Source of the DNA: Nakamurella multipartita DSM 44233
GTDB taxonomy: Bacteria; Actinomycetota; Actinomycetes; Mycobacteriales; Nakamurellaceae
Assembly (NCBI RefSeq): GCF_000024365.1
Contig: NC_013235.1
Coordinates: 2,232,001 to 2,296,000, forward strand
DNA length: 64,000 nt
Direction of reading: 5' to 3'
In this document: positions 1 to 64,000 of the stretch, piece after piece
Layout of the letters: each line of letters opens with the position of its first letter
Numbering within the stretch: position 1 is the stretch's first letter
Made by a program: the position numbers and the translations under genes
The notes under the pieces: generated by a model
What the model was told of the DNA's origin: nothing
Database searches by the model: none
What the model saw: the letters and a program-made list of their open reading frames with translations, nothing else

Positions 1-1059
1 GCGGTAGCGGCGGGCACCGTCCGGGCCCGGCGCCAGCGCGCGCAGGGCGGCGTCGGCCCCCTCCGGGGTCACGCTGCCCAGAACCCCGTCGAGCAGGCTG
101 AACAGCCGATGCTCGTCGCGGGTGTGACCGGTGAGCAGGTCCACGTCGCGACCGGCCCCACCGGCCACGGCCGCCCACGGGGCGGCCGGCAGGACGTCGC
201 CGTCGACGACCGGCGCGATCGGGATGGGCCGGAAACAGATCGGTCCCCATCGGTCGGCCCACCGCCCGATGGCGGAGGAGACGGCCTCGCCGGCGGCCGG
301 CAGGCGGCCGGGGTCGATCGCGGCCAGCTCGGTGACCGTGGGCCGGACCCCCAGTTCGGCGGCCCAGGCGGTGGCGATGTCGGCGGCCAGCTCGACCGAG
401 AAGAACGGGCCGGGCACGCTCTGGGCGATCGCCCGGCGGAACAGCCCGGCCGCCCGCGGCATGGCCAGCAGGGCGGCCACCGACCCGCCGCCGGCCGATT
501 CGCCGACGACGCACACCCGGCCCGGGTCGCCGCCGAACGCCCGGATGTGCTCGTGCACCCACTGCAACGCCGCCACCTGGTCCAGCAGACCCCGGTTGGC
601 GGGGGCGCCGTCCAGGAGCCCGAAACCCTCCAGGCCCAGCCGGTAGTTCACCGTCACCACGACCATCCCGCCGGTAGCCAGGACGGCGCCGTCGAACTCC
701 GGTTGGCTGCCCGAGCCGATCAGGTACCCGCCGCCGGGAATCCAGACCAGCACCGGCAGGCCGGCGGCCGGCGCCGGGTCGGGCGAGAAGATGTTCAGGG
801 TGAGCCAGTCCGTTCCCGGCGCGGCGGTACCGGGTTGCGGTGGCGGCGGGCCGAACGCCACCGCCGGCCGCACGCCCGCCCACGGACGGGCCGGATGCGG
901 GGCGGCGAAGCGGAGCGTGCCCACCGGTGGCTCGGCGTACCGGACGCCCAGGAAGACAGCCACGCCGGCGTCCCACCGGCCCCGGAGCACCCCGGCGCCG
1001 GTGCGGACCTGGGGCCCGGACCCGGGCTCGGCGTCGGTTCCGGCGGTCACGGTCACCAC
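1..1059 (-). CDS. Type B carboxylesterase, C-terminal end beyond window
   Basis: Carboxylesterase of the para-nitrobenzyl esterase type (alpha/beta hydrolase), expected to hydrolyse carboxylic esters. I translated it by hand because the frame runs off the left edge. The GTG start at 1059 has GGAGG just upstream. Early family motifs are the FLGVRYAEPP stretch, the oxyanion-hole segment IPGGGY and the nucleophile elbow GESAGG (Ser nucleophile). The reading stays open to base 1, so roughly the last third is missing and the catalytic Glu/Asp and His cannot be fully checked. It is transcribed leftward and is unrelated to its right-hand neighbour. Confidence 0.88.
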   Translation of the reverse strand, partial: MVTVTAGTDAEPGSGPQVRTGAGVLRGRWDAGVAVFLGVRYAEPPVGTLRFAAPHPARPWAGVRPAVAFGPPPPQPGTAAPGTDWLTLNIFSPDPAPAAGLPVLVWIPGGGYLIGSGSQPEFDGAVLATGGMVVVTVNYRLGLEGFGLLDGAPANRGLLDQVAALQWVHEHIRAFGGDPGRVCVVGESAGGGSVAALLAMPRAAGLFRRAIAQSVPGPFFSVELAADIATAWAAELGVRPTVTELAAIDPGRLPAAGEAVSSAIGRWADRWGPICFRPIPIAPVVDGDVLPAAPWAAVAGGAGRDVDLLTGHTRDEHRLFSLLDGVLGSVTPEGADAALRALAPGPDGARRYR

Positions 1060-1396
1060 GGGCCCTCCGGCGATACGGGCGATCGGGCGGCGGCGGCCGC
1101 CCGGGTGCGGATCATGCCGCCGCGCGCGGCCGTCAGCCAGTCAATTTCCGGAGGTGAAACGCGTGAACACCGCGATCGAGCGCGTCGGTGCACCCCGGGC
1201 GGCCATCGGAGGCGGCAGAACGCGGAGGCGGAGGCGGACGCGGCGTCGGCACCGGCAGCGGGCGAACCGGGTGGACGGACGAGGAAGGGGACCGGGCGAC
1301 CCGGGACGCGGTCGAGAGGTCAGGCGCACTCGACCGGTGCGGAGTTCAGGTGCTGGTGGATCGTTGGTTCAGACGCTGAAGGTCAGACGCTGTAGG
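1060..1396. other. Intergenic region without a supported gene
   Basis: This 337-bp stretch separates two leftward genes. A good GGAGG precedes a GTG at 1163 on the + strand, but that frame encodes an extremely Arg-rich peptide that runs on through the opposite-strand gene, so I do not call it. The right end holds a 14-bp tandem repeat. Confidence 0.5.
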
Positions 1397-1417
1397 TCAG
1401 GCGCTGTAGGTCAGGCG
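1370..1417. repeat. 14-bp tandem repeat over the 3' end of a gene
   Basis: Three near-perfect 14-bp units (CAGACGCTGAAGGT, CAGACGCTGTAGGT, CAGGCGCTGTAGGT) and a 6-bp partial unit. The stop codon of the leftward 98-aa gene lies at 1399-1397 inside the array, so the repeat duplicates the last codons of that gene. Confidence 0.85.
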
Positions 1418-1693
1418 GGCGGGGGCAAGCACCAGCGGATCCGGGACCGCGGTCGGCACGATCGCATCGGCCGGGTAACGGTGGATCTGGCCGAGCTGAT
1501 CGGTGATGGTCACGCTGTTGCCGCGGTTGCGAATCTCGGTCACCACGTGCGGCGGGCGCTCGGCCGCGGGCCGCCACAGGTCACCGGGGGCCAGGTGCCC
1601 CACATGGTGCAGCGTCTCGGTGTACCCGCCGCGGGGCGTGGAGCGCGCGCGGTGTTGGTGGACGGCCGCGGCGTTGCCGAGGGTCAGACACAT
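1397..1693 (-). CDS. Small conserved-looking hypothetical protein (98 aa)
   Basis: No family recognised. The ATG at 1693 is chosen because GGAGG lies 4 nt upstream; the frame stays open to 2122, but the upstream part is Arg/Pro-rich and does not look coding. The protein is soluble-looking, with a C-terminal half rich in short beta-like segments (HVVTEIRNRGNSVTITDQLG). It stands alone, and its 3' end is overlapped by the 14-bp repeat. Confidence 0.55.
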   Translation of the reverse strand: MCLTLGNAAAVHQHRARSTPRGGYTETLHHVGHLAPGDLWRPAAERPPHVVTEIRNRGNSVTITDQLGQIHRYPADAIVPTAVPDPLVLAPARLTYSA

Positions 1694-2155
1694 GGCGCCT
1701 CCATTGGGTCGTGCGCGTGGTTCCTCGTCCTCGCCCGACGACGGAATGTCGGTGCAAGGCAATCTCCGAATGCTGAACGACCGGGGACGAGAAATCCACC
1801 TGAACGGGGGTGTGTGCCACGTGGCCAACGTCACGTTTCCGCCGGGCCGGGATCGGCCGAAAAGTCCCGCCCGGGGCCGACGTTCGGGCGCTACCGGCCG
1901 GTGCGTCGGCTCCGGCGCCCGGAGCTGCGACAACGCTGTCGCCGAGGCCGCGCGGCCGGCGCCCTTTCGGGGCTGGCCGGGCCCGCAGCTGCTGGGTGCG
2001 GCCGACCGGTGCGCGCCGCCGGCACTGTGATTCGTGTCGCAGGGGTGATGGACGTCACGACAAGGGTGTTCATGGTGGTCGCCATGTGGCGGTGTCGGGC
2101 CATCGGCACTTCCCGGGCGCAACCGCCCTGATTCACCTCTGCTCTTTCACGTCGG

Positions 2156-2929
2156 CTACTTCACCTCGACGGCCGTGCCGACCAGCACCCGCTGGCCGGA
2201 GGAGGCCTGATCGCCGTCGGCCTGTTCCTGGGTCACGGTCATGGTCGGGAACGCCTCGGGTGAAACCCCCGACCAGAGCACGACGTCGGTGCCGTCGTTG
2301 AAGGTGCCGATCGGCACCAGCACGCCGTCGGCGTTGCGCAGCCAGCCCTGATAGAAGCGTCCGTTGTCCAGCCGCGGCAGCCCGGTTGCGGTCAGGGTGA
2401 TCTCCCAGCCGGAGTCCTTCCGGACCATCACGGCCTGGCCGGACGCGGTCGGGGCCAGGTCGGTGGCGGCCAGGGCCACGTCGAACGTCCGCTCGCCGGC
2501 CGGGCGCAGCACCAGCACCCCGCCGGCCACCACCGCGACGATGGCGGCCGCGACCCCCACCCAGACCGCCGGGCGGCGCCAGCCGGACCGGGAGGCCCGG
2601 CGGCGGCGGGCGGCGGCCAGCTGGTCCGCGGGTGGAGCGCTCTGGGGCCGGTCGCCGATCTGGTCGCCGATCTGGTCGCGGGCCCGGGCGCCCGACTCCG
2701 CGGCGATGGCGGCGACCACCGCGTCCTCCAGCTCGGCCGGCGGTTCGGCCCACAGCGTCGGGTCGGCCAGCAGGTCGCGCAGCTCGTCGAGTTCGGCCTG
2801 ATCGGCTGCGGTCAGCCGGACGTCGCGGTCACCGGTCAGGTAGTCGATCCGGGCGCGGTCGGTCGCGCTGCCGGCCGCCCCGTCCGGGGGTCGGCGATCG
2901 TCGTCGGTGGAACCGGGGTCGGGAGCCAC
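2156..2929 (-). CDS. Anti-sigma factor with RskA-like C-terminal domain
   Basis: Membrane-anchored anti-sigma factor expected to hold the adjacent ECF sigma factor inactive. The N-terminal cytoplasmic part (about 1-115) is acidic and Ala/Asp-rich, a single membrane segment lies near 118-142 (VWVGVAAAIVAVVAGGVLVL), and the outer part resembles the anti-sigma-K domain (GWEITLTATGLP, YQGWLR, PIGTF). No HxxxCxxC zinc motif is seen, as in RskA. GTG start at 2929, with AGGAGG about 10 nt upstream. It follows the sigma gene by 79 bp, and the gap holds a GGGTC repeat. Confidence 0.85.
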   Translation of the reverse strand: MAPDPGSTDDDRRPPDGAAGSATDRARIDYLTGDRDVRLTAADQAELDELRDLLADPTLWAEPPAELEDAVVAAIAAESGARARDQIGDQIGDRPQSAPPADQLAAARRRRASRSGWRRPAVWVGVAAAIVAVVAGGVLVLRPAGERTFDVALAATDLAPTASGQAVMVRKDSGWEITLTATGLPRLDNGRFYQGWLRNADGVLVPIGTFNDGTDVVLWSGVSPEAFPTMTVTQEQADGDQASSGQRVLVGTAVEVK

Positions 2930-2975
2930 AGGGTGCTCACCTCCTCTCGCAGGGTAGTGGCGCAGCGCGCCGGAC

Positions 2976-3010
2976 GGGTCGGGTCAGGTCGGGTCGGGTC
3001 GGGTCGGGTC
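2976..3010. repeat. GGGTC pentanucleotide tandem repeat
   Basis: Seven 5-bp units (one is AGGTC) lie between the sigma and anti-sigma genes and overlap the sigma stop codon at 3011-3009. Copy-number slippage here could alter the gene spacing or the sigma C-terminus. Confidence 0.85.
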
Positions 3011-3629
3011 AATCGAATCCTTCCCGCAGGTGGCCGAGCCGGCCGGCCAGCTTCTTGTGGGCCCGGAACGATCGGGACTTCACCGTGCCCACCGGAACGC
3101 CCAGCCGCTGCGCGACCGCGGTCTGGCTCAGGCCTTCCAGGTGCTGCAGCTGGATGATCTGGCGTTCGTCCGCGGGCAGCTCGTCCAGCGCCTGGCGCAC
3201 CTGCCAGGCGTCGTAGGTCCGTTCGATGGCGACCGGTTCCTGCACCAGGGCCGGATGCGCGGCCGGCACGTCGTCCAGGTCGGAACTGGCCTGGCGGTGC
3301 TCCTGCCGGTAGACGTCGATGGCCGTGCGCCGGGCGATGGTGGCCAGCCAGGGCGCCAGGTCCCGACCGGGGTCGACGGTGTGCGCGGACCGCCAGGCCT
3401 TGAGGAACGTCTGCTGGGCGGCGTCCTCGGCCAGTTGCGGGTCGCCGAGCTGATTGCGGCACACCGCATAGACCAGGCGGCCGTACTCCCGGTAGACCGC
3501 CCGGACCGCGTCGGACTCGCCCGCGCGGAACCGCGCGTGCTCCGCCTGGGTCAGCACCTGACCAAGGGTAGGCCAGTTTGTCCTGTTCGCCGCGATGGTC
3601 GGCACCGGTATCCGACCCGGCTGCGGCAC
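3009..3629 (-). CDS. ECF-type RNA polymerase sigma factor
   Basis: Sigma-70 family, extracytoplasmic function type. Region 2 is seen at about 35-100 (YREYGRLVYAVCRNQLGD, AEDAAQQTFLKAW, PWLATIARRTAIDVYR) and region 4 at about 140-190 (LPADERQIIQLQHLEGLSQ, VPVGTVKSRSFRA helix-turn-helix). Cognate of the anti-sigma gene just downstream. The first ~24 residues do not look like sigma factor; an internal GTG near residue 25 is a plausible true start, so the 5' end is uncertain. Confidence 0.9.
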   Translation of the reverse strand: MPQPGRIPVPTIAANRTNWPTLGQVLTQAEHARFRAGESDAVRAVYREYGRLVYAVCRNQLGDPQLAEDAAQQTFLKAWRSAHTVDPGRDLAPWLATIARRTAIDVYRQEHRQASSDLDDVPAAHPALVQEPVAIERTYDAWQVRQALDELPADERQIIQLQHLEGLSQTAVAQRLGVPVGTVKSRSFRAHKKLAGRLGHLREGFD

Positions 3630-3754
3630 CCGCGCGGGTGGTCATGCCCGCTGATACGAGCAACCGGGTGAAATCGGTTCTCGACCGGGCCACCCCGGCC
3701 GCGCGGGTGAACACACCGACCGACCGACCCGAACGCGACTGTCCTTCTACACTG

Positions 3755-3769
3755 GACCAGCGGCTGGTC
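3755..3769. promoter_or_regulatory. Inverted repeat upstream of the GntR gene
   Basis: GACCAGC-G-GCTGGTC is a perfect 7-bp inverted repeat with a 1-bp centre, 40 bp before the GntR start. It may be an autoregulatory site. It does not match the TTGTCGACAA-type palindrome downstream, so this is weak inference. Confidence 0.3.
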
Positions 3770-3809
3770 ACGGGTGGTCCGGTCGGTGGGTTGGGGAGGA
3801 GACGCGACG

Positions 3810-4508
3810 ATGAGCGCCGATCCGACCCCTGGCGACGACCTGTTCGCGCCGAGCCTGGTGGAGGCGACCACCCGCCGGTTGCGCAACGAGATTCTCTCCG
3901 GCGCGTTGGCTCCCGGCGAGCGGATCATCGAAGAGCAGATCTGCCAACGCTTCTCGATCAGCCGGGCGCCGGTACGCGAATCCCTGCGGCTGCTGGTCCA
4001 GCAGGGACTGGTCGAACACCTGCCGCGGCGGGGGGCCCGGGTGGCCACCTGGTCGGAGGAGGACATCCGGCAGCTGTTCGAGATCCGCGCGGTGCTCGAG
4101 CGGCACGCCATCATCACGGCCATGCCGCTGGTCTTCGACGGTGGGGACGACCCGCTGGCGCCGGTGCGAGCGCGGCTGGAGCAGATGCGGGCGGCCGAGG
4201 AATCGGACGACGAGCTCGAACGCGACGACGCGCACCGCGCCTTCCACGCGGCCATCGTCGCGCTGGCCGGCAACCGGCAGCTGGATCTGACCCTGGAACC
4301 CATTTTGATCAAGTTGCAGCGCCCGATGGCGATCAACCTGCGGCTGGAGGCCAACCTGGTCGGCCCGGGGGAGGGCATCCGGCGGCACGCGGCCCTGGTC
4401 ACCGCGCTGGAGAGCAACGACACCGACGTGGTGCTGGCCGCCCTGGCCGAGCACGGCGGTCAGCGGTATCTGAAGTACCGGCGGGACGCTGCCGCCGTCG
4501 CCGGCTGA
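3810..4508 (+). CDS. GntR-family regulator, FCD subfamily
   Basis: Ligand-responsive transcriptional regulator. Winged helix at about 12-75 (LRNEILSGALAPGERIIEE, RFSISRAPVRESLRLLVQQG) followed by an all-helical FCD domain (DIRQLFEIRAVLERHA, DDAHRAFHAAIVALAGN, HAALVTALESND). The ATG at 3810 follows GGGGAGGAG. It lies 97 bp upstream of the ureide cluster in the same direction, and a 16-bp palindrome of the type bound by this subfamily sits in that gap, so it probably controls the cluster. Confidence 0.9.
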   Translation: MSADPTPGDDLFAPSLVEATTRRLRNEILSGALAPGERIIEEQICQRFSISRAPVRESLRLLVQQGLVEHLPRRGARVATWSEEDIRQLFEIRAVLERHAIITAMPLVFDGGDDPLAPVRARLEQMRAAEESDDELERDDAHRAFHAAIVALAGNRQLDLTLEPILIKLQRPMAINLRLEANLVGPGEGIRRHAALVTALESNDTDVVLAALAEHGGQRYLKYRRDAAAVAG

Positions 4509-4556
4509 TCGCGCCGGACCGCGCGGCATGGCCACCGATGACGGCGCAATGCAGTG

Positions 4557-4601
4557 TTTACACACGGAGCGGTTTCGGGATACATCGATTGTCGACAATC
4601 G
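4557..4601 (+). promoter_or_regulatory. Promoter and GntR-type operator of the biuret/allophanate cluster
   Basis: The perfect palindrome CGATTGTCGACAATCG occupies 4586-4601 and ends 4 bp before the ATG of the amidase. A possible -35 (TTTACA, 4557-4562) and -10 (TACATC, 4581-4586) are 18 bp apart. The TTGTCGACAA core resembles FCD-GntR operators. The palindrome lies where the ribosome site should be, so the transcript may be nearly leaderless, or the true start may lie further downstream. Confidence 0.6.
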
Positions 4602-4605
4602 ACGC

Positions 4606-6390
4606 ATGTCGAAGCGCCCGGCTCCGGGACCGGCCGACGGTCCCACGATCGACGACCTGACCACCGCCTACCGAACTGCCGCCACCACCGTCTCCGATGT
4701 CGTGGACGGGGTCCTGGCCAGCATCGCCGACCGCGGTGACGACGGCACCTGGATCAGCGTGGCCGAACGCAGCGAGCTGCTGCTGCGGGCCAAGCAGCTC
4801 GAGGCCGCCGACCCGACAAGCCTTCCGCTGTACGGCATCCCGTTCGGGGTCAAGGACAGCATCGATGTCGCCGGGGTAGCGACCACGCTGGCCTGCCCGG
4901 ACTATGCCTACCGGGCGACGCAGACCGCGCCGGTGGTGGAGCGGCTTATCGAGGCCGGCGCGATCTACGTCGGCAAGACCAATCTCGACCAGTTCGCCAC
5001 CGGGCTCAACGGCACCCGCACGCCCTACCCGGTGCCGCGCAGCGTGTTCGGCGGCGAGCTGATCTCCGGCGGGTCCAGCTCGGGGTCCGCGCTGGCGGTG
5101 GCCTCCGGTCAGGTGCCGTTCGCGGTGGCCACCGACACGGCCGGCTCCGGGCGGGTGCCGCCGGCCCTCAACGGCATCGTCGGCCTCAAACCGTCCCGCG
5201 GCCTGATCAGCACCGTCGGCCTGGTGCCGGCCTGCCGTTCGCTGGACTGCATCAGCCTGATGGCCCGGAACGTGCCGGACATCGCGACGGTGCTCGACGT
5301 CGTCGCCGCCCCGGACGACCGGGATCCCTTCACCCGGTTGCGCCGTCGCGAGGCCCCGGACCCCGGCACCCTGCGGATCGGCCTGCCCGACCCCGGTCAG
5401 CTGGAGTTCTTCGGGGACGCGCCGATGCGGGATGCCCACCTGGCCGCCCGGGCCCGGATCGGCCGCGACTTCGAGCGGGTGGTGACCGCGCCGTTCGGAC
5501 CGTTCCTGGCCGCGGGGGAGTTGCTCTACCAGGGTCCCTGGGTGGCCGAGCGGCTCACCGAGTTCGGCGAGTTCCTGTCCAGCCACCCGGATTCGGTGCT
5601 CCCGGTGATCAGCACGATCATGCAGAGCGGCGACCGGTACTCCGCGGTCGACGTCTTTGCCGCCGAGCATCGGCTCGGCGAACTCAAGACCGAGGTCCGG
5701 CAGCTGTGGCGGGCCATGGACGTGCTGATCCTGCCGGCGATCGGCACCACCTTCACCGTCGATCAGGTGCTGGCCGACCCCATCGCGACCAACACCATGC
5801 TGGGCCACTACACCCACTTCGGGAATCTGCTGGACCTGTGCGCGGCGGTCGTGCCCGCCGGGCTGACCGCCGACGGCCGGCCGGCCGCGCTGATGGTGCT
5901 GGGTCCGGCCCTGGCCGACGACCGGGTCCTGGCCGTCGCCGCGGCCCTGTCCGGCGACCTCGTCCCGCCGGCGGCGCCGCCGCCGGGCCGGTCCCGCCCG
6001 GGCGAGGTCACCCTGGCCGTGGTCGGGCACCATCTGTCCGGCCAGCCCCGGTGCGCCGACCTGCTCGACCGGGGCGGCCGGCTGCTGGCCACCACGACGA
6101 CCGCCGAGAGCTACCGGTTGCTGCGGACCGGCGGGCCCACGCCCGTCCCGGTCCTGGTGACCACCCCGGATTCCGGGGCCGCCATCGAGGTCGAGCTCTG
6201 GGGACTACCGGCGGCCGCCCTCCCCGAGATCCTGGCCCGCTCCAGCCCGTCGGTGTGTCTGGGCCGGGTCGCGCTGGCCGACGGCCGCACCGAGATCGGT
6301 TTCGTCGCCGACACCAGTGCCCTGGACGACGAGGATCTCGCCGACATCACCGCTTTCGGCGGGTGGCGGGCCTATCTGGCCGCCCGCTAG
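4606..6390 (+). CDS. atzF: Allophanate hydrolase (AtzF-like)
   Basis: Amidase-signature enzyme expected to split allophanate into two CO2 and two NH3. The Ser-cisSer-Lys triad is visible as Lys in GIPFGVKDS, cis-Ser in DTAGSGRVP and nucleophile Ser in GGSSSGSA. After about residue 465 a second domain follows (GEVTLAVVGHHLSG ... SPSVCLGRVALADGR ... FGGWRAYL), typical of allophanate hydrolases rather than plain amidases. The 594-aa length fits the family. The ATG at 4606 is preferred over one 78 bp upstream because that would include the palindromic operator. It lies 80 bp before the cysteine hydrolase. Confidence 0.87.
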   Translation: MSKRPAPGPADGPTIDDLTTAYRTAATTVSDVVDGVLASIADRGDDGTWISVAERSELLLRAKQLEAADPTSLPLYGIPFGVKDSIDVAGVATTLACPDYAYRATQTAPVVERLIEAGAIYVGKTNLDQFATGLNGTRTPYPVPRSVFGGELISGGSSSGSALAVASGQVPFAVATDTAGSGRVPPALNGIVGLKPSRGLISTVGLVPACRSLDCISLMARNVPDIATVLDVVAAPDDRDPFTRLRRREAPDPGTLRIGLPDPGQLEFFGDAPMRDAHLAARARIGRDFERVVTAPFGPFLAAGELLYQGPWVAERLTEFGEFLSSHPDSVLPVISTIMQSGDRYSAVDVFAAEHRLGELKTEVRQLWRAMDVLILPAIGTTFTVDQVLADPIATNTMLGHYTHFGNLLDLCAAVVPAGLTADGRPAALMVLGPALADDRVLAVAAALSGDLVPPAAPPPGRSRPGEVTLAVVGHHLSGQPRCADLLDRGGRLLATTTTAESYRLLRTGGPTPVPVLVTTPDSGAAIEVELWGLPAAALPEILARSSPSVCLGRVALADGRTEIGFVADTSALDDEDLADITAFGGWRAYLAAR

Positions 6391-6470
6391 CCCGTACCCG
6401 AGCACATCACGACCCCGCGCAGCGCAGCGCACCGAACCACCCCCGCCCGCCCATCATCCTGGGAGCGCCC

Positions 6471-7193
6471 GTGTCCGACCCCATCACCATCCCGGCCCAG
6501 CCCGGCCCCTTCCCGTTCGACGTCGCGAGCACCGCGTTGGTCGTCATCGACATGCAGCGAGACTTCCTGCTGCCCGGCGGTTTCGGTGAGACTCTGGGCA
6601 ACGACGTCGCCTTGTTGCGCCAGGTCGTCCCCCCACTGGTCGAGCTGCTGGCCGCCGCCCGGGCGGCCGGGATGCTGGTCATCCACACCAGAGAGGGCCA
6701 CGAACCGGATCTCTCGGACTGCCCACCGGCAAAGTTGCGACGAGGCAAGCCGTCCGCCCGGATCGGGGACCCGGGGGCGCTGGGCCGCATCCTCATCCGG
6801 GGTGCGTACGGCCACGACATCATCGACGAGCTCGCCCCGATCGCGGGCGAGATCGTCATCGACAAGCCGGGCAAGGGGGCGTTCTACGCCACCAGCTTCG
6901 GGGACGTGCTTGTCGAGCACGGCATCACCCACCTGATCGTCACCGGGGTGACGACCGAGGTGTGCGTGCACACCACCGTCCGGGAGGCCAACGACCGCGG
7001 GTACGACGCCCTGGTGGTGTCCGACTGCGTCGGTTCCTACTTCCCGGAGTTCCAGCAGATAGGCCTGCAGATGATCGCCGCGCAGGGCGGAATCTTCGGC
7101 TGGGTGGCCGATTCCGCGGCCGTCATCGCCGGGCTGAGCGCCGGAACCGCACTGGAGACCGCCGGCGCCCCGCACACCGCGCTGGCCGGCTGA
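6471..7193 (+). CDS. biuH: Isochorismatase-fold cysteine hydrolase, probable biuret amidohydrolase
   Basis: The cysteine-hydrolase triad is visible: Asp27 (VVIDMQRDF), Lys in IDKPGKGAF and Cys in TGVTTEVCVHTT. GTG start at 6471 with GGGAG 6-7 nt upstream; 240 aa. Biuret hydrolases of this family convert biuret to allophanate and ammonia. The allophanate hydrolase immediately upstream would finish the breakdown, which is the main reason for the specific call. A related ureide or N-carbamoyl substrate remains possible. Confidence 0.75.
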   Translation: MSDPITIPAQPGPFPFDVASTALVVIDMQRDFLLPGGFGETLGNDVALLRQVVPPLVELLAAARAAGMLVIHTREGHEPDLSDCPPAKLRRGKPSARIGDPGALGRILIRGAYGHDIIDELAPIAGEIVIDKPGKGAFYATSFGDVLVEHGITHLIVTGVTTEVCVHTTVREANDRGYDALVVSDCVGSYFPEFQQIGLQMIAAQGGIFGWVADSAAVIAGLSAGTALETAGAPHTALAG

Positions 7194-7228
7194 CCACCCC
7201 GCGTCACCCCCATCTCGAGGGAGAACCC

Positions 7229-8815
7229 ATGAACCTCACCGGCTTCAAATCGTCGGCGTCCTCGGACGGCTCACTCAAACTGCCCTACTGGACCAAGGGC
7301 GAGACCAACGCGTTCTTCGGCCTTGGCTTCAACATCCTGGTCAACGTGCTGACGCTGACCGCGCTGCTGCTGTTCGTGGTGCAGATGCCGGCCGCCTCGG
7401 TGCTCGGCACCGTGCTGCCCGCCCTGGGCATCGCCATGCTGGTCGGCAACGTCTACTACACGTTCCTGGCCCGCCGGCTGGCCCGCAAGGAGAACCGGAC
7501 CGACGTCACCGCGCTGCCCTACGGGCCCAGCGTGCCGCACATGTTCATCGTCGTGTTCGTCATCATGCTGCCGATCTTCCTGTCCACCGGAGATCCGGTC
7601 CGGGCCTGGGAGGCCGGCCTGGCCTGGGCGTTCATCATCGGCGTGATCGTGCTGATCGGTGCCTTCATCGGACCGTTCATCCGCAAGATCACCCCGCGGG
7701 CGGCGATGCTGGGCACCCTGGCCGGCATCTCGATCACCTTCATCTCGATGCGGCCGGCCGCCCAGATCTGGGACGCCGCCTGGATCGGGCTGCCCGTGCT
7801 GGGCATCATCCTGGTCGGCTTCTTCACCAACATGCGGCTGCCCGGTGGCATCCCGGTCGGCCTGGCCGCGCTGCTGGTCGGCACCGCGATCGGCTGGATC
7901 GGCGGCTACATGTCGGTGCCGGACGTGCAGGCGGCGGTCAGCCAGATCGCCTTCGCCGTGCCCAGCCTGCACTTCGACCTGCTGTTCACCGGTCTGGGCA
8001 ACCTGGCCCCGCTGCTGGCCACCGCCATCCCGCTGGGCGTCTACAACTTCGCCGAGGCGATGAGCAACGTGGAAAGCGCCGCGGCGGCCGGGGACAGCTA
8101 CAACCTGCGCAGCGTGCTGCTGGCCGACGGGGCCGGCGCCATCGTCGGGTCCGCGCTGGGCTCGCCGTTCCCGCCGGCGGTCTACATCGGCCACCCGGGC
8201 TGGAAGGCGGCCGGTGGGCGCGGTTCGTACTCGATGGCCAGCGGCATCCTGATCGCGGTGCTGTGCTTCCTGGGCCTGTTCGGAGTGCTCAACACCCTGC
8301 TGCCGATCCCGGCGATCGTGCCGATCCTGCTCTACATCGGCCTGCTGATCGGCGCCCAAGCCTTCCAGTCGGTGCCCAAGATCCAGGCCGCCGCGGTGGT
8401 CGCCGCCATCCTGCCCAACCTGGCCCAATGGGGGACCGGCCTGATCGACAACGCGCTGGCCGCGGCCGGTACCTCGGCCGACCAGGTCGGCGAGGCCGCC
8501 CTGACCAACGCCGGGCTGGTCTACCACGGGCTCAAGGTGTTCGGCGAGGGTGCGGTGCTGGCCGGCATGGTGCTGGGCTCCATCGTGGCGTTCCTGCTGA
8601 TGCGCAACTTCTACGCCTCGGCGGCCGCCGCCGGGGTCGGCGCGGCGCTGTCCTGGATCGGGCTGATCCACGCCGAGCAGGTGCAGTGGGCGGCGCGCCC
8701 GCAGGTCGCGCTGGGCTACGCGATGCTGGCCATCGTGCTGCTGGCCTTCGCCGTGCACAAACGGAACGAGCCGGCGTCGGCCGAACTCGACCCGGAGGTG
8801 CCGGCCGAGGCCTGA
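7229..8815 (+). CDS. NCS2-like purine/uracil-type permease (ureide uptake)
   Basis: Integral membrane protein of 528 aa with about 12-14 hydrophobic segments, the last ending near residue 510. Resembles the nucleobase-cation symporter 2/xanthine-uracil permease fold (AMLGTLAGISITFISM, GVYNFAEAMSNVESAAAAG, the pair typical of the substrate-binding repeats). The ATG at 7229 follows GAGGGAGAA. Third gene of the cluster, 35 bp after the hydrolase, so it probably imports the biuret-like substrate. The substrate is inferred from neighbours, not seen. Confidence 0.78.
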   Translation: MNLTGFKSSASSDGSLKLPYWTKGETNAFFGLGFNILVNVLTLTALLLFVVQMPAASVLGTVLPALGIAMLVGNVYYTFLARRLARKENRTDVTALPYGPSVPHMFIVVFVIMLPIFLSTGDPVRAWEAGLAWAFIIGVIVLIGAFIGPFIRKITPRAAMLGTLAGISITFISMRPAAQIWDAAWIGLPVLGIILVGFFTNMRLPGGIPVGLAALLVGTAIGWIGGYMSVPDVQAAVSQIAFAVPSLHFDLLFTGLGNLAPLLATAIPLGVYNFAEAMSNVESAAAAGDSYNLRSVLLADGAGAIVGSALGSPFPPAVYIGHPGWKAAGGRGSYSMASGILIAVLCFLGLFGVLNTLLPIPAIVPILLYIGLLIGAQAFQSVPKIQAAAVVAAILPNLAQWGTGLIDNALAAAGTSADQVGEAALTNAGLVYHGLKVFGEGAVLAGMVLGSIVAFLLMRNFYASAAAAGVGAALSWIGLIHAEQVQWAARPQVALGYAMLAIVLLAFAVHKRNEPASAELDPEVPAEA

Positions 8816-8838
8816 TGCCAACCCCACCCGACTGACCC

Positions 8839-8871
8839 GTCCCGGCCGCAGACCCCGACTGCGGCCGGGAC
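8839..8871 (+). terminator. Hairpin at the end of the biuret cluster
   Basis: A perfect 13-bp GC-rich stem (8839-8851 with 8859-8871) and a 7-nt loop, 23 bp after the permease stop. There is no clear U-tract. Confidence 0.7.
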
Positions 8872-8921
8872 GCCGTGCGCTCCGGTCGGGCCCGGACGGC
8901 GGCATCGGTAGGCTCGCCTTC

Positions 8922-9554
8922 GTGCCGCCCATCCGTCATCCCCTGTTCGACCCGATGCATCCGGGCCGGCTGCACCGGCCGCCCTTCCCGCTCTCGCCGC
9001 TGGACGAGAACGAGCAGGTGGTGCTGGTCGACGAGGCCGGCACGGCGATCGGAACGGCCGACAAGGCCACCGTGCACGGCGCCCACACGCCGCGGCACCT
9101 GGCGTTCTCCTGCTACGGGTTCCGCGCCGACGGGCGGCTGCTGGTCACCCGCCGGGCCCACGACAAGGCGACCTTCCCCTCGGTCTGGACCAACACGGCG
9201 TGCGGCCACCCGGCGCCGGGGGAGAGCCCGGCGCAGGCCGCGACCCGCCGCCTGCGCTACGAGCTGGGGGTGCAGCCGCGCGAGCTGACCATGGCCCTGC
9301 CGGACTTCTCCTACCGCGCGTTCGACGGGACGGTCGAGGAGAACGAGCTGTGCCCGGTGCTGGTCTGCCGGATCGACGACGACCCGCAGCCCCGCGCCGA
9401 CGAGGTCGGCGAGTGGGCCTGGTGGAGCTGGGCGCAGTTCCTGGCCGCCGCGGCCGACCCGGAGAGCGGATTGTCGCCCTGGTCCCGGGAGCAGGCCCCG
9501 CTGCTGGATGCGGTGCTGGGCCGGATCGGGGACGACGGCGGCTCCGGCCGCTAG
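8922..9554 (+). CDS. idi: Isopentenyl-diphosphate delta-isomerase, type I
   Basis: Interconverts isopentenyl and dimethylallyl diphosphate in isoprenoid synthesis. Nudix-fold type I enzyme: the catalytic Cys lies in TNTACGHP, the metal/catalytic Glu pair in TVEENELCPV, and the WAWWSW region is near the C-terminus. GTG start at 8922; 210 aa, slightly long for the family because of extra N-terminal residues. Its stop overlaps the convergent DUF1697 stop by 4 bp. Confidence 0.93.
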   Translation: MPPIRHPLFDPMHPGRLHRPPFPLSPLDENEQVVLVDEAGTAIGTADKATVHGAHTPRHLAFSCYGFRADGRLLVTRRAHDKATFPSVWTNTACGHPAPGESPAQAATRRLRYELGVQPRELTMALPDFSYRAFDGTVEENELCPVLVCRIDDDPQPRADEVGEWAWWSWAQFLAAAADPESGLSPWSREQAPLLDAVLGRIGDDGGSGR

Positions 9555-10099
9555 CCGGCCAGTTCGGCCAGCTTGGTCGCGGTGTTCCAGTTCCGCAGCG
9601 TGACCGCGGTGCCCAACGCCTTGTCCCAGTTGACCTTCCACAGCGTCGATTTGGAGATGCCGTTCGGGCACCACAGGTACAGGTGACCCGCGGCGAAACG
9701 GGCCTCGTCGGGCGCGGTGTCGGCATCGTCGGCCAGCTCGGGCACCGCCGCCACGGTTCCCTGGCTCGGCGTGTCGTCCAGGAACCCGAGGAAGTGCTTG
9801 GACCCGTCGGTGGCCCGCGGGCCGAACGGGTCGGCCTCGATCGCCGCGGCCAGCTGGGTGGGGGTGCGGACCAGCACCCGCGCGGTGACCTTGAGCTGCT
9901 CGGTCATGGCCTGCTCGATGGCCGTGGCCAGCGCGGCGCTCGATCCGGGCGCGCTGAACACGGCGTTGCCGCTCTGCAGCAGGGTGCGGACGTCGCCGTA
10001 GCCCAGGTCGGTCAGCAGCGCGCGCAGGTCGGCCATCGCCACCCGCTTGTTGCGCCCGACGTTGATCCCGCGGATCAGGGCGATGTGCAGGCCGGCCAC
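9551..10099 (-). CDS. DUF1697 domain protein
   Basis: A 182-aa protein of the DUF1697 family: the ALIRGINVGRNKRVAMADLRALL start, the LLQSGNAVF motif and the C-terminal KSTLWKVNWDKALGTAVTLRNWNT are characteristic. Function unknown for the family. GTG start at 10099, one base after the LysR stop, so it is probably translated from the same message. Confidence 0.9.
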   Translation of the reverse strand: MAGLHIALIRGINVGRNKRVAMADLRALLTDLGYGDVRTLLQSGNAVFSAPGSSAALATAIEQAMTEQLKVTARVLVRTPTQLAAAIEADPFGPRATDGSKHFLGFLDDTPSQGTVAAVPELADDADTAPDEARFAAGHLYLWCPNGISKSTLWKVNWDKALGTAVTLRNWNTATKLAELAG

Positions 10100-10100
10100 G

Positions 10101-11084
10101 TCAGCTCACCAACGCCGGGGCCGGATCGGCGATCGGGGCCGGGCCCCGGGTCACGCTGCGACAGGCCAGCGGGCCCCGGGCCACGCCGGCGGCGACCCGG
10201 CGCAGGGACTCCAGGGCGGGCGCGATGTGCGGCTGGTCGGCGGTGCCGGCCCGGGTCTGCACGCTGATCCGGCGAACCGGGCTGACCCCGGCGACGGGTC
10301 GCAGCACGATCGGTTCGTGCACGGCCTCGGGTTGGGCGAGCCGGGGGAGCAGGCTGACCCCGTGGCCGGCCGCGACCAGCCCGACCACGCCGACGAATTC
10401 GTCGGCGTAGTGGCGGGCGCGCGGGGAGAACCCGGCCCGTTCGCAGGCGTCCCGGCTCAGCTGCCAGCACGGCACCCCGGGGTTGGCCAGGATCCAGTCC
10501 TCGTCGGCCAAATCGGCCAGCTCGATCTCGGCGCGATCGGCCAGCGGGTGATCGAACGGCAGGGCGACGTCCATCACGTCGTCGAGCAGGTGCTCGGAGT
10601 GGACCCGTTTGTCGTCCGAGCCGGGCAACAATTCGGTGGTGGCCAGGTTCATGCAGATGTCCACCCGCCGCCCCAGCAGGGCGTCCAGCGCATCCTCCGG
10701 CTGCACCTCGCGCAGTTCCACCCGGATTCGGGTCCGGGTGGACAGGTCGGACACCAGCGGCACCGCCAGGGCTTTCACCGCGGAGCTGAACGTGCCCACC
10801 CGGACCGTGCCGGCGTCCCCCCGCCGGAAGGCGGCCAGGTCCGACTCGGCGTGTTCCAGGTGGGTGAAGATCTGGTGCGCGTGCTGCAGCAGCAGTTGGG
10901 CGGCCTCGGTAAGCCGGACCCGGCGCCCGTCCGGTTCCAGCATGGCCGTGCCGGCCTCCTTGGACAACGCGGCCAGCTGTTGGGACACCGCGGACGGGGT
11001 GAGGTGGACGGCGGCGGCGGTGGCGGCGATGGTGCCGCACCGATCGAGCTCCCGCAGGATCTCCAGCTTGCGGACATCAATCAT
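10101..11084 (-). CDS. LysR-family transcriptional regulator
   Basis: Winged helix-turn-helix at about 1-60 (LEILRELDRCGTIAATAAAVHLTPSAVSQQLAALS) and an effector domain with the VRVGTFSSAV entry strand and HGVSLLPRLA. 327 aa. ATG at 11084; another ATG lies 9 bp upstream and neither has a convincing Shine-Dalgarno sequence. Upstream partner of DUF1697; divergent from a short membrane-protein gene. Target unknown. Confidence 0.9.
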   Translation of the reverse strand: MIDVRKLEILRELDRCGTIAATAAAVHLTPSAVSQQLAALSKEAGTAMLEPDGRRVRLTEAAQLLLQHAHQIFTHLEHAESDLAAFRRGDAGTVRVGTFSSAVKALAVPLVSDLSTRTRIRVELREVQPEDALDALLGRRVDICMNLATTELLPGSDDKRVHSEHLLDDVMDVALPFDHPLADRAEIELADLADEDWILANPGVPCWQLSRDACERAGFSPRARHYADEFVGVVGLVAAGHGVSLLPRLAQPEAVHEPIVLRPVAGVSPVRRISVQTRAGTADQPHIAPALESLRRVAAGVARGPLACRSVTRGPAPIADPAPALVS

Positions 11085-11156
11085 GCAGTGCATCTTACGC
11101 ATTCGCGGAAGAAGAAACAGATGGACGGGGGGTTTTTTTGGGACCACGCTGAAGCC

Positions 11157-11309
11157 ATGACCGCCGCCCTGATCGTCCTGGCCCTGTTCCTCCTGCTGGC
11201 CGTCGCCGGCCCCCGGTTCGGCACCGACAGTCGTCGGCCCCGAGGCTGGGCCGAGCGCGACCCCGACACCGCCCTGTGGTCCGATCCCGGGGTGGCGCAC
11301 CTGCGCTGA
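11157..11309 (+). CDS. Small single-pass membrane protein (50 aa)
   Basis: Too short for routine detection. The N-terminal 16 residues form one hydrophobic helix (AALIVLALFLLLAVA) followed by a polar, charged tail. Divergent from LysR, with a run of seven T residues about 25 bp upstream. The ribosome site is weak. No family recognised. Confidence 0.45.
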   Translation: MTAALIVLALFLLLAVAGPRFGTDSRRPRGWAERDPDTALWSDPGVAHLR

Positions 11310-11463
11310 GTGCGGTGGCCGGGCAGCGCGGCTCGGCCACCCGGGGGTGGCGTCACACCCACCCCACAGTGCACAATGTCAACAAGCGACACGCAGACCG
11401 CCGCCGAATCGTCACGTCCACGTTGGGGAAGAACGTTGGAAGTGCGAGCGGAGGTGGACGGTA

Positions 11464-11952
11464 GTGACTCGTGGAGTGGTGTATGTGCACTCGGCGCCCG
11501 CGGCGATCTGCCCGCACGTCGAGTGGGCGATGGCCAGCGTCACCGGGGGACGGGTGACGTTGTCGTGGACGGCGCAGCCGGCGTCGCCGGGGTCGCTGCG
11601 GGCCGACGCATCCTGGTCCGGCGCTCCGGGCACCGCCGGGAAGCTGGCCAAGGCGCTCAAGGCGTGGCCGATGCTGCGGTTCGAGATCACCGAGGAAGCC
11701 AGCCCGGGTGTCGATGGCGAACGGATCTGCCATCTCCCGGGCCGGGGGATCTGGCGGGCGGCCATGTCGGCCAACGGCGACGTGGTGCTCGGTGAGGATC
11801 AGGTCCGTTCCGTGCTGGCCGGGGCCACCAACCTGGAAGCCGTCCACCACAAATTGGCCGAACTGCTCGGCGCCCATGTCGACGCCGAGCTCGAGCCCTA
11901 CCGCCGGGCCGGCGAGGGCACCGCGGTCACCTGGTTGCATCAGGTCGGCTGA
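11464..11952 (+). CDS. DUF3145 domain protein
   Basis: A 162-aa protein of the actinobacterial DUF3145 family (VTRGVVYVHSAPAAICPHVEWA, LRADASWSG, RFEITEEAS). Function unknown. GTG start at 11464, with GGAGG 7 nt upstream. It lies near the fatty-acid cluster, as I recall for other actinobacteria. Confidence 0.85.
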   Translation: MTRGVVYVHSAPAAICPHVEWAMASVTGGRVTLSWTAQPASPGSLRADASWSGAPGTAGKLAKALKAWPMLRFEITEEASPGVDGERICHLPGRGIWRAAMSANGDVVLGEDQVRSVLAGATNLEAVHHKLAELLGAHVDAELEPYRRAGEGTAVTWLHQVG

Positions 11953-12060
11953 GGGCAAGGTTGCGCGCCGCCGGCGAAGAGTGCGATACACCACGTCGGC
12001 GCGTCGTTTGCGTGCGCCCGACAACCCATCCCGTCGTGGGACGTCGCTTGAGGTGACGTA

Positions 12061-12627
12061 ATGACGACGGAAGGTACTGCCCGCATGCGGCTGCGCGGAC
12101 GACGACTCACGATGGTGCTCACCATCGCTCTCGTTGTCGTTCTCGGCGGGTGCGCCTCGGCCGCCTGGGCCCTGGGCCGGACCCGGGCCGTGCCCATGCC
12201 GACCGGCTACTCCGCCGGCCCGAGCAGCGATTCCACCGTGCAGCTGTCCGCGGCGGCGTCCGAGCATCCTCGGGCCGACCAGGTGCGACAGACCCTGCAG
12301 CGCTACTTCCAGGCGATCAACGGCCGCGATTTCGACGGCTGGCTGGCCGTCGTGGCCACCGACCAGTCGGCCAACCAGACTGCCGACGACTGGTTGCACC
12401 GGTACAGCACCACGGTCGACTCGAACCTGGTCGTGGTCGACGTCGAGGACGATCCGCTGCGCGCGCGGCTGATGTTCACCTCCGTGCAGGACGTGGCCTT
12501 CGCCCCCAAGAGCCTGCCGGTCACCTGCATCAACTGGGACCTGACCTACCTGCTGACCGACCACGACGGCACCCTGGTGCTCAGCGGGATCGATCCGTCG
12601 GCCCAATCCATGACCGCATGTCAGTAA
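12061..12627 (+). CDS. Exported or membrane-anchored NTF2-like protein
   Basis: 188 aa. A basic N-terminus and hydrophobic segment at about 16-38 (MVLTIALVVVLGGCASAAWAL) act as signal or anchor; LGGC could be a lipobox. The rest resembles a small NTF2/SnoaL-like fold (RQTLQRYFQAINGRDFDGWLAVV). Only 11 bp separate it from the next exported protein. Function unknown. Confidence 0.65.
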   Translation: MTTEGTARMRLRGRRLTMVLTIALVVVLGGCASAAWALGRTRAVPMPTGYSAGPSSDSTVQLSAAASEHPRADQVRQTLQRYFQAINGRDFDGWLAVVATDQSANQTADDWLHRYSTTVDSNLVVVDVEDDPLRARLMFTSVQDVAFAPKSLPVTCINWDLTYLLTDHDGTLVLSGIDPSAQSMTACQ

Positions 12628-12638
12628 CGTCAGGGTCC

Positions 12639-14111
12639 ATGCGATCCCGACGCGGCTGCGGTCTGCCCGGTTCGAACCGCGCCCGGCTGGTCGGCGCGCT
12701 GGCCGCCGGTGGCCTGGTGCTGGCCGCGTGCTCGTCCGCACCCGACCCGTCCGCCGGTTCCGCCTCCGGCGCGGCGGTGTCCAGCAGCCCGGTGTCCAGC
12801 CCCGTGTCCAGCCCGGCGTTGAGTGCTGCGTTGAGTTCGGCGGCGCCGACCCCATCGAGCACCGAACCGACACCGTCGGCCACCGCACCGGCCAGTCCGA
12901 GTGCCCCGCCGCCGGAGGCCGCCGCGCCGGCGCCGGCCGTCCCGGCCGGTGGGTTGGTGACCGGCGCCGACATGACGGCCGCGTCCGCCGCGGTGGCCGC
13001 GATGAGCACCGCCGACCGCGCCGGCCTGGTCGTCATGGCCAGCTCGGCCGACGCCGTGGACACCGATCTGGTCGCGCAGCTGCACCTGGGCGGGGTGATC
13101 CTGATGGGGTCGCAGGGGTCGATCGACGGCACCTCGACCGGTACGCCCGAGCAGGTCGCCGCGGTCACCGCCCAGCTGCAGAGTCAGGTGCCGGCCGCCC
13201 AGGCGGGCGCGCCGCTGCTGATCGCCACCGACCAGGAATCCGGCCTGGTCACCCGGCTGGTCAACGGTTTCAACGACTTCCCCGGCAACCAGGAACTGTC
13301 CGGCATCGCCGACACCGCCGCGGCGGCCGCGGCCACTGAGGCGGTCACCGCGGCCAGCGGGGCCGAGATGCGCGCGGTCGGCATCAACGTCGACTTCGCG
13401 CCGGACGCCGACGTGCTGCCGCAGTCCGGGGATTCCGGGGTCGACGGCCGGACCTTCGGCGCCGATCCCGACCGGTCGGCGACCCTGGTCGCCGCCGCCG
13501 TCCGCGGGTACCAGAGCGGCGGGGTGGCCGCGACGGTCAAGCACTTCCCGGGGATCGGCCGGCTGGCTACCGACACGCACAAGGCGCTGCCGTCGCTGGA
13601 CGTGGACTGCGCGGAGTGGAACGCGGTCGAGGCGGTGCCGATGCAGGCCGGAGTGGACGCCGGCGCCGCGCTGGTGATGACCGGACACATCGAATTGCCG
13701 GCGGTCGGCGCGGTGGGCGAGTCGTCGGCGCTGAGCTCCGCGGTGGTCACCGACCTGCTCAAGGGCTCGGGGGCGGGCGGCTGCACCGGGCTGAACTTCG
13801 CCGGCGTCGCGGTCTCCGACTCGTTCGAGATGGCGCCGGTGGTGGACAACTTCTCGCCGAGCGAGGCCGCCTGGCGGGGCATCGCGGCCGGTCAGGACCT
13901 GGTGCTGATGCCGGTCGACCCGACGGCCGCGGTGACCGGCATCGCCGCCGCGGCCGACAGCGGGCAGCTGCCGGCGACGCGGCTGGCCGAGGCGGCCACC
14001 CGGGTCTACGCGCTGCGGCTGGCGCTGGGTCGGATCCCGGCCCCCGGCCTGGAGGTGGTCGGCTCGGCCGAGCACGAGGCGGTCGCGGCGAACGCACGGG
14101 CCCAGGGCTGA
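12639..14111 (+). CDS. Lipoprotein glycoside hydrolase family 3 (NagZ-like)
   Basis: Probable secreted beta-N-acetylhexosaminidase-type enzyme. Lipoprotein signal with lipobox LAAC near residue 33, then a long Ser/Pro/Ala linker to about 105. The GH3 N-terminal barrel follows (VNVDFAPDADV-type segment, TVKHFPGIGRLATDTHKALP, GVAVSDSFEM). The KHFPGxG..xDxH loop carries the His/Asp dyad of NagZ enzymes, and the Asp of SDS is the expected nucleophile. ATG at 12639; an in-frame ATG at 12618 overlaps the preceding gene. Role in peptidoglycan turnover is inferred. Confidence 0.8.
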   Translation: MRSRRGCGLPGSNRARLVGALAAGGLVLAACSSAPDPSAGSASGAAVSSSPVSSPVSSPALSAALSSAAPTPSSTEPTPSATAPASPSAPPPEAAAPAPAVPAGGLVTGADMTAASAAVAAMSTADRAGLVVMASSADAVDTDLVAQLHLGGVILMGSQGSIDGTSTGTPEQVAAVTAQLQSQVPAAQAGAPLLIATDQESGLVTRLVNGFNDFPGNQELSGIADTAAAAAATEAVTAASGAEMRAVGINVDFAPDADVLPQSGDSGVDGRTFGADPDRSATLVAAAVRGYQSGGVAATVKHFPGIGRLATDTHKALPSLDVDCAEWNAVEAVPMQAGVDAGAALVMTGHIELPAVGAVGESSALSSAVVTDLLKGSGAGGCTGLNFAGVAVSDSFEMAPVVDNFSPSEAAWRGIAAGQDLVLMPVDPTAAVTGIAAAADSGQLPATRLAEAATRVYALRLALGRIPAPGLEVVGSAEHEAVAANARAQG

Positions 14112-14169
14112 CCGCTCGATCACGGCCTCAGGGGCCGCCGGACAGGACGCGGGCCGCAGGTCCGGGCGG

Positions 14170-14931
14170 TCAGATCCGGGCGCCGGCCCGGAAGGGCCGG
14201 ACCTGAACGTCGCTGCCGGTCCCGTCGGGACTGCCGGCCCGGTGCACCAACCAGACCTGCCCGGCCCCGGCGACGGTGCAGCGGCCGTCCGCGGCGAAGG
14301 TGACCAGGGTGTTCTCGTCGATGCCCAACCCGTTGCCGGCGGCCAGCTCCCCACGCACCGCCTCGATCAGCCGCGGCAGCGTGCCCCACTGGGCGCAGTG
14401 CACGTCCACGCTCCACGGGGTGAGCCCGAGACCGGGGACCACGGTGATCTCCTCCAGGTCCTCCCCGGCGTCGTCCGGGCAGACGGGGACGCCACCGGAG
14501 AGCCAGCCACCGACCACCGCCCGGGTCGCGGCCATCGCCGCACCGGCCGAAAAGCCCAGGTAGGGCCGATCCCCGTCGGCCAGCCAGGCCCGCACCTCGG
14601 CGGCCACCGGCACCAGCGCCCCCGCGTACCCGGGGGTGAGCCCGCCGGCGACCAGCAGCCCGTCGGCCGGCGTCAGGTCAGCCACCGCGAGCCGGCCGCC
14701 GAGCGGGACGAACACCGGGCGCGGTACGCAGTCGCCGACCGTACGAAGCAGCTGCGACCACCGCTCGAAGTGTTCGGCCGCGGTGCCGTCGCCGGGGTCC
14801 TCGTCGAGGACGACGCAGGCGATCTGCGGCGGCCGGCCGGCCACCGCCCCCGCCTCCAGCAGGAACGGCCGGTAGAGCGCCTCGGCCGCGGCGGCATCCC
14901 AACCGCCACCGACCAGATGGACGCTGCTCAT
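14170..14931 (-). CDS. Peptidase S51-family protein (dipeptidase E / cyanophycinase-like)
   Basis: 253 aa. The nucleophile elbow GFSAGAAM matches the Ser of S51 peptidases, and the upstream GLLVAGGLTPGY corresponds to the family's GGN/GGT loop. No signal peptide. Lies 34 bp downstream of accD in the same direction, so it may share its transcript; no functional link is known. The natural substrate cannot be told from sequence. Confidence 0.7.
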   Translation of the reverse strand: MSSVHLVGGGWDAAAAEALYRPFLLEAGAVAGRPPQIACVVLDEDPGDGTAAEHFERWSQLLRTVGDCVPRPVFVPLGGRLAVADLTPADGLLVAGGLTPGYAGALVPVAAEVRAWLADGDRPYLGFSAGAAMAATRAVVGGWLSGGVPVCPDDAGEDLEEITVVPGLGLTPWSVDVHCAQWGTLPRLIEAVRGELAAGNGLGIDENTLVTFAADGRCTVAGAGQVWLVHRAGSPDGTGSDVQVRPFRAGARI

Positions 14932-14965
14932 CGGCGACCCACGGGCCCCCGCGGTTCGGCGGGCG

Positions 14966-16447
14966 TCACAGCGGGATGTTGCTGTGGCTGCCGCGGCCGG
15001 CCGGGGCCGCGGCCAGGGTCTCGGCCAACCGGCGCCGGGTCTGCGCCGGGGTGATGACCTCGTCGACCACGCCCAGCTCGATCGCCCGGTGCACCCCGCC
15101 GGCCAGCTTCTCGTGCTCGGCCGCCAGCTGGGTGTGCAGCGCCTCGCGCTGCTCCACCGGGGCGGCGGCCAGCTTGCGCCGGTGCAGGATGCCGACGGCC
15201 GCCTTGGCGCCCATCACCGCGATCTCGGCGTTGGGCCAGGCGAAGACCGCCGTCGCGCCCAGGGCCCGCGAGTTCATCGCGATGTACGCGCCGCCGTAGG
15301 CCTTGCGGGTCACCAGGGTCACCCGGGGCACGACGGCCTCGGAGAATGCGTGCAGCAGCTTGGCCCCGCGGCGGACCACCCCGTCCCACTCCTGGCCGAC
15401 GCCCGGCAGGTACCCGGGCACGTCCACCACGACCAGCAGCGGGATGCCGAACGCGTCGCACATCCGGACGAACCGGGACGCCTTCTCGGCCGACTGCGAA
15501 TCCAGGCAGCCGCCCAGGCGCAGCGGGTTGTTGGCGACCACGCCGAGCGAGCGGCCGGCCAGCCGGCCCAGGCCGATGACGATGTTGGGCGACCACTTGG
15601 CCTGCAGTTCCTCGATGGGCCCGTCCAGGATGCGGTCGAGCAGCGGGCGCACCGGGTAGGCCCGGTTGGCCTGCTCGGGCAGCACGGAGGCCAGGTCGGG
15701 GTCGTCGGGAATGCCCGAGACGCCGGCGATGCCGGGCTGGGTGAAGATGCCGGTGATCCGGCGGGCCCGGGCGTAGGCGTCGGCCTCGGAATCGGCCACG
15801 ACGTGCACCACCCCGGACTTGCGGTGGTGCGCGGCCGGCCCGCCCAGGGCCTCCTGGTCGACGTCCTCGCCGGTCACCGAGCGCACCACGTCCGGACCGG
15901 TGACGAACACCCGGCCGTCCGGCGCCATGATTACGATGTCGGTCAGGGCCGGCCCGTAGGCGGCACCACCGGCGGCCGCGCCGAGCACGACGGAGATCTG
16001 CGGGACCCGGCCGGAGGCGCGGACCATCGCGGCGAACACCTGGCCGACCCCGTCGAGGGCTTCGACGCCCTCGGCCAGCCGGGCGCCACCGGAGTGCCAC
16101 AGCCCGATCACCGGCGCCCGCTCACGCAGGGCGATGTCGATGGCGTCGACGATGTGCCGGCAGCCCTCGTGGCCCATCGCCCCGCCCATGCGGGTGCCGT
16201 CGGTGCAGTACGCGATGACCTTGGAGCCGTCGATGCGGCCGCGGACGGCCAGCACGCCGGAGGTGTCGTGCCCGTGCAGGGGCACGACGGTGCCCGGGTC
16301 CATCAGGGCGGAGAGCCGGACCAGCGGCTCCCGCGGGTCCAACGCGCGGGGCGCCGGCTTGGGCGCGGACGGCGCCGGCTCGGCCGTGCCCGGGTCGGCC
16401 GGTCCGTGCTGCTCCGGCAACTCGGTGTGGGGTAGGACTGCGGTCAT
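14966..16447 (-). CDS. accD: Acyl-CoA carboxylase carboxyltransferase subunit
   Basis: Transfers the carboxyl group from carboxybiotin to acetyl-CoA or propionyl-CoA, making malonyl- or methylmalonyl-CoA for the fatty-acid synthase upstream. Both crotonase-like halves are present: GLWHSGGARLAEGV and GAAAGGAAYGPALTD in the N-terminal half, VDVPGYLPG and KAYGGAYIAM in the C-terminal half. 493 aa with a ~40-residue Pro/Ala-rich N-terminal extension. ATG at 16447 after AGGAG. Last of the fab cluster, 187 bp after fabF; substrate preference cannot be assigned. Confidence 0.92.
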   Translation of the reverse strand: MTAVLPHTELPEQHGPADPGTAEPAPSAPKPAPRALDPREPLVRLSALMDPGTVVPLHGHDTSGVLAVRGRIDGSKVIAYCTDGTRMGGAMGHEGCRHIVDAIDIALRERAPVIGLWHSGGARLAEGVEALDGVGQVFAAMVRASGRVPQISVVLGAAAGGAAYGPALTDIVIMAPDGRVFVTGPDVVRSVTGEDVDQEALGGPAAHHRKSGVVHVVADSEADAYARARRITGIFTQPGIAGVSGIPDDPDLASVLPEQANRAYPVRPLLDRILDGPIEELQAKWSPNIVIGLGRLAGRSLGVVANNPLRLGGCLDSQSAEKASRFVRMCDAFGIPLLVVVDVPGYLPGVGQEWDGVVRRGAKLLHAFSEAVVPRVTLVTRKAYGGAYIAMNSRALGATAVFAWPNAEIAVMGAKAAVGILHRRKLAAAPVEQREALHTQLAAEHEKLAGGVHRAIELGVVDEVITPAQTRRRLAETLAAAPAGRGSHSNIPL

Positions 16448-16634
16448 GGTCCACTCCTGACGCGCCGCCTGCGCGGCGCCGATGCCGATGCTGGTGCGGT
16501 GCTGCTCATTCAGATGCGGGCGGGTGCGCCTGAATGCGGGTACGCCGCAACGACGGCGTGTCCTGGGGGTGGTGCGACCCGGCCGTGCGGCCGGGTCCGG
16601 ATGCTGGCGCGCCTGGTCAGGCGGTTCGCGCGGG

Positions 16635-17858
16635 TCAGGCGGTGAAGACCAGGGCGACGTTGTGGCCACCGAAGCCGAACGAATCGTTCAGCGCGGCAGT
16701 CAGTTTCACTTCGCGGTTCTCCGTCGCCACGTCGACCTTGATCTCCGGGTCGAGCGTGGTGATGTTGCGGGTGCCGGGCACGATGCCGTCGCGCACCGAG
16801 AGCAGGGTGGCGATGGCTTCGACCGCGCCGGCGGCGCCGAGCATGTGCCCGGTCATCGACTTGGTCGCGGTGACCACGGCGTGGTCGCCGACCGAGCGCA
16901 GGATCGTGTTGGACTCGGCGATGTCGCCGACCGGGGTCGAGGTGGCGTGCGCGTTGACGTGTCCGATGTCCAGCGGGGACAGGTCCGCGGTGCGCAGCGC
17001 CTTGGCGATCGCGCGGCCCGAGCCCTCGCCGTCCGGCTCCGGGGCGGTGATGTGGTACGCGTCGTTGGACATGCCGATGCCGGCCAGCCGGCCGTAGATC
17101 TTGGCGCCGCGGGCGCGGGCGTGGTCCTCGCGCTCGAGCACCATGATGCCGGCGCCCTCGCCCAGAACGAAGCCGTCCCGCTCGATGTCGAACGGCCGGG
17201 ACGCGCCCTGGGGGTCGTCGTTGCGGGTGCTCATGGCCCGCATCTGGGAGAAGCCGGCCATCGGCAGCGGGTGCACGCAGGCCTCCGCGCCGCCGGCGAT
17301 GGCCACGTCGAGCTCGCCGGACTTGATCATCCGGTAGGCCCAGGCCATCCCCTCGGCGCCGGAGGCGCAGGCCGACACCGGGGCGTGCACGCCGCCGCGG
17401 GCCTTGGCCCACAGGCCGACGGCCGCGGCCGGGCCGTTGGGCATGAGCATGGGCACGGTCAGCACCGCGACCTTGCGGACGCCGTCCTGTTCCAGGATGT
17501 CGTCCTGGCCCAGCAGCGTCAGCGCGCCGCCGATGCCGGTGCCGATGACCACGCCGAGCCGTTCCAGGTCCATCTCGGGGGCGCCGGCGTCGGCCCAGGC
17601 TTCACGGGCGGCCACCAGGGCGACCTGCTGGCACCGGTCGAGCCGACGGGCCTCGACCCGGGACAGCACCTCACTCGGGTCGACCACCAGCGGCGCGTAG
17701 ATGCGCACCGGCAGGTCGTACTTCTCGGCCCACGGCTCGGTGAGCGGCTTGACGCCGATCGTGCCGTCGAGCATGGCCTGCCAGGTTTCGGGCGCGGTGC
17801 CGCCGATCGGCGTGGTCGCGCCGATACCGGTGACGACAACGTCGTGATCGGAGCTCAT
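16635..17858 (-). CDS. fabF: Beta-ketoacyl-ACP synthase II
   Basis: Elongating condensing enzyme of type II fatty-acid synthesis. The Cys-His-His triad is visible in SACASG, NAHATST and FGFGGHN. 407 aa, normal length. ATG at 17858 with AAGGGGA upstream. Follows acpP by 88 bp in the fabD-fabH-acpP-fabF-accD order. Confidence 0.96.
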   Translation of the reverse strand: MSSDHDVVVTGIGATTPIGGTAPETWQAMLDGTIGVKPLTEPWAEKYDLPVRIYAPLVVDPSEVLSRVEARRLDRCQQVALVAAREAWADAGAPEMDLERLGVVIGTGIGGALTLLGQDDILEQDGVRKVAVLTVPMLMPNGPAAAVGLWAKARGGVHAPVSACASGAEGMAWAYRMIKSGELDVAIAGGAEACVHPLPMAGFSQMRAMSTRNDDPQGASRPFDIERDGFVLGEGAGIMVLEREDHARARGAKIYGRLAGIGMSNDAYHITAPEPDGEGSGRAIAKALRTADLSPLDIGHVNAHATSTPVGDIAESNTILRSVGDHAVVTATKSMTGHMLGAAGAVEAIATLLSVRDGIVPGTRNITTLDPEIKVDVATENREVKLTAALNDSFGFGGHNVALVFTA

Positions 17859-17946
17859 CGCTTGGTCCCCTTCGAGTGGGTGGGTGTGGGTGGTGCGGCC
17901 CCGACCGCGCCGGCGGTGGTCCCGCCGGCCGCGGCCGGGGGCGGGA

Positions 17947-18189
17947 TCAGGACTTGTTGGCCTCGATGTAGGCGACGGCGTCGCCCACGGTGCGCAGGTT
18001 GGCCAGCTCGTCGTCCGGGATCTTGACCCCGAACTTGTCCTCGGCCTGCACCGCGATCTCGACCATGGACAGCGAATCGATGTCCAGGTCGTCGGTGAAG
18101 GACTTGTCGGCGGTGACGTCGGCCGCACTGACGCCGGCGACCTCTTCGACGATCTCGCCGAGACCGGCGATGATGTCCTCGTTGCTCAC
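17947..18189 (-). CDS. acpP: Acyl carrier protein
   Basis: 80-aa acidic protein carrying growing acyl chains on phosphopantetheine. The attachment Ser lies in DDLDIDSLSMVEI. GTG start at 18189 with AAAGGA upstream. Central gene of the fatty-acid operon. Confidence 0.97.
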   Translation of the reverse strand: MSNEDIIAGLGEIVEEVAGVSAADVTADKSFTDDLDIDSLSMVEIAVQAEDKFGVKIPDDELANLRTVGDAVAYIEANKS

Positions 18190-18280
18190 GGTGGTTCCTT
18201 TCGGGGTTTCGGCCGATCCCGGGGGTGGGTCTTGACACGGCCGCGGATAGAAGGGCAACTGGGGATTCTGCCCCATGTGG

Positions 18281-19261
18281 TCAGGGGCAGACGAACACCT
18301 GGCTGGCGTAGGTGAGTCCCGCGCCGAAGGCGACCGAGAGCACGACCTGGCCCGAGGAGACCTCGCCGGCGGCGCGCATCCGGTCCAGCGCGATCGGGAT
18401 GGACGCCGAGGAGGTGTTGCCGGTGGTGACGATGTCCCGGCCGACCTTGAGATCCTGGCGCGCGCCTTCCCTGATGATCTTCTTGGCGATGCCGTCGATG
18501 ATCCGCAGGTTCGCCTGATGGGTGACCAGCACGTCGATCTCGTCCAGTGCGACGCCGGCCGCCGCCGCCGCGCGGATCGCCACCGGGGCGATCGCGGAGG
18601 TGGCCCAGCGGAAGACCGTCTGGCCCTCCTGGATGAAATGGCCGTTGCGGCCCTCGATCCGGATGGTCTGGGTGTGGTCCTCGTCGCAACCCCAAACGAC
18701 CGGGCCGATGCCCGGCTCGTCGGCGGCCGAAACCACCACGGCGCCGGCCCCGTCGGCAAAGATGATCGCCGTCGCCCGGTCGTCCCGCTTGGTCCAGTCG
18801 GTCAGCTTCTCCGAGCCGACCACCAGCACGTTGCGCGAGGCACCGGTGCGCACCGCCTGGTCGGCGGCCGCGATCGCGTAGCAGAAGCCGGCGCAGGCCG
18901 CGTTGAGGTCGAACGAACCCGGCGCGTGAATGCCCAGCAGGCTGGCGATCTGGGTCGAGGCGTGCGGGACGGGGGAGTCCAGGCTGCAGGTCGCGGTGAT
19001 CACGGTGTCGATCTGCTCGGGCTGCAGGCCCGCCTCGGCCAGGGCCTTGGCGCCGGCCTGGGCGCCCATCGAGGCCACCGACTCGTCGGCGGCGGCGAAC
19101 CGGCGCTCGGCGATGCCGACCCGGGCCTGGATCCACTCGTCGTTGGTGTCCATGATCTGGGCGAGATCGTCGTTGGTGACCACCCGGTCGGGCCGGTAGT
19201 GACCCAGACCGACGATCTTGGACCCGGGGGAGCCGGCAGCGGTGCGAATGGTGGCGCTCAT
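18281..19261 (-). CDS. fabH: Beta-ketoacyl-ACP synthase III
   Basis: Initiating condensing enzyme (acyl-CoA plus malonyl-ACP). The catalytic Cys is in FDLNAACAGFCYA, His in VTHQANLRI and Asn in VTTGNTSSAS. 326 aa. The ATG overlaps the fabD stop as ATGA, indicating coupled translation. Confidence 0.96.
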   Translation of the reverse strand: MSATIRTAAGSPGSKIVGLGHYRPDRVVTNDDLAQIMDTNDEWIQARVGIAERRFAAADESVASMGAQAGAKALAEAGLQPEQIDTVITATCSLDSPVPHASTQIASLLGIHAPGSFDLNAACAGFCYAIAAADQAVRTGASRNVLVVGSEKLTDWTKRDDRATAIIFADGAGAVVVSAADEPGIGPVVWGCDEDHTQTIRIEGRNGHFIQEGQTVFRWATSAIAPVAIRAAAAAGVALDEIDVLVTHQANLRIIDGIAKKIIREGARQDLKVGRDIVTTGNTSSASIPIALDRMRAAGEVSSGQVVLSVAFGAGLTYASQVFVCP

Positions 19262-20181
19262 GCCTGCTTCACCCCCGCGTGCTCGGCGGCGAACGCCGCG
19301 GCGGCGTCCAGATCGGCGGGAGTCTTCAGTGCCATGGTGGCCACGCCCTTCAGGTCGCGCTTGACGAGTCCGACCAGCGTCCCAGCCGGCGGCAGTTCCA
19401 GCACGCCGGTGACGCCGAGATCGGCCAACGTCTGCATGCACCGGTCCCAGCGGACCGGGTGCGTGACCTGGGTGACGAGCAGCTGCAGGTAACCGCGCCC
19501 GCCGGCGACGACCGAGCCGTCCGAGTTGGTCAGCAGCACGTGCGTGGGATCGCTGGGGCTCAACGCGGCGACGTGCTCGCGCAGCGCGTGCTCGGCCCCG
19601 CCCATGTACGACGTGTGGAACGCGCCGGCCACCGGCAGCGGGATGATCCGCACCCCGGCCGGCGGGTTGGCCTTGAGCTGATCCAGAGCCTCGAGCGGTC
19701 CGGCGGCCACGATCTGCCCGCCGCCGTTGACGTTGGCGCCGACCAGGTCCAGCTCCTCCAGCGCGGCCAGCACGTCCTCGGTCGCCCCACCCATGACGGC
19801 GGACATGCCGGTCGGGGTCAGCGCGCACGCGGCGCTCATCGCCTGCCCGCGGACGGCGGCCAGGCCGACGGCGTCCAGGTCGGGCAGCACACCGGCCACG
19901 GCGGCCGCCGCCAGCTCGCCGACGGAATGCCCGGCGACGACCGCGGTGGAGGGAATCTGCAGGTAGCGCGCGGCGAGCAGGGCCGCGGCGACGACCAGCG
20001 GCTGGGTGACCGCGGTGTCCTTGATCTCCTCGGCCGTGGCCTGCGTGCCCAACCGGGTCAGGTCCAGGTGCGCCCGGTCCGACATCTGGGCAAGCGTGTC
20101 CGCTGCTCCGTCCAGTTCAAGCCAACTGGAGAGCATTCCGGGTTTCTGGGCTCCCTGACCGGGAGCAACGATGGCCAGCAC
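19258..20181 (-). CDS. fabD: Malonyl-CoA:ACP transacylase
   Basis: Loads malonate onto acyl carrier protein. Start MLAIVAPGQGAQKPGM, nucleophile elbow GHSVGE, His in PVAGAFHTSYM. 307 aa. GTG start at 20181. First gene of the fab operon; the upstream DNA runs after about 85 bp into the repeat/IS island, which separates it from the PucR regulator. Confidence 0.95.
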   Translation of the reverse strand: MLAIVAPGQGAQKPGMLSSWLELDGAADTLAQMSDRAHLDLTRLGTQATAEEIKDTAVTQPLVVAAALLAARYLQIPSTAVVAGHSVGELAAAAVAGVLPDLDAVGLAAVRGQAMSAACALTPTGMSAVMGGATEDVLAALEELDLVGANVNGGGQIVAAGPLEALDQLKANPPAGVRIIPLPVAGAFHTSYMGGAEHALREHVAALSPSDPTHVLLTNSDGSVVAGGRGYLQLLVTQVTHPVRWDRCMQTLADLGVTGVLELPPAGTLVGLVKRDLKGVATMALKTPADLDAAAAFAAEHAGVKQA

Positions 20182-20240
20182 GTTTCTACCGTGACACGAT
20201 CGGGTGTCGGTTGGTGGTGACGGTCGGCACCAAGTCCTTG

Positions 20241-20269
20241 GGAGTGTTTTGTAGAGTTCCTACAGTCAA
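20241..20269 (-). promoter_or_regulatory. Candidate fabD promoter and operator
   Basis: On the minus strand TTGACT (20269-20264) could be a -35 element. It abuts a 15-bp inverted repeat, TGTAG-5 nt-CTACA (20250-20264), about 70 bp before the fabD start. A binding site for the PucR-type regulator at 32605-33894 is plausible but unproven. No good -10 was identified. Confidence 0.4.
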
Positions 20270-20386
20270 CCCAGCGGGACTCACCAAACCTGATCATGGC
20301 CGCGATCCCGATCGGGCCCGCTGCCCGCACTTTCTCCCACCTTCGGTGGCCTTCGGCTCGGCCCGTCTCGACGCGCTCGCTCGGTG

Positions 20387-20503
20387 GTGGTGGTTCGCTG
20401 ACCGGAAAATAGGTACGCATGAGGCTGGTGGTGCTGCTGGTGCACATTTTCACGCCTCTGTGGCGTCACCGGAAGGGACAGGGTGACTGATCAAAGCCGC
20501 GTC
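20387..20503. repeat. 117-bp direct repeat, left copy
   Basis: Identical base for base to 32357-32473. It contains the GACCGGAAAAT / ATTTTCACGCC site, here separated by 35 bp, and ends with the first bases of a TGATCAAAG-starting unit. With its partner it brackets the whole 12-kb IS island. Confidence 0.85.
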
Positions 20504-20570
20504 TGGGTGGTGGGTGTGTCCGGTTGGGCGCGGGATTGATCAGCGAAGCGCGCCCCCGCCCGGGTGGTTC
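20488..20570. repeat. Single 83-bp structured repeat unit
   Basis: Begins TGATCAAAGCCGCG and holds GATTGATCAGCG about 45 bp later, so the ends can pair (CGCTGATCA with TGATCAGCG). Same family as the tandem copies at 22289-22531 and the units at 32285 and 32458. Confidence 0.7.
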
Positions 20571-20650
20571 GCTGACCGGAAAATCAACGTGCCGTTGGGC
20601 AGCCAAGGGTGACCCGTGGTGGTGACCATCGGGTTGGGTGGGTGTCGGGT

Positions 20651-22051
20651 TTAGGCGGCCGCGGTCAGGGTGACGTTGAAGCCGAGGGCTTCGAGTTGCC
20701 GGACGTGGTTACGGGTTCGGCGTCCGATGTCGATGCGGTGGTCGTTGAAATCGACGCCGAGGTCGTGGAAGGTCGTGCCGGGGTTGGCGAGCAGGTGCCA
20801 GATGATGACAAGGATGGATCGGGCGATGGCGACGATCGTTTTGAGTTTGCCGCGGCGTTTGATCAGGCGTCGATAGCGTTCTCCCAGGAAGGTTTGGGTC
20901 TTGCCGCCGGTCGCGGCCGCTTCACCAAGCACGGCGCGCAGGTAACGGTTGCCCTTGCCGGTCTTACCGGTTGTTGATCGTTTCCCGGACTGGATCGTGC
21001 GGGGGCACAGCCGGGTCCAGGACACCAGATGGCCAGCGGTCGGGAACCGGCTCATGTCCAGCCCGATCTCGGCGATGATGACCTGTGCGTTGCTTGGGCC
21101 GATCCCGGGTATCTGGTCCAGGATCTTGATCATGTCTGCGGCCGTCGGCGGTGTCCGGCGCTGGGCCGCCTCGTCGGCGGGTGCGTTAGCCCTCGTACCG
21201 GGCCGAGTTTGGCCATCCGGTGCGGGGCGGTCCGGATCGGGGGTGTTACCGGCCGGCAAGCTGGCCAGGAGTGCCTCGATGCGTGCGGTCAGGACGTCGA
21301 TCTGATCGGTCAGCGTGTCGATCTGATGCAGCAGCATCCGGGCCAGCTCGGCGTGATGATCGTCGAACTGACCGGTCAGCGACTCGACCAGGTCGGCGTA
21401 CTTGAGCCGCATCCGGCCGCGGGCCATGCCGGCCAGAACCCGCGGGTCCCGCTGGCCCGCGATCAGGGCCTCAATCATGTCCCGGACGGACAGGGTGTCG
21501 ATCCTGCTCGCCACGGAGGTGACCTTGATCAGGGCGTCCTCCAGCAGCTTCTCCAGCCGTTGCCAGTACCTGGTCCGGTCGCCGGTCAGATCGGCCCGCA
21601 TCCGGGTGTAGTCGCGCAACTGCCGGACCTGCGCTGATGGCACGAACGATGGACGCAACAGCCCCTTCTCGGTGAGCTTGGCCAACCACACACTGTCCAG
21701 CTTGTCCGTTTTGGGGCGACCGGGGACGTTCTTGACATCGCGGGCATTGACCAACTGCACGTCCAGGCCATGAGCTTCCAGCAGATAGAACCAGATCCGC
21801 CAGTAGTCCGAGGTCGATTCCAGGGTCACCTTCTCGATGCCCTGGTCTGACAGCTGTGCGGCCAGGCCCAGGACCGCTCTGGTTCGGGCCGGGACGTCCC
21901 AGACTTTGCTCACTCGCCGACCCGTCCCGGACGCGGCTGGTACGCGAACGCAGACTGTGCCCGAGTCCTTGCCCACGTCGATCGCGCAGACCCGCTGCAC
22001 GATCTGTTCATGGGGTTCGTCGAGGATCTCCTCGACCTGTTTGGTCATCAC
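20651..22051 (-). CDS. IS110-family transposase (DEDD)
   Basis: 466 aa. N-terminal RuvC-like DEDD domain (RVCAIDVGKDSGTVCV, VTLESTSDYWRIWFYLLEAHG, GRPKTDKLDSVWLA) and C-terminal Transposase_20 domain (ILDQIPGIGPSNAQVIIAEIG, SWTRLCPRTIQSG) with the catalytic Ser region. GTG at 22051 or ATG at 22048; AAGGAG upstream. Appears intact. Confidence 0.93.
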   Translation of the reverse strand: MMTKQVEEILDEPHEQIVQRVCAIDVGKDSGTVCVRVPAASGTGRRVSKVWDVPARTRAVLGLAAQLSDQGIEKVTLESTSDYWRIWFYLLEAHGLDVQLVNARDVKNVPGRPKTDKLDSVWLAKLTEKGLLRPSFVPSAQVRQLRDYTRMRADLTGDRTRYWQRLEKLLEDALIKVTSVASRIDTLSVRDMIEALIAGQRDPRVLAGMARGRMRLKYADLVESLTGQFDDHHAELARMLLHQIDTLTDQIDVLTARIEALLASLPAGNTPDPDRPAPDGQTRPGTRANAPADEAAQRRTPPTAADMIKILDQIPGIGPSNAQVIIAEIGLDMSRFPTAGHLVSWTRLCPRTIQSGKRSTTGKTGKGNRYLRAVLGEAAATGGKTQTFLGERYRRLIKRRGKLKTIVAIARSILVIIWHLLANPGTTFHDLGVDFNDHRIDIGRRTRNHVRQLEALGFNVTLTAAA

Positions 22052-22243
22052 ACCGCGTCGCTCCTTCCCTGAGGTGCACCACCGCCACGGCGGGCTGCCC
22101 GGGGGCCTCGGTCGGGAACCGAAAATCTGACCGGCGTGCTCGAAGCAACAGTGCGTGACCCGTCAAGGTCGGGCCCCGGCGCCAGACTGATCAACGGGCT
22201 CGAAGCTCAAGCGAACGAATCGGCGTCGACAGGCAACCCACCT
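22052..22243 (-). ncRNA. Candidate bridge RNA region of IS110-A
   Basis: IS110 transposases use a structured RNA encoded in the non-coding end upstream of the gene. This 192-bp stretch is the only place for it. It contains ACCGAAAAT (22118-22126), close to the target GACCGGAAAAT at 20575-20585, as a target-binding loop would. The fold was not computed. Confidence 0.5.
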
Positions 22244-22288
22244 CCCATTTTCACGCCGTCGTGGCGTCACCGGAAGGGACAGGGTGAC

Positions 22289-22531
22289 TGATCAAAGCCG
22301 CGTGTGGGCGGCGGTGCGTCCACTTTGGCGCGGGAATGATCAGCGGGGCACGGTTCGGCCCGGTGGTTCGCTGATCAAAGCCGCGTGTGGGTGGTGGCTG
22401 TGTCCGGTTGGGCGCGGGAATGATCAGCGGGGCACGGTTCGGCCCGGTGGTTCGCTGATCAAAGCCGCGTGTGGGTGGTGGCTGTGTCCGGTTGGGCGCG
22501 GGATTGATCAGCGAAGCGCACCCCGGCCTGG
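22289..22531. repeat. Tandem array of 83-84 bp structured repeats
   Basis: Units start at 22289, 22372 and 22456, each TGATCAAAGCCGCGTGTGGG. Each has an internal TGATCAGCG complementary to the CGCTGATCA start, giving a long imperfect hairpin. The third unit is cut by the left end of the IS3 element at 22532. No coding potential. Confidence 0.85.
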
Positions 22532-22561
22532 TGAATCCCCCCGGCGTGTCCGGAGGCTGTC

Positions 22562-23033
22562 TCAAACGGTGAGTCCGGCGGTTTGCTGGGCTCGGTGGTG
22601 AGCGTAGAACGCGTCCTCGAGTTCGGCTGGTGGGATGTCGCCGCAGTACTCGTGCAGGCGTCGGTGGTTGTACCAGTCGATCCATTCGGCGGTGGCGAAT
22701 TCGACGGAGTCGATGCTGCGCCAGGGGCCGCGGTGACGGATCACTTCGGCCTTGTACAGGCCGTTGATTGTTTCGGCCAGGGCGTTGTCGTAGGAGTCGC
22801 CGACGCTGCCGACCGATGCTGCGATGCCGACCTCGGCGAGGCGTTCGGAGTACCGGATGGATGTGTACTGGGACCCGCGGTCGCTGTGCGCCACGACGTG
22901 TTCCACAGTCCGGTCGGCCCGTTGACGGGTCCAGATGGCCTGCTCCAACGCGTCCAGGACGAGCTGTGTGGTCATCGTGGTCGCGACCCGCCAGCCCAGG
23001 ATGCGGCGGGCGTAGGCATCGGTCACCAACGCC
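22562..23033 (-). pseudogene. IS3-A orfB, 3' part
   Basis: C-terminal half of an IS3-type DDE transposase: AHSDRGSQYTS carries the second Asp and SYDNALAETINGLYKAE the Glu; the WRSIDSVEFATAEWIDWYNHRRLH tail is typical. Continues in frame with the part at 24541 once IS256-A and one copy of AACGCC are removed (WVYVAL joined to VTDAYARRILG). Confidence 0.9.
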
Positions 23034-25354
<2,321 letters not shown>

Positions 25355-25405
25355 GACTCCAACCTTCCCAAGCTCTGGAGTCTCCGGACACGCCGGGGGG
25401 ATTCA

Positions 25406-25750
25406 TCTTGGCGTAGTGACCGTTGCGGGAATTGTCGTACTCGGCCGCGTCCAGGGCGCCCTTGTCGTAGCCGACGTGGTCGGTCAGCTCCGCTTCCAGA
25501 CCGCGTTCCAACGCAGCCTTGAGCATCCCGCCCAGCACCCCGCTGTCGCCGGTCAGCGGCTCCCCGGCATCGATGCGGGCGAACACCCCGTCCAGCGCAC
25601 CCGAGGCCTTCAGATCCGCAGCCAACTCAGCCTGCACCCGACGACGCTCGGCCCGCTCCTGCGGGGTCAATCTCGGCATGCCATCAATCGTCACAGCTAC
25701 TCCTCAGACGCTAGATGCCACACCCCTTACACAGTCCATCTGACAGGTCC
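25406..25750 (-). pseudogene. Truncated IS256-type element IS256-D, N-terminal fragment
   Basis: Encodes only the first ~95 residues of a different IS256-family transposase (TPQERAERRRVQAELAAD, GVLGGMLKAALERGLEAELTDHVGY, NSRNGHYAK) from an ATG at 25694. It ends at the IS3-A terminus. The outer end (TGTCAGATGGACTGTGTA, minus strand) matches the IS256-A end closely. The rest of the gene is absent from the window. Confidence 0.88.
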
Positions 25751-25922
25751 GTCGGTCGCGGCCTCGACGCCCGAAGTTGAGTCCACCAGAGTGGTGTACG
25801 ACCACTGATCGACCTTGACCCCCTGACCAGGCAGGTCGGGGCGTGTCGGTCCCGGGACGAGGACGGCCACCGCGTGAGGCTTCGAAGGACCTCTCACAGT
25901 CTGTCGAAGGAGACATCACGCG

Positions 25923-26232
25923 ATGACCACTGCCCAGCCTAACGACCCGACGACCGCCGTCGGTGACATGCTCGCGTCGGCGAGCCCGGACCTGCTCCGC
26001 TCGATGCTGTCCACGTTCATTCAGACGCTGATGGGCGCCGAGGCCGACGCCCTGTGCGGCGCCGGCTACGGCGAACGCAGCCCGGACCGGGTCAACTCCC
26101 GCAACGGGTACCGGCACCGGGACTTCGACACCCGGGTCGGCACCCTGGACGTCGCGGTGCCGAAACTGCGGTCCGGGTCGTACTTCCCGGACTGGCTGCT
26201 GGAACGGCGGACCCGCGCCGAACGCGCCCTGG
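25923..26232 (+). pseudogene. IS256-C transposase, 5' part
   Basis: N-terminal ~103 residues of a 414-aa Mutator-type transposase (FIQTLMGAEADALCGAGYGE, SRNGYRHRDFDTRVGTLDV), interrupted after RAERAL by the transposon at 26233. The uninterrupted junction RAERALVSVVATSYLLG is visible in the copy at 52.9 kb. Confidence 0.93.
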
Positions 26233-26296
26233 TGTTGACCGGCGCTCTACATGGCGATGTTGGCATCGTCGTTGTTGACGATGGTCTGGGTGTTGA

Positions 26297-26329
26297 AAGG
26301 CCCCGCCCGGTGGTGGTGGGCGGGGCCTT
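26297..26329 (-). terminator. Terminator after the ExeA-like gene
   Basis: A 12-bp stem, AAGGCCCCGCCC with GGGCGGGGCCTT, around a 9-nt loop, 38 bp beyond the stop codon and inside the transposon end. Confidence 0.75.
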
Positions 26330-26366
26330 GGTGGTCATGGCGGCGGGGTCGTCGTCAATGTGAGGG

Positions 26367-27182
26367 TCATTCGCCTCCTGTTTCGGCGATCGCGGCCCGG
26401 GCTGATTTCTCGTCGACGATGGCCTGGTTGCGGGCGAACGCCGCGGTCAGGGCGTTGATCGCGAGGTTGTTGATGGCGCGGGGGTAGCCGCGGGCGGCGT
26501 TGTGGATCAGGGTGGTGGCGTCGCCGCTGAACAGGGTGTCGCTGCGGCCGGCGATCTTGAGGTGGTGGGTGAGGTAGTCCGCGGTTTCCTGGTCGGTCAT
26601 CCCGGTCAGGGTGCAGCGCACCGAGATCCGTTGGTCCAGCGCGGCGAGCACGCCGAGGCGCAGCCGGTGCCGCAGGGTGGGTTGCCCGACGAGCAGCGCG
26701 GCGAACGGGCTGCCGGAGTCCATGTCGTGGTTGGACAGCATGCGCAGTGCTTCGAGTTGCTGGTTGTCCAACAGGTGCGCCTCATCGATCACGACCACGG
26801 GGGTGCGGCCGCGTTCGGCGTGTTCGGCCGCGAGGGCGTCGGCGGCTTGCGGGGCCAGGATCGAGGTGTAGAACGACGGGGTCCGGCCCAGGGCGGCGAC
26901 GATGTGGTGGAGCATGCCGCGGACCCCGACGGACGGGTTGGGCAGGTAGATGACGACGTGCCGGCTGCTGTCCAGGGCGGCGGTGGCGGCGCGGACGGCG
27001 ACGGTCTTGCCGGCGCCGACCTCGCCGGTGATCACGCCGAGGGCGTGTTGGTCGACGCACCAGCTGATCCGGGCGATCGCTTCGCCCAGTCCGCGGTGCC
27101 GATGCAGCATGCCCGGGGCCAGGTTCCGGCCGAACGGCATCCGGGTGAAGCCGTAGTGGGCCTGAAGGCGTTGCACGCTCAC
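26367..27182 (-). CDS. ExeA/TniB-like AAA+ ATPase of the transposon
   Basis: 271 aa. Walker A GEVGAGKT (about residues 56-63), Walker B VVVIDEAH, and a C-terminal lid (GYPRAINNLAINALTAAF). Such ATPases act with TniA/MuA-type transposases in target selection or immunity. The GTG start overlaps the transposase stop as GTGA, so translation is coupled. Appears intact. Confidence 0.88.
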   Translation of the reverse strand: MSVQRLQAHYGFTRMPFGRNLAPGMLHRHRGLGEAIARISWCVDQHALGVITGEVGAGKTVAVRAATAALDSSRHVVIYLPNPSVGVRGMLHHIVAALGRTPSFYTSILAPQAADALAAEHAERGRTPVVVIDEAHLLDNQQLEALRMLSNHDMDSGSPFAALLVGQPTLRHRLRLGVLAALDQRISVRCTLTGMTDQETADYLTHHLKIAGRSDTLFSGDATTLIHNAARGYPRAINNLAINALTAAFARNQAIVDEKSARAAIAETGGE

Positions 27183-27762
27183 CGGGCCACCGCCTGACCA
27201 TCGTCGTTGCCGTCGTTGCCGTCGTTGCCGTCGTTGCCGTTGAGGTCGGCCAGGGCGTCGTCGATGCTGAGCTGCCCGGGCAGCTCACCTGGGTAGAGGG
27301 CGTGATAGTTGATCTTCTGGTCGGCACTGATCTGTTGCTGGTGGTCCTGCGCGACCAGCGCCAGGTAGTCGATCCCCGTCCGCGGTGTCGTTGCCGGTTC
27401 AGGGGTCTCGGGTCTGGCCTTGGGATGGGTGTGCCGGGTGATCCGATGCGGCACCGCCGGCCCGTGGTCCCGGCCGTCGTAGCGGACCCGCAGGGTTTCC
27501 AGATCGAACGGGGAGAACACCAACTCGACTTTCCGACCGACCAGCCCCGCCTGAACCTGGTAGGTGTTGCCGTGCAGCGACACCGTCGCGGTCCTGGTGA
27601 CCACGCGTTGTTCGGACCACAGGAACGCCTCGGTCAGATCCGCGGGGGTCGGCATCGCCGGAGACCGGCCGGCCCGCTGCCACCCGTCGGTCCAGCGTTG
27701 CAAGGGGCTCTGCCCGGTCTCGGAATGCACGTGGTGGTGATAGGACGCCTCGACCCAGGCGG
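27179..27762 (-). pseudogene. TniA-like DDE transposase, 3' part
   Basis: Mu-type beta-barrel C-terminal region (RVVTRTATVSLHGNTYQV, GRKVELVFSPFDLETLRVRYDG). Joins in frame with the part at 29270 when IS256-B is removed (NGLFTAWVEASYHHHVHSE). The extreme C-terminus has a GND repeat encoded by a 9-bp tandem repeat at 27200-27241. Confidence 0.9.
27200..27241. repeat. 9-bp tandem repeat in the transposase C-terminus
   Basis: About four and a half units of CGTCGTTGC, encoding GND repeats near the end of the TniA-like protein. Prone to slippage but in frame. Confidence 0.85.
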
Positions 27763-29269
27763 GGGCGTGTCAGATGGTCTGTGTAGGAGCCGCGATCGGA
27801 TGCTGAGGCGGGTGCCTCGCGAAGGAGCGGATCATGACCATGACCGAGCATTCCTCGTCGTTGCCGGCGGATGATGCGGTGCCGGGGCCGGGGCGGGTGA
27901 GTGGCCGGCAGCTGCGGGAGTTGCTGGCCGACGACGTGTGGCTCGACGAGTTGATCGACCGCGCCGAGGCCGGCGGTGTCCGGCTGACCGGCGAGGGCGG
28001 GTTCCTGCCGGAGATGATCAAGGCGGTGCTCGAGCGGGGCCTGGCTGCGGAACTGACCTCGCATCTGGGATACGAGGTGGGCGACCCGGCTGGTCGGGGC
28101 TCGCCGAACAGCCGGAACGGGCACACCCCGAAAACGGTGGCGACCGAGGTCGGGCCGGTCCCGTTGAGCGTGCCGCGGGACCGGACGTCGACGTTCGAGC
28201 CGCGGCTGGTGCCCAAGGGCCAACGCCGCCTGGGCGGGTTGGACGAGCAGATCATCAGCTTGTACGCCGGCGGCATGACCGTCCGCGATATCCAGGCCCA
28301 TCTGGCCCGGACACTGGGCACCGAGCTGTCCCACGACACGATCAGCAAGATCACCGACGCGGTCCTGGAAGAGGTCAAGGCCTGGCAGTCCCGGCCGTTG
28401 GAAGAGCTCTACCCGATCATGTACCTGGACGCGATCGTGGTGAAGGTCCGCGACGGGCACCAGGTTCGGAACAAGAGCGCGTACATCGCAGTCGGCGTCG
28501 ATATGGCCGGGATCAAGCACGTGCTGGGGATCTGGGTGCAGTCCACCGAGGGCGCCAAGTTCTGGGCCGGGGTCTGCGCCGAGCTGGCCAACCGGGGCGT
28601 CAAGGACGTGCTGATCGTGTGTTGCGACGGGCTGACCGGGCTACCCGAGGCGATCGAGGCGACCTGGCCGCGGACGACCGTCCAAACGTGTGTGGTCCAC
28701 CTGATCCGGGCCTCGATGCGGTTCGTGTCCTACACCGACCGGCGGGCTGTCGTGGCCCAGCTCAAGACGATCTACACCGCCCCGACCGTGGACGCCGCCG
28801 AGACGGCGCTGTTGACGTTCGCCGAGACCGATCTGGCCCGCCGCTACCCGGCCTGCCTGCGGACCTGGCAGGACGCCTGGGACCGGTTCATCCCGTTCCT
28901 GGCGTTCCCATGGCCGGTCCGCAAGATCATCTACACCACGAACGCGATCGAGTCGTTGAACTACCAGCTCCGCAAGATCATCAAGAACCGCGGGCACTTC
29001 CCCAACGACGACGCAGTGGTCAAGCTGCTGTGGCTGGCCATCCGCGATATCGAGGACAAACGCGCCCGGGACCGGACCGCGGAGAAGGGCAAACGAGTCG
29101 GACGCACCGCCGAGGGCCGGCTCGTCGAGGGCCAGGTCACCACCGGTTGGAAACCCGCGCTCGGTGCACTGGCCATCCAATACCCCGACCGCATCACCCC
29201 CAGGATCAGCTGACCAACCCCAACCCAAGATCAACATCGCGACTTACACAGAAACCTTGACAGCCTCCC
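27763..29269 (+). mobile_element. IS256-family element IS256-B
   Basis: 1507 bp, flanked by the 6-bp duplication AGGCGG (27757-27762, 29270-29275). Inserted in the TniA-like gene. Nearly identical to IS256-A, so one is probably a recent copy of the other or of a third. Confidence 0.93.
27834..29213 (+). CDS. IS256-family transposase, copy B
   Basis: 459 aa, intact, same catalytic Asp-Asp-Glu motifs as copy A (MYLDAIVV, CCDGLTG, NAIESLN). ATG at 27834 with the same upstream AAGGAGCG. Confidence 0.96.
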   Translation: MTMTEHSSSLPADDAVPGPGRVSGRQLRELLADDVWLDELIDRAEAGGVRLTGEGGFLPEMIKAVLERGLAAELTSHLGYEVGDPAGRGSPNSRNGHTPKTVATEVGPVPLSVPRDRTSTFEPRLVPKGQRRLGGLDEQIISLYAGGMTVRDIQAHLARTLGTELSHDTISKITDAVLEEVKAWQSRPLEELYPIMYLDAIVVKVRDGHQVRNKSAYIAVGVDMAGIKHVLGIWVQSTEGAKFWAGVCAELANRGVKDVLIVCCDGLTGLPEAIEATWPRTTVQTCVVHLIRASMRFVSYTDRRAVVAQLKTIYTAPTVDAAETALLTFAETDLARRYPACLRTWQDAWDRFIPFLAFPWPVRKIIYTTNAIESLNYQLRKIIKNRGHFPNDDAVVKLLWLAIRDIEDKRARDRTAEKGKRVGRTAEGRLVEGQVTTGWKPALGALAIQYPDRITPRIS

Positions 29270-30173
29270 AGGCGGTGAACAACCCGTTGAGTTCCAGCAG
29301 GGCGCCGGCGGGGGTCATCCCGGTATCCCGGATCTGGTCGGCGGTGCTGTCATCGATCTCGACCAGGAACTGGTCGCGCACGCTGCGGAACCAGCGTTCG
29401 ATCTTGCCCCGCCCCTGCGGCTGCCCCGGACGGCTGTGGACGAGCCGGATCCCGAGCACCGCGCAGGCCCGCAGCAGCCAGTTGTCGACGAACGCGGACC
29501 CGTTGTCGACGTAGACCGAGCCGGGGACGCCGCGGCTGCCCAACGCGGGTTGCAGGGCCGCGGCCAGCCGGACGGTGTCCTCGGCGAACCCGAACCGATA
29601 CCCCACGGCCACCCGGCTGTGGTCGTCCAGGAACGCGAACAAGTACGTTTTCCGGCCGGCGACCCTGGGCCCGTGCAGGGCGTCGCCGACCCACCGTTCG
29701 TTGCAATCGGCCGCTTCGAACCGGCCGAACACGGCCGGCCCGGCGCCGCCGGGCACCATCAGGTCCAGCCGGTGGAAATGCCGCAGCAGCGTCGTTTCCG
29801 ACGGTGACCAGCCGGTCGAGGATCGCAGGATCCGGGCGACCTGGGCGACCGTGCGGGCCGGGTTCTCCCGTTTCAGACCGGCGGCCAGCTCGAACACGCC
29901 GGTGTCGATCCGGGTGCCGGGTTCCCGGGGCGACGGGCACAGACCTTCGAACCCGCCGGCCCGGTACCGGCGGATCCACCGGTCCAACGACTCCCGCGAG
30001 TATCGGACCCGGCCGCCGAACGGGCCGTCGTGTTCCCGGTCGGCGATCGCCCGAACGACCCGTCCGCGTTGCTTGGTCGACAGGCCCGGTTCCAGCGCCG
30101 GGCAGATCAACTGATATCGGAACAACGCGATCTGCTGCGCCCGTTCCCGCTGCTTGACCGTGTCCACACTCAT
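29270..30173 (-). pseudogene. TniA-like DDE transposase, 5' part
   Basis: N-terminal helix-turn-helix region (SRESLDRWIRRYRAGGFEGL, SPSETTLLRHFHRLDLM) and integrase core with all three catalytic residues: Asp in RWVGDALHG, Asp in VYVDNGSAF, Glu in GRGKIERWFRSVRDQF. Truncated by IS256-B after FTAW, so the C-terminal barrel is missing. The ATG at 30173 is chosen; an ATG at 30227 is also in frame. Confidence 0.9.
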
Positions 30174-30284
30174 CAACCACACCCGTCCTCGTCGTCGCTT
30201 CACCGCCCGGCAGGTGTTGCCGGGCAACGGCCTTCGCGACGATCCCGGACCAACACCGGTGACGTCAGGGGCAACTCGTGTTGA

Positions 30285-30956
30285 TCAACACGGTGTCGAG
30301 AGCCGGGGCCAACCCGGGGACAGGAGCCGGCCGCCCGAGGACGCACAGGCGACCTGTCCGGCCGTCACTGTGCCGACCAAACCGGCCGACCCGAACCGGG
30401 ACGCGATCGCCACCCAGGCCGCGGCGACCGCGGCCACCACGTCCCGCCAGGCGTCGCCAGTCGCGTCCGGGGCCGGCTGGTCCACCCCGGCCCGCCGGGC
30501 AGCGACGGTGAAGTGCACCCGCACCGGCTCCAACCGGGTGCTCATCCGTCGCAACCAGCCCCGGACCGTCGGCGCCGGCGCCCCGACCAGGACGGCGACC
30601 GCCCGGTGCCCGTGGCCGGCCGACCGGGCGACCAGCGCCGCCCAGATCACCGCGGCCGCGTCGGCCCGCCGCAGCAGCACCGTGACCGGCAGCAGCACGT
30701 GCGTGATCAGGCACGACGAACACCTGGCTCGGCGGGGCCGCAGTAACCCGACGCCTCGGACGTCACGCCGGCGAGCCCACCCCCAAGGGGCCAGCACACC
30801 TGGGCAGACCGGGCACGGCACGCCGCCGCCCGTCAGCCGGGACTCGACCAGATCCTGATTCGCCTCTACCGTGACCAACGGGTGCCTCCGTGCATCCGAG
30901 CACGGCCCTCCCGCACAGGTCTTCCCGGACACGTCGGCGGGAGGGCCGTTGTCCAT
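30285..30956 (-). CDS. Zinc-ribbon/HTH protein (DUF6431-like) of the transposon
   Basis: 223 aa. Cys pairs CPVC (48, 51) and CSSC (79, 82) form a likely zinc ribbon. Then the TH-LLP segment, a helical region and HTH-like sequence (HRAVAVLVGAPAPTVRGWLRRMSTR). I recall this family as DUF6431, common near actinobacterial transposases. Position as first gene beside TniA/TniB-like genes suggests an accessory targeting role comparable to TniQ. That role is inference. The start could be lower, near VTVEANQDLVESRL. Confidence 0.7.
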   Translation of the reverse strand: MDNGPPADVSGKTCAGGPCSDARRHPLVTVEANQDLVESRLTGGGVPCPVCPGVLAPWGWARRRDVRGVGLLRPRRARCSSCLITHVLLPVTVLLRRADAAAVIWAALVARSAGHGHRAVAVLVGAPAPTVRGWLRRMSTRLEPVRVHFTVAARRAGVDQPAPDATGDAWRDVVAAVAAAWVAIASRFGSAGLVGTVTAGQVACASSGGRLLSPGWPRLSTPC

Positions 30957-31084
30957 TTCCGATGCTGGTCACACTGACGGTGACGACGACCGGACTCAAC
31001 CCGCCAGCACACCCGCGCACGTTCGTCGGCAGCACCCATGACGAAAGACAGGTCAGCGGCCGTCATCCAGAGCGGTGGTCAACA

Positions 31085-32024
31085 CCTGGTCTCCGTCGTC
31101 GCGACCTCGTACCTGCTCGGGGTGTCGACCCGGCGGGTGGAGAAGCTGGTCCAAGCATTGGGCGTGACGTCGCTGTCCAAGTCGCAGGTGTCGGTGATGG
31201 CCCGCGACCTGGACGAGCAGGTCGAGGCGTTCCGCACCCGGCCGCTGGACCAGGGCCCGTACACGTTCCTCGCGGCCGACGCGCTGGTCCTCAAGGTCCG
31301 CGAGGGCGGCCGGGTCGTGCAGGTCCACGCCCTGCTCGCGACCGGGGTCAACGGTGACGGGCATCGCGAGATCCTGGGCCTGGACGTGACCAGCCGCGAG
31401 GACGGCGCCGGCTGGTTGGCGTTCCTGCGTGGCCTGGTCGCCCGGCGCTTGTCCGGGGTCCGGCTGGTCACCAGCGACGCGCACAGCGGCCTGGTCGCCG
31501 CGATCGGCGCGACCCTGCCGGGTGCCTCGTGGCAGCGATGCCGCACGCATTACGCGGTGAACCTGATGTCGATCACCCCGAAGAGCAGCTGGCCGTGGGT
31601 GCGGACCATGCTGCACTCGATCTACGACCAGGTCGACGCGAAAGCCGTGGCTGCCCAGTTCGACCGGGTGATCGACACGCTCGCCGAGAAGCTGCCCGCG
31701 GTCGCCGATCACCTCGACCAGGCCCGGGCCGACCTGCTCGCGTTCACCCCGTTCCCGAAGGAGATCTGGCGGCAGATCTGGTCCAACAACCCGCAGGAAC
31801 GGCTCAACAAAGAGATCCGCCGCCGGACCGACGTCGTCGGGATCTTCCCCGACCGGGGCGCTCTGATCCGCCTCGTCGGCGCCGTCCTGGCCGAGCAACA
31901 CGACGAATGGACCGAGGGCCGCCGCTACCTTGGCATCGACGTCCTGGCCCGCTCCCAGACCGCCAACGGACCCGACGCGAAGGAGGACACCAGCACCACG
32001 CCCGCGATCACCACCGCCGCCTGA
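31085..32024 (+). pseudogene. IS256-C transposase, 3' part
   Basis: Remaining ~310 residues of the IS256-C transposase: Asp in FLAADALVLKVREGG, Asp in LVTSDAHSGLVAAI, Glu in [14 protein letters not shown]. Intact apart from the transposon insertion; precise loss of the transposon would restore a 414-aa protein. Confidence 0.92.
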
Positions 32025-32083
32025 CCAACGAAGATCACCGGCGGCCGGACCTCGTCACGTACACCACTCAGCTGGGCTTGACC

Positions 32084-32284
32084 ACGCCCGATGCCCTGGC
32101 CGAGCGGTGCGCCGTCTTGATGCGGGCCGACCCGTTGCCGGCCAGCCGCCCGGTTACGACCTGGCCCCGCCTGGTCGGCTACCAGCTGCGGGGCATGACG
32201 CCGGCCACCAGCCGGTGGTCCGCCGGCGCGGAATCTTCCGCCGTGCCGCGCTCGGCATGGCCGTCCGCACACACCCGGATTCGC
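32084..32284 (+). other. Remnant of an older coding sequence at the IS256-C target
   Basis: The frame containing DALAERCAVLMRADPLP and TTWPRLVGYQLRGM has strongly GC-biased third positions, as in real genes here, but has no start in the left flank (25751-25774). It dies out before the repeats. Probably the tail of a destroyed gene of unknown function. Confidence 0.35.
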
Positions 32285-32530
32285 TGATCAAAGCCGTGTC
32301 GTGGGGGTCGGTGTGCCTACTTTGGCGCGGGAATGATCAGCGGAGCTGGCTGGGTCGTGGTGGTTCGCTGACCGGAAAATAGGTACGCATGAGGCTGGTG
32401 GTGCTGCTGGTGCACATTTTCACGCCTCTGTGGCGTCACCGGAAGGGACAGGGTGACTGATCAAAGCCGCGTCGTGGGGGTCGGTGCGCCCACTTTGGCG
32501 CGGGAATGACCAGCGGAGCACGCCGCAGCC
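32285..32530. repeat. Structured repeats and right copy of the 117-bp direct repeat
   Basis: Units starting at 32285 and 32458 belong to the TGATCAAAG family. Positions 32357-32473 are identical to 20387-20503. No coding potential; lies just downstream of the PucR-type gene. Confidence 0.85.
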
Positions 32531-32604
32531 GGGCGGAACCGACCGCGCGACGCGGCCGCACGAGCCGGCCAAGCACGCAGGAACCCAGCCGGATGGAGCA
32601 GGTG

Positions 32605-33894
32605 TCAGGGGGCGGCGGCCAGCCGGCCGAGGATGACCGCGGTCTGCAGGACCAGCAGGTCCCGGGGCTCCCAGGGGTCGCGTCCGGTCAGGTCGGCGAC
32701 GCGGTGCAGGCGGTAGCGGACGGTGTTGGGGTGGACGAACAGGTTGCGGGCGGTGGGCTCCAGGGCGCCGCCGGTGGCCAGGTAGGCGTCCACCGTCGAG
32801 AGCAGGTGCGGGGAGGCGGCCAGGGGGGCGTAGACGGCGGCGCGCAACCGGGCCGCGGCCTGGGCGTCGCCGGCCAGCACCCGCTCGACCAGCAGGTCGT
32901 CGGCGTCGATCATCCGCGGGGCGTCCGGCCAGGCGGCGACCACGTCCAGGCCGGCCAGGGCGTCGGCGGCGGAGTTGATCGCGGCGCGCAGGCCGCTGCC
33001 GGGGCGGCCACGGACCACCGGACCCTCGCCGAACAGCTGGGCGACGGTGTCCGCCGGCGGCTCGGCCCCAGCCAGCACCAGCACCAGGCGATCGCCGTGC
33101 ACACCGGCCATCGCCGGCCGTCCGCTGACGGCGGCCCAGTCGGTGACCGCGGCCACCGCGTCGGCCCGGTCGCCGGTCGGGGCGGCCCCGGCGACGACGA
33201 CCGTGTCGGCGGTGGGATCCCAGTTCAGCGCGGCGGCCCGGGAGGACAGGGTGCCGATGTCCTCGCCGCGGACCACCCCGTCGACGACCGCCGCCTCTAC
33301 CCGCGCGTCCCACGCGCCACGGGTCTCGGCCGCCGCCGCGTACACCTCGGCCGCGGCGAAGGCGATCTCCCGGCTGTAGCGCAGCAGCGAGTCGCGCAGC
33401 GCGATCCGCTCGGCGTCATCCGCGGCCAGCGCGGGCAGGTCCTGCTCGGCGACGGTGATGGCCACCCGGACCAGCTCCACCGTGCGGCGCAGGGACACCG
33501 CGCGGACCAGCTCACGGGGGGCGGTGCCGAACACCTCCCCGGTGATCCGGTACTCGTCGCTGCTGGCCTGTGCCCAGACGACGTAGCCGGAGATGCCGGC
33601 CTGGGCGACCAGGGTGACCCAGGACCGCTGCTCGGCCGGCAACGAGCGGAACCAGGGCAGTCGCTGGTCCATCAGCGACAGGGCCCGCCGGGCGAGTTGC
33701 CCACCGGCCCGCTCGACCCGGTGCAGCGTCTCCTCGCTGACCCCGTGCACCGCGGCCGGCGGGCCGCCGAGCGCGGAGTAGACCGCCCGCAGCACCGACG
33801 AGGGCGTCGGGCCGGGCAGGCGAGCGGGGTCGATGGCCGGGCCGGGGCCGGGGTCGGCCGCGGCCGGGCTGTCCAGCGAACCCTCGGCCGTCAT
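32605..33894 (-). CDS. PucR-type regulator of the fatty-acid cluster (FasR-like)
   Basis: 429 aa. The C-terminal PucR helix-turn-helix is clear (TARNLFVHPNTVRYRLHRVADLTGRDPWEPRDLLVLQ); the long N-terminal region is helical. In Streptomyces (FasR) and mycobacteria (Rv2242) a homologue lies immediately upstream of fabD and, in Streptomyces, activates the fab operon. Here aceE-regulator order is kept but a 12-kb IS island lies between it and fabD, so any read-through is lost while regulation in trans may remain. Confidence 0.85.
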   Translation of the reverse strand: MTAEGSLDSPAAADPGPGPAIDPARLPGPTPSSVLRAVYSALGGPPAAVHGVSEETLHRVERAGGQLARRALSLMDQRLPWFRSLPAEQRSWVTLVAQAGISGYVVWAQASSDEYRITGEVFGTAPRELVRAVSLRRTVELVRVAITVAEQDLPALAADDAERIALRDSLLRYSREIAFAAAEVYAAAAETRGAWDARVEAAVVDGVVRGEDIGTLSSRAAALNWDPTADTVVVAGAAPTGDRADAVAAVTDWAAVSGRPAMAGVHGDRLVLVLAGAEPPADTVAQLFGEGPVVRGRPGSGLRAAINSAADALAGLDVVAAWPDAPRMIDADDLLVERVLAGDAQAAARLRAAVYAPLAASPHLLSTVDAYLATGGALEPTARNLFVHPNTVRYRLHRVADLTGRDPWEPRDLLVLQTAVILGRLAAAP

Positions 33895-33941
33895 GCCCGA
33901 CAGCCTGCCAGAACTCGGACACCGACCCGTACGAATGCGAA

Positions 33942-33977
33942 AAGGGCCCGCATCGGAGAAATCCGATGCGGGCCCTT
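33942..33977 (-). terminator. Strong hairpin terminator after the cold-shock gene
   Basis: A perfect 16-bp stem (33942-33957 with 33962-33977) and a GAAA tetraloop, followed on the minus strand by TTCGCATT. Separates the cold-shock gene from the PucR-type gene. Confidence 0.9.
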
Positions 33978-33993
33978 CTCGTGGAACTCGGGA

Positions 33994-34197
33994 TCAGGCG
34001 GCGCTGACCCCGGTGGCCTGCGGGCCCTTGGGCGACTGCTCGACCTCGAAGTTGACCCGCTGTCCTTCCTCGAGCGACTTGTAGCCGGTGCCGCTGATCG
34101 CCGAGTAGTGGACGAACACGTCACCCGACCCGTCGTCCGGGGAGATGAAGCCGTAGCCCTTCTCCGCGTTGAACCACTTCACAGTTCCCTGCGCCAT
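33994..34197 (-). CDS. Cold-shock domain protein
   Basis: 67-aa CspA-type RNA/DNA-binding beta barrel with both motifs: [12 protein letters not shown] (RNP1) and VFVHYSAI (RNP2). ATG at 34197 with GAGGAG upstream. Has its own terminator. Confidence 0.97.
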
Positions 34198-34397
34198 GCT
34201 TGCTCTCCTCGAGCGTTTGTCCGCGGTTGCCCGCTGATCGAACACCCCAGCCGATTCCTTCTCCGACCGGGCGATTGCGCTTTACCCCGTGCATGCCGTG
34301 CGGACACCAGGAGAAGAGCAACAACGAGCGAACAGTACCGCCTTCGCCGTGAGGATATCCAGCAGGTCAGGGGATAGATTTAGCTAAGCCGACCCGG

Positions 34398-37163
<2,766 letters not shown>

Positions 37164-37426
37164 CGCAACTCCTCTGGCATTCGGCGGCGACGAGCCGCAT
37201 GGTGCGCCGGGGCGTCGGATACCCCGACGGGCCGGCACGGTCAAGCGCCTCCCATCCTCTCGCATCAACCGGTGTCGTCGCTCGTCAGAACGAGGGCAAT
37301 TCTGCGGGTGGAGGTGGTGCCGCTGTCGGCGCGGCGCAGGTATCGAATTAAGGTATGCGGCCAGGGAAAGAACCGGTCTGCCAAGATCGGCGCACCCGTC
37401 AGGAACCGTGAAGGGATGCGATACGC

Positions 37427-37855
37427 GTGAGTGACGTCGCAGGGTACGCGGTAAGCGCCGCTGCCCGGCTCGGCCTGCAGGCCGGCAACAAGGTGGGGGA
37501 GTCCGGGTACGACGATGATGTCGACCACGACCTGCGGGACGCGATCGCCGACGCCATCGACGCGGACCTGCTCGATGACGAGTCGGACGAGGTCCTGGAC
37601 GCCGTCGTGCTGTGGTGGCGGGACGGGGACGGCGATCTCACCGATGCGCTGATCAACGCCGTGCCGTTGCTGGCCGACGACGGGGTGATCTGGTTGTCCA
37701 CACCGAAGACGGGCCTGGACGGCTACGTCGAACCCAGCGAGATCGCGGAGGCGACCCGGACCGCGGGCCTGGCCCAGACGACCTCGGTCAACGGCGGCCC
37801 GGGCTGGATGCTGGCCCGGCTGGCCCGACCGAAAACCGGAAAGGTGCGCCGCTGA
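37427..37855 (+). CDS. DUF3052 domain protein
   Basis: 142-aa protein of the actinobacterial DUF3052 family ([45 protein letters not shown]). Function unknown, but neighbourhood with aceE and a peroxiredoxin is conserved in my recollection of mycobacteria and Streptomyces. GTG start at 37427; the stop overlaps the next ATG by one base (TGATG). Confidence 0.9.
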
Positions 37856-38337
37856 TGGCCGGCGAAGGATTGTCCGTCGGCGCCGTCGCGCCGGATTTCA
37901 CGCTCCCGGACGCCAACAAGGCGCCGGTGGCGCTGTCGTCCTTCCGGGGCCGGCAACCGGTACTGCTGGTGTTTTACCCGTTCGCGTTCTCCAGCGTGTG
38001 CACCGGCGAGCTGTGCCAGCTGCGGGACGAGCTGGCCGCGTTCGTCGACGCCGGCGTGCAGGTGCTGGCGATCTCCACCGACACCTCGCAGTCGCTCAAG
38101 GCGTGGGGGACCGAGCAGGGCTTCCAGTTCCCGCTGCTGTCGGACTTCTGGCCGCACGGCGAGGTGGCCAAGGCCTACGACGTGTTCTTCGACAAGGCCG
38201 GCATGGCGCTGCGCGGCACGTTCCTGGTCGATGTCGACGGCGTGATCCGCTTCGCCGAGGTCAACGGTCCGGGACAGGCCCGCGATCAGGTGGCCTGGCA
38301 GCGGGCGGTCACGGCGCTGGTGCTGAGCCGGTCCTGA
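37855..38337 (+). CDS. AhpE-like peroxiredoxin
   Basis: Thiol peroxidase of the AhpE/Prx6-like type reducing peroxides. 160 aa. The peroxidatic Cys is in FSSVCTGELCQLRDEL, 5 residues before a second Cys. PDFTLPDANKAPVALSSFRG is the usual N-terminus and GTFLVDVDGVIRF the C-terminal strand. Translationally coupled to DUF3052. Confidence 0.92.
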   Translation: MAGEGLSVGAVAPDFTLPDANKAPVALSSFRGRQPVLLVFYPFAFSSVCTGELCQLRDELAAFVDAGVQVLAISTDTSQSLKAWGTEQGFQFPLLSDFWPHGEVAKAYDVFFDKAGMALRGTFLVDVDGVIRFAEVNGPGQARDQVAWQRAVTALVLSRS

Positions 38338-38440
38338 TCGGTCGGCCGGGCGTCCGCCCGCGGGCCGCGATCCGGGGTTTTCTGTCCTGCGGGATGGGAT
38401 ACTGGCTCGCGGCCGGCCGGCAGCAACGGCCGGCGCAACG

Positions 38441-38515
38441 GGGCGCGTAGCTCAGCGGGAGAGCACCCGGTTTACACCCGGGCGGTCGGCGGTTCGAACC
38501 CGTCCGCGCCCACCA
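38441..38515 (+). tRNA. tRNA-Val (anticodon TAC)
   Basis: Cloverleaf drawn by hand: acceptor GGGCGCG/CGCGCCC, D arm GCTC-AGCGGGA-GAGC, anticodon stem CCCGG/CCGGG with loop TTTACAC (anticodon TAC), T arm with TTCGAAC, encoded CCA. The integrated element starts just after it, so it is the likely attachment site. Confidence 0.95.
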
Positions 38516-40220
38516 AGTACCCCGTACTCGAACCACCGACCAGTTGGATGCCGGTCAGTGCCGATACAAGTCGATGATCCCCTGCCTCGTGGCAGGGGAT
38601 CGTTCGTTTCGGTGGCTCCATGTCAGGGTGGCCCGCTGCGGATCGCTGGGCGTGGGCGGTGGCGGCTTCGAACACGTCATTGAACGGTGCCTTGAGCTGA
38701 TGTCCGGAGACGGTGATGTCGTAGTCACCCTCGTCAACCTCAAGCCTGTCGAACAGGGCGCGAGTGAGCTTGTGCTTGCCGTCATCGGGGAGCGCCAGGA
38801 ATAGGTGGTCGAGGTGCCGGGCGAGCTCCAGTGCTTCCCTGAGCCGGGTTGCGCCGATCTGGAGGTCTGCGCGGGTCTCGGTGAGGCGCGCTTCGATCCG
38901 AGCGCGTTCCTGGGCAATCTGGTTGGCCCTGGTCGTGATCTTGCTGCGGTCGAGCGCTCCGTCCGCGGCCAGGTCGATAAGCCGTTCCTCGCGGGTGGCG
39001 AGCCTGGACAGTTGGGCACGGAGAGCTGCTTGCAGCTCCTCGGTGACGGCTTGCTCTTCGCGCAGGGCGTCGGTGATGGCCCTCTCGGCACCGGTCACGA
39101 AGCTGTCGGCGATCGGCAGGGATTGGTAGTGCTCGGCGACGGCGTCCTCGACGTTGGCCACCGGCAGATGTCGGAGGTCGCAGGTCTTCTTCTGCCGTCC
39201 TCGGCATAGGTAGTAGCCGTGGTACTCACCGGAGCGCCCTTTGACCTGGGTGTAGATGAGCCGGTTTGCCCGACCCGCCTGGGCACAGCGGCCGCAGACC
39301 AGCAGGCCCTTGAGGTAGTGATAGAGCACGCGGTCGCGGTTGCTGTTGCGGGAGCGCGCCTCAAGGACGTCCTGGACGCGGTCGAAGAGGGCTTGGCTGA
39401 TGATCGCCTCATGACGCCCCTTGATGAGGCGTCCGTCGACTTGAACCCAGCCTGCGAAGAACGGGTCGCTGAGAATGTTCTCGATAGTGGTGCTGCCGAC
39501 CGGTCGGGGGTACGGCATCTGCGGCGTGGGCCGCTGGGTGAGGCCGAGGTCGACCGCAGCCAGATGGAGTTCTTGCTGGGTGTAGTCCCCGGTCGCGTAG
39601 AGCTCGAAGACCTGCCTGACGAGCGGTGCTCGCTCCGGGTCGAGCGCGATGGTGTTGAACAACTTGCCGTTGTGGCTCTCCCGGACATTGAGATAGCCGA
39701 CCTTCGCGCGACCGTTGTAGCCGCCGGCCAGCATCTTGTAGCGCATCTTGGCTTTGACGTCCTCGCCGTTGCGGCGGGATTCAAGCTCGTTGAAAATGTC
39801 GGTGACGGCTTCCATGGCGTCAGCCATGTAGCCTTCGCCGAAGTTTTCACGGGCGCTGACAAGTTTGATGCCGAGCTTGGCCAAGTGTCGTTTGGTGATA
39901 ACCGCATCGCCCAGGTTGCGGAAGGCTCGCGAGCGCATATAGATGATGACGTAGTCAATGCCCGGCGTCGCCATCACGTGCTTCAGCAGCTCTTTGAACT
40001 TCGGACGCTTGTCGATCGAGAGCGCAGAGTTTCCAGGCTCGATAAATTCCTTGTCGATAATCGCTCCGAGGTCCCGTGCTTTCCGGGCCGTGAACTCACG
40101 CTGGGTGGCGATGGACAGTCCATCGGCGTCGATATCCGTGGCGGTGTCCATTTGTCGAGATGTCGACACGCGCAGATAAGCGACAGCTCGCGAGGCTGCC
40201 ACTTGGGGGTTTTCGGTCAC
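38472..40220 (-). CDS. Large serine recombinase (integrase) of the element
   Basis: Site-specific recombinase expected to integrate and excise the element. Catalytic domain at about 10-150 with the nucleophile Ser in AYLRVSTSRQ. Then the recombinase domain (VGYLNVRE, TIENILSDPFFAG), zinc ribbon CGRC ... CRGRQKKTC and coiled coil (about 370-470). GTG start overlaps the ImmA-like stop as GTGA. The last ~25 residues are read from host DNA and the tRNA-Val antisense strand (GADGFEPPTARV), so the native C-terminus probably changed on integration. Confidence 0.9.
   Translation of the reverse strand: MTENPQVAASRAVAYLRVSTSRQMDTATDIDADGLSIATQREFTARKARDLGAIIDKEFIEPGNSALSIDKRPKFKELLKHVMATPGIDYVIIYMRSRAFRNLGDAVITKRHLAKLGIKLVSARENFGEGYMADAMEAVTDIFNELESRRNGEDVKAKMRYKMLAGGYNGRAKVGYLNVRESHNGKLFNTIALDPERAPLVRQVFELYATGDYTQQELHLAAVDLGLTQRPTPQMPYPRPVGSTTIENILSDPFFAGWVQVDGRLIKGRHEAIISQALFDRVQDVLEARSRNSNRDRVLYHYLKGLLVCGRCAQAGRANRLIYTQVKGRSGEYHGYYLCRGRQKKTCDLRHLPVANVEDAVAEHYQSLPIADSFVTGAERAITDALREEQAVTEELQAALRAQLSRLATREERLIDLAADGALDRSKITTRANQIAQERARIEARLTETRADLQIGATRLREALELARHLDHLFLALPDDGKHKLTRALFDRLEVDEGDYDITVSGHQLKAPFNDVFEAATAHAQRSAAGHPDMEPPKRTIPCHEAGDHRLVSALTGIQLVGGSSTGYLVGADGFEPPTARV
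38576..38601. terminator. Perfect hairpin at the element/host junction
   Basis: An 11-bp perfect stem, GATCCCCTGCC with GGCAGGGGATC, and a TCGT loop, 60 bp after the tRNA. GTTCGTTT follows on the + strand. It may terminate the tRNA transcript, the recombinase message, or both. Confidence 0.7.
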
Positions 40221-40900
40221 ACGTAGCTCCTTTTGACGTAGGCATGCATTGCTGGGCGGAATCGTTGCGGCTGCCCGAAACTAGTCCGGACTAGTCGAGC
40301 GCATCGTGCTCGTGGGGGTTGTGGTTCAGGGTCGAAGGCGCGAGAGAGGCCTGTCTCATCGAGGCGGATCTCCATCGCCGCTTGGCTGACGCCGAAGTGG
40401 TCGGCCAGTTGGTCGGTGCGCTGCAGGCCATTGCCCCAGGCGCGCTTGAGATCGCGACGTGGGATGAGCGTGCAGGCGGCGAAGTAGTCGGCCAGGTGCT
40501 CGGCCTGCTGGTCGGCCGTCATGGTCTTCCCGCCGATGCGTATGTCGTGGTAGAGCTGCCCGGTGGCACCGTGGTCGATGATGTACTTGAACTCATGGAG
40601 CAGCGTGAAGCGTTGTCTAGCTTCGCTGTCACTGTCGTTGAGAGCGATGACCCACGCTTGGCCGTTCCAGTGGCTCAGGCCGCTGACGGGCAGCCGGTCG
40701 TAGGCGATTCGGATGCGTGGCAGTGCGCCGATGTGGCGAGCGGTGATGCCTTCCATCCCGGGGTCGATGCCTCGGACGGCCTCGATGAGCCGGTTGGCCT
40801 GGGCCTCGGCGACCACGCGAAGCTCGTGTTCGTCAATCTCCCGGTTGGGGATGAGACGGCGGAGGCTCGTCAGGATGGATGGATGTTGGTGTTGGTGCAT
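40217..40900 (-). CDS. ImmA/IrrE-like protein with altered zinc motif
   Basis: 227 aa, resembling ImmA/IrrE metallopeptidases that cut or inactivate XRE repressors of mobile elements. The motif region reads RFTLLHEFKYIIDHG: the first His and Glu are present but the second His of HExxH is Tyr (TAC for CAC). Activity may be lost or altered. ATG at 40900 follows AAAGGAGG. Lies between the XRE gene and the recombinase in one leftward operon, the usual ImmA-ImmR-integrase layout. Confidence 0.8.
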   Translation of the reverse strand: MHQHQHPSILTSLRRLIPNREIDEHELRVVAEAQANRLIEAVRGIDPGMEGITARHIGALPRIRIAYDRLPVSGLSHWNGQAWVIALNDSDSEARQRFTLLHEFKYIIDHGATGQLYHDIRIGGKTMTADQQAEHLADYFAACTLIPRRDLKRAWGNGLQRTDQLADHFGVSQAAMEIRLDETGLSRAFDPEPQPPRARCARLVRTSFGQPQRFRPAMHAYVKRSYV

Positions 40901-40931
40901 GGATGAGCCTCCTTTCGTTATGTATTTCTTG

Positions 40932-41309
40932 TCAGGATTCGTCTTCACCGGGCGCCGGACCGCGACCGTTCGGGTCGATGCCGTAGCGTCTGGTGATGGC
41001 CGCAATCTCTTTGTGTGCGGCCGCAGGCAAATGCGGGTATCTGGATCTCAGGTACGGCCGCATCGGTGGGAGGGTGGCGATCGGGTCGTAGCCGGCTAGT
41101 TCGGCCAGCTTGACCGGGTCAAGGTCGAGCAGCACGGCCAACTTCTGAAGTTTGGCAAGGTCTGGCGACTCGACGTGATCTTGTTCCCAGCTGTCCAGTG
41201 CCGCTTTCGACATGCCGACGGCGTTTGAAGCGGGCCTGAGTCCGAGTCCGGCCTTGATTCGGGCAGCTTTGAGTCGGCTGCCAAATGTCTCAATGTGTGG
41301 AATTTCCAT
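40932..41309 (-). CDS. XRE-family repressor of the element
   Basis: 125 aa. Helix-turn-helix at about 8-60 (FGSRLKAARIKAGLGLRPASNAVGMSKAALDSWEQDHVESP). Probable master repressor, the usual target of the ImmA-like protein encoded next to it. ATG at 41309; the 16-bp palindrome 41330-41345 lies 20 bp upstream, fitting autoregulation. Confidence 0.87.
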   Translation of the reverse strand: MEIPHIETFGSRLKAARIKAGLGLRPASNAVGMSKAALDSWEQDHVESPDLAKLQKLAVLLDLDPVKLAELAGYDPIATLPPMRPYLRSRYPHLPAAAHKEIAAITRRYGIDPNGRGPAPGEDES

Positions 41310-41329
41310 ATTCCTAGAATAGCTCAACT

Positions 41330-41345
41330 GTCCGGCAAAGTGGAC
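41330..41345. promoter_or_regulatory. 16-bp operator, copy 1 (upstream of the XRE gene)
   Basis: GTCCGGCAAAGTGGAC. It shares 14 of 16 bases with GTCCAGCAAACTGGAC at 50404-50419 upstream of the transfer operon. Probably bound by the XRE repressor. Confidence 0.7.
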
Positions 41346-41450
41346 ACCTTTCTCGCTTTCTACAACGTTTATTTCACCCTATTTCCGGATTCTCGATCCT
41401 TGCCAGGGTATTCGGGATCTCCGGGGATTGCTTGGTTTATGGTGTGTGTG

Positions 41451-41463
41451 GGTGGAAGCCAGC
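41451..41463. repeat. Left arm of a long inverted repeat split by IS1380-1
   Basis: GGTGGAAGCCAGC pairs perfectly with GCTGGCTTCCACC at 44519-44531. Without the IS1380 insertion the arms lie about 18 bp apart. Confidence 0.8.
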
Positions 41464-41658
41464 CGGGGCTTACCTCGATCTTTCTTCCGGTGGTCGGGCG
41501 GCCTCGTAGCCGTTCCTCATGATCATTTTTGTCCTCCTCTGTTGATCATGGGTTGGCTGCTGAACCCGTGGTCGCCTGGGTGGGCGCCGGGTTCCACTGC
41601 CCGGTTCGGGTCCTTGGTCGGAGATGGTGGTCGGGTCGGTGGGATGCTCCTATGGTTG

Positions 41659-42753
41659 TCAAGCTGCTTTGGCGGGTCGTTTTTCTGCGGACGCGGACGT
41701 AAGCGCGAGGAAGACTTCTCGGGCGACATATCGCTTGAGGCAGCGGATGATCTCGGGCTTGGTCAGCCCCTGGGCGGTGCGTCGGGCGATGTAGTTCTTG
41801 GTTCTCTGGTCGGTGGCCATGCGGGTGATGACGATGCGCCAGAGTGCGCTATTGGCGGCTCGGTCTCCGCCGCGGTTGAGCCGGTGCCGGGTCGTCCTGC
41901 CCGACGAAGCAGGCAAGGGCGCCACGCCGCACAGCATCGCGAAGGCGGCCTCGTTGGTGAGGCGGTCGGCATTCTCGCCGGCCGTGACGAGCATCTGCCC
42001 GGCCACGTCGGGACCGATGCCTTTGAGTGCGAGCAGCCCGGGGTTGATCTGGGCCACGAGCGGACCGAGCAGCTCGTCGAGATCGGCGATCTCGACGCTG
42101 AGCGCCCGGTGGCGCCGAGCAAGAGAGCGCAGCGCGATCTTGGTGGCCGTGCCCGGATCGCCGGCACCGGCACGGTCCGGCCGCTGGTCGGCGCAGACCT
42201 TGATCAGTTCTCGGTCGGGCAACGCCCGCAGCTGGGCGCGCAGCGATTCCGGTGCGGTGACGATCAGCGCCTTGATCTGTCGCTGCACGTCAGCGCGGTG
42301 CCCGACGGCCGAACGGCGCGCCACCCGCAATGCCCGCAGCGCCTCGACACGACCGTCTCGCTGCTTGGGCAGCCCGGTGCGCACCCGGGCCAACGCGGCC
42401 CGGGCCGCAGCCTCGGCATCGACGGGATCGGATTTGCCCTGCCACCGGCGGGCCTTGCGGTCGGGCCGGTCGACCTCGACCATGGCCACGCCCTGGGCGG
42501 CCAGCAATCGGGCCAGGCCGGCCCCGTAGACACCGGTGCCCTCGACACCGACCAGCAGCAGCGTCCCGAACCCGCGCAGCCACCGTAGCAACGCCCGGTA
42601 GCCGGCGGCGTCGGTGGGGAACTGGGCCGACCCCAACACCCGCCCCGCGGTGTCCACCGCTGCCGCGGTGTGGGTGTCCTTATGGGTGTCCACACCGCCG
42701 ACCACCTCGACCGCCGATGAGTCTGCTTGTCGCTCCGCTTGTACTGCTGTCAT
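41659..42753 (-). CDS. IS110-family transposase (shorter type)
   Basis: 364 aa. DEDD domain (EVVGGVDTHKDTHTAAAVD, VGVEGTGVYGAGLARLLAAQG, GKSDPVDAEAAARAAL) and Transposase_20 domain (LLALKGIGPDVAGQMLVTAGEN, FAMLCGVAPLPASSG with the Ser region). Much shorter than IS110-A, so a different lineage. ATG at 42753; a longer frame to 42795 is possible. Confidence 0.92.
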   Translation of the reverse strand: MTAVQAERQADSSAVEVVGGVDTHKDTHTAAAVDTAGRVLGSAQFPTDAAGYRALLRWLRGFGTLLLVGVEGTGVYGAGLARLLAAQGVAMVEVDRPDRKARRWQGKSDPVDAEAAARAALARVRTGLPKQRDGRVEALRALRVARRSAVGHRADVQRQIKALIVTAPESLRAQLRALPDRELIKVCADQRPDRAGAGDPGTATKIALRSLARRHRALSVEIADLDELLGPLVAQINPGLLALKGIGPDVAGQMLVTAGENADRLTNEAAFAMLCGVAPLPASSGRTTRHRLNRGGDRAANSALWRIVITRMATDQRTKNYIARRTAQGLTKPEIIRCLKRYVAREVFLALTSASAEKRPAKAA

Positions 42754-42985
42754 CGTTGACCTGCCGTCCTGTCGCTGAACCGGGAAGGGCGGCACGCGCC
42801 GGTCGGGCGGGCGGACAAGACAGTGACGGGGCCTCTGGCCAGGCTCCTATAAGGTCACGACGCCCGTCCGGCAGGTGCCGAGATCGCCGCCGAACCCCGG
42901 CCGACACATCCCGTTCAGGACACCACGGTCAGTCAGGGCACGAGTCAAGCCGAAGCTCGACGGCGATCCACCCCTACATCCTCAC
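42754..42985 (-). ncRNA. Candidate bridge RNA region of IS110-B
   Basis: Non-coding DNA upstream of the IS110-B transposase, the expected position of the bridge RNA. Called from position only; no fold was computed. Confidence 0.35.
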
Positions 42986-42987
42986 TG

Positions 42988-44385
42988 TCAGGTCAGTTGC
43001 GGCAGGTTCCGCAGCCGGGCCAGGCCGTGCAGGAGGAGGTCGCGGTGGGGTGCGTGCGCGGACAGGCGGAGCCAGGTACGGCGGGCTTTGCGGCCGATCC
43101 GGGCGGCGACGCTGAACAGTCGGTGCCGCAGCTTCTTGGGCTCCCAGGTCCGCGCCGGGGTGCCGGTGAAGGCGAGCATCTGCATCCATGCGGTCAGTTC
43201 GGTGGCCAGTTGCACGACCGCGATCCACACTTGATTCTGGGCAAAGTCGTTGAGGGGCAGGTTGTTCAGGCCGGTGTCCTTGGCGTTGCGGATCCGGTCC
43301 TCGCAGCGGGCGCGGCGCCGATGCCGCAGTTCCAGATCCGCGAGCTGTCCGCCTTTGGTGTTCGTGGCGAACGCGGTGAGCCGGTTGCCGTTCGAGTCGG
43401 TGAACTTGAGCTGAGCGCCGGGATGGGGTCGTTCGGCGCGGACGATGACCCGCATGTCCTTGGGCCAGCCCTTGAGCTTGAGGACCCCGGTCAGTTCGGC
43501 CACCCAGGCCCCGTCCCGGGGCTCCTGGTCGGCGTTGTACGCGGGTGTCCACGCCGCCTCCGGCAGGGCGTCGACCTTGGCGGTGATGTCGGTGGTCAGG
43601 GTGAACCCGACCGAGTACTGGACCCGTTGCCGGGCCATCCAGTCCACGAACTCGTGGGTTCCGCCGGCCCCGTCGGTGCGGACCAGCACACCGCGGCCGG
43701 GCCGTCGGTCCGCCGTGGTGCAGGGCAGTTGCGCGAGCGCGGCCTTGACCACGCTGATGTGGTCGGCTGCGGTGTTGGAGCCGGCGTTGCCCGGCCTCAG
43801 CAGCATCGCCAGGGGTTCACCGGTGCCGTCCGGGCCGTGGTCGGCCCACGCGCCGATCGGGTGGAACCCGAAGCCCTTCTTGAATGTTGCTGCTGCCAGC
43901 TGCTTTTCGGAGTGCGCGGTGACCAGGGTGGCGTCCACGTCGACGACCAGCGGCGCCTTCGCCGACCGGTCATGGTTCGGTGCGGCGGGTCCGGCCAGCT
44001 TCCACGCCCGGGCGCGGGCTGCCGCCCGCGCGGTGTCGATCGCCTTCAGCGCTGCCGTCGCGTCCGGGGCGAGGGTGTCGATCAGCCGGGACACAGTCGG
44101 GTCGGACGCCACATGACCGAACACGGCGGGCTCGGCCCGCAGTTGGGCGATGTCGGCCAGGCAGTCACCGCCGATCGCCAGCGAGATCGCCAGGTCGAGC
44201 AGGATCTTGCCCGGGTCGTGCACCGCCATCGGCTTGCGCCACGGCCTCAACGCCGCCGACAACCCACGACCCAAACCGACCCTGTCCGCGGCCAAGGCCA
44301 GCAGCACCGACCCGCCGTGGGACACCACCCGCTTGCCGGTGGCATCGACTCGGAGCGACGGGTACAGCCCGGTAGACTTCCGCAT
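42988..44385 (-). CDS. IS1380-family transposase, copy 1
   Basis: 465 aa DDE transposase (DVDATLVTAHSEKQLAAATFKKGFGFHPI with catalytic Asp, VRTDGAGGTHEF, RARCEDRIRNAKDTGLNNLPL with Glu). Almost identical to copy 2 (54870-56267) except at the C-terminus. Appears intact. Confidence 0.94.
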   Translation of the reverse strand: MRKSTGLYPSLRVDATGKRVVSHGGSVLLALAADRVGLGRGLSAALRPWRKPMAVHDPGKILLDLAISLAIGGDCLADIAQLRAEPAVFGHVASDPTVSRLIDTLAPDATAALKAIDTARAAARARAWKLAGPAAPNHDRSAKAPLVVDVDATLVTAHSEKQLAAATFKKGFGFHPIGAWADHGPDGTGEPLAMLLRPGNAGSNTAADHISVVKAALAQLPCTTADRRPGRGVLVRTDGAGGTHEFVDWMARQRVQYSVGFTLTTDITAKVDALPEAAWTPAYNADQEPRDGAWVAELTGVLKLKGWPKDMRVIVRAERPHPGAQLKFTDSNGNRLTAFATNTKGGQLADLELRHRRRARCEDRIRNAKDTGLNNLPLNDFAQNQVWIAVVQLATELTAWMQMLAFTGTPARTWEPKKLRHRLFSVAARIGRKARRTWLRLSAHAPHRDLLLHGLARLRNLPQLT

Positions 44386-44518
44386 CGGAAAGGTGCTCCT
44401 GGTTCTGGTTCGATTGGTCCCTCAGCAAGACCTATCTTCCCAGGTCAGAGCACCTTTCCTCATGATCAACACTCTGCCGATCAGAATTACGATGAAAGCG
44501 GCAGGCTTATGCCCTGCA

Positions 44519-44531
44519 GCTGGCTTCCACC
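44519..44531. repeat. Right arm of the long inverted repeat
   Basis: GCTGGCTTCCACC, partner of 41451-41463. The reconstructed 13-bp stem may be a terminator, an oriT or a replication signal of the element. Confidence 0.8.
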
Positions 44532-44552
44532 GGGTTAGGAGGCGGGTCGCGG

Positions 44553-44840
44553 CTACTTGCTACCGCTTGGCCGACCGGTCTTTGGCGGTTGTGGCGTGCC
44601 AAAGAGCGCCTGGATCGCGGCTTGCTGCTCATCGGCGTCGCGGGCGATTTGCTCGCGCAGTGCCGCCGCCTTGGCCGCGATAGTCGGGTCGGCGGCCAGC
44701 ACGTCAACGTGCGCACGAAGCGCATCGCGGATCGCGTCGGTCACCGATTGACCGCCGAGGCGCGCCAGGATGGTGATCCGGGCGTGCAGATCGTCATCCA
44801 GCCGGATGGCCAGTGTCTTCTGGGACATGACCTTGCTCAT
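44553..44840 (-). CDS. Ribbon-helix-helix type small DNA-binding protein
   Basis: 95 aa. KTLAIRLDDDLHARITILARLGGQSVTDAIRDALRAH fits a CopG/ArcA-like ribbon-helix-helix fold, followed by a charged helical tail. Such proteins repress plasmid or transfer genes or act as relaxosome accessories. Start uncertain: 44840 (used), 44828 and 44867 are all in frame. Confidence 0.65.
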   Translation of the reverse strand: MSKVMSQKTLAIRLDDDLHARITILARLGGQSVTDAIRDALRAHVDVLAADPTIAAKAAALREQIARDADEQQAAIQALFGTPQPPKTGRPSGSK

Positions 44841-44984
44841 CCTTCCTGAGGGTGTTCTTCCGCGCACTCGGTTGACCGGGTGCAGGCCACCGTCCTCGGG
44901 GTGGTGCGACCGCCGGGCATCTTGGTGATGTCGGCTGGCCGCAGGCTCCCGATGAGGGGCTCGCGGTGGGTCTTGTGGCGGCGG

Positions 44985-45410
44985 TCAGCCAGGGTCGGCG
45001 GCGCTGCTGATGAAGTCGAACCAGGCCGGCGAGAGTAGGAGGACGTACTCCGGAGCACCGCCGGCTCGGACCGACAGGCCACCGTTCTGCGACAGAGTGT
45101 CGTCGATGACGAGGTCGATCGGCAGCGCGCCCTCATGGACGAGCTGGCACCGCAGCCAGGTGTAGATCAGGTTGTCGATCGACCATTGCTTTCCTCGGTA
45201 CTCGATCTCGATGCGCCAGCCGTGCTGGGCCTTGAGGTAGGTCACGAAGGCATCGCGGTCACCTTTGACCTCCGGTAGCGCCAGGCGGCTTCGGGCACCG
45301 AGTGCCGTGAGAGCGAGCAGGAACGCCGATTCCCTCCGGCCGAGCTGCCACAAGAGGTCGGCGTCGGCCAGCCGCGCTTGTATACCGGCTTCGGCCCGAG
45401 CGATGTCCAC
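44985..45410 (-). CDS. Hypothetical protein of the element (141 aa)
   Basis: No family recognised. Mixed alpha/beta composition with Trp-rich middle (GWRIEIEYRGKQWSIDNLIYTWLRCQLVHEG) and C-terminal YVLLLSPAWFDFISSAA. The GTG at 45410 is chosen because it begins just after the methyltransferase fragment ends; no strong ribosome site. Same direction as the transfer genes. Confidence 0.55.
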   Translation of the reverse strand: MDIARAEAGIQARLADADLLWQLGRRESAFLLALTALGARSRLALPEVKGDRDAFVTYLKAQHGWRIEIEYRGKQWSIDNLIYTWLRCQLVHEGALPIDLVIDDTLSQNGGLSVRAGGAPEYVLLLSPAWFDFISSAADPG

Positions 45411-45420
45411 GACCCGAGTG

Positions 45421-45782
45421 TCACGGAACGATCCTCGTTTGTCCGTATCTCCGGGCCGGATTGTCGCTCGGCACCCCATACCCCGCCACCACCACATCGC
45501 TCTCGACCTCATTCCCCCAGACGTGCCAGCGAGCTCGTCCCGGGGTGTGCGGTGGGTGCCGCCGGGCGAACAGCTCCAAGTACGGTCCAGGTGAGATGCG
45601 TTCGATGAGGGCGTACTGCTCTTCCGGCTTGTGCGAGTGGTCTTGGACGGGGGCTTGAATCCAGGTCGGCTGTGCCCGGTACTGAACCGGTGCTCTGCCG
45701 CGGGTGGCGAACAGTAGATGCTCCGTCGAGTTGCGCAGGTAGTTGCCGAGGCCGAGCCGGAACGGGTCTGCCCCGAGTTCAG
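45421..45782 (-). pseudogene. MT-A70 family adenine methyltransferase, C-terminal fragment
   Basis: The fragment LGNYLRNSTEHLLFATRG ... HSHKPEEQYALIERISPG ... PYLELFARR ... WHVWGNEV is the typical C-terminal end of MT-A70 DNA N6-adenine methyltransferases. The N-terminal half with the DPPW-type catalytic motif is gone; the IS3-B end lies exactly at the break. Probably non-functional. Confidence 0.85.
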
Positions 45783-45822
45783 TTGACACCTGACCTCTGA
45801 GGTTTCGGCCTCAGACGGAAGG

Positions 45823-46119
45823 ATGTCTTTCGTGGCTAAGCCCTATCCCAAGGAGTTCCGCGACGACGTCGTGGCCGTGGCCCGCAAGGGCCAGGCGACG
45901 CTGACGCAGATCGCGAAGGACTTCGGCATCTCCGAAGGCTCGCTCGCGAACTGGATGAAGCAGGCCGACATCGAGGACGGTCGCCGTCCCGGTCTCACCG
46001 ACGTCGACCGTGCTGAGCTTCGCGAGTTGAAGAAGCGCAACCGCCTCCTCGAGCAGGAGAACGAGGTCCTGCGTAGGGCAGCGGCCTACCTGTCGCAGGC
46101 GAACCTGCCGGGAAAATAG
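45823..46119 (+). CDS. IS3-B OrfA
   Basis: 98 aa. Helix-turn-helix (ATLTQIAKDFGISEGSLANWMKQADIE) and leucine zipper (ELKKRNRLLEQENEVLRRAAAYL). Ends at GGGAAAATAG, a likely -1 slip site that would fuse it with OrfB (frame continues KIVFPLVREM). Confidence 0.93.
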   Translation: MSFVAKPYPKEFRDDVVAVARKGQATLTQIAKDFGISEGSLANWMKQADIEDGRRPGLTDVDRAELRELKKRNRLLEQENEVLRRAAAYLSQANLPGK

Positions 46120-46139
46120 TCTTCCCGCTCGTCCGAGAG

Positions 46140-47021
46140 ATGGCTGCGACCGGCGCCCCGATCAGGGTGCCGGTCGCGGTGACGTTGCGGGTGCTCGGCC
46201 TTTCGCGGGCCGGGTACTACAAGTGGCTCAGCGACCCCGTATGCCAGCGGGACTACGACGACGCCCACCTCATCGACAAGCTCTACGACCTCCATGGCGA
46301 CGATGCGACGTTGGGCTACAGGTTCCTCACCGACGAACTCGAAGACGAGCACGGCATCCAGGTCGGGGAGAACCGGGTGCACCGCCTGTGCCGCATCGCC
46401 GGCATCACTGCCAGCCACCACAAGAAGCGCTCCAAGACCGGCTCGACCGGCCCCGCGCCACACGACGACCTCCTCGCGGTCGTCGACGAGCACGGCGTCG
46501 TACGTCACGAGTTCCTCGCCGACGCCCCGAACAAGGTGTGGCTGTGGGACATTTCCGAGCACCCCACCCGCGAAGGCAAGCTCTACATCTGCGCGATCAA
46601 GGACGTGTGGTCGAACAAGATCGTGGGCTACTCCATCGACTCCCGGATGAAGTCGTCCCTGGCGCGGGCCGCGATGCGCAACGCGATCGCGCTCCGCAGC
46701 CCGGCCGGGACAGTCTGTCACTCCGACCGAGGCGGTCAGTTTCGTGCCAAGCGGACCCAGCGGCTGCTGGCGAACAACGACCTGGTGGGGTCGATGGGCC
46801 GCTCCCACGGCGCCGGCGACAACGCCAGCATGGAGAGCTTCTTTTCCCTGCTGCAGAAGAACGTCCTGAACACCCGCCGTTGGGACACCCGCGACGACCT
46901 CCGCCTCGCGATCGTCACCTGGATCGAAACCAAGTACAACCGACGACGCCGCCAGCGGGCCCTCGGCAAGCTCACCCCGGTCGAGTTTGAGATGATCTAC
47001 AAGGCCGCAGAAGCGGCCTGA
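46140..47021 (+). CDS. IS3-B OrfB (DDE integrase core)
   Basis: 293 aa from the ATG at 46140, though the natural product is probably the OrfA-OrfB frameshift fusion. Catalytic residues: Asp in VWLWDISEHPT, Asp in CHSDRGGQF, Glu in NASMESFFSLL. Appears intact. Confidence 0.93.
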   Translation: MAATGAPIRVPVAVTLRVLGLSRAGYYKWLSDPVCQRDYDDAHLIDKLYDLHGDDATLGYRFLTDELEDEHGIQVGENRVHRLCRIAGITASHHKKRSKTGSTGPAPHDDLLAVVDEHGVVRHEFLADAPNKVWLWDISEHPTREGKLYICAIKDVWSNKIVGYSIDSRMKSSLARAAMRNAIALRSPAGTVCHSDRGGQFRAKRTQRLLANNDLVGSMGRSHGAGDNASMESFFSLLQKNVLNTRRWDTRDDLRLAIVTWIETKYNRRRRQRALGKLTPVEFEMIYKAAEAA

Positions 47022-47040
47022 CTACTGCAAACCCCGAGTG

Positions 47041-47880
47041 TCAACCAGACCGGGGGCAGACCCTGCCGCTGCGCCGGTAGGTCTCGTACTGCTCGCACTT
47101 GCGGAGCAGCGTGGGCAGAGACTCGGTGCCGCAGTCGACCTCGATGAACCAGGCATCCTCGAACTGACCGCTGTCGTCGGCAGCGCGGACGACGGCGAAC
47201 AGGTCCGGTGTCAGCGTGGTGTGGCTGCCGCCAACCATCGGGATGCGTCGGGCGGCCTCCCGTTCGAGCTGGATGTCGACCGCGCCGCCAAGGCTGGCGG
47301 TTGCCCGGCTGAGCCCGATCGCTGTCTCCGCGATCGCCAGCGTGTGCGTCAGGAATCTGGTCGACGGGTAGCTGCTGGTTCGTCCTGGGGTGCCACCGGT
47401 CAGGACGGCTTTGCCGGCGGCGGTGAGCTGCCAGATGTGGGGGTCGGCACCACCATGCAGACCGCCGACCCGGCGGGCAACGACCGGGCGGATGAGCCGC
47501 CAGCGAGCCAGCCGCAACAGTTGACGACGGACCGCCCGGGCCTGGGAGGCGCCACCACTACTACTCGGCAGGTGCAATTCGCTGACCTGGTAGGTGTGCA
47601 GGAAGCGGTACCGCGCCAGGCCGGTGAGCATCGACCAGTCTTGGTCGGACAGCTGGTTGGCCAGGGTGCGCCGCCTGGCTCGGCCGACGCGGTGACGGCT
47701 CGGCATGGTGGGCTCGCTCGGGGTTGCGGCTGACGTCGCCCCTGTCAGGGGCGACTGTTTCGGCGTCGCTAACGGGCCGGAAACGGCTGGGACCGACCGC
47801 AATGCCGCATCGGATTCTGTAGCGGCTGGTCGGGCGAGCGGACCGCCTGAGATCGGTGGATTGGTTGGGGTATTCGTCAT
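47041..47880 (-). CDS. Replication-relaxation family protein, C-terminus truncated
   Basis: 279 aa. Winged-helix-like core typical of the replication-relaxation family found in actinobacterial plasmids and conjugative elements (DQDWSMLTGLARYRFLHTYQVSEL, WRLIRPVVARRVGG, TRFLTHTLAIAETAIGL, DAWFIEVDCGTESLPTLLRKCEQYETYRRSG). The reading then ends at a TGA formed at the IS3-B border, so C-terminal residues are lost. ATG overlaps the TraG-like stop (4 bp). Confidence 0.78.
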   Translation of the reverse strand: MTNTPTNPPISGGPLARPAATESDAALRSVPAVSGPLATPKQSPLTGATSAATPSEPTMPSRHRVGRARRRTLANQLSDQDWSMLTGLARYRFLHTYQVSELHLPSSSGGASQARAVRRQLLRLARWRLIRPVVARRVGGLHGGADPHIWQLTAAGKAVLTGGTPGRTSSYPSTRFLTHTLAIAETAIGLSRATASLGGAVDIQLEREAARRIPMVGGSHTTLTPDLFAVVRAADDSGQFEDAWFIEVDCGTESLPTLLRKCEQYETYRRSGRVCPRSG

Positions 47881-50063
47881 ATCCGACCTCTTTTCTGGGT
47901 AACGGGGTGGGGTTCGGCGGACGGCCGGGATGGTGCGCTGGGCCGGCGGCGGCCGAAGCCGGTGCGTGGTGTGGCTTCGTCCGGGTGCTCGGTGCTGCCC
48001 TCTCGGGCCGTGGCGTCGGCCAGGCTGAGCAGGTCGGCTTCGACGTCGTCAAGGGCGCGGCCGTAGTGGGCTTCGCTGCGGGCTTGGACCTGGGCCGGGT
48101 CATGCAGTGGTGGCGGCAGAGGCTGGGTGGCGACGGAGACCCAGGGCAGCAGTCGGCCGTTGACCAGCAGCCGGGCGTAGAGCTGGTGGTCGGGTTGGAG
48201 GGTGAAGTCGTCGGCGGTCAGCTGCCCGGCACCGACGGCGCTGGCCAGGTGTCTGCCGTCGCCCGGACTGAGCCGGAAGAACAGCTTGGTGGCGGTGTTG
48301 GCTTCCAGATCGGCGTCGAGTCGGCCGAGCTGTCCCAGGTGCTGGTGGGCTGCCGTGACGGATACCCCGAGGCCGCGGGCCTGGGCCAGCGCGTCGGCCA
48401 GGCTGCCCGGCAGCCGCAGGTAGTCCTGGACTTCGTCGATGTAGACCATGAACGGGTGGCGCTGCTCGGCCGGCAGACTCAGCCGACCGAGGATGGCCCG
48501 CCACAGGTGGGCGACCACGTGTGACCCGATAAGCCCGGCGGCCTCGGGACCGATCTGGTCCTTGCGCAGTTCGACCAGCAGGATTTTTCGCTCGGCCAGG
48601 ATCTGCTCGACGGAGATCGCCGGACGCCGTTGTCCGAACACGCCGCGCAGGGATGGCCGCAGCATGATCGGCCGCAGTTTGTTGAGCAGGGGCCGGGTGA
48701 CCATGTCCTGTTCGCCACTGCTCAGGCTGTCGAACCAGGCCCAGAAGCTGCCGACACCGAGCGGGTCTTCCTTATGGGCACGGCCGACCAGCGAACGGCG
48801 GAAACCGGGGTTGGTCAGTAGCAGCGGCACCATCGCCAGCGAGGCATCACCCCGCCGGGCCAGTGTCAACACGGCGGCATGGAGGATGTCGGTCGAGCGG
48901 GGTCCGAGCCCGTCGCCGTACAGGGAGTGGAAGACGGCGACGATCGAGTCCGCTGCCAGGTCAGGGTCGGCACCGGCCAAGGGGTTGACCCCCAGCGGGG
49001 TGCGGCTGGCCGGGTCGAGCACCACGACGTCGTCCAACCGGTCGGCCGGGATACGGGCCAGCAGTTCGGTGACCAGATCGCGCTTCGGGTCGATGACCAC
49101 GACACACCGGCCGGCCAGGATGTCTTGCAGGGCCGCATAGCCGACCCACGTCGAGTTGCCCACCCCGGACGGCCCCAGTACGTGCCGGTGCTGCAGAGTG
49201 TCGCCGACCGGTTGCGCGATACGCCGCTCCATACTGACGGCAACGGCCCTGCCGATGTCGAGCCCCTCCGTGGGGTGGGCGGCCGTGGGCGGCAGCAGCT
49301 TCGGGTGCCGCGGCGGCAAGCCGGCCAGCTCGGCCTTCGGGTCGTCAGCCACCGGCCAGGCCGTCAGTGGCACCAGATCGCTGGCGGAGATCCACAATGG
49401 CCACCAGAGCGGCAGCGATACCCGAGCCAGTGCCGTCACTGCGCACCGGCGGACGGTGACCGCTACCCCAGGGGCTTCCAGGCCTTTCAAGCTCGCGGCA
49501 ACCTGTCGCACCAAGATGCGGGCGCGTCCATCGTGCGCGGCGGTGGCGGCCAGGCGCACCAGGCAGCCGAAGCCCGGTTGCTCGAGCCGCTCGGTGGCAC
49601 CGCGAGGCAGCGGTTTGGCTGCTTCGGGTGGCCGAGTTGGGCGGATACGGGCACCGAGTAGCAGCTGGTAGTGCAGGGATTCACCTTGGCCGGCCAAAGC
49701 CAGCGCCCCGAGCAGCCCGCGAGTCACCGCATCCGGATCCAGGTCACCCAGCGGCAGCAGCCTGGTCCTGCTGATCCGTACCTGCGCCCCGATTTGGGCG
49801 GTCTCGACCGGTGGCCACGTGCCCTCGACCGGGCTGACGATGGTGCCCGGCAGATGCAGGGTCACCTGTTGGCAGGCTTGCCGGACGCTCAGGCTTGACG
49901 GGGCACCGATGCGCCAGCGCAGCCGGCCGCCGGTGGCGACCGCTTCGAGGATGAGCAGCGGGTTACCGGGCAGGCCGCCGCAGCCGACCAGACAGGCGCG
50001 CACGGCGTCGGGTGGGATTGGGCCGGGGAATCTGAGCTCGCGCCAAGTCACCTGCCTACTCAT
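47877..50063 (-). CDS. TraG/TraD-like type IV coupling ATPase with altered Walker A
   Basis: 728 aa, resembling the TraM-recognition/type IV coupling ATPases that drive conjugal DNA transfer. P-loop region HVLGPSGVGNSTW: the invariant Lys of GxGKS/T is Asn (AAC). Walker B is MVYIDEVQDYLRLP; other family stretches are VVVIDPKRDLVTELLARIP and GLGVSVTAAHQHLGQL. No clear N-terminal membrane segment. ATG at 50063 after AGGAG; overlaps the small gene upstream by 8 bp. Activity is doubtful unless the Asn is tolerated. Confidence 0.85.
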   Translation of the reverse strand: MSRQVTWRELRFPGPIPPDAVRACLVGCGGLPGNPLLILEAVATGGRLRWRIGAPSSLSVRQACQQVTLHLPGTIVSPVEGTWPPVETAQIGAQVRISRTRLLPLGDLDPDAVTRGLLGALALAGQGESLHYQLLLGARIRPTRPPEAAKPLPRGATERLEQPGFGCLVRLAATAAHDGRARILVRQVAASLKGLEAPGVAVTVRRCAVTALARVSLPLWWPLWISASDLVPLTAWPVADDPKAELAGLPPRHPKLLPPTAAHPTEGLDIGRAVAVSMERRIAQPVGDTLQHRHVLGPSGVGNSTWVGYAALQDILAGRCVVVIDPKRDLVTELLARIPADRLDDVVVLDPASRTPLGVNPLAGADPDLAADSIVAVFHSLYGDGLGPRSTDILHAAVLTLARRGDASLAMVPLLLTNPGFRRSLVGRAHKEDPLGVGSFWAWFDSLSSGEQDMVTRPLLNKLRPIMLRPSLRGVFGQRRPAISVEQILAERKILLVELRKDQIGPEAAGLIGSHVVAHLWRAILGRLSLPAEQRHPFMVYIDEVQDYLRLPGSLADALAQARGLGVSVTAAHQHLGQLGRLDADLEANTATKLFFRLSPGDGRHLASAVGAGQLTADDFTLQPDHQLYARLLVNGRLLPWVSVATQPLPPPLHDPAQVQARSEAHYGRALDDVEADLLSLADATAREGSTEHPDEATPRTGFGRRRPSAPSRPSAEPHPVTQKRGRI

Positions 50064-50310
50064 CTGGCGACTCCTGGCTCGGGCCGTCGGCGTCGGCTCG
50101 GGGTTGGTTCTGTTGCTCGGCGTCGGCCTCGGCCTGAGCCATGGCCAGCGAGATGACGACCCGGGCAATCTTGCGGAGGTCCGGGTTGGCACGTAGTTCA
50201 CCGCGCACGCTCAGGCGACGGTCTGCCCGGCGAACACGGCGCGACGATTGCCTTCGATCCCACGACTTCTGCTGCTGGGACGACCTCCTCGATTGATTGT
50301 TTCTTGGCAT
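50056..50310 (-). CDS. Small basic protein, first gene of the transfer operon
   Basis: 84 aa. Highly basic N-terminal half (RRSSQQQKSWDRRQSSRRVRRADRR) and acidic Gln/Asp-rich tail. ATG at 50310 with GGGAGGG upstream. Overlaps the coupling-ATPase gene. Operators at 50365 and 50404 precede it. Possibly DNA-binding; no family recognised. Confidence 0.65.
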   Translation of the reverse strand: MPRNNQSRRSSQQQKSWDRRQSSRRVRRADRRLSVRGELRANPDLRKIARVVISLAMAQAEADAEQQNQPRADADGPSQESPDE

Positions 50311-50364
50311 GACAGATACACCCTCCCTTCTGTGTGGATTTACAAGTTTGTTTTGGCGCGAGTC

Positions 50365-50380
50365 GTCCAATTTGGTGGAC
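50365..50380. promoter_or_regulatory. 16-bp operator, copy 2 (transfer operon)
   Basis: GTCCAATTTGGTGGAC. Its reverse complement GTCCACCAAATTGGAC matches 13 of 16 bases of copy 3. It lies 55 bp upstream of the first transfer gene. Confidence 0.65.
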
Positions 50381-50403
50381 GGTTTGGCTGCCTTTCACTA
50401 TGC

Positions 50404-50419
50404 GTCCAGCAAACTGGAC
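50404..50419. promoter_or_regulatory. 16-bp operator, copy 3 (transfer operon)
   Basis: GTCCAGCAAACTGGAC, a 6-bp perfect inverted repeat around CAAA. Its start lies 39 bp from that of copy 2. Matches the site at the XRE gene. Confidence 0.75.
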
Positions 50420-50574
50420 GGTCAAGACCGTTTGTCTATTCCACAACGGCGAATGGCCACACCGAAAACAGAGGTACCGGGCGGGATTTCGGCTGCTGCA
50501 TCGGCGCTATGTGGAGGGTCAAACCTGTCGTTTAAACCACAGCAAGTCGGTACGCCATCCCGTCGGCCGGTGCT

Positions 50575-50775
50575 TTACAGGCGGCCGTGCGAGCGGCGAT
50601 ACAGCCAGCGGGCCACGACTCCCAGGGCCACCAGCACCCCGGCCGTGATGAGCCAGGGCAGAATCTCCCGTACGAGTTCGATCGCCAAACTGAGCATGAC
50701 GGCCGCCAAGAGCGCACCGAACGCTATGCTTACCAATCTTTGACCGGCTGACGGGCCAACTTGCCAGGGATTCAC
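50575..50775 (-). CDS. Small two-helix membrane protein
   Basis: 66 aa with two hydrophobic helices (RLVSIAFGALLAAVMLSLAIEL and PWLITAGVLVALGVVARWLY). GTG start at 50775 with AAAGGAGG 8 nt upstream. Leftward, 264 bp upstream of the transfer operon. Function unknown; small membrane proteins are common in conjugation modules. Confidence 0.65.
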   Translation of the reverse strand: MNPWQVGPSAGQRLVSIAFGALLAAVMLSLAIELVREILPWLITAGVLVALGVVARWLYRRSHGRL

Positions 50776-51107
50776 GGCAGATGCCTCCTTTCGGAAACGG
50801 CGCTACTTCCTCGGCCATCGGATTGCCCGAGCGTGCCGGGTGTGGGCCCGAGCCTCGGACACGGTCAGGTAGCGGAAACAGACTGTGCAAAACGGCATGG
50901 GGCGCAACAGATCACGGGAAATTGACATGACGGATCGTCTCCAAATCTGGGATGTAGGCATATGCGTCTTCGAAAGGGCGACGCAACCCGAGTCAGCCGA
51001 GGAGAGCTTTTGGTTTAGAGATCGTGCCCTTTTGCAAACCCGAACCTGCGTCTGTGATTTACGAGGACGTTGCTAGAGAAGATTTAGACAGTATTGCTGG
51101 TCGGGAT
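50776..51107. other. Intergenic region, no supported gene
   Basis: 332 bp with lower GC than the core. Holds the ribosome site of the 66-aa gene at its left end. A short + strand frame (50885-51076) has no good ribosome site or coding bias and is not called. Confidence 0.5.
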
Positions 51108-51347
51108 TCATAACTCGTACTTGTCCATGAGCCGGCGCAACTGTTCCCTGGCCCTCGCGTCCCGTTCGATCCAACCGAGTTCCCGGACCCGTTCCATGTC
51201 GGCCAGGGTGCGCTGGCGGATCCGAGCCACTCGCTGGCGGCTGCGTTCGATTCGGAGCTCATCCCTGGTCGGCGCGTAGTGCCACCACCCAAGCGACCAA
51301 ATGCCGACGACGACCAACAGGAGGCACACGATAACGACGATGGTCAT
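51108..51347 (-). CDS. Small single-pass membrane protein (79 aa)
   Basis: N-terminal membrane helix (TIVVIVCLLLVVVGIWSLGWW) followed by a charged, probably coiled-coil, cytoplasmic part (RDELRIERSRQRVARIRQRTLADMERVREL). GGGAGGTGATC precedes the ATG, which overlaps the upstream stop (ATGA). Unknown function, part of a three-gene operon. Confidence 0.7.
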   Translation of the reverse strand: MTIVVIVCLLLVVVGIWSLGWWHYAPTRDELRIERSRQRVARIRQRTLADMERVRELGWIERDARAREQLRRLMDKYEL

Positions 51348-51667
51348 GGCAGGATCACCTCCCGCTCGTCGTTGAGCAGGCGATTCTGGACACTGGCGAC
51401 GAGACGAGCGCAGTTGATCTCCAGAGCTGCCAGAAGCTCGTTAACCTCCGGCAGCTCTTCAGCAATGGCCTGCCGCCGCCGGTCAACGGCAGCGACCGTG
51501 TCGAGGCCGTACTCGGTGACTCCACGAAGCGCATGAACGTTGGCCATGGCGACGTAGATGTCTCCAACCGCTTCCTCCGGGGTGCGGCTACGACGAGCCG
51601 TGGCTGGACGAGGCGGGATTGGTGGCATGGCGAGGGGGTGAGTAAGCCGGACTGGTTGGTTTGTCAT
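51344..51667 (-). CDS. Hypothetical helical protein (107 aa)
   Basis: Proline-rich N-terminus followed by a helical domain (PEEAVGDIYVAMANVHAL ... AIAEELPEVNELLAALEINCARLVASVQNRLL). No family recognised. Translationally coupled to the membrane protein downstream. Confidence 0.65.
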   Translation of the reverse strand: MTNQPVRLTHPLAMPPIPPRPATARRSRTPEEAVGDIYVAMANVHALRGVTEYGLDTVAAVDRRRQAIAEELPEVNELLAALEINCARLVASVQNRLLNDEREVILP

Positions 51668-51691
51668 CTGTGATGCTCCGTTCTTGATCTG

Positions 51692-51865
51692 CTAGGCGAG
51701 GTCGTCATCACAATCCATGTCATTGGGCCAGGGATCGAGAGCGGTTGTAGCTGCCCGAGCGAAGTCGCGCGGAGTGACGTCGTCCCACCGGTCGTACCTC
51801 GTGGAGGGCAATGTCCGTCCCGGGATCAAGTGCATCGACTCGCATGCAGCAGCTTGAAGAGGCAT
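51692..51865 (-). CDS. Short hypothetical protein (57 aa)
   Basis: A frame of 57 codons missed by length cut-offs. AAGGAGG lies about 10 nt upstream of the ATG at 51865. The product is acidic (RYDRWDDVTPRDFARAATTAL, ending DMDCDDDLA). Lies 24 bp before the 107-aa gene, so it is the first gene of that operon. Its promoter region is cut 58 bp upstream by IS256-C copy 2. Confidence 0.6.
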   Translation of the reverse strand: MPLQAAACESMHLIPGRTLPSTRYDRWDDVTPRDFARAATTALDPWPNDMDCDDDLA

Positions 51866-51931
51866 GGCCTACTTCCTCCTTCCTCACCCACACCTGCGGC
51901 CGGCAATTCGCGGTGGAGCGCTTCTTCAGTG

Positions 51932-53384
51932 GGTCAAGCCCAGCTGAGTGGTGTACGTGACGAGGTCCGGCCGCCGGTGATCTTCGTTGGTCAGGCGGCG
52001 GTGGTGATCGCGGGCGTGGTGCTGGTGTCCTCCTTCGCGTCGGGTCCGTTGGCGGTCTGGGAGCGGGCCAGGACGTCGATGCCAAGGTAGCGGCGGCCCT
52101 CGGTCCATTCGTCGTGTTGCTCGGCCAGGACGGCGCCGACGAGGCGGATCAGAGCGCCCCGGTCGGGGAAGATCCCGACGACGTCGGTCCGGCGGCGGAT
52201 CTCTTTGTTGAGCCGTTCCTGCGGGTTGTTGGACCAGATCTGCCGCCAGATCTCCTTCGGGAACGGGGTGAACGCGAGCAGGTCGGCCCGGGCCTGGTCG
52301 AGGTGATCGGCGACCGCGGGCAGCTTCTCGGCGAGCGTGTCGATCACCCGGTCGAACTAGGCAGCCACGGCTTTCGCGTCGACCTGGTCGTAGATCGAGT
52401 GCAGCATGGTCCGCACCCACGGCCAGCTGCTCTTCGGGGTGATCGACATCAGGTTCACCGCGTAATGCGTGCGGCATCGCTGCCACGAGGCACCCGGCAG
52501 GGTCGCGCCGATCGCGGCGACCAGGCCGCTGTGCGCGTCGCTGGTGACCAGCCGGACCCCGGACAAGCGCCGGGCGACCAGGCCACGCAGGAACGCCAAC
52601 CAGCCGGCGCCGTCCTCGCGGCTGGTCACGTCCAGGCCCAGGATCTCGCGATGCCCGTCACCGTTGACCCCGGTCGCGAGCAGGGCGTGGACCTGCACGA
52701 CCCGGCCGCCCTCGCGGACCTTCCAGGACCAGCGCGTCGGCCGCGAGGAACGTGTACGGGCCCTGGTCCAGCGGGCGGGTGCGGAACGCCTCGACCTGCT
52801 CGTCCAGGTCGCGGGCCATGATCGACACCTGCGACTTGGACAGCGACGTCACGCCCAATGCTTGGACCAGTTTCTCCACCCGCCGGGTCGAGACTCCCAG
52901 CAGGTACGAGGTCGCGACGACGGAGACCAGGGCGCGTTCGGCGCGGGTCCGCCGTTCGAGCAGCCAGTCCGGGAAGTACGACCCGGACCGCAGTTTCGGC
53001 ACTGCCACGTCCAGGGTGCCGACCCGGGTGTCGAAGTCCCGGTGCCGGTACCCGTTGCGGGAGTTGACCCGGTCCGGGCTGCGTTCGCCGTAGCCGGCGC
53101 CGCACAGGGCGTCGGCCTCGGCGCCCATCAGCGTCTGAATGAACGTGGACAGCATCGAGCGGAGCAGGTCCGGGCTCGCCGACGCGAGCATGTCACCGAC
53201 GGCGGTCGTCGGGTCGTTAGGCTGGGCAGTGGTCATCGCGTGATGTCTCCTTCGACAGACTGTGAGAGGTCCTTCGAAGCCTCACGCGGTGGCCGTCCTC
53301 GTCCCGGGACCGACACGCCCCGACCTGCCTGGTCAGGGGGTCAAGGTCGATCAGTGGTCGTACACCACTCTGGTGGACTCAACT
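51932..53384 (-). mobile_element. IS256-C, copy 2 (decayed)
   Basis: 1453 bp, flanked by CTTCAGTG on both sides (51924-51931, 53385-53392). Ends share GAGTGGTGTACG with copy 1. Its uninterrupted middle gives the empty site for the transposon nested in copy 1. Confidence 0.92.
51991..53236 (-). pseudogene. IS256-C transposase, copy 2, frameshift and nonsense
   Basis: Same protein as copy 1. One extra base near 52727 shifts the frame (ALVLEGPRG instead of ALVLKVREGG), and CAG has become TAG at 52359-52357. The total length is one base more than the 1245-bp intact reading. Inactive. Confidence 0.93.
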
Positions 53385-53526
53385 CTTCAGTGGGGGTGTA
53401 GATGCGCGGTGGATGCGCCGGCAAGCATCAGCCTCCACGTCACACCCGGCGATGCAAGCGGTCACAGAGCGTCACACGATGTCGCTGTGGCGGCACACTG
53501 TGACGAGCAGGGCATGGACGTGAAAA

Positions 53527-53552
53527 CCCGCCCAAGCTGATGCTTGAGCGGG
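53527..53552 (-). terminator. Terminator downstream of the 156-aa gene
   Basis: CCCGC-C-CAAGC pairs with GCTTG-A-GCGGG around TGAT; on the minus strand it is followed by GTTTTCA. It lies 42 bp beyond the stop codon. Confidence 0.8.
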
Positions 53553-53593
53553 CAGATTGGCCCTGTTGGATGGTGGTGCGACAGCTTGTAGAC

Positions 53594-54064
53594 CTACTTG
53601 CCGAGTCGACGAGCTGTGCGGATGGACTCCCATCGCTCCCGGTTGAGCACCGGGTGTTTGACAGCGAGCTGCTTGACGTCGTGTTCGCCCTCGGACCATG
53701 CGTACGGTCCGAACGGAATCGTCGCTCCCGGGAAGTCGTCTGCGCCGAGTTCCGGCGTGTCAGGCCACAGCAGCGTGGTCCGCACGCTCTTTCGGCTGAA
53801 CGGCATCATCTGGTGGTCCCACCAGTCGGTGATCTGGATGACCGTCAGCAGGAAGGACTCGAAAGACGCGCACACCTCGGTAGCGTTCCCAAGTACGAGC
53901 CATACGTCGATCAGGTCAAGCAGACACGGCGTGGGCTCCGACTGACTGAACCGGTACTCGATGTACGTCTCAGACGCGAGGAAATCCTCGAAGCTGGTTG
54001 CTCCGGCGAGCTGGCAGTCAGTCGCCCGACGATCCACGGATGACGGTTCTGTTCTAAGGGCCAT
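53594..54064 (-). CDS. Hypothetical protein (156 aa) with its own promoter
   Basis: No family recognised. Soluble, rich in Trp and acidic residues (LLDLIDVWLVLGNATEVCASFESFLLTVIQITDWWDHQ). GC is lower than in core genes, suggesting acquisition. ATG at 54064 with AGGGAGG upstream. It has a near-consensus promoter with a Fur-like palindrome and a terminator, so it is a monocistronic regulated gene. Confidence 0.7.
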   Translation of the reverse strand: MALRTEPSSVDRRATDCQLAGATSFEDFLASETYIEYRFSQSEPTPCLLDLIDVWLVLGNATEVCASFESFLLTVIQITDWWDHQMMPFSRKSVRTTLLWPDTPELGADDFPGATIPFGPYAWSEGEHDVKQLAVKHPVLNRERWESIRTARRLGK

Positions 54065-54101
54065 GTTGGCCTCCCTTCAGTTGGGGGCCAACCCACATGG
54101 A

Positions 54102-54130
54102 ATCTTAACATAAATGATAGTCATTGTCAA
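54102..54130 (-). promoter_or_regulatory. Near-consensus promoter with Fur/Zur-like palindrome
   Basis: On the minus strand the -35 TTGACA (54130-54125) and -10 TAAGAT (54107-54102) are 17 bp apart. The spacer contains AATGATAGTCATT (54113-54125), which differs at one base from the core AATGATAATCATT of Fur boxes. A repressor bound there would block the promoter. Confidence 0.65.
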
Positions 54131-54165
54131 TACGCCGACGCTTGCTTGTGGCACTTTAAGATCTG

Positions 54166-54698
54166 ATGGTGAGTACAAACCCGGCTTCGGAAGCGGTACC
54201 GACCGATAGAGCAATCCGCTCTGCCTCCGGCGGCCCACCGACATGCCTGCCAACGGTGAGCGAGGTCGTCCAAGACCTGGGTATCACCATTGCATCGCAT
54301 CCGATAGCCGTCGACACGAGTGCCTCACCTCGTCTGAACCGGTACATAGCGGCCACCTTGAAGGTGTCAGAGTTGGTCGGACGTCGGGTCGCATGGAAGC
54401 TCCTAGTCCGGGCAGTCCATCCGGGTAATCGAGATACACACGAGGAGCAAGTCCTTCTTGCTGCCCGACATCTTCTTGGGCTGGTCGAGTATCCCCGAAC
54501 CGATCGCGGCGGATTTGATCGTCACGCAGTAATAGAGGGTGATGTATTGTCGGCCTCTGGGTTGCATGCTCTTCGGGTGCAGCAGACGCCTTTCGCCAAC
54601 TTTGACCCCATCCGCTTCGCCGGGCAGCGGCGGCTCATCGCAGGGCGAGTCGGCGGTTGGACCGAGCAGGACCGCACTGGGATGGTGCCGCGTCCTAG
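54166..54698 (+). pseudogene. Clp-N-domain protein gene, 5' part (split by two IS1380 copies)
   Basis: First ~177 codons of a gene interrupted at CTAG (54695-54698). The encoded region is alpha/beta-like (KVSELVGRRVAWKLLVRAVHPGNRD, EEQVLLAARHLLGLVEYPR); no family recognised. Joined to 58082-58736 it gives one 395-aa open frame (GMVPRP then RGHKVPLREL). Start GTG or ATG near 54166. Confidence 0.75.
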
Positions 54699-56387
54699 CC
54701 TCGATCTTTCGCGCGGCGGCCGGATGATGTCGTAGGCGGAGGTCGTGATCATTTTTCGCCTCCTTCGTTGGTCATGGGTTGGCTGCTGGACCCCGTGGTC
54801 GCAGGGGTGGCGTCGGGTTCCACTGCCCGGTTCGGGGTCCTTGGTTCGTGGCGGGTGGACGATGGCCGGTCAGGTTGATTGCGGCAGGCTCCGGAGCCGG
54901 CCCAGGCCATCCAGGAGCAGGTCGCGGTGGGGTGCGTGGGCGGACAGGCGGAGCCAGGTGCGGCGGGCTTTGCGGCCGATCCGGGCGGCGACGCTGAACA
55001 GTCGGTGCCGCAGCTTCTTGGGCTCCCAGGTCCGCGCCGGGGTGCCGGTGAAGGCGAGCATCTGCATCCATGCGGTCAGTTCGGTGGCCAGTTGCACGAC
55101 CGCGATCCACACTTGATTCTGGGCAAAGTCGTTGAGGGGCAGGTTGTTCAGGCCGGTGTCCTTGGCGTTGCGGATCCGGTCCTCGCAGCGGGCGCGGCGC
55201 CGATGCCGCAGTTCCAGATCCGCGAGCTGTCCGCCTTTGGTGTTCGTGGCGAACGCGGTGAGCCGGTTGCCGTTCGAGTCGGTGAACTTGAGCTGAGCGC
55301 CGGGATGGGGTCGTTCGGCGCGGACGATGACCCGCATGTCCTTGGGCCAGCCCTTGAGCTTGAGGACCCCGGTCAGTTCGGCCACCCAGGCCCCGTCCCG
55401 GGGCTCCTGGTCGGCGTTGTACGCGGGTGTCCACGCCGCCTCCGGCAGGGCGTCGACCTTGGCGGTGATGTCGGTGGTCAGGGTGAACCCGACCGAGTAC
55501 TGGACCCGTTGCCGGGCCATCCAGTCCACGAACTCGTGGGTTCCGCCGGCCCCGTCGGTGCGGACCAGCACACCGCGGCCGGGCCGTCGGTCCGCCGTGG
55601 TGCAGGGCAGTTGCGCGAGCGCGGCCTTGACCACGCTGATGTGGTCGGCTGCGGTGTTGGAGCCGGCGTTGCCCGGCCTCAGCAGCATCGCCAGGGGTTC
55701 ACCGGTGCCGTCCGGGCCGTGGTCGGCCCACGCGCCGATCGGGTGGAACCCGAAGCCCTTCTTGAATGTTGCTGCTGCCAGCTGCTTTTCGGAGTGCGCG
55801 GTGACCAGGGTGGCGTCCACGTCGACGACCAGCGGCGCCTTCGCCGACCGGTCATGGTTCGGTGCGGCGGGTCCGGCCAGCTTCCACGCCCGGGCGCGGG
55901 CTGCCGCCCGCGCGGTGTCGATCGCCTTCAGCGCTGCCGTCGCGTCCGGGGCGAGGGTGTCGATCAGCCGGGACACAGTCGGGTCGGACGCCACATGACC
56001 GAACACGGCGGGCTCGGCCCGCAGTTGGGCGATGTCGGCCAGGCAGTCACCGCCGATCGCCAGCGAGATCGCCAGGTCGAGCAGGATCTTGCCCGGGTCG
56101 TGCACCGCCATCGGCTTGCGCCACGGCCTCAACGCCGCCGACAACCCACGACCCAAACCGACCCTGTCCGCGGCCAAGGCCAGCAGCACCGACCCGCCGT
56201 GGGACACCACCCGCTTGCCGGTGGCATCGACTCGGAGCGACGGGTACAGCCCGGTAGACTTCCGCATCGGAAAGGTGCTCCTGGTTCTGGTTCGATTGGT
56301 CCCTCAGCAAGACCTATCTTCCCAGGTCAGAGCACCTTTCCTCATGATCAACACTCTGCCGATCAGAATTACGATGAAAGCGGCAGG
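54699..56387 (-). mobile_element. IS1380-family element copy 2 (mosaic)
   Basis: Flanked by CTAG at 54695-54698 and 56388-56391. The left ~265 bp match copy 3, the rest matches copy 1; the switch lies between 54960 and 54970. Confidence 0.88.
54870..56267 (-). CDS. IS1380-family transposase, copy 2
   Basis: 465 aa, intact. Same catalytic segments as copy 1 (DVDATLVTAHSEKQLAAATF, RCEDRIRNAKDTGLNN) but C-terminal residues (LLLDGLGRLRSLPQST) as in copy 3. Confidence 0.94.
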   Translation of the reverse strand: MRKSTGLYPSLRVDATGKRVVSHGGSVLLALAADRVGLGRGLSAALRPWRKPMAVHDPGKILLDLAISLAIGGDCLADIAQLRAEPAVFGHVASDPTVSRLIDTLAPDATAALKAIDTARAAARARAWKLAGPAAPNHDRSAKAPLVVDVDATLVTAHSEKQLAAATFKKGFGFHPIGAWADHGPDGTGEPLAMLLRPGNAGSNTAADHISVVKAALAQLPCTTADRRPGRGVLVRTDGAGGTHEFVDWMARQRVQYSVGFTLTTDITAKVDALPEAAWTPAYNADQEPRDGAWVAELTGVLKLKGWPKDMRVIVRAERPHPGAQLKFTDSNGNRLTAFATNTKGGQLADLELRHRRRARCEDRIRNAKDTGLNNLPLNDFAQNQVWIAVVQLATELTAWMQMLAFTGTPARTWEPKKLRHRLFSVAARIGRKARRTWLRLSAHAPHRDLLLDGLGRLRSLPQST

Positions 56388-56391
56388 CTAG

Positions 56392-58077
56392 CCTCGATCT
56401 TTCGCGCGGCGGCCGGATGATGTCGTAGGCGGAGGTCGTGATCATTTTTCGCCTCCTTCGTTGGTCATGGGTTGGCTGCTGGACCCCGTGGTCGCAGGGG
56501 TGGCGTCGGGTTCCACTGCCCGGTTCGGGGTCCTTGGTTCGTGGCGGGTGGACGATGGCCGGTCAGGTTGATTGCGGCAGGCTCCGGAGCCGGCCCAGGC
56601 CATCCAGGAGCAGGTCGCGGTGGGGTGCGTGGGCGGACAGGCGGAGCCAGGTGCGGCGGGCTCTGCGGCCGATCCGGGCAGCGATGCTGAACAGGCGGTG
56701 CCGCAGCTTCTTGGGTTCCCAGGTCCGGGCCGGGGTGCCGGTGAATGCGAGCATCTGCATCCACGCGGTCAGTTCGATGGCCAGTTGCACGACCTCGATC
56801 CATACCTGGTTCTGCGTGAAGTCCTTGAGGGGCAGGTTGTTCAGGCCGGTGTCCTTGGCGTTGCGGATCCGGTCCTCGCAGCGGGCGCGGCGCCGGTGCC
56901 GCAGTTCCAGATCGGCGAGCTGCCCGCCGGCGGTGTTCGTGGCGAACGTGGTGAGCCGGTTGCCGTTCGAATCGGTGAACTTGAGCTGAGCGCCGGGATG
57001 GGGTCGTTCGGCGCGGACGATGACCCGCATCCCGGTGGGCCAGCCGGTCAGCTTGAGCACCCCGGTTAGCTCGGCCACCCACGCCCCGTGGGGCTTGCCG
57101 TCGCCGTCGTACGCCGGGGTCCACGCGGAGTCCGGGAGCGCGTCGACCTGGGTGGTGATGTCGGTGGTCATGGTGAACCCGACCGAGTACTGCACCCGTT
57201 GCCGGGTCAGCCAGGCCACGAACTCGTGGGTGCCGCCGGCGCCGTCGGTGCGGACCAACACGCGGCGACCGGGCTGCCGGGCCGCGCTCGAGGCGGGCAA
57301 CTGCGCGAGCGCGGCCTTGACCACGCTGATGTGGTCGGCGGCGGTGTTGGATCCGGCGTTGCCTGGCCGCAGCAGCATCGCCAGGGTTTCGCCGGTGCCG
57401 CCCGGTCCGTGGTCGGCCCAGGCGCCGATCGGGTGAAACCCGAATCCCTTCTTGAATGTTGCTGCTGCGAGTTGCTTCTCGGAGTGCGCGGTGACCAGGG
57501 TGGCGTCCACGTCCACGACCAGCGGCGCCTTCGCCGACCGATCGTGGTCCGGCGCGGCCGGTCCAGCCAGCTTCCACGCCCGGGCGCGGGCCGCGGCCCG
57601 CGCGGCGTCGATCGCCTTGAGCGCGGTCACCGCGTCGGCGGTGAGGGTGTCGATCAGCCGGGACACCGTCGGGTCGGACGCCACGTGCCCGAACACCGCG
57701 GGTTCGGTCCGCAACTGGGCGATGTCGGCCAGGCAGTCACCGCCGATCGCCAGCGAGATCGCCAGGTCCAGCAGGATCTTGCCCGGGTCGTGCACCGCCA
57801 TCGGCCTGCGCCACGGTGCCAGCGCCGCGGACAAACCCCGCCCGATGCCAATCTTGTCCGCGGTCACGGCGAGCAGCACCGACCCGGCGTGTGACACCAC
57901 CCGCTTGCCGGTGGCATCGACTCGGAGCGACGGGTACAGCCCGGTACACTTCCGCATCAGAAAGGTGCTCCTGATTCTGGTTCGATTGGTCCCTCAGCAA
58001 GACCTATCTTCCCAGGTCGGAGCACCTTTCGTCATCATCAACACCGCGCCGCGCAGAATTGCGATGAAAGCGGCAGG
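56392..58077 (-). mobile_element. IS1380-family element copy 3
   Basis: Immediately follows copy 2, sharing the central CTAG; the right CTAG is at 58078-58081. Head-to-tail tandem of two elements between duplications of one target. Confidence 0.88.
56563..57957 (-). CDS. IS1380-family transposase, copy 3 (diverged)
   Basis: 464 aa, intact, clearly diverged from copies 1 and 2 (e.g. LLAVTADKIGIGRGLSAALAPWRRPMA). Catalytic segments conserved (DVDATLVTAHSEKQLAAATF, RCEDRIRNAKDTGLNN). Confidence 0.93.
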   Translation of the reverse strand: MRKCTGLYPSLRVDATGKRVVSHAGSVLLAVTADKIGIGRGLSAALAPWRRPMAVHDPGKILLDLAISLAIGGDCLADIAQLRTEPAVFGHVASDPTVSRLIDTLTADAVTALKAIDAARAAARARAWKLAGPAAPDHDRSAKAPLVVDVDATLVTAHSEKQLAAATFKKGFGFHPIGAWADHGPGGTGETLAMLLRPGNAGSNTAADHISVVKAALAQLPASSAARQPGRRVLVRTDGAGGTHEFVAWLTRQRVQYSVGFTMTTDITTQVDALPDSAWTPAYDGDGKPHGAWVAELTGVLKLTGWPTGMRVIVRAERPHPGAQLKFTDSNGNRLTTFATNTAGGQLADLELRHRRRARCEDRIRNAKDTGLNNLPLKDFTQNQVWIEVVQLAIELTAWMQMLAFTGTPARTWEPKKLRHRLFSIAARIGRRARRTWLRLSAHAPHRDLLLDGLGRLRSLPQST

Positions 58078-58081
58078 CTAG

Positions 58082-58736
58082 AGGGCACAAGGTGCCGCTT
58101 CGTGAGCTCTGTGAGACGGTGTGGGAAGCCATGTCAGCGGAGTTGACGAATAGCGAAGTCATGCGTCAACTTGTCGCTGAATCCCGTGACGAGCTGAGCG
58201 CAGAGTCCGAGGCACTTTCGAATGATCTTGATGAGTCGCAGCCTGATGACGATCGCTCTATTTCCGACAGGTTTGCTTTCGATAGGTTCACGCAACCGGC
58301 TCGATTCGTGATAGTCGTCGCACAAGAGGAGGCTCGGTCGATAGGCCACAACTATATAGGCGCCGAACACCTATTCCTTGGGGTACTATACCAAGCACAA
58401 GAGCTCAACGGCGAGTTAGGGTCCCTATTGAACGGGTTTGGAGTTTTCCTGGACACAAGCCGGAAACTCCTCATAAAGTTCGTTGGACGTGGCCGATACC
58501 ACGAACAAGGTCACCTAGCGTTCGCGCCCCATGCGAAGAAGGCGCTCGCAGTAGCCTATACGCGAGCAATGAAGCGCAAGGCTGATGTCGAGGTGTCGGA
58601 TATCCTGGCGGGTGTCGTGTCTATCGACGGCTTTTGGTCGCGCATAGTCGGGTGCCAGGTTGATCCTGCCCAGGTCTTTCGATTTGCGATGGTCAACTGC
58701 TCCGTGGAGTACCTGCAGGTCGTCGAGGGCAAGTAG
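58082..58736 (+). pseudogene. Clp-N-domain protein gene, 3' part
   Basis: Continuation of 54166-54698. Contains a Clp repeat-like domain (RFVIVVAQEEARSIGHNYIGAEHLFLGVLYQ ... FAPHAKKALAVAYTRAMKRKA), the substrate-binding fold of ClpA/ClpC N-domains. No AAA ATPase is attached. An ATG at 58092 could allow a 214-aa C-terminal product to be made alone. The role could be adaptor, antitoxin or stress protein; unknown. Confidence 0.75.
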
Positions 58737-58912
58737 TCGACCATTGCACCCATGGGCTCGCTGGCAAACAGTCAGTGAGCTCGGAGCTGGGAGATGGCTG
58801 ATCCCGACCTAAGATTAGGCGCCGCAGCGGCAGGTGACCATTTGCCGTCAGACCTTGGACTTCCTCGTGGTGCCCACGGTGAGGTAGGAACCACTTGGAT
58901 CCGTGCCGAGAG

Positions 58913-59178
58913 CTACGTCCGTCCTGCCGCGATACTCGGCGAGTTGCCAGGAAGGATCGCGTTGACGTCTGTCTCCAGGACCTCGGCCAGCGCCACGAGG
59001 GTCCGCAGCCGCGGGTTGGCAGAACTGCCAGGGTTCGACTCGCCCTTCTCCAGCTTCCGGTAGGTGAAGGTCGAGATGCCGGCGGCGTGGGCGACGCGTT
59101 CCTGGCTCAGGCCGATGGCCTCACGTGCCCTGGCCAGGTTGATGCCCAGGTCACGGGTGTAACGCGCCCACGTGGCCC
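58913..59178 (-). pseudogene. XRE-family regulator, 5' end removed by IS21
   Basis: Helix-turn-helix with strong XRE features (DLGINLARAREAIGLSQERVAHAAGISTFTYRKLEKGESNP, LRTLVALAEVLETDVNAIL). The reading passes into the IS21 terminus with no start codon of its own. The original start may lie beyond the IS near 61830-61850, where the minus strand has a GTG-led open frame. Confidence 0.75.
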
Positions 59179-59363
59179 TGACAGTCTGATCTGGCCCCGG
59201 GTTGGCGGTTCGACTTGGCCCCACCACCGGTGTCGGCAGGTCGAGGCGTGACGGTTTGAAGTGGCCCCACCTTCGACACGCCGGGCGCGTTGTGACGGTT
59301 TGATCTGGCCCCACCCCGACGGTGAATCCGAGTTGTTCGGTGTTCTCGGGTGAAGGGGCAGGG

Positions 59364-60968
59364 ATGGGGTCGAGGGTGGGGTTGTTCGCTGTCATCCGGC
59401 GCGACGCCCGGGTCGAGGGATTGTCGATCCGCGAGCTCGCTGATCGGCATCACGTGCACCGCAGAACCGTTCGGCAGGCGATGGCCAGTGCGTTACCGCC
59501 GCCGCGGAAGACACCGGTGCGGGTCTCCCGGAAGCTCGAACCGTTCAAGGTCACGATCGACGACTGGCTGCGGGCGGACCTGGACGCGCCGAGGAAGCAA
59601 CGCCACACCGCGAAGCGGGTGCTGGACCGGCTCCTCGACGAACACGGCGCCGCCGATGTGTCGTACTCGACGGTGCGGGATTACGTCGCCCGGCGACGCC
59701 CGGAGATCGCCGCCGCGGCCGGCCGGACCTTGTCGCAGGGTTTCGTCCCGCAGACCCATGAGCCGGGTGGTGAGGCCGAGGTCGACTTTGCCGATCTGTG
59801 GGTCGTGCTGCGCGGGGTGAAGACCAAGACGTTCCTGTTCACCCTGCGCCTGTCGTATTCCGGGAAGGCGGTGCACCGGGCGTTCGCCACCCAGGGCCAG
59901 GAGGCGTTCCTGGAAGGTCATGTGCACGCGTTCACCGAACTGGGCGGCACCCCGATCGACAAGATCCGCTACGACAACCTCAAAGCCGCGGTGTCCCGGG
60001 TGCTGTTCGGTCGTGGCCGGGAGGAATCCGGCCGGTGGGTGGCGTTCCGATCCCATTTCGGGTTCGATGCGTTCTACTGCCACCCCGGGCAGGAAGGTGC
60101 CCACGAGAAGGGCGGCGTCGAAGGCGAGGGCGGCCGGTTCCGCCGCAACCACTGCGTCCCGATGCCGGTCGTGGACTCCATCGAGCAGCTCAATGAGCTG
60201 CTCGTCGCGGCGGACGCGAAGGATAACTACCGGCGGATCGCGAGCCGCACCAACACCGTCGCCCAGGACTGGGCGTTCGAACGGGACACGCTGCGGCCGT
60301 TGCCGTCCGAGGTGTTCCCGACCTGGCTGACTCTGACCCCCAGGGTTGACCGGTATGCCCGGGTGACCGTCCGGCAACGGCACTACTCGGTGCCGGCCCG
60401 GTTCATCGGCCGCCGGGTCCGGGTGCAGCTCGGCGCTTCATCGGTGACCGCGTTCGACGGTCGCACCGTCATCGCCACCCATGAACGGGTCATGCTCAAG
60501 GGCGGCCAGTCCCTGGTCCTGGACCACTACCTCGAGGTGCTGCAACGCAAACCCGGCGCACTGCCCAACGCGACCGCGTTGGTGCAGGCCCGCGCGTCCG
60601 GAATGTTCACCGCGGCGCATGAGGCGTTCTGGGCCGCCGCCCGCAAGGCTCATGGTGACTCCGGCGGCACCCGAGCGTTGATCGAGGTGCTGCTGCTGCA
60701 CCGGCACCTGGCCGCCTCCGATGTGATCGCGGGGATCACCGCCGCTCTCACGGTGGGCTCGGTCAGCCCGGACGTCGTCGCTGTCCAGGCCCGCAAAACC
60801 GCGCACCAGTGCAGCGCAGACGCAGTGATCGCATCACCGAACACCACACCGGCCGGGGATCGGGTGGTCAGCCTGACCGAGCGGCGCCTGGCGGAGCTGC
60901 CCGCCGACTCGCGCCCGTTGCCGTCGGTGTCGCAGTACGACGAGCTGCTGACCAGGGAATCGTCATGA
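59364..60968 (+). CDS. istA: IS21 transposase IstA
   Basis: 534 aa. N-terminal helix-turn-helix (LSIRELADRHHVHRRTVRQAM) and integrase core (EVDFADLWVVLRG with Asp, KIRYDNLKAAV with Asp, EKGGVEGEGGRFRRN with Glu). ATG at 59364; an upstream in-frame ATG at 59322 is also possible. The stop overlaps istB (ATGA). Confidence 0.95.
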   Translation: MGSRVGLFAVIRRDARVEGLSIRELADRHHVHRRTVRQAMASALPPPRKTPVRVSRKLEPFKVTIDDWLRADLDAPRKQRHTAKRVLDRLLDEHGAADVSYSTVRDYVARRRPEIAAAAGRTLSQGFVPQTHEPGGEAEVDFADLWVVLRGVKTKTFLFTLRLSYSGKAVHRAFATQGQEAFLEGHVHAFTELGGTPIDKIRYDNLKAAVSRVLFGRGREESGRWVAFRSHFGFDAFYCHPGQEGAHEKGGVEGEGGRFRRNHCVPMPVVDSIEQLNELLVAADAKDNYRRIASRTNTVAQDWAFERDTLRPLPSEVFPTWLTLTPRVDRYARVTVRQRHYSVPARFIGRRVRVQLGASSVTAFDGRTVIATHERVMLKGGQSLVLDHYLEVLQRKPGALPNATALVQARASGMFTAAHEAFWAAARKAHGDSGGTRALIEVLLLHRHLAASDVIAGITAALTVGSVSPDVVAVQARKTAHQCSADAVIASPNTTPAGDRVVSLTERRLAELPADSRPLPSVSQYDELLTRESS

Positions 60969-61744
60969 CCGCGACCCGACGGGGCGTCACCGAGGAAGCC
61001 GCCGTCGCTGCGGTCGATTCCGCCTGCCGGCTGCTGCGATTGCCGACGATCCGGTCCCGGTTCGGCGAGATCGCATCCGCGGCGGAACGAGAACAACTGA
61101 CCTACCTCGGATTCCTCGCCGAACTGGTCATGGCCGAGTGCGATGACCGGGACAAACGACGATCCATCCGGCAGATCACCGCGGCCGGATTCCCTCGCCC
61201 GAAACGGATCGAGGAGTTCGACTTCGCCGCCAACACCTCCATCACGCCGGCGGTCATCAACCAGCTCGCGACCTGCGCATGGGTCAAGACCGGTCAACCG
61301 CTGTGCCTGATCGGCGACTCCGGCACCGGCAAAACCCACCTGCTGATCGCGCTCGGCACCGCCGCCGCCGAGAAGGGCTACCGGGTCCGCTACACCCTGG
61401 CGTCCAAGCTCGTGAACGAACTCGTCGAAGCTGCCGACGAGAAACAACTGTCGAAGACGATCGCCCGCTACGGCCGAGTCGACCTCCTCTGCATCGACGA
61501 ACTTGGCTACATGGAACTCGACCGCCGCGGCGCCGAACTGCTGTTCCAGGTCCTCACCGAACGAGAAGAGAAGTCCGCCATCGCCATCGCCTCCAACGAA
61601 GCATTCTCAGGTTGGACGAAGACCTTCACCGACCCCCGGCTCTGCGCCGCCATCGTCGACCGACTCACCTTCGCCGGTCAAATCATCGAAACCGGGACCA
61701 CCAGCTACCGGCTCGCCCACGCCCGAGCCGCAAAGAGCAAGTAG
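60965..61744 (+). CDS. istB: IS21 helper ATPase IstB
   Basis: 259 aa DnaC-like AAA+ ATPase. Walker A IGDSGTGKTHLLIALG, Walker B LLCIDELGYMEL, arginine region DPRLCAAIVDRL. Works with IstA in target capture. Intact. Confidence 0.96.
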   Translation: MTATRRGVTEEAAVAAVDSACRLLRLPTIRSRFGEIASAAEREQLTYLGFLAELVMAECDDRDKRRSIRQITAAGFPRPKRIEEFDFAANTSITPAVINQLATCAWVKTGQPLCLIGDSGTGKTHLLIALGTAAAEKGYRVRYTLASKLVNELVEAADEKQLSKTIARYGRVDLLCIDELGYMELDRRGAELLFQVLTEREEKSAIAIASNEAFSGWTKTFTDPRLCAAIVDRLTFAGQIIETGTTSYRLAHARAAKSK

Positions 61745-61812
61745 CACGGCCGAGCAACCAATCCGAACGGGGCCAGATCAAACCGTCACCCCGGGGCCAG
61801 CTCAAGTTGACA

Positions 61813-62204
61813 TAGCCACCCACGAGTCGGTCGGCGCGCCGGTCACCCGTTCAGGGTCATTCAATCGCGTACTTCCGGTGGACATGTATACATGCCAAAA
61901 TGAACATGCGCATGCTCGGCCTGACCGTGCGCGGTTGTTCGGACGAGCACGGGGGGACATGGGCGGTGGGAACGGGCTGCCCAAATCCAGAACTCCGAGC
62001 GCGGTGCGCGAACAACCTTGCCCACCGGGCGGTCATCTTGATGTTTGTCATGGAGCGACAGAGACGCCGCGGTGTCCGGGGATAGGCGGGCCAGAGGAGA
62101 CTTTCGGAGTTCAGCTGACCTTGACTCCACGCTGCAGCGTGGCCGGCGATGCCTTAAGCCAGCGAAACCGCTGGGGGAAACAGTGATGTTCGGGGGACAT
62201 TGAG
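61813..62204. other. Intergenic region with palindromes
   Basis: 392 bp without a supported gene. A perfect 12-bp palindrome CATGTATACATG is followed about 15 bp later by CATGCGCATG. The first resembles FCD-GntR type sites (TGTATACA). A 61-codon frame starting near 61900 lacks a ribosome site. Confidence 0.45.
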
Positions 62205-63341
62205 ATGAGTATGTCTGGGCGTTCGAATGAGCCAGTGCGTGGCCGTCATGGTCGTGCTCGTTTGTTAGTGGCCATGGGGCTCATGGTCTGCGTCGTGGCG
62301 ACGGCGTCTGCTTGTGGAAATCGAAGTCAGGCTGCTAATGCGACCGACCCGGCCACCGGGAGATCCTCGATCACCGTCGAGTCAACCGGACCCGCTAACA
62401 TCTCAGAAGCTCCACAATCGGCATCAGGTTCGTACTCACCCGATGCTCCGACGTCATGGAACCAAGATCAGAATAGGGATGGCTTCGAGGCTGTTACGTA
62501 TGGACGAATGCTATACCTGATGGAAGAAGCGTATGGAGTGAGCTTCAAACCCTCAAAGATCACAGAAGAAGCCAATACTATTGATCCGTTCAATCCGGGA
62601 CAGCCCAGTGTTTTCGGCTTCACGTCAGTCGAATACCCGGCCGACATAAGTAACGCAAAAGCGCAGGAGATCTATAATACATGGTTCTCCAAACAAGCAT
62701 CTATACTGACCAATCTTCTCATTCAGGCGGGCGACGCACAGTCCACGGTCAAGTCAGGCTCATCTGAGGCAGCAAGCGTAACCTACTCTGTCCAAGACCT
62801 GATCTTGGTTGATGCCTCCCGAGCAGGGCTTGGACTCCAATCGCCTGGCCTAGATATGAGAAATTCAAAAGGCGATGCTTACGATGGTCTCCAGAAACAC
62901 TTTCTAGACATCGCCAACGACCCCAAGTATGCAGACCAGAATCAATGGGTGGTCTTCTCCGACAAAAAGCCAGCTGGCGATTCGTCCGCATCCGGATACC
63001 CCATCACCAACTCGTTAGCTATCGATCTTAGCTATGAGCAGAAGGTGACTCGTATGGATTTCGAGAAGCACACCGTTCCAGGCATAGCCTTGATCTCCGG
63101 CGCTATGAGTTATGCAAGGCAAGTTCCGGTTGATATCGACCCCGCCATATCATCATCCGATCTGGCAGCCGATAGAATCGTCAAAGATTTAACTGTCGAG
63201 GGACGAGGATGGAGATCGTTGCAGAACGGATCCCTCGAAGATCTGATACAAACCCAAAATGTTGGGAAGGAGCAACTCGCTTTTGTCAACGTCGACGGTC
63301 AACTCAAGGCGGAAATCTATTTGAACCCCAATGCGCGTTAA
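62205..63341 (+). CDS. Secreted lipoprotein of unknown function (378 aa)
   Basis: Signal peptide with basic n-region (RGRHGRAR), hydrophobic core (LLVAMGLMVCVVATA) and lipobox SAC near residue 37. Mature part is polar, rich in Ser, Asp, Asn and Gln, with a ~40-residue Ser/Thr linker. No family recognised. GC is visibly below core genes and codon third positions are mixed, suggesting recent transfer. ATG at 62205, second ATG two codons later. Confidence 0.8.
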   Translation: MSMSGRSNEPVRGRHGRARLLVAMGLMVCVVATASACGNRSQAANATDPATGRSSITVESTGPANISEAPQSASGSYSPDAPTSWNQDQNRDGFEAVTYGRMLYLMEEAYGVSFKPSKITEEANTIDPFNPGQPSVFGFTSVEYPADISNAKAQEIYNTWFSKQASILTNLLIQAGDAQSTVKSGSSEAASVTYSVQDLILVDASRAGLGLQSPGLDMRNSKGDAYDGLQKHFLDIANDPKYADQNQWVVFSDKKPAGDSSASGYPITNSLAIDLSYEQKVTRMDFEKHTVPGIALISGAMSYARQVPVDIDPAISSSDLAADRIVKDLTVEGRGWRSLQNGSLEDLIQTQNVGKEQLAFVNVDGQLKAEIYLNPNAR

Positions 63342-63643
63342 AGCAATAGCCTATTGACATCTGGCCGGTAGGCGCCGATGTGAAACCCCTGAAGTCCCAG
63401 CATTCTGTTGCCCGCTGCTTTCAAAATTGCTATAGGGTCAATGACGCTATGAAGGTACGGCTTGCACGTCTGCAGTATTGTTGCAGGTGTCGGCTTCGCG
63501 CCGTTATCGACCGTTCGTCGATCAACTTCTGCCTCACGTTTAACCGCATCAGCCCTTCCCGCTCGAGATGGTAGGTGTCACACCGGTGTCGCACCCTCAC
63601 CAGAGCGGGGAGGACTCACACTTTTTGCCCTAGGCTGGGCTGA
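63342..63643. other. Intergenic region, nothing recognised
   Basis: 302 bp between convergent genes. Short + strand frames here have no ribosome site. No hairpin with T-tract was found by eye. Confidence 0.45.
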
Positions 63644-64000
63644 TCAATTCTGTGGCTGGCTGAACGCCTCCTGAAACTCTTCGGTCGTCCCGAGTCCGCG
63701 GAGTAATGCTCCAATGAGCCTTTTAGCTACGACTCCCGGATGTTCGGTCATTTCGGTGAGTGTCGCCGTTGTCGTTCGCCGGTAGCTGTCTTGGTCGTAG
63801 TGCGGGCCTCGGGGTGGAAATCTCTGAGCCCAGACAAGACTGCGGCGGCCTTCGAGGCCGGTTGCTGCGATACCGAACAGCCACCCCGAGTGGTACCCAG
63901 TGAGTACTGATAGCATCCGCGCCCAATGAACCAGCCGGACCGCATATGCGACTGCGAGGCCGTCGAAAATGACTGACTCTGGCGTGCTTCGACTGTTGCG
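63644..64000 (-). CDS. Hypothetical protein, N-terminus beyond window
   Basis: The reading stays open to the right edge (SRSTPESVIFDGLAVAYAVRLVHWAR before the first internal Met). At least 118 residues, C-terminus EFQEAFSQPQN. No family recognised. Leftward, convergent with the lipoprotein gene. Confidence 0.55.
   Translation of the reverse strand, partial: RNSRSTPESVIFDGLAVAYAVRLVHWARMLSVLTGYHSGWLFGIAATGLEGRRSLVWAQRFPPRGPHYDQDSYRRTTTATLTEMTEHPGVVAKRLIGALLRGLGTTEEFQEAFSQPQN

What the first reader, a model, noticed from the sequence alone, without database searches (positions are those of the whole stretch)
26233..31084. Three-gene transposon: zinc-ribbon DUF6431-like protein with TniA/TniB-type machinery
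Seen: element begins TG and ends CA, 5-bp duplication CCTGG, inner inverted repeats; genes for a CxxC...CxxC zinc-ribbon/HTH protein, a DDE transposase with Mu-type C-terminus and an ExeA-like AAA+ ATPase, all leftward. Known: Tn7/Mu/Tn552 relatives pair TniA and TniB with a targeting protein such as the zinc-finger protein TniQ. Inference: the DUF6431-like protein is the TniQ analogue and sets target choice. I know no characterised element of this make-up.
Basis: partly seen in the sequence, partly recalled or inferred. Interest (0 to 1): 0.8.

Follow-up and report, generated by a model that had tools for sequence, protein, structure and literature searches.

The report
Three-gene jumping element with DUF6431 protein
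This is a real, multi-copy 3.3-kb bacterial jumping element that pairs a known type of transposase and helper ATPase with a small zinc-binding protein of unknown function, which is not the helper protein (TniQ) that known relatives use.

Summary
The element is real. The host genome holds five copies; four have both ends and perfect 5-bp duplications of different sites. Uninterrupted copies are 3,325-3,339 bp and encode a DUF6431-like zinc protein, TniA (DDE) and TniB (AAA+). Of 85 loci classed, 48 have all three genes full-length, same order and strand. Of 29 elements with both ends and flanks, 24 have perfect flanking repeats (12 of 5 bp, 10 of 6, one each of 8 and 9). TniA and TniB resemble TnsB and phage transposition proteins. 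The zinc protein is a constant partner but does not match TniQ (profile 1.7%; TniQ control 87.7%). Its ribbon resembles that of ISL3/ISKra4-type transposases. Insertion sites share no sequence. New: a conserved DNA motif at the zinc-gene/tniA junction, in 38 of 41 elements and nowhere else in them, makes a regulator role nearly as plausible. "TniQ analogue that sets target choice" is partly supported. I call it a new variant of AAA+-dependent DDE transposons: a three-gene insertion sequence.

The parts
26233..31084 (-). whole element (4,852 bp here with a nested IS; uninterrupted sister copies 3,325-3,339 bp); its three genes read leftward
   Evidence: ends TGTTGACC/GGTCAACA; five copies in the genome
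26228..26232 (.). target-site duplication CCTGG, left copy
31085..31089 (.). target-site duplication CCTGG, right copy
31027..31084 (-). zinc-gene-side end: terminal site plus a second direct site 34 bp further in
   Evidence: family logo of 28 ends
26233..26290 (+). tniB-side end: terminal site plus a second direct site 24 bp further in
   Evidence: family logo of 27 ends
30285..30878 (-). DUF6431-like gene, 197 aa from a probable TTG start (223 aa from the ATG at 30956): zinc ribbon C22-x2-C25/C53-x2-C56 with H60, HTH, C-terminal helices
30266..30283 (-). conserved junction motif CAACACGAGTTGCCCCTG, about 110 bp upstream of the tniA start
   Evidence: the pattern occurs five times in the 6.06-Mb genome, once per element copy
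29267..30173 (-). tniA, N-terminal part: HTH and whole DDE core (D164, D223, E259)
27179..27762 (-). tniA, C-terminal part (Mu-transpos_C and tail), cut off from the N-terminal part by the nested IS
27763..29266 (+). nested IS256-family insertion, 1,504 bp, 9-bp duplication, transposase ORF 27834-29213; a 99.3% identical copy lies at 23038-24541
26367..27182 (-). tniB/ExeA-like AAA+ ATPase, 271 aa, Walker A at residue 53; start overlaps the tniA stop by 4 bp
25923..32024 (+). target: IS256-family transposase gene (25923-26232 and 31090-32024) interrupted by the element

Best explanation
A self-contained three-gene insertion sequence of the AAA+-dependent DDE kind. Shown: real ends, duplications, several copies, and the conserved trio zinc protein - TniA - TniB. 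Inferred from MuA/MuB and TnsB/TnsC: TniA binds the paired sites at each end, cuts the 3' ends and joins them to target DNA 5 or 6 bp apart; TniB forms an ATP-bound oligomer on target DNA, recruits TniA through its C-terminal tail and licenses joining. With no TnsA-like nuclease and no resolvase seen in 3.3 kb, the product would be a cointegrate resolved by host recombination. The DUF6431 protein is an obligate DNA-binding third component of the transposition complex (zinc ribbon, HTH, basic), unrelated to TniQ by sequence and not a site-specific selector. Most likely it bridges TniB/TniA to DNA; it may also, or instead, act at the conserved motif in front of tniA.
For: Five copies, four with perfect 5-bp duplications. 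24 of 29 elements with flanking repeats against a cross-locus control. Trio full-length in 48 of 85 loci classed; tniA-tniB overlap by 4 bp in 42 of the 48. In those 48, D, D and E are invariant (48 of 48) and the zinc ligands are kept in 47 or 48 of 48. TniA matches TnsB in PDB (4e-8) and a phage transposase family (5e-46), TniB a phage 'DNA transposition protein' family (1e-20). The three proteins co-diverge: Mantel r 0.85-0.89, 0 of 2000 permutations, 30 loci. Zinc gene dN/dS 0.26 between the two own lineages, 0.51 and 0.31 in two other pairs. Zinc protein model pLDDT 90.3: ribbon strands, then helices with an HTH region; net charge +6 and +8 in residues 1-75 and 75-130.
Against: No experiment. 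5 of 29 elements have no flanking repeat. Nothing here shows that the zinc protein touches TniA, TniB or target DNA. A fourth gene pair gave a meaningless dN/dS for the zinc gene (14.2, almost no silent changes) and 0.94 for tniA. TniB has no PDB match by single sequence or profile at E <= 0.01. The zinc protein is the most diverged of the three, 52% mean identity against 63% and 71%. The end matrix was seeded with ends partly picked for their repeats, so the 24 of 29 is not wholly independent of them.
Confidence: 0.55

Rival explanations
1. The DUF6431 protein is mainly a transcription regulator of tniAB, like the repressor of phage Mu: it binds the conserved motif at the end of its own gene and sets how much transposase is made.
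For: Motif CAACACNRRYYNNCYCT in 38 of 41 non-redundant elements at the zinc-gene end/tniA gap and 0 times in the 244 kb (both strands) of the rest of these elements; five genome hits of a stricter pattern, one per copy. In the 30 elements it lies from -53 to +17 relative to the zinc stop codon and in all three frames, while 25 of 30 lie 105-114 bp from tniA, so it is not kept for coding. It holds TTG[AC]CC, like a -35 box (recalled consensus).
Against: The pattern was derived from these same elements. No clear -10 box seen; no protein shown to bind it. In 18 more diverged or partial loci a looser form is present in 11 and absent in 7. It could be a plain promoter or a transposase/enhancer site. 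That the gene is kept over 40-60% divergence is more than an optional regulator needs.
Confidence: 0.32
2. It is a true target selector in the TniQ/TnsD sense: it recognises target DNA or a target feature and brings TniB there.
For: Third gene beside TniA/TniB, zinc-binding and HTH, as in TniQ. In the host genome three of four duplicated sites lie in transposase genes (IS256, IS110, IS110) and the fourth about 60 bp past an istB gene, although IS110/IS256 domains give only 41 and 31 matches in 6 Mb.
Against: No shared sequence in 22 sites. Of the 18 sites outside the host genome, 9 were looked at for gene content: one IS110 gene, an O-methyltransferase, a GGDEF, a DNA-methylase (in or beside it) and an alcohol-dehydrogenase gene, a CRISPR array, a weak DUF6262 match, two without a match; 9 were not tested. 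IS DNA is also where insertions survive best, and the pattern was seen after the fact. No TniQ homology.
Confidence: 0.2
3. The zinc protein is a passenger or a relic of another transposase's DNA-binding N-terminus with no role in transposition.
For: Its ribbon aligns to transposases that match PF20020: 89.5% for a mixed set, 58.9% for ISL3 rows alone and 88.7% for an ISKra4-like protein alone. Most diverged of the three proteins.
Against: Kept at all 12 of 12 near-full TniA places of the class sample; purifying selection; co-divergence.
Confidence: 0.07

Closest known systems
Tn552 / Tn5053-Tn402 (TniA, TniB, with or without TniQ)
   Same: DDE transposase with Mu-type C-terminus and AAA+ partner; TG...CA ends with repeated sites; duplications of about 5-6 bp (properties of these elements recalled)
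   Different: No TniQ, resolvase or cargo seen; DUF6431 gene first in the operon; only 3.2-3.5 kb
Tn7-like / CAST (TnsB, TnsC, TniQ)
   Same: TniA's best solved relative is a TnsB (4e-8); AAA+ partner
   Different: No TnsA or TniQ/TnsD seen, no fixed target, no cargo
Phage Mu (MuA, MuB)
   Same: TniA and TniB match phage transposase and 'DNA transposition protein' families; layout regulator - A - B (recalled)
   Different: Not found in phages: 0 of 50,697 phage records, one viral contig; zinc protein unlike the Mu repressor (recalled)
IS21 (IstA, IstB)
   Same: Compact insertion sequence of a DDE transposase plus AAA+ helper
   Different: TniB matches AAA_22 and not the IstB model at E <= 1 (an IstB of the same genome does); three genes
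IS481 family
   Same: Best NCBIfam match of TniA's N-terminal part (141.6 bits, below the cut-off 224)
   Different: Most IS481 elements make 6-bp duplications (PMC10045372, passages); no Mu-type C-terminus or ATPase (recalled)
DUF6431 (PF20020)
   Same: All 14 members of A1 match
   Different: A domain of unknown function; one paper of the held library names it, a table row beside a 'DDE-type integrase' in Ruminococcus gnavus (PMC12323340, passage)
ISL3 / ISKra4 transposases
   Same: zinc ribbon
   Different: The DUF6431 protein is about 200 aa and no catalytic domain was matched in it

Membership tests
TniQ (PF06527) | profile similarity to TniQ | tested here: not met
   hhalign 1.7%; TniQ-TniQ control 87.7%; near-against-distant members of the zinc family 99.5%. 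PF06527 not among the 25 families shown of 29 matched by the 14 members at E <= 1
TniQ (PF06527) | TniQ fold | tested here: inconclusive
   Models pLDDT 80.9 and 90.3; no PDB match at E <= 0.001, no TniQ among the 50 rows shown; a weak match could be missed
TniQ (PF06527) | needed for target selection | not testable with these tools
   needs an assay
TniA/TnsB/MuA-type DDE transposase | HTH, rve core with D, D, E, Mu-type C-terminal domain | tested here: met
   D164/D223/E259 in 48 of 48
TniB/TnsC/MuB-type ATPase | AAA+ with Walker A/B, gene next to the transposase | tested here: met
   AAA_22 84 bits, PHROG DNA transposition protein 1e-20; 48 loci. Against: no match to a TniB Pfam model at E <= 1 nor to PDB chains at E <= 0.01
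Tn7-like transposon | TnsA, TniQ/TnsD and defined target | tested here: not met
   Only three genes recognised in 3.2-3.5 kb; no shared target
Tn5053/Tn402 | tniA-tniB-tniQ with resolvase | tested here: not met
   no tniQ or resolvase between the ends (window; annotated plasmid copies)
IS481 | NCBIfam IS481 cut-off | tested here: not met
   141.6 of 224 bits for the N-terminal part of the split gene; the whole protein was not scanned against NCBIfam
DUF6431 (PF20020) | family match | tested here: met
   14 of 14 members at E <= 1, best 9e-12; the window protein alone is under the cut-off

The most novel reading that the evidence does not exclude
DUF6431 proteins are a second, independent class of third component for TnsB/TnsC-type machines: a zinc-ribbon/HTH protein of transposase origin that does the licensing job TniQ does elsewhere, and that also reads an element-specific site in front of tniA, coupling supply of transposase to assembly on target DNA. 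This would define a widespread insertion-sequence family of Actinomycetota and perhaps Bacillota.
Probability: 0.3. Interest if true: 0.78.

Novelty: new variant of a known kind. Interest (0 to 1): 0.55.

Why it matters
TniQ is the usual adaptor of TnsB/TnsC machines, the basis of CRISPR-guided insertion tools. A compact (3.3 kb) system with an unrelated third protein would show that this position can be filled by other proteins, give DUF6431 a function, and offer a minimal system for asking what the third component does. It would also let many genes now called 'hypothetical', 'helix-turn-helix' or 'DUF6431' (the labels seen) be annotated as parts of a mobile element.

Tried and rejected
Rejected: TniQ homology; a fixed attachment site; a structured RNA at the zinc-gene/tniA junction (Rfam no match at E <= 1 in window 25900-31400; alignment fold -0.01 kcal/mol, 4 pairs, 24 sequences); phage origin (0 of 50,697 phage records at E <= 1e-3; 1 viral contig); a solved or viral structural relative of the zinc protein (no match at E <= 0.001); TniB in PDB at E <= 0.01. 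A scan for inner copies of the 14-bp terminus was negative before the end logos showed longer, looser direct sites. My first label 'ISL3-like' for the ribbon was checked late: three of the PF20020-matching proteins are ISL3 by NCBIfam and one is nearest ISKra4; two ISL3 rows alone give only 58.9%, so I now write ISL3/ISKra4-type.

Literature: DUF6431 as a word is in 1 paper (passage). Searches for transposons with AAA+ helpers, IS481 with AAA+, zinc ribbon with TnsB, and DDE plus HTH plus ATPase wording listed no paper whose title or start of abstract describes this element; two searches listed 20 of 23 and 20 of 26 papers. Most subscription papers, bioRxiv as a library, ISfinder and TnCentral were not searched. 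Papers seen: PMC10293859, PMC10045372, PMC11208146 and PMC12323340 as passages; the rest as search listings.
Full report
WHAT IS THERE. The window lies in a 6.06-Mb single-contig genome. The element is 26233-31084, with ends TGTTGACC...GGTCAACA and CCTGG on both sides. The same genome has five copies of the zinc gene, of the tniB-side end and of tniB. Two copies are uninterrupted at 3,339 bp (L006, L008; 99.9-100% identical to the window copy outside the nested IS), one is 3,325 bp and 89-91% identical (L009), the window copy is 4,852 bp, and one is broken up (L020). The four with both ends have 5-bp duplications CCTGG, CCAGG, GGAGC and ACCAA. The window copy carries a 1,504-bp IS256-family insertion at 27763-29266 with a 9-bp duplication; it separates the TniA catalytic core from its C-terminal part. 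The element itself sits in an IS256-family transposase gene.

GENES. TniA in uninterrupted copies is 493 aa: HTH, rve core (D164, D223, E259), Mu-transpos_C and a tail with a conserved GIDYL-type stretch. Nearest known: IS481-like core (141.6 bits, cut-off 224), TnsB in PDB (4e-8), a phage transposase PHROG (5e-46). TniB is 271 aa, AAA_22; its nearest NCBIfam model is the XrtA/PEP-CTERM ATPase, below cut-off, and it matches a PHROG DNA transposition protein at 1e-20. The first gene encodes a zinc-ribbon/HTH protein of the DUF6431 family: the window protein alone is under the cut-off (17.9 of 26.6 bits), but 14 of 14 members of A1 match. A probable TTG start with GGAGG upstream gives 197 aa.

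CONSERVATION OF THE TRIO. One scan of genome contigs with a six-member alignment gave 69 named loci, 68 of them Actinomycetota by record title and one an Acetothermia MAG. With 12 loci fetched from the 35 plasmid records that had a match and 4 own copies, 85 loci were classed; 48 have all three genes at 75% of the query length or more, in the same order and strand: 35 of 69 named, 10 of 12 plasmid, 3 of 4 own. The zinc-tniA gap is 49-338 bp; tniA and tniB overlap by 4 bp in 42 of 48. Of the 69 named loci, 52 have a TniA match downstream on the same strand. Of the 17 without, L113, L114, L116 and L117 end within 160 bases, L111 keeps tniB, and in the other 12 the match to the zinc protein stops at residue 92-174 of 197 or is split, although one search counts most of their ORFs as full by length (of six loci L086-L091 with the same match, two were printed). 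Reverse test: with TniA as query in 296 genomes of the class (at most 5 candidates scored per genome, list cut), 12 places match at 58% identity or more over at least 410 residues, in 5 genomes, and all 12 have the zinc gene upstream. Partial TniA places without a zinc match exist too (G183 twice, G282:C90, G131:C344, G200). TniA-like genes at 35% identity (G023, G128) sit beside another ATPase, and these genomes gave no zinc-protein match. With PF20020 as query in 396 genomes of the phylum, 19 places in 12 genomes match: 9 have a TniA match in the short flank, 4 resemble the zinc protein without TniA in the flank held, and 6 resemble neither; of those 6, four were scanned and are ISL3 transposases (three) and an ISKra4-like one. 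So the Pfam family is wider than this partner protein. A table in a Ruminococcus gnavus paper lists DUF6431 next to a DDE-type integrase, so the pairing may reach Bacillota. Ten of the 69 named loci are whole contigs of 3.34-3.40 kb, as expected of a collapsed multi-copy element. Pairwise distances of the three proteins correlate (r 0.85-0.89, 30 loci, 0 of 2000 permutations).

ENDS AND TARGETS. Of 53 loci with matches to all three proteins, 29 had two well-scored ends with flanks; 24 of 29 have perfect direct repeats: twelve of 5 bp, ten of 6 bp, one of 8 and one of 9; five have none. Pairing flanks of different loci gives 3 of 812 (5 bp) and 0 of 812 (6 bp). Sizes are 3,209-3,507 bp apart from the window copy: no room for cargo. 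Logos of 28 and 27 ends show a second direct site in each end. The 22 sites with 5- or 6-bp duplications show no common sequence beyond G+C richness and weak single-position preferences (12 and 10 sites). What they hit: in the host genome an IS256 gene, two IS110 genes at different positions, and DNA about 60 bp past an istB gene. Elsewhere, of 18 sites, 9 were looked at: an IS110 gene, O-methyltransferase, GGDEF and alcohol-dehydrogenase genes, a DNA-methylase gene (in or just beside it), a CRISPR array, a weak DUF6262 match and two without a match; 9 were not tested. The own-genome pattern is striking against 41 IS110 and 31 IS256 domain matches in 6 Mb, but insertions in IS DNA also survive best and the test is post hoc.

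THE ZINC PROTEIN. AlphaFold2 on 40 sequences gives pLDDT 90.3: short strand and helix, four-cysteine ribbon, HTH region, then helices; a first model on 14 sequences gave 80.9. Foldseek finds nothing at E <= 0.001 in PDB or BFVD. Profile comparison: TniQ 1.7%; transposases that match PF20020 89.5% over 55 columns as a mixed set, 58.9% for two ISL3 rows and 88.7% for the ISKra4-like protein; controls: TniQ-TniQ 87.7%, near-distant members 99.5%. Residues 1-130 are basic. So it is a DNA-binding-type protein built on a transposase-like ribbon, not a TniQ. The genome does have two TniQ matches, elsewhere.

A NEW OBSERVATION. At the end of the zinc gene, about 110 bp before tniA, lies CAACACGAGTTGCCCCTG. 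Its form CAACACNRRYYNNCYCT is in 38 of 41 non-redundant elements there (missing in L066, L107, L112) and 0 times in the 244 kb (both strands) of the rest of those elements. In the 30 elements that fitted the first search string, the motif starts from 53 bases before to 17 bases after the end of the zinc coding sequence, all three frames occur, and 25 of 30 lie 105-114 bp from tniA, so it is conserved as DNA and belongs to tniA. In the whole host genome a stricter pattern occurs five times, once per copy; the reversed control 0. Of 18 further, mostly more diverged or partial loci, 11 have a looser form and 7 do not. It contains TTG[AC]CC. No RNA fold is supported. It may be promoter plus operator, or an enhancer for transposition.

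HOW IT MOST LIKELY WORKS. Steps shown: ends, duplications, gene trio, selection on the zinc gene. Steps inferred: TniA on paired end sites, TniB oligomer on target DNA, joining with a 5-6 bp stagger, cointegrates resolved by the host; MuB, TnsC and IstB are described as helper ATPases that recruit and stimulate their transposases (PMC11208146, passages). For the zinc protein I hold 'obligate part of the complex' slightly above 'regulator at the junction motif', and both above 'site-specific selector'.

VERDICT. A real three-gene insertion-sequence family, not described in the titles and abstracts that the searches named under Tried and rejected listed: a new variant of AAA+-dependent DDE transposons.

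Noticed in passing
30266-30283 (-): Conserved non-coding motif at the zinc-gene/tniA junction, element-specific in the host genome and in 38 of 41 elements; function unknown.
   Followed up: partly
L073 4026-4820 and 8096-9300: In Nocardia arizonensis a copy of the element sits inside a CRISPR-like array: repeats of about 30 bp at 65-72 bp spacing on both sides, 6-bp duplication GTCGAG just after a repeat.
   Followed up: partly
L161 6557-6778; L163 6549-6755: A Streptomyces and a Kitasatospora member carry an extra ORF of about 70 aa between tniA and tniB, without a Pfam match over its cut-off.
   Followed up: partly
L020 2555-2750 and 9390-12488: Fifth copy in the host genome is broken up: the tniB-side end lies about 6.6 kb from the rest, and the last 70 bp of the zinc-gene side are replaced by sequence like that upstream of the window's IS256-type target gene.
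   Followed up: partly
23038-24541 and 27763-29266: Two 99.3% identical IS256-family copies within 5 kb: an IS inside the element, which is inside another IS-type gene.
   Followed up: partly
L061, L077: Two relatives have flanking repeats of 9 and 8 bp instead of 5 or 6.
   Followed up: no
L086-L091: Six Mycobacterium records share the same shortened zinc-gene match with no tniA downstream on that strand: probably an inherited or collapsed remnant.
   Followed up: no
27202-27237: 9-bp tandem repeats near the tniA end coding a low-complexity N-D-G tail.
   Followed up: no
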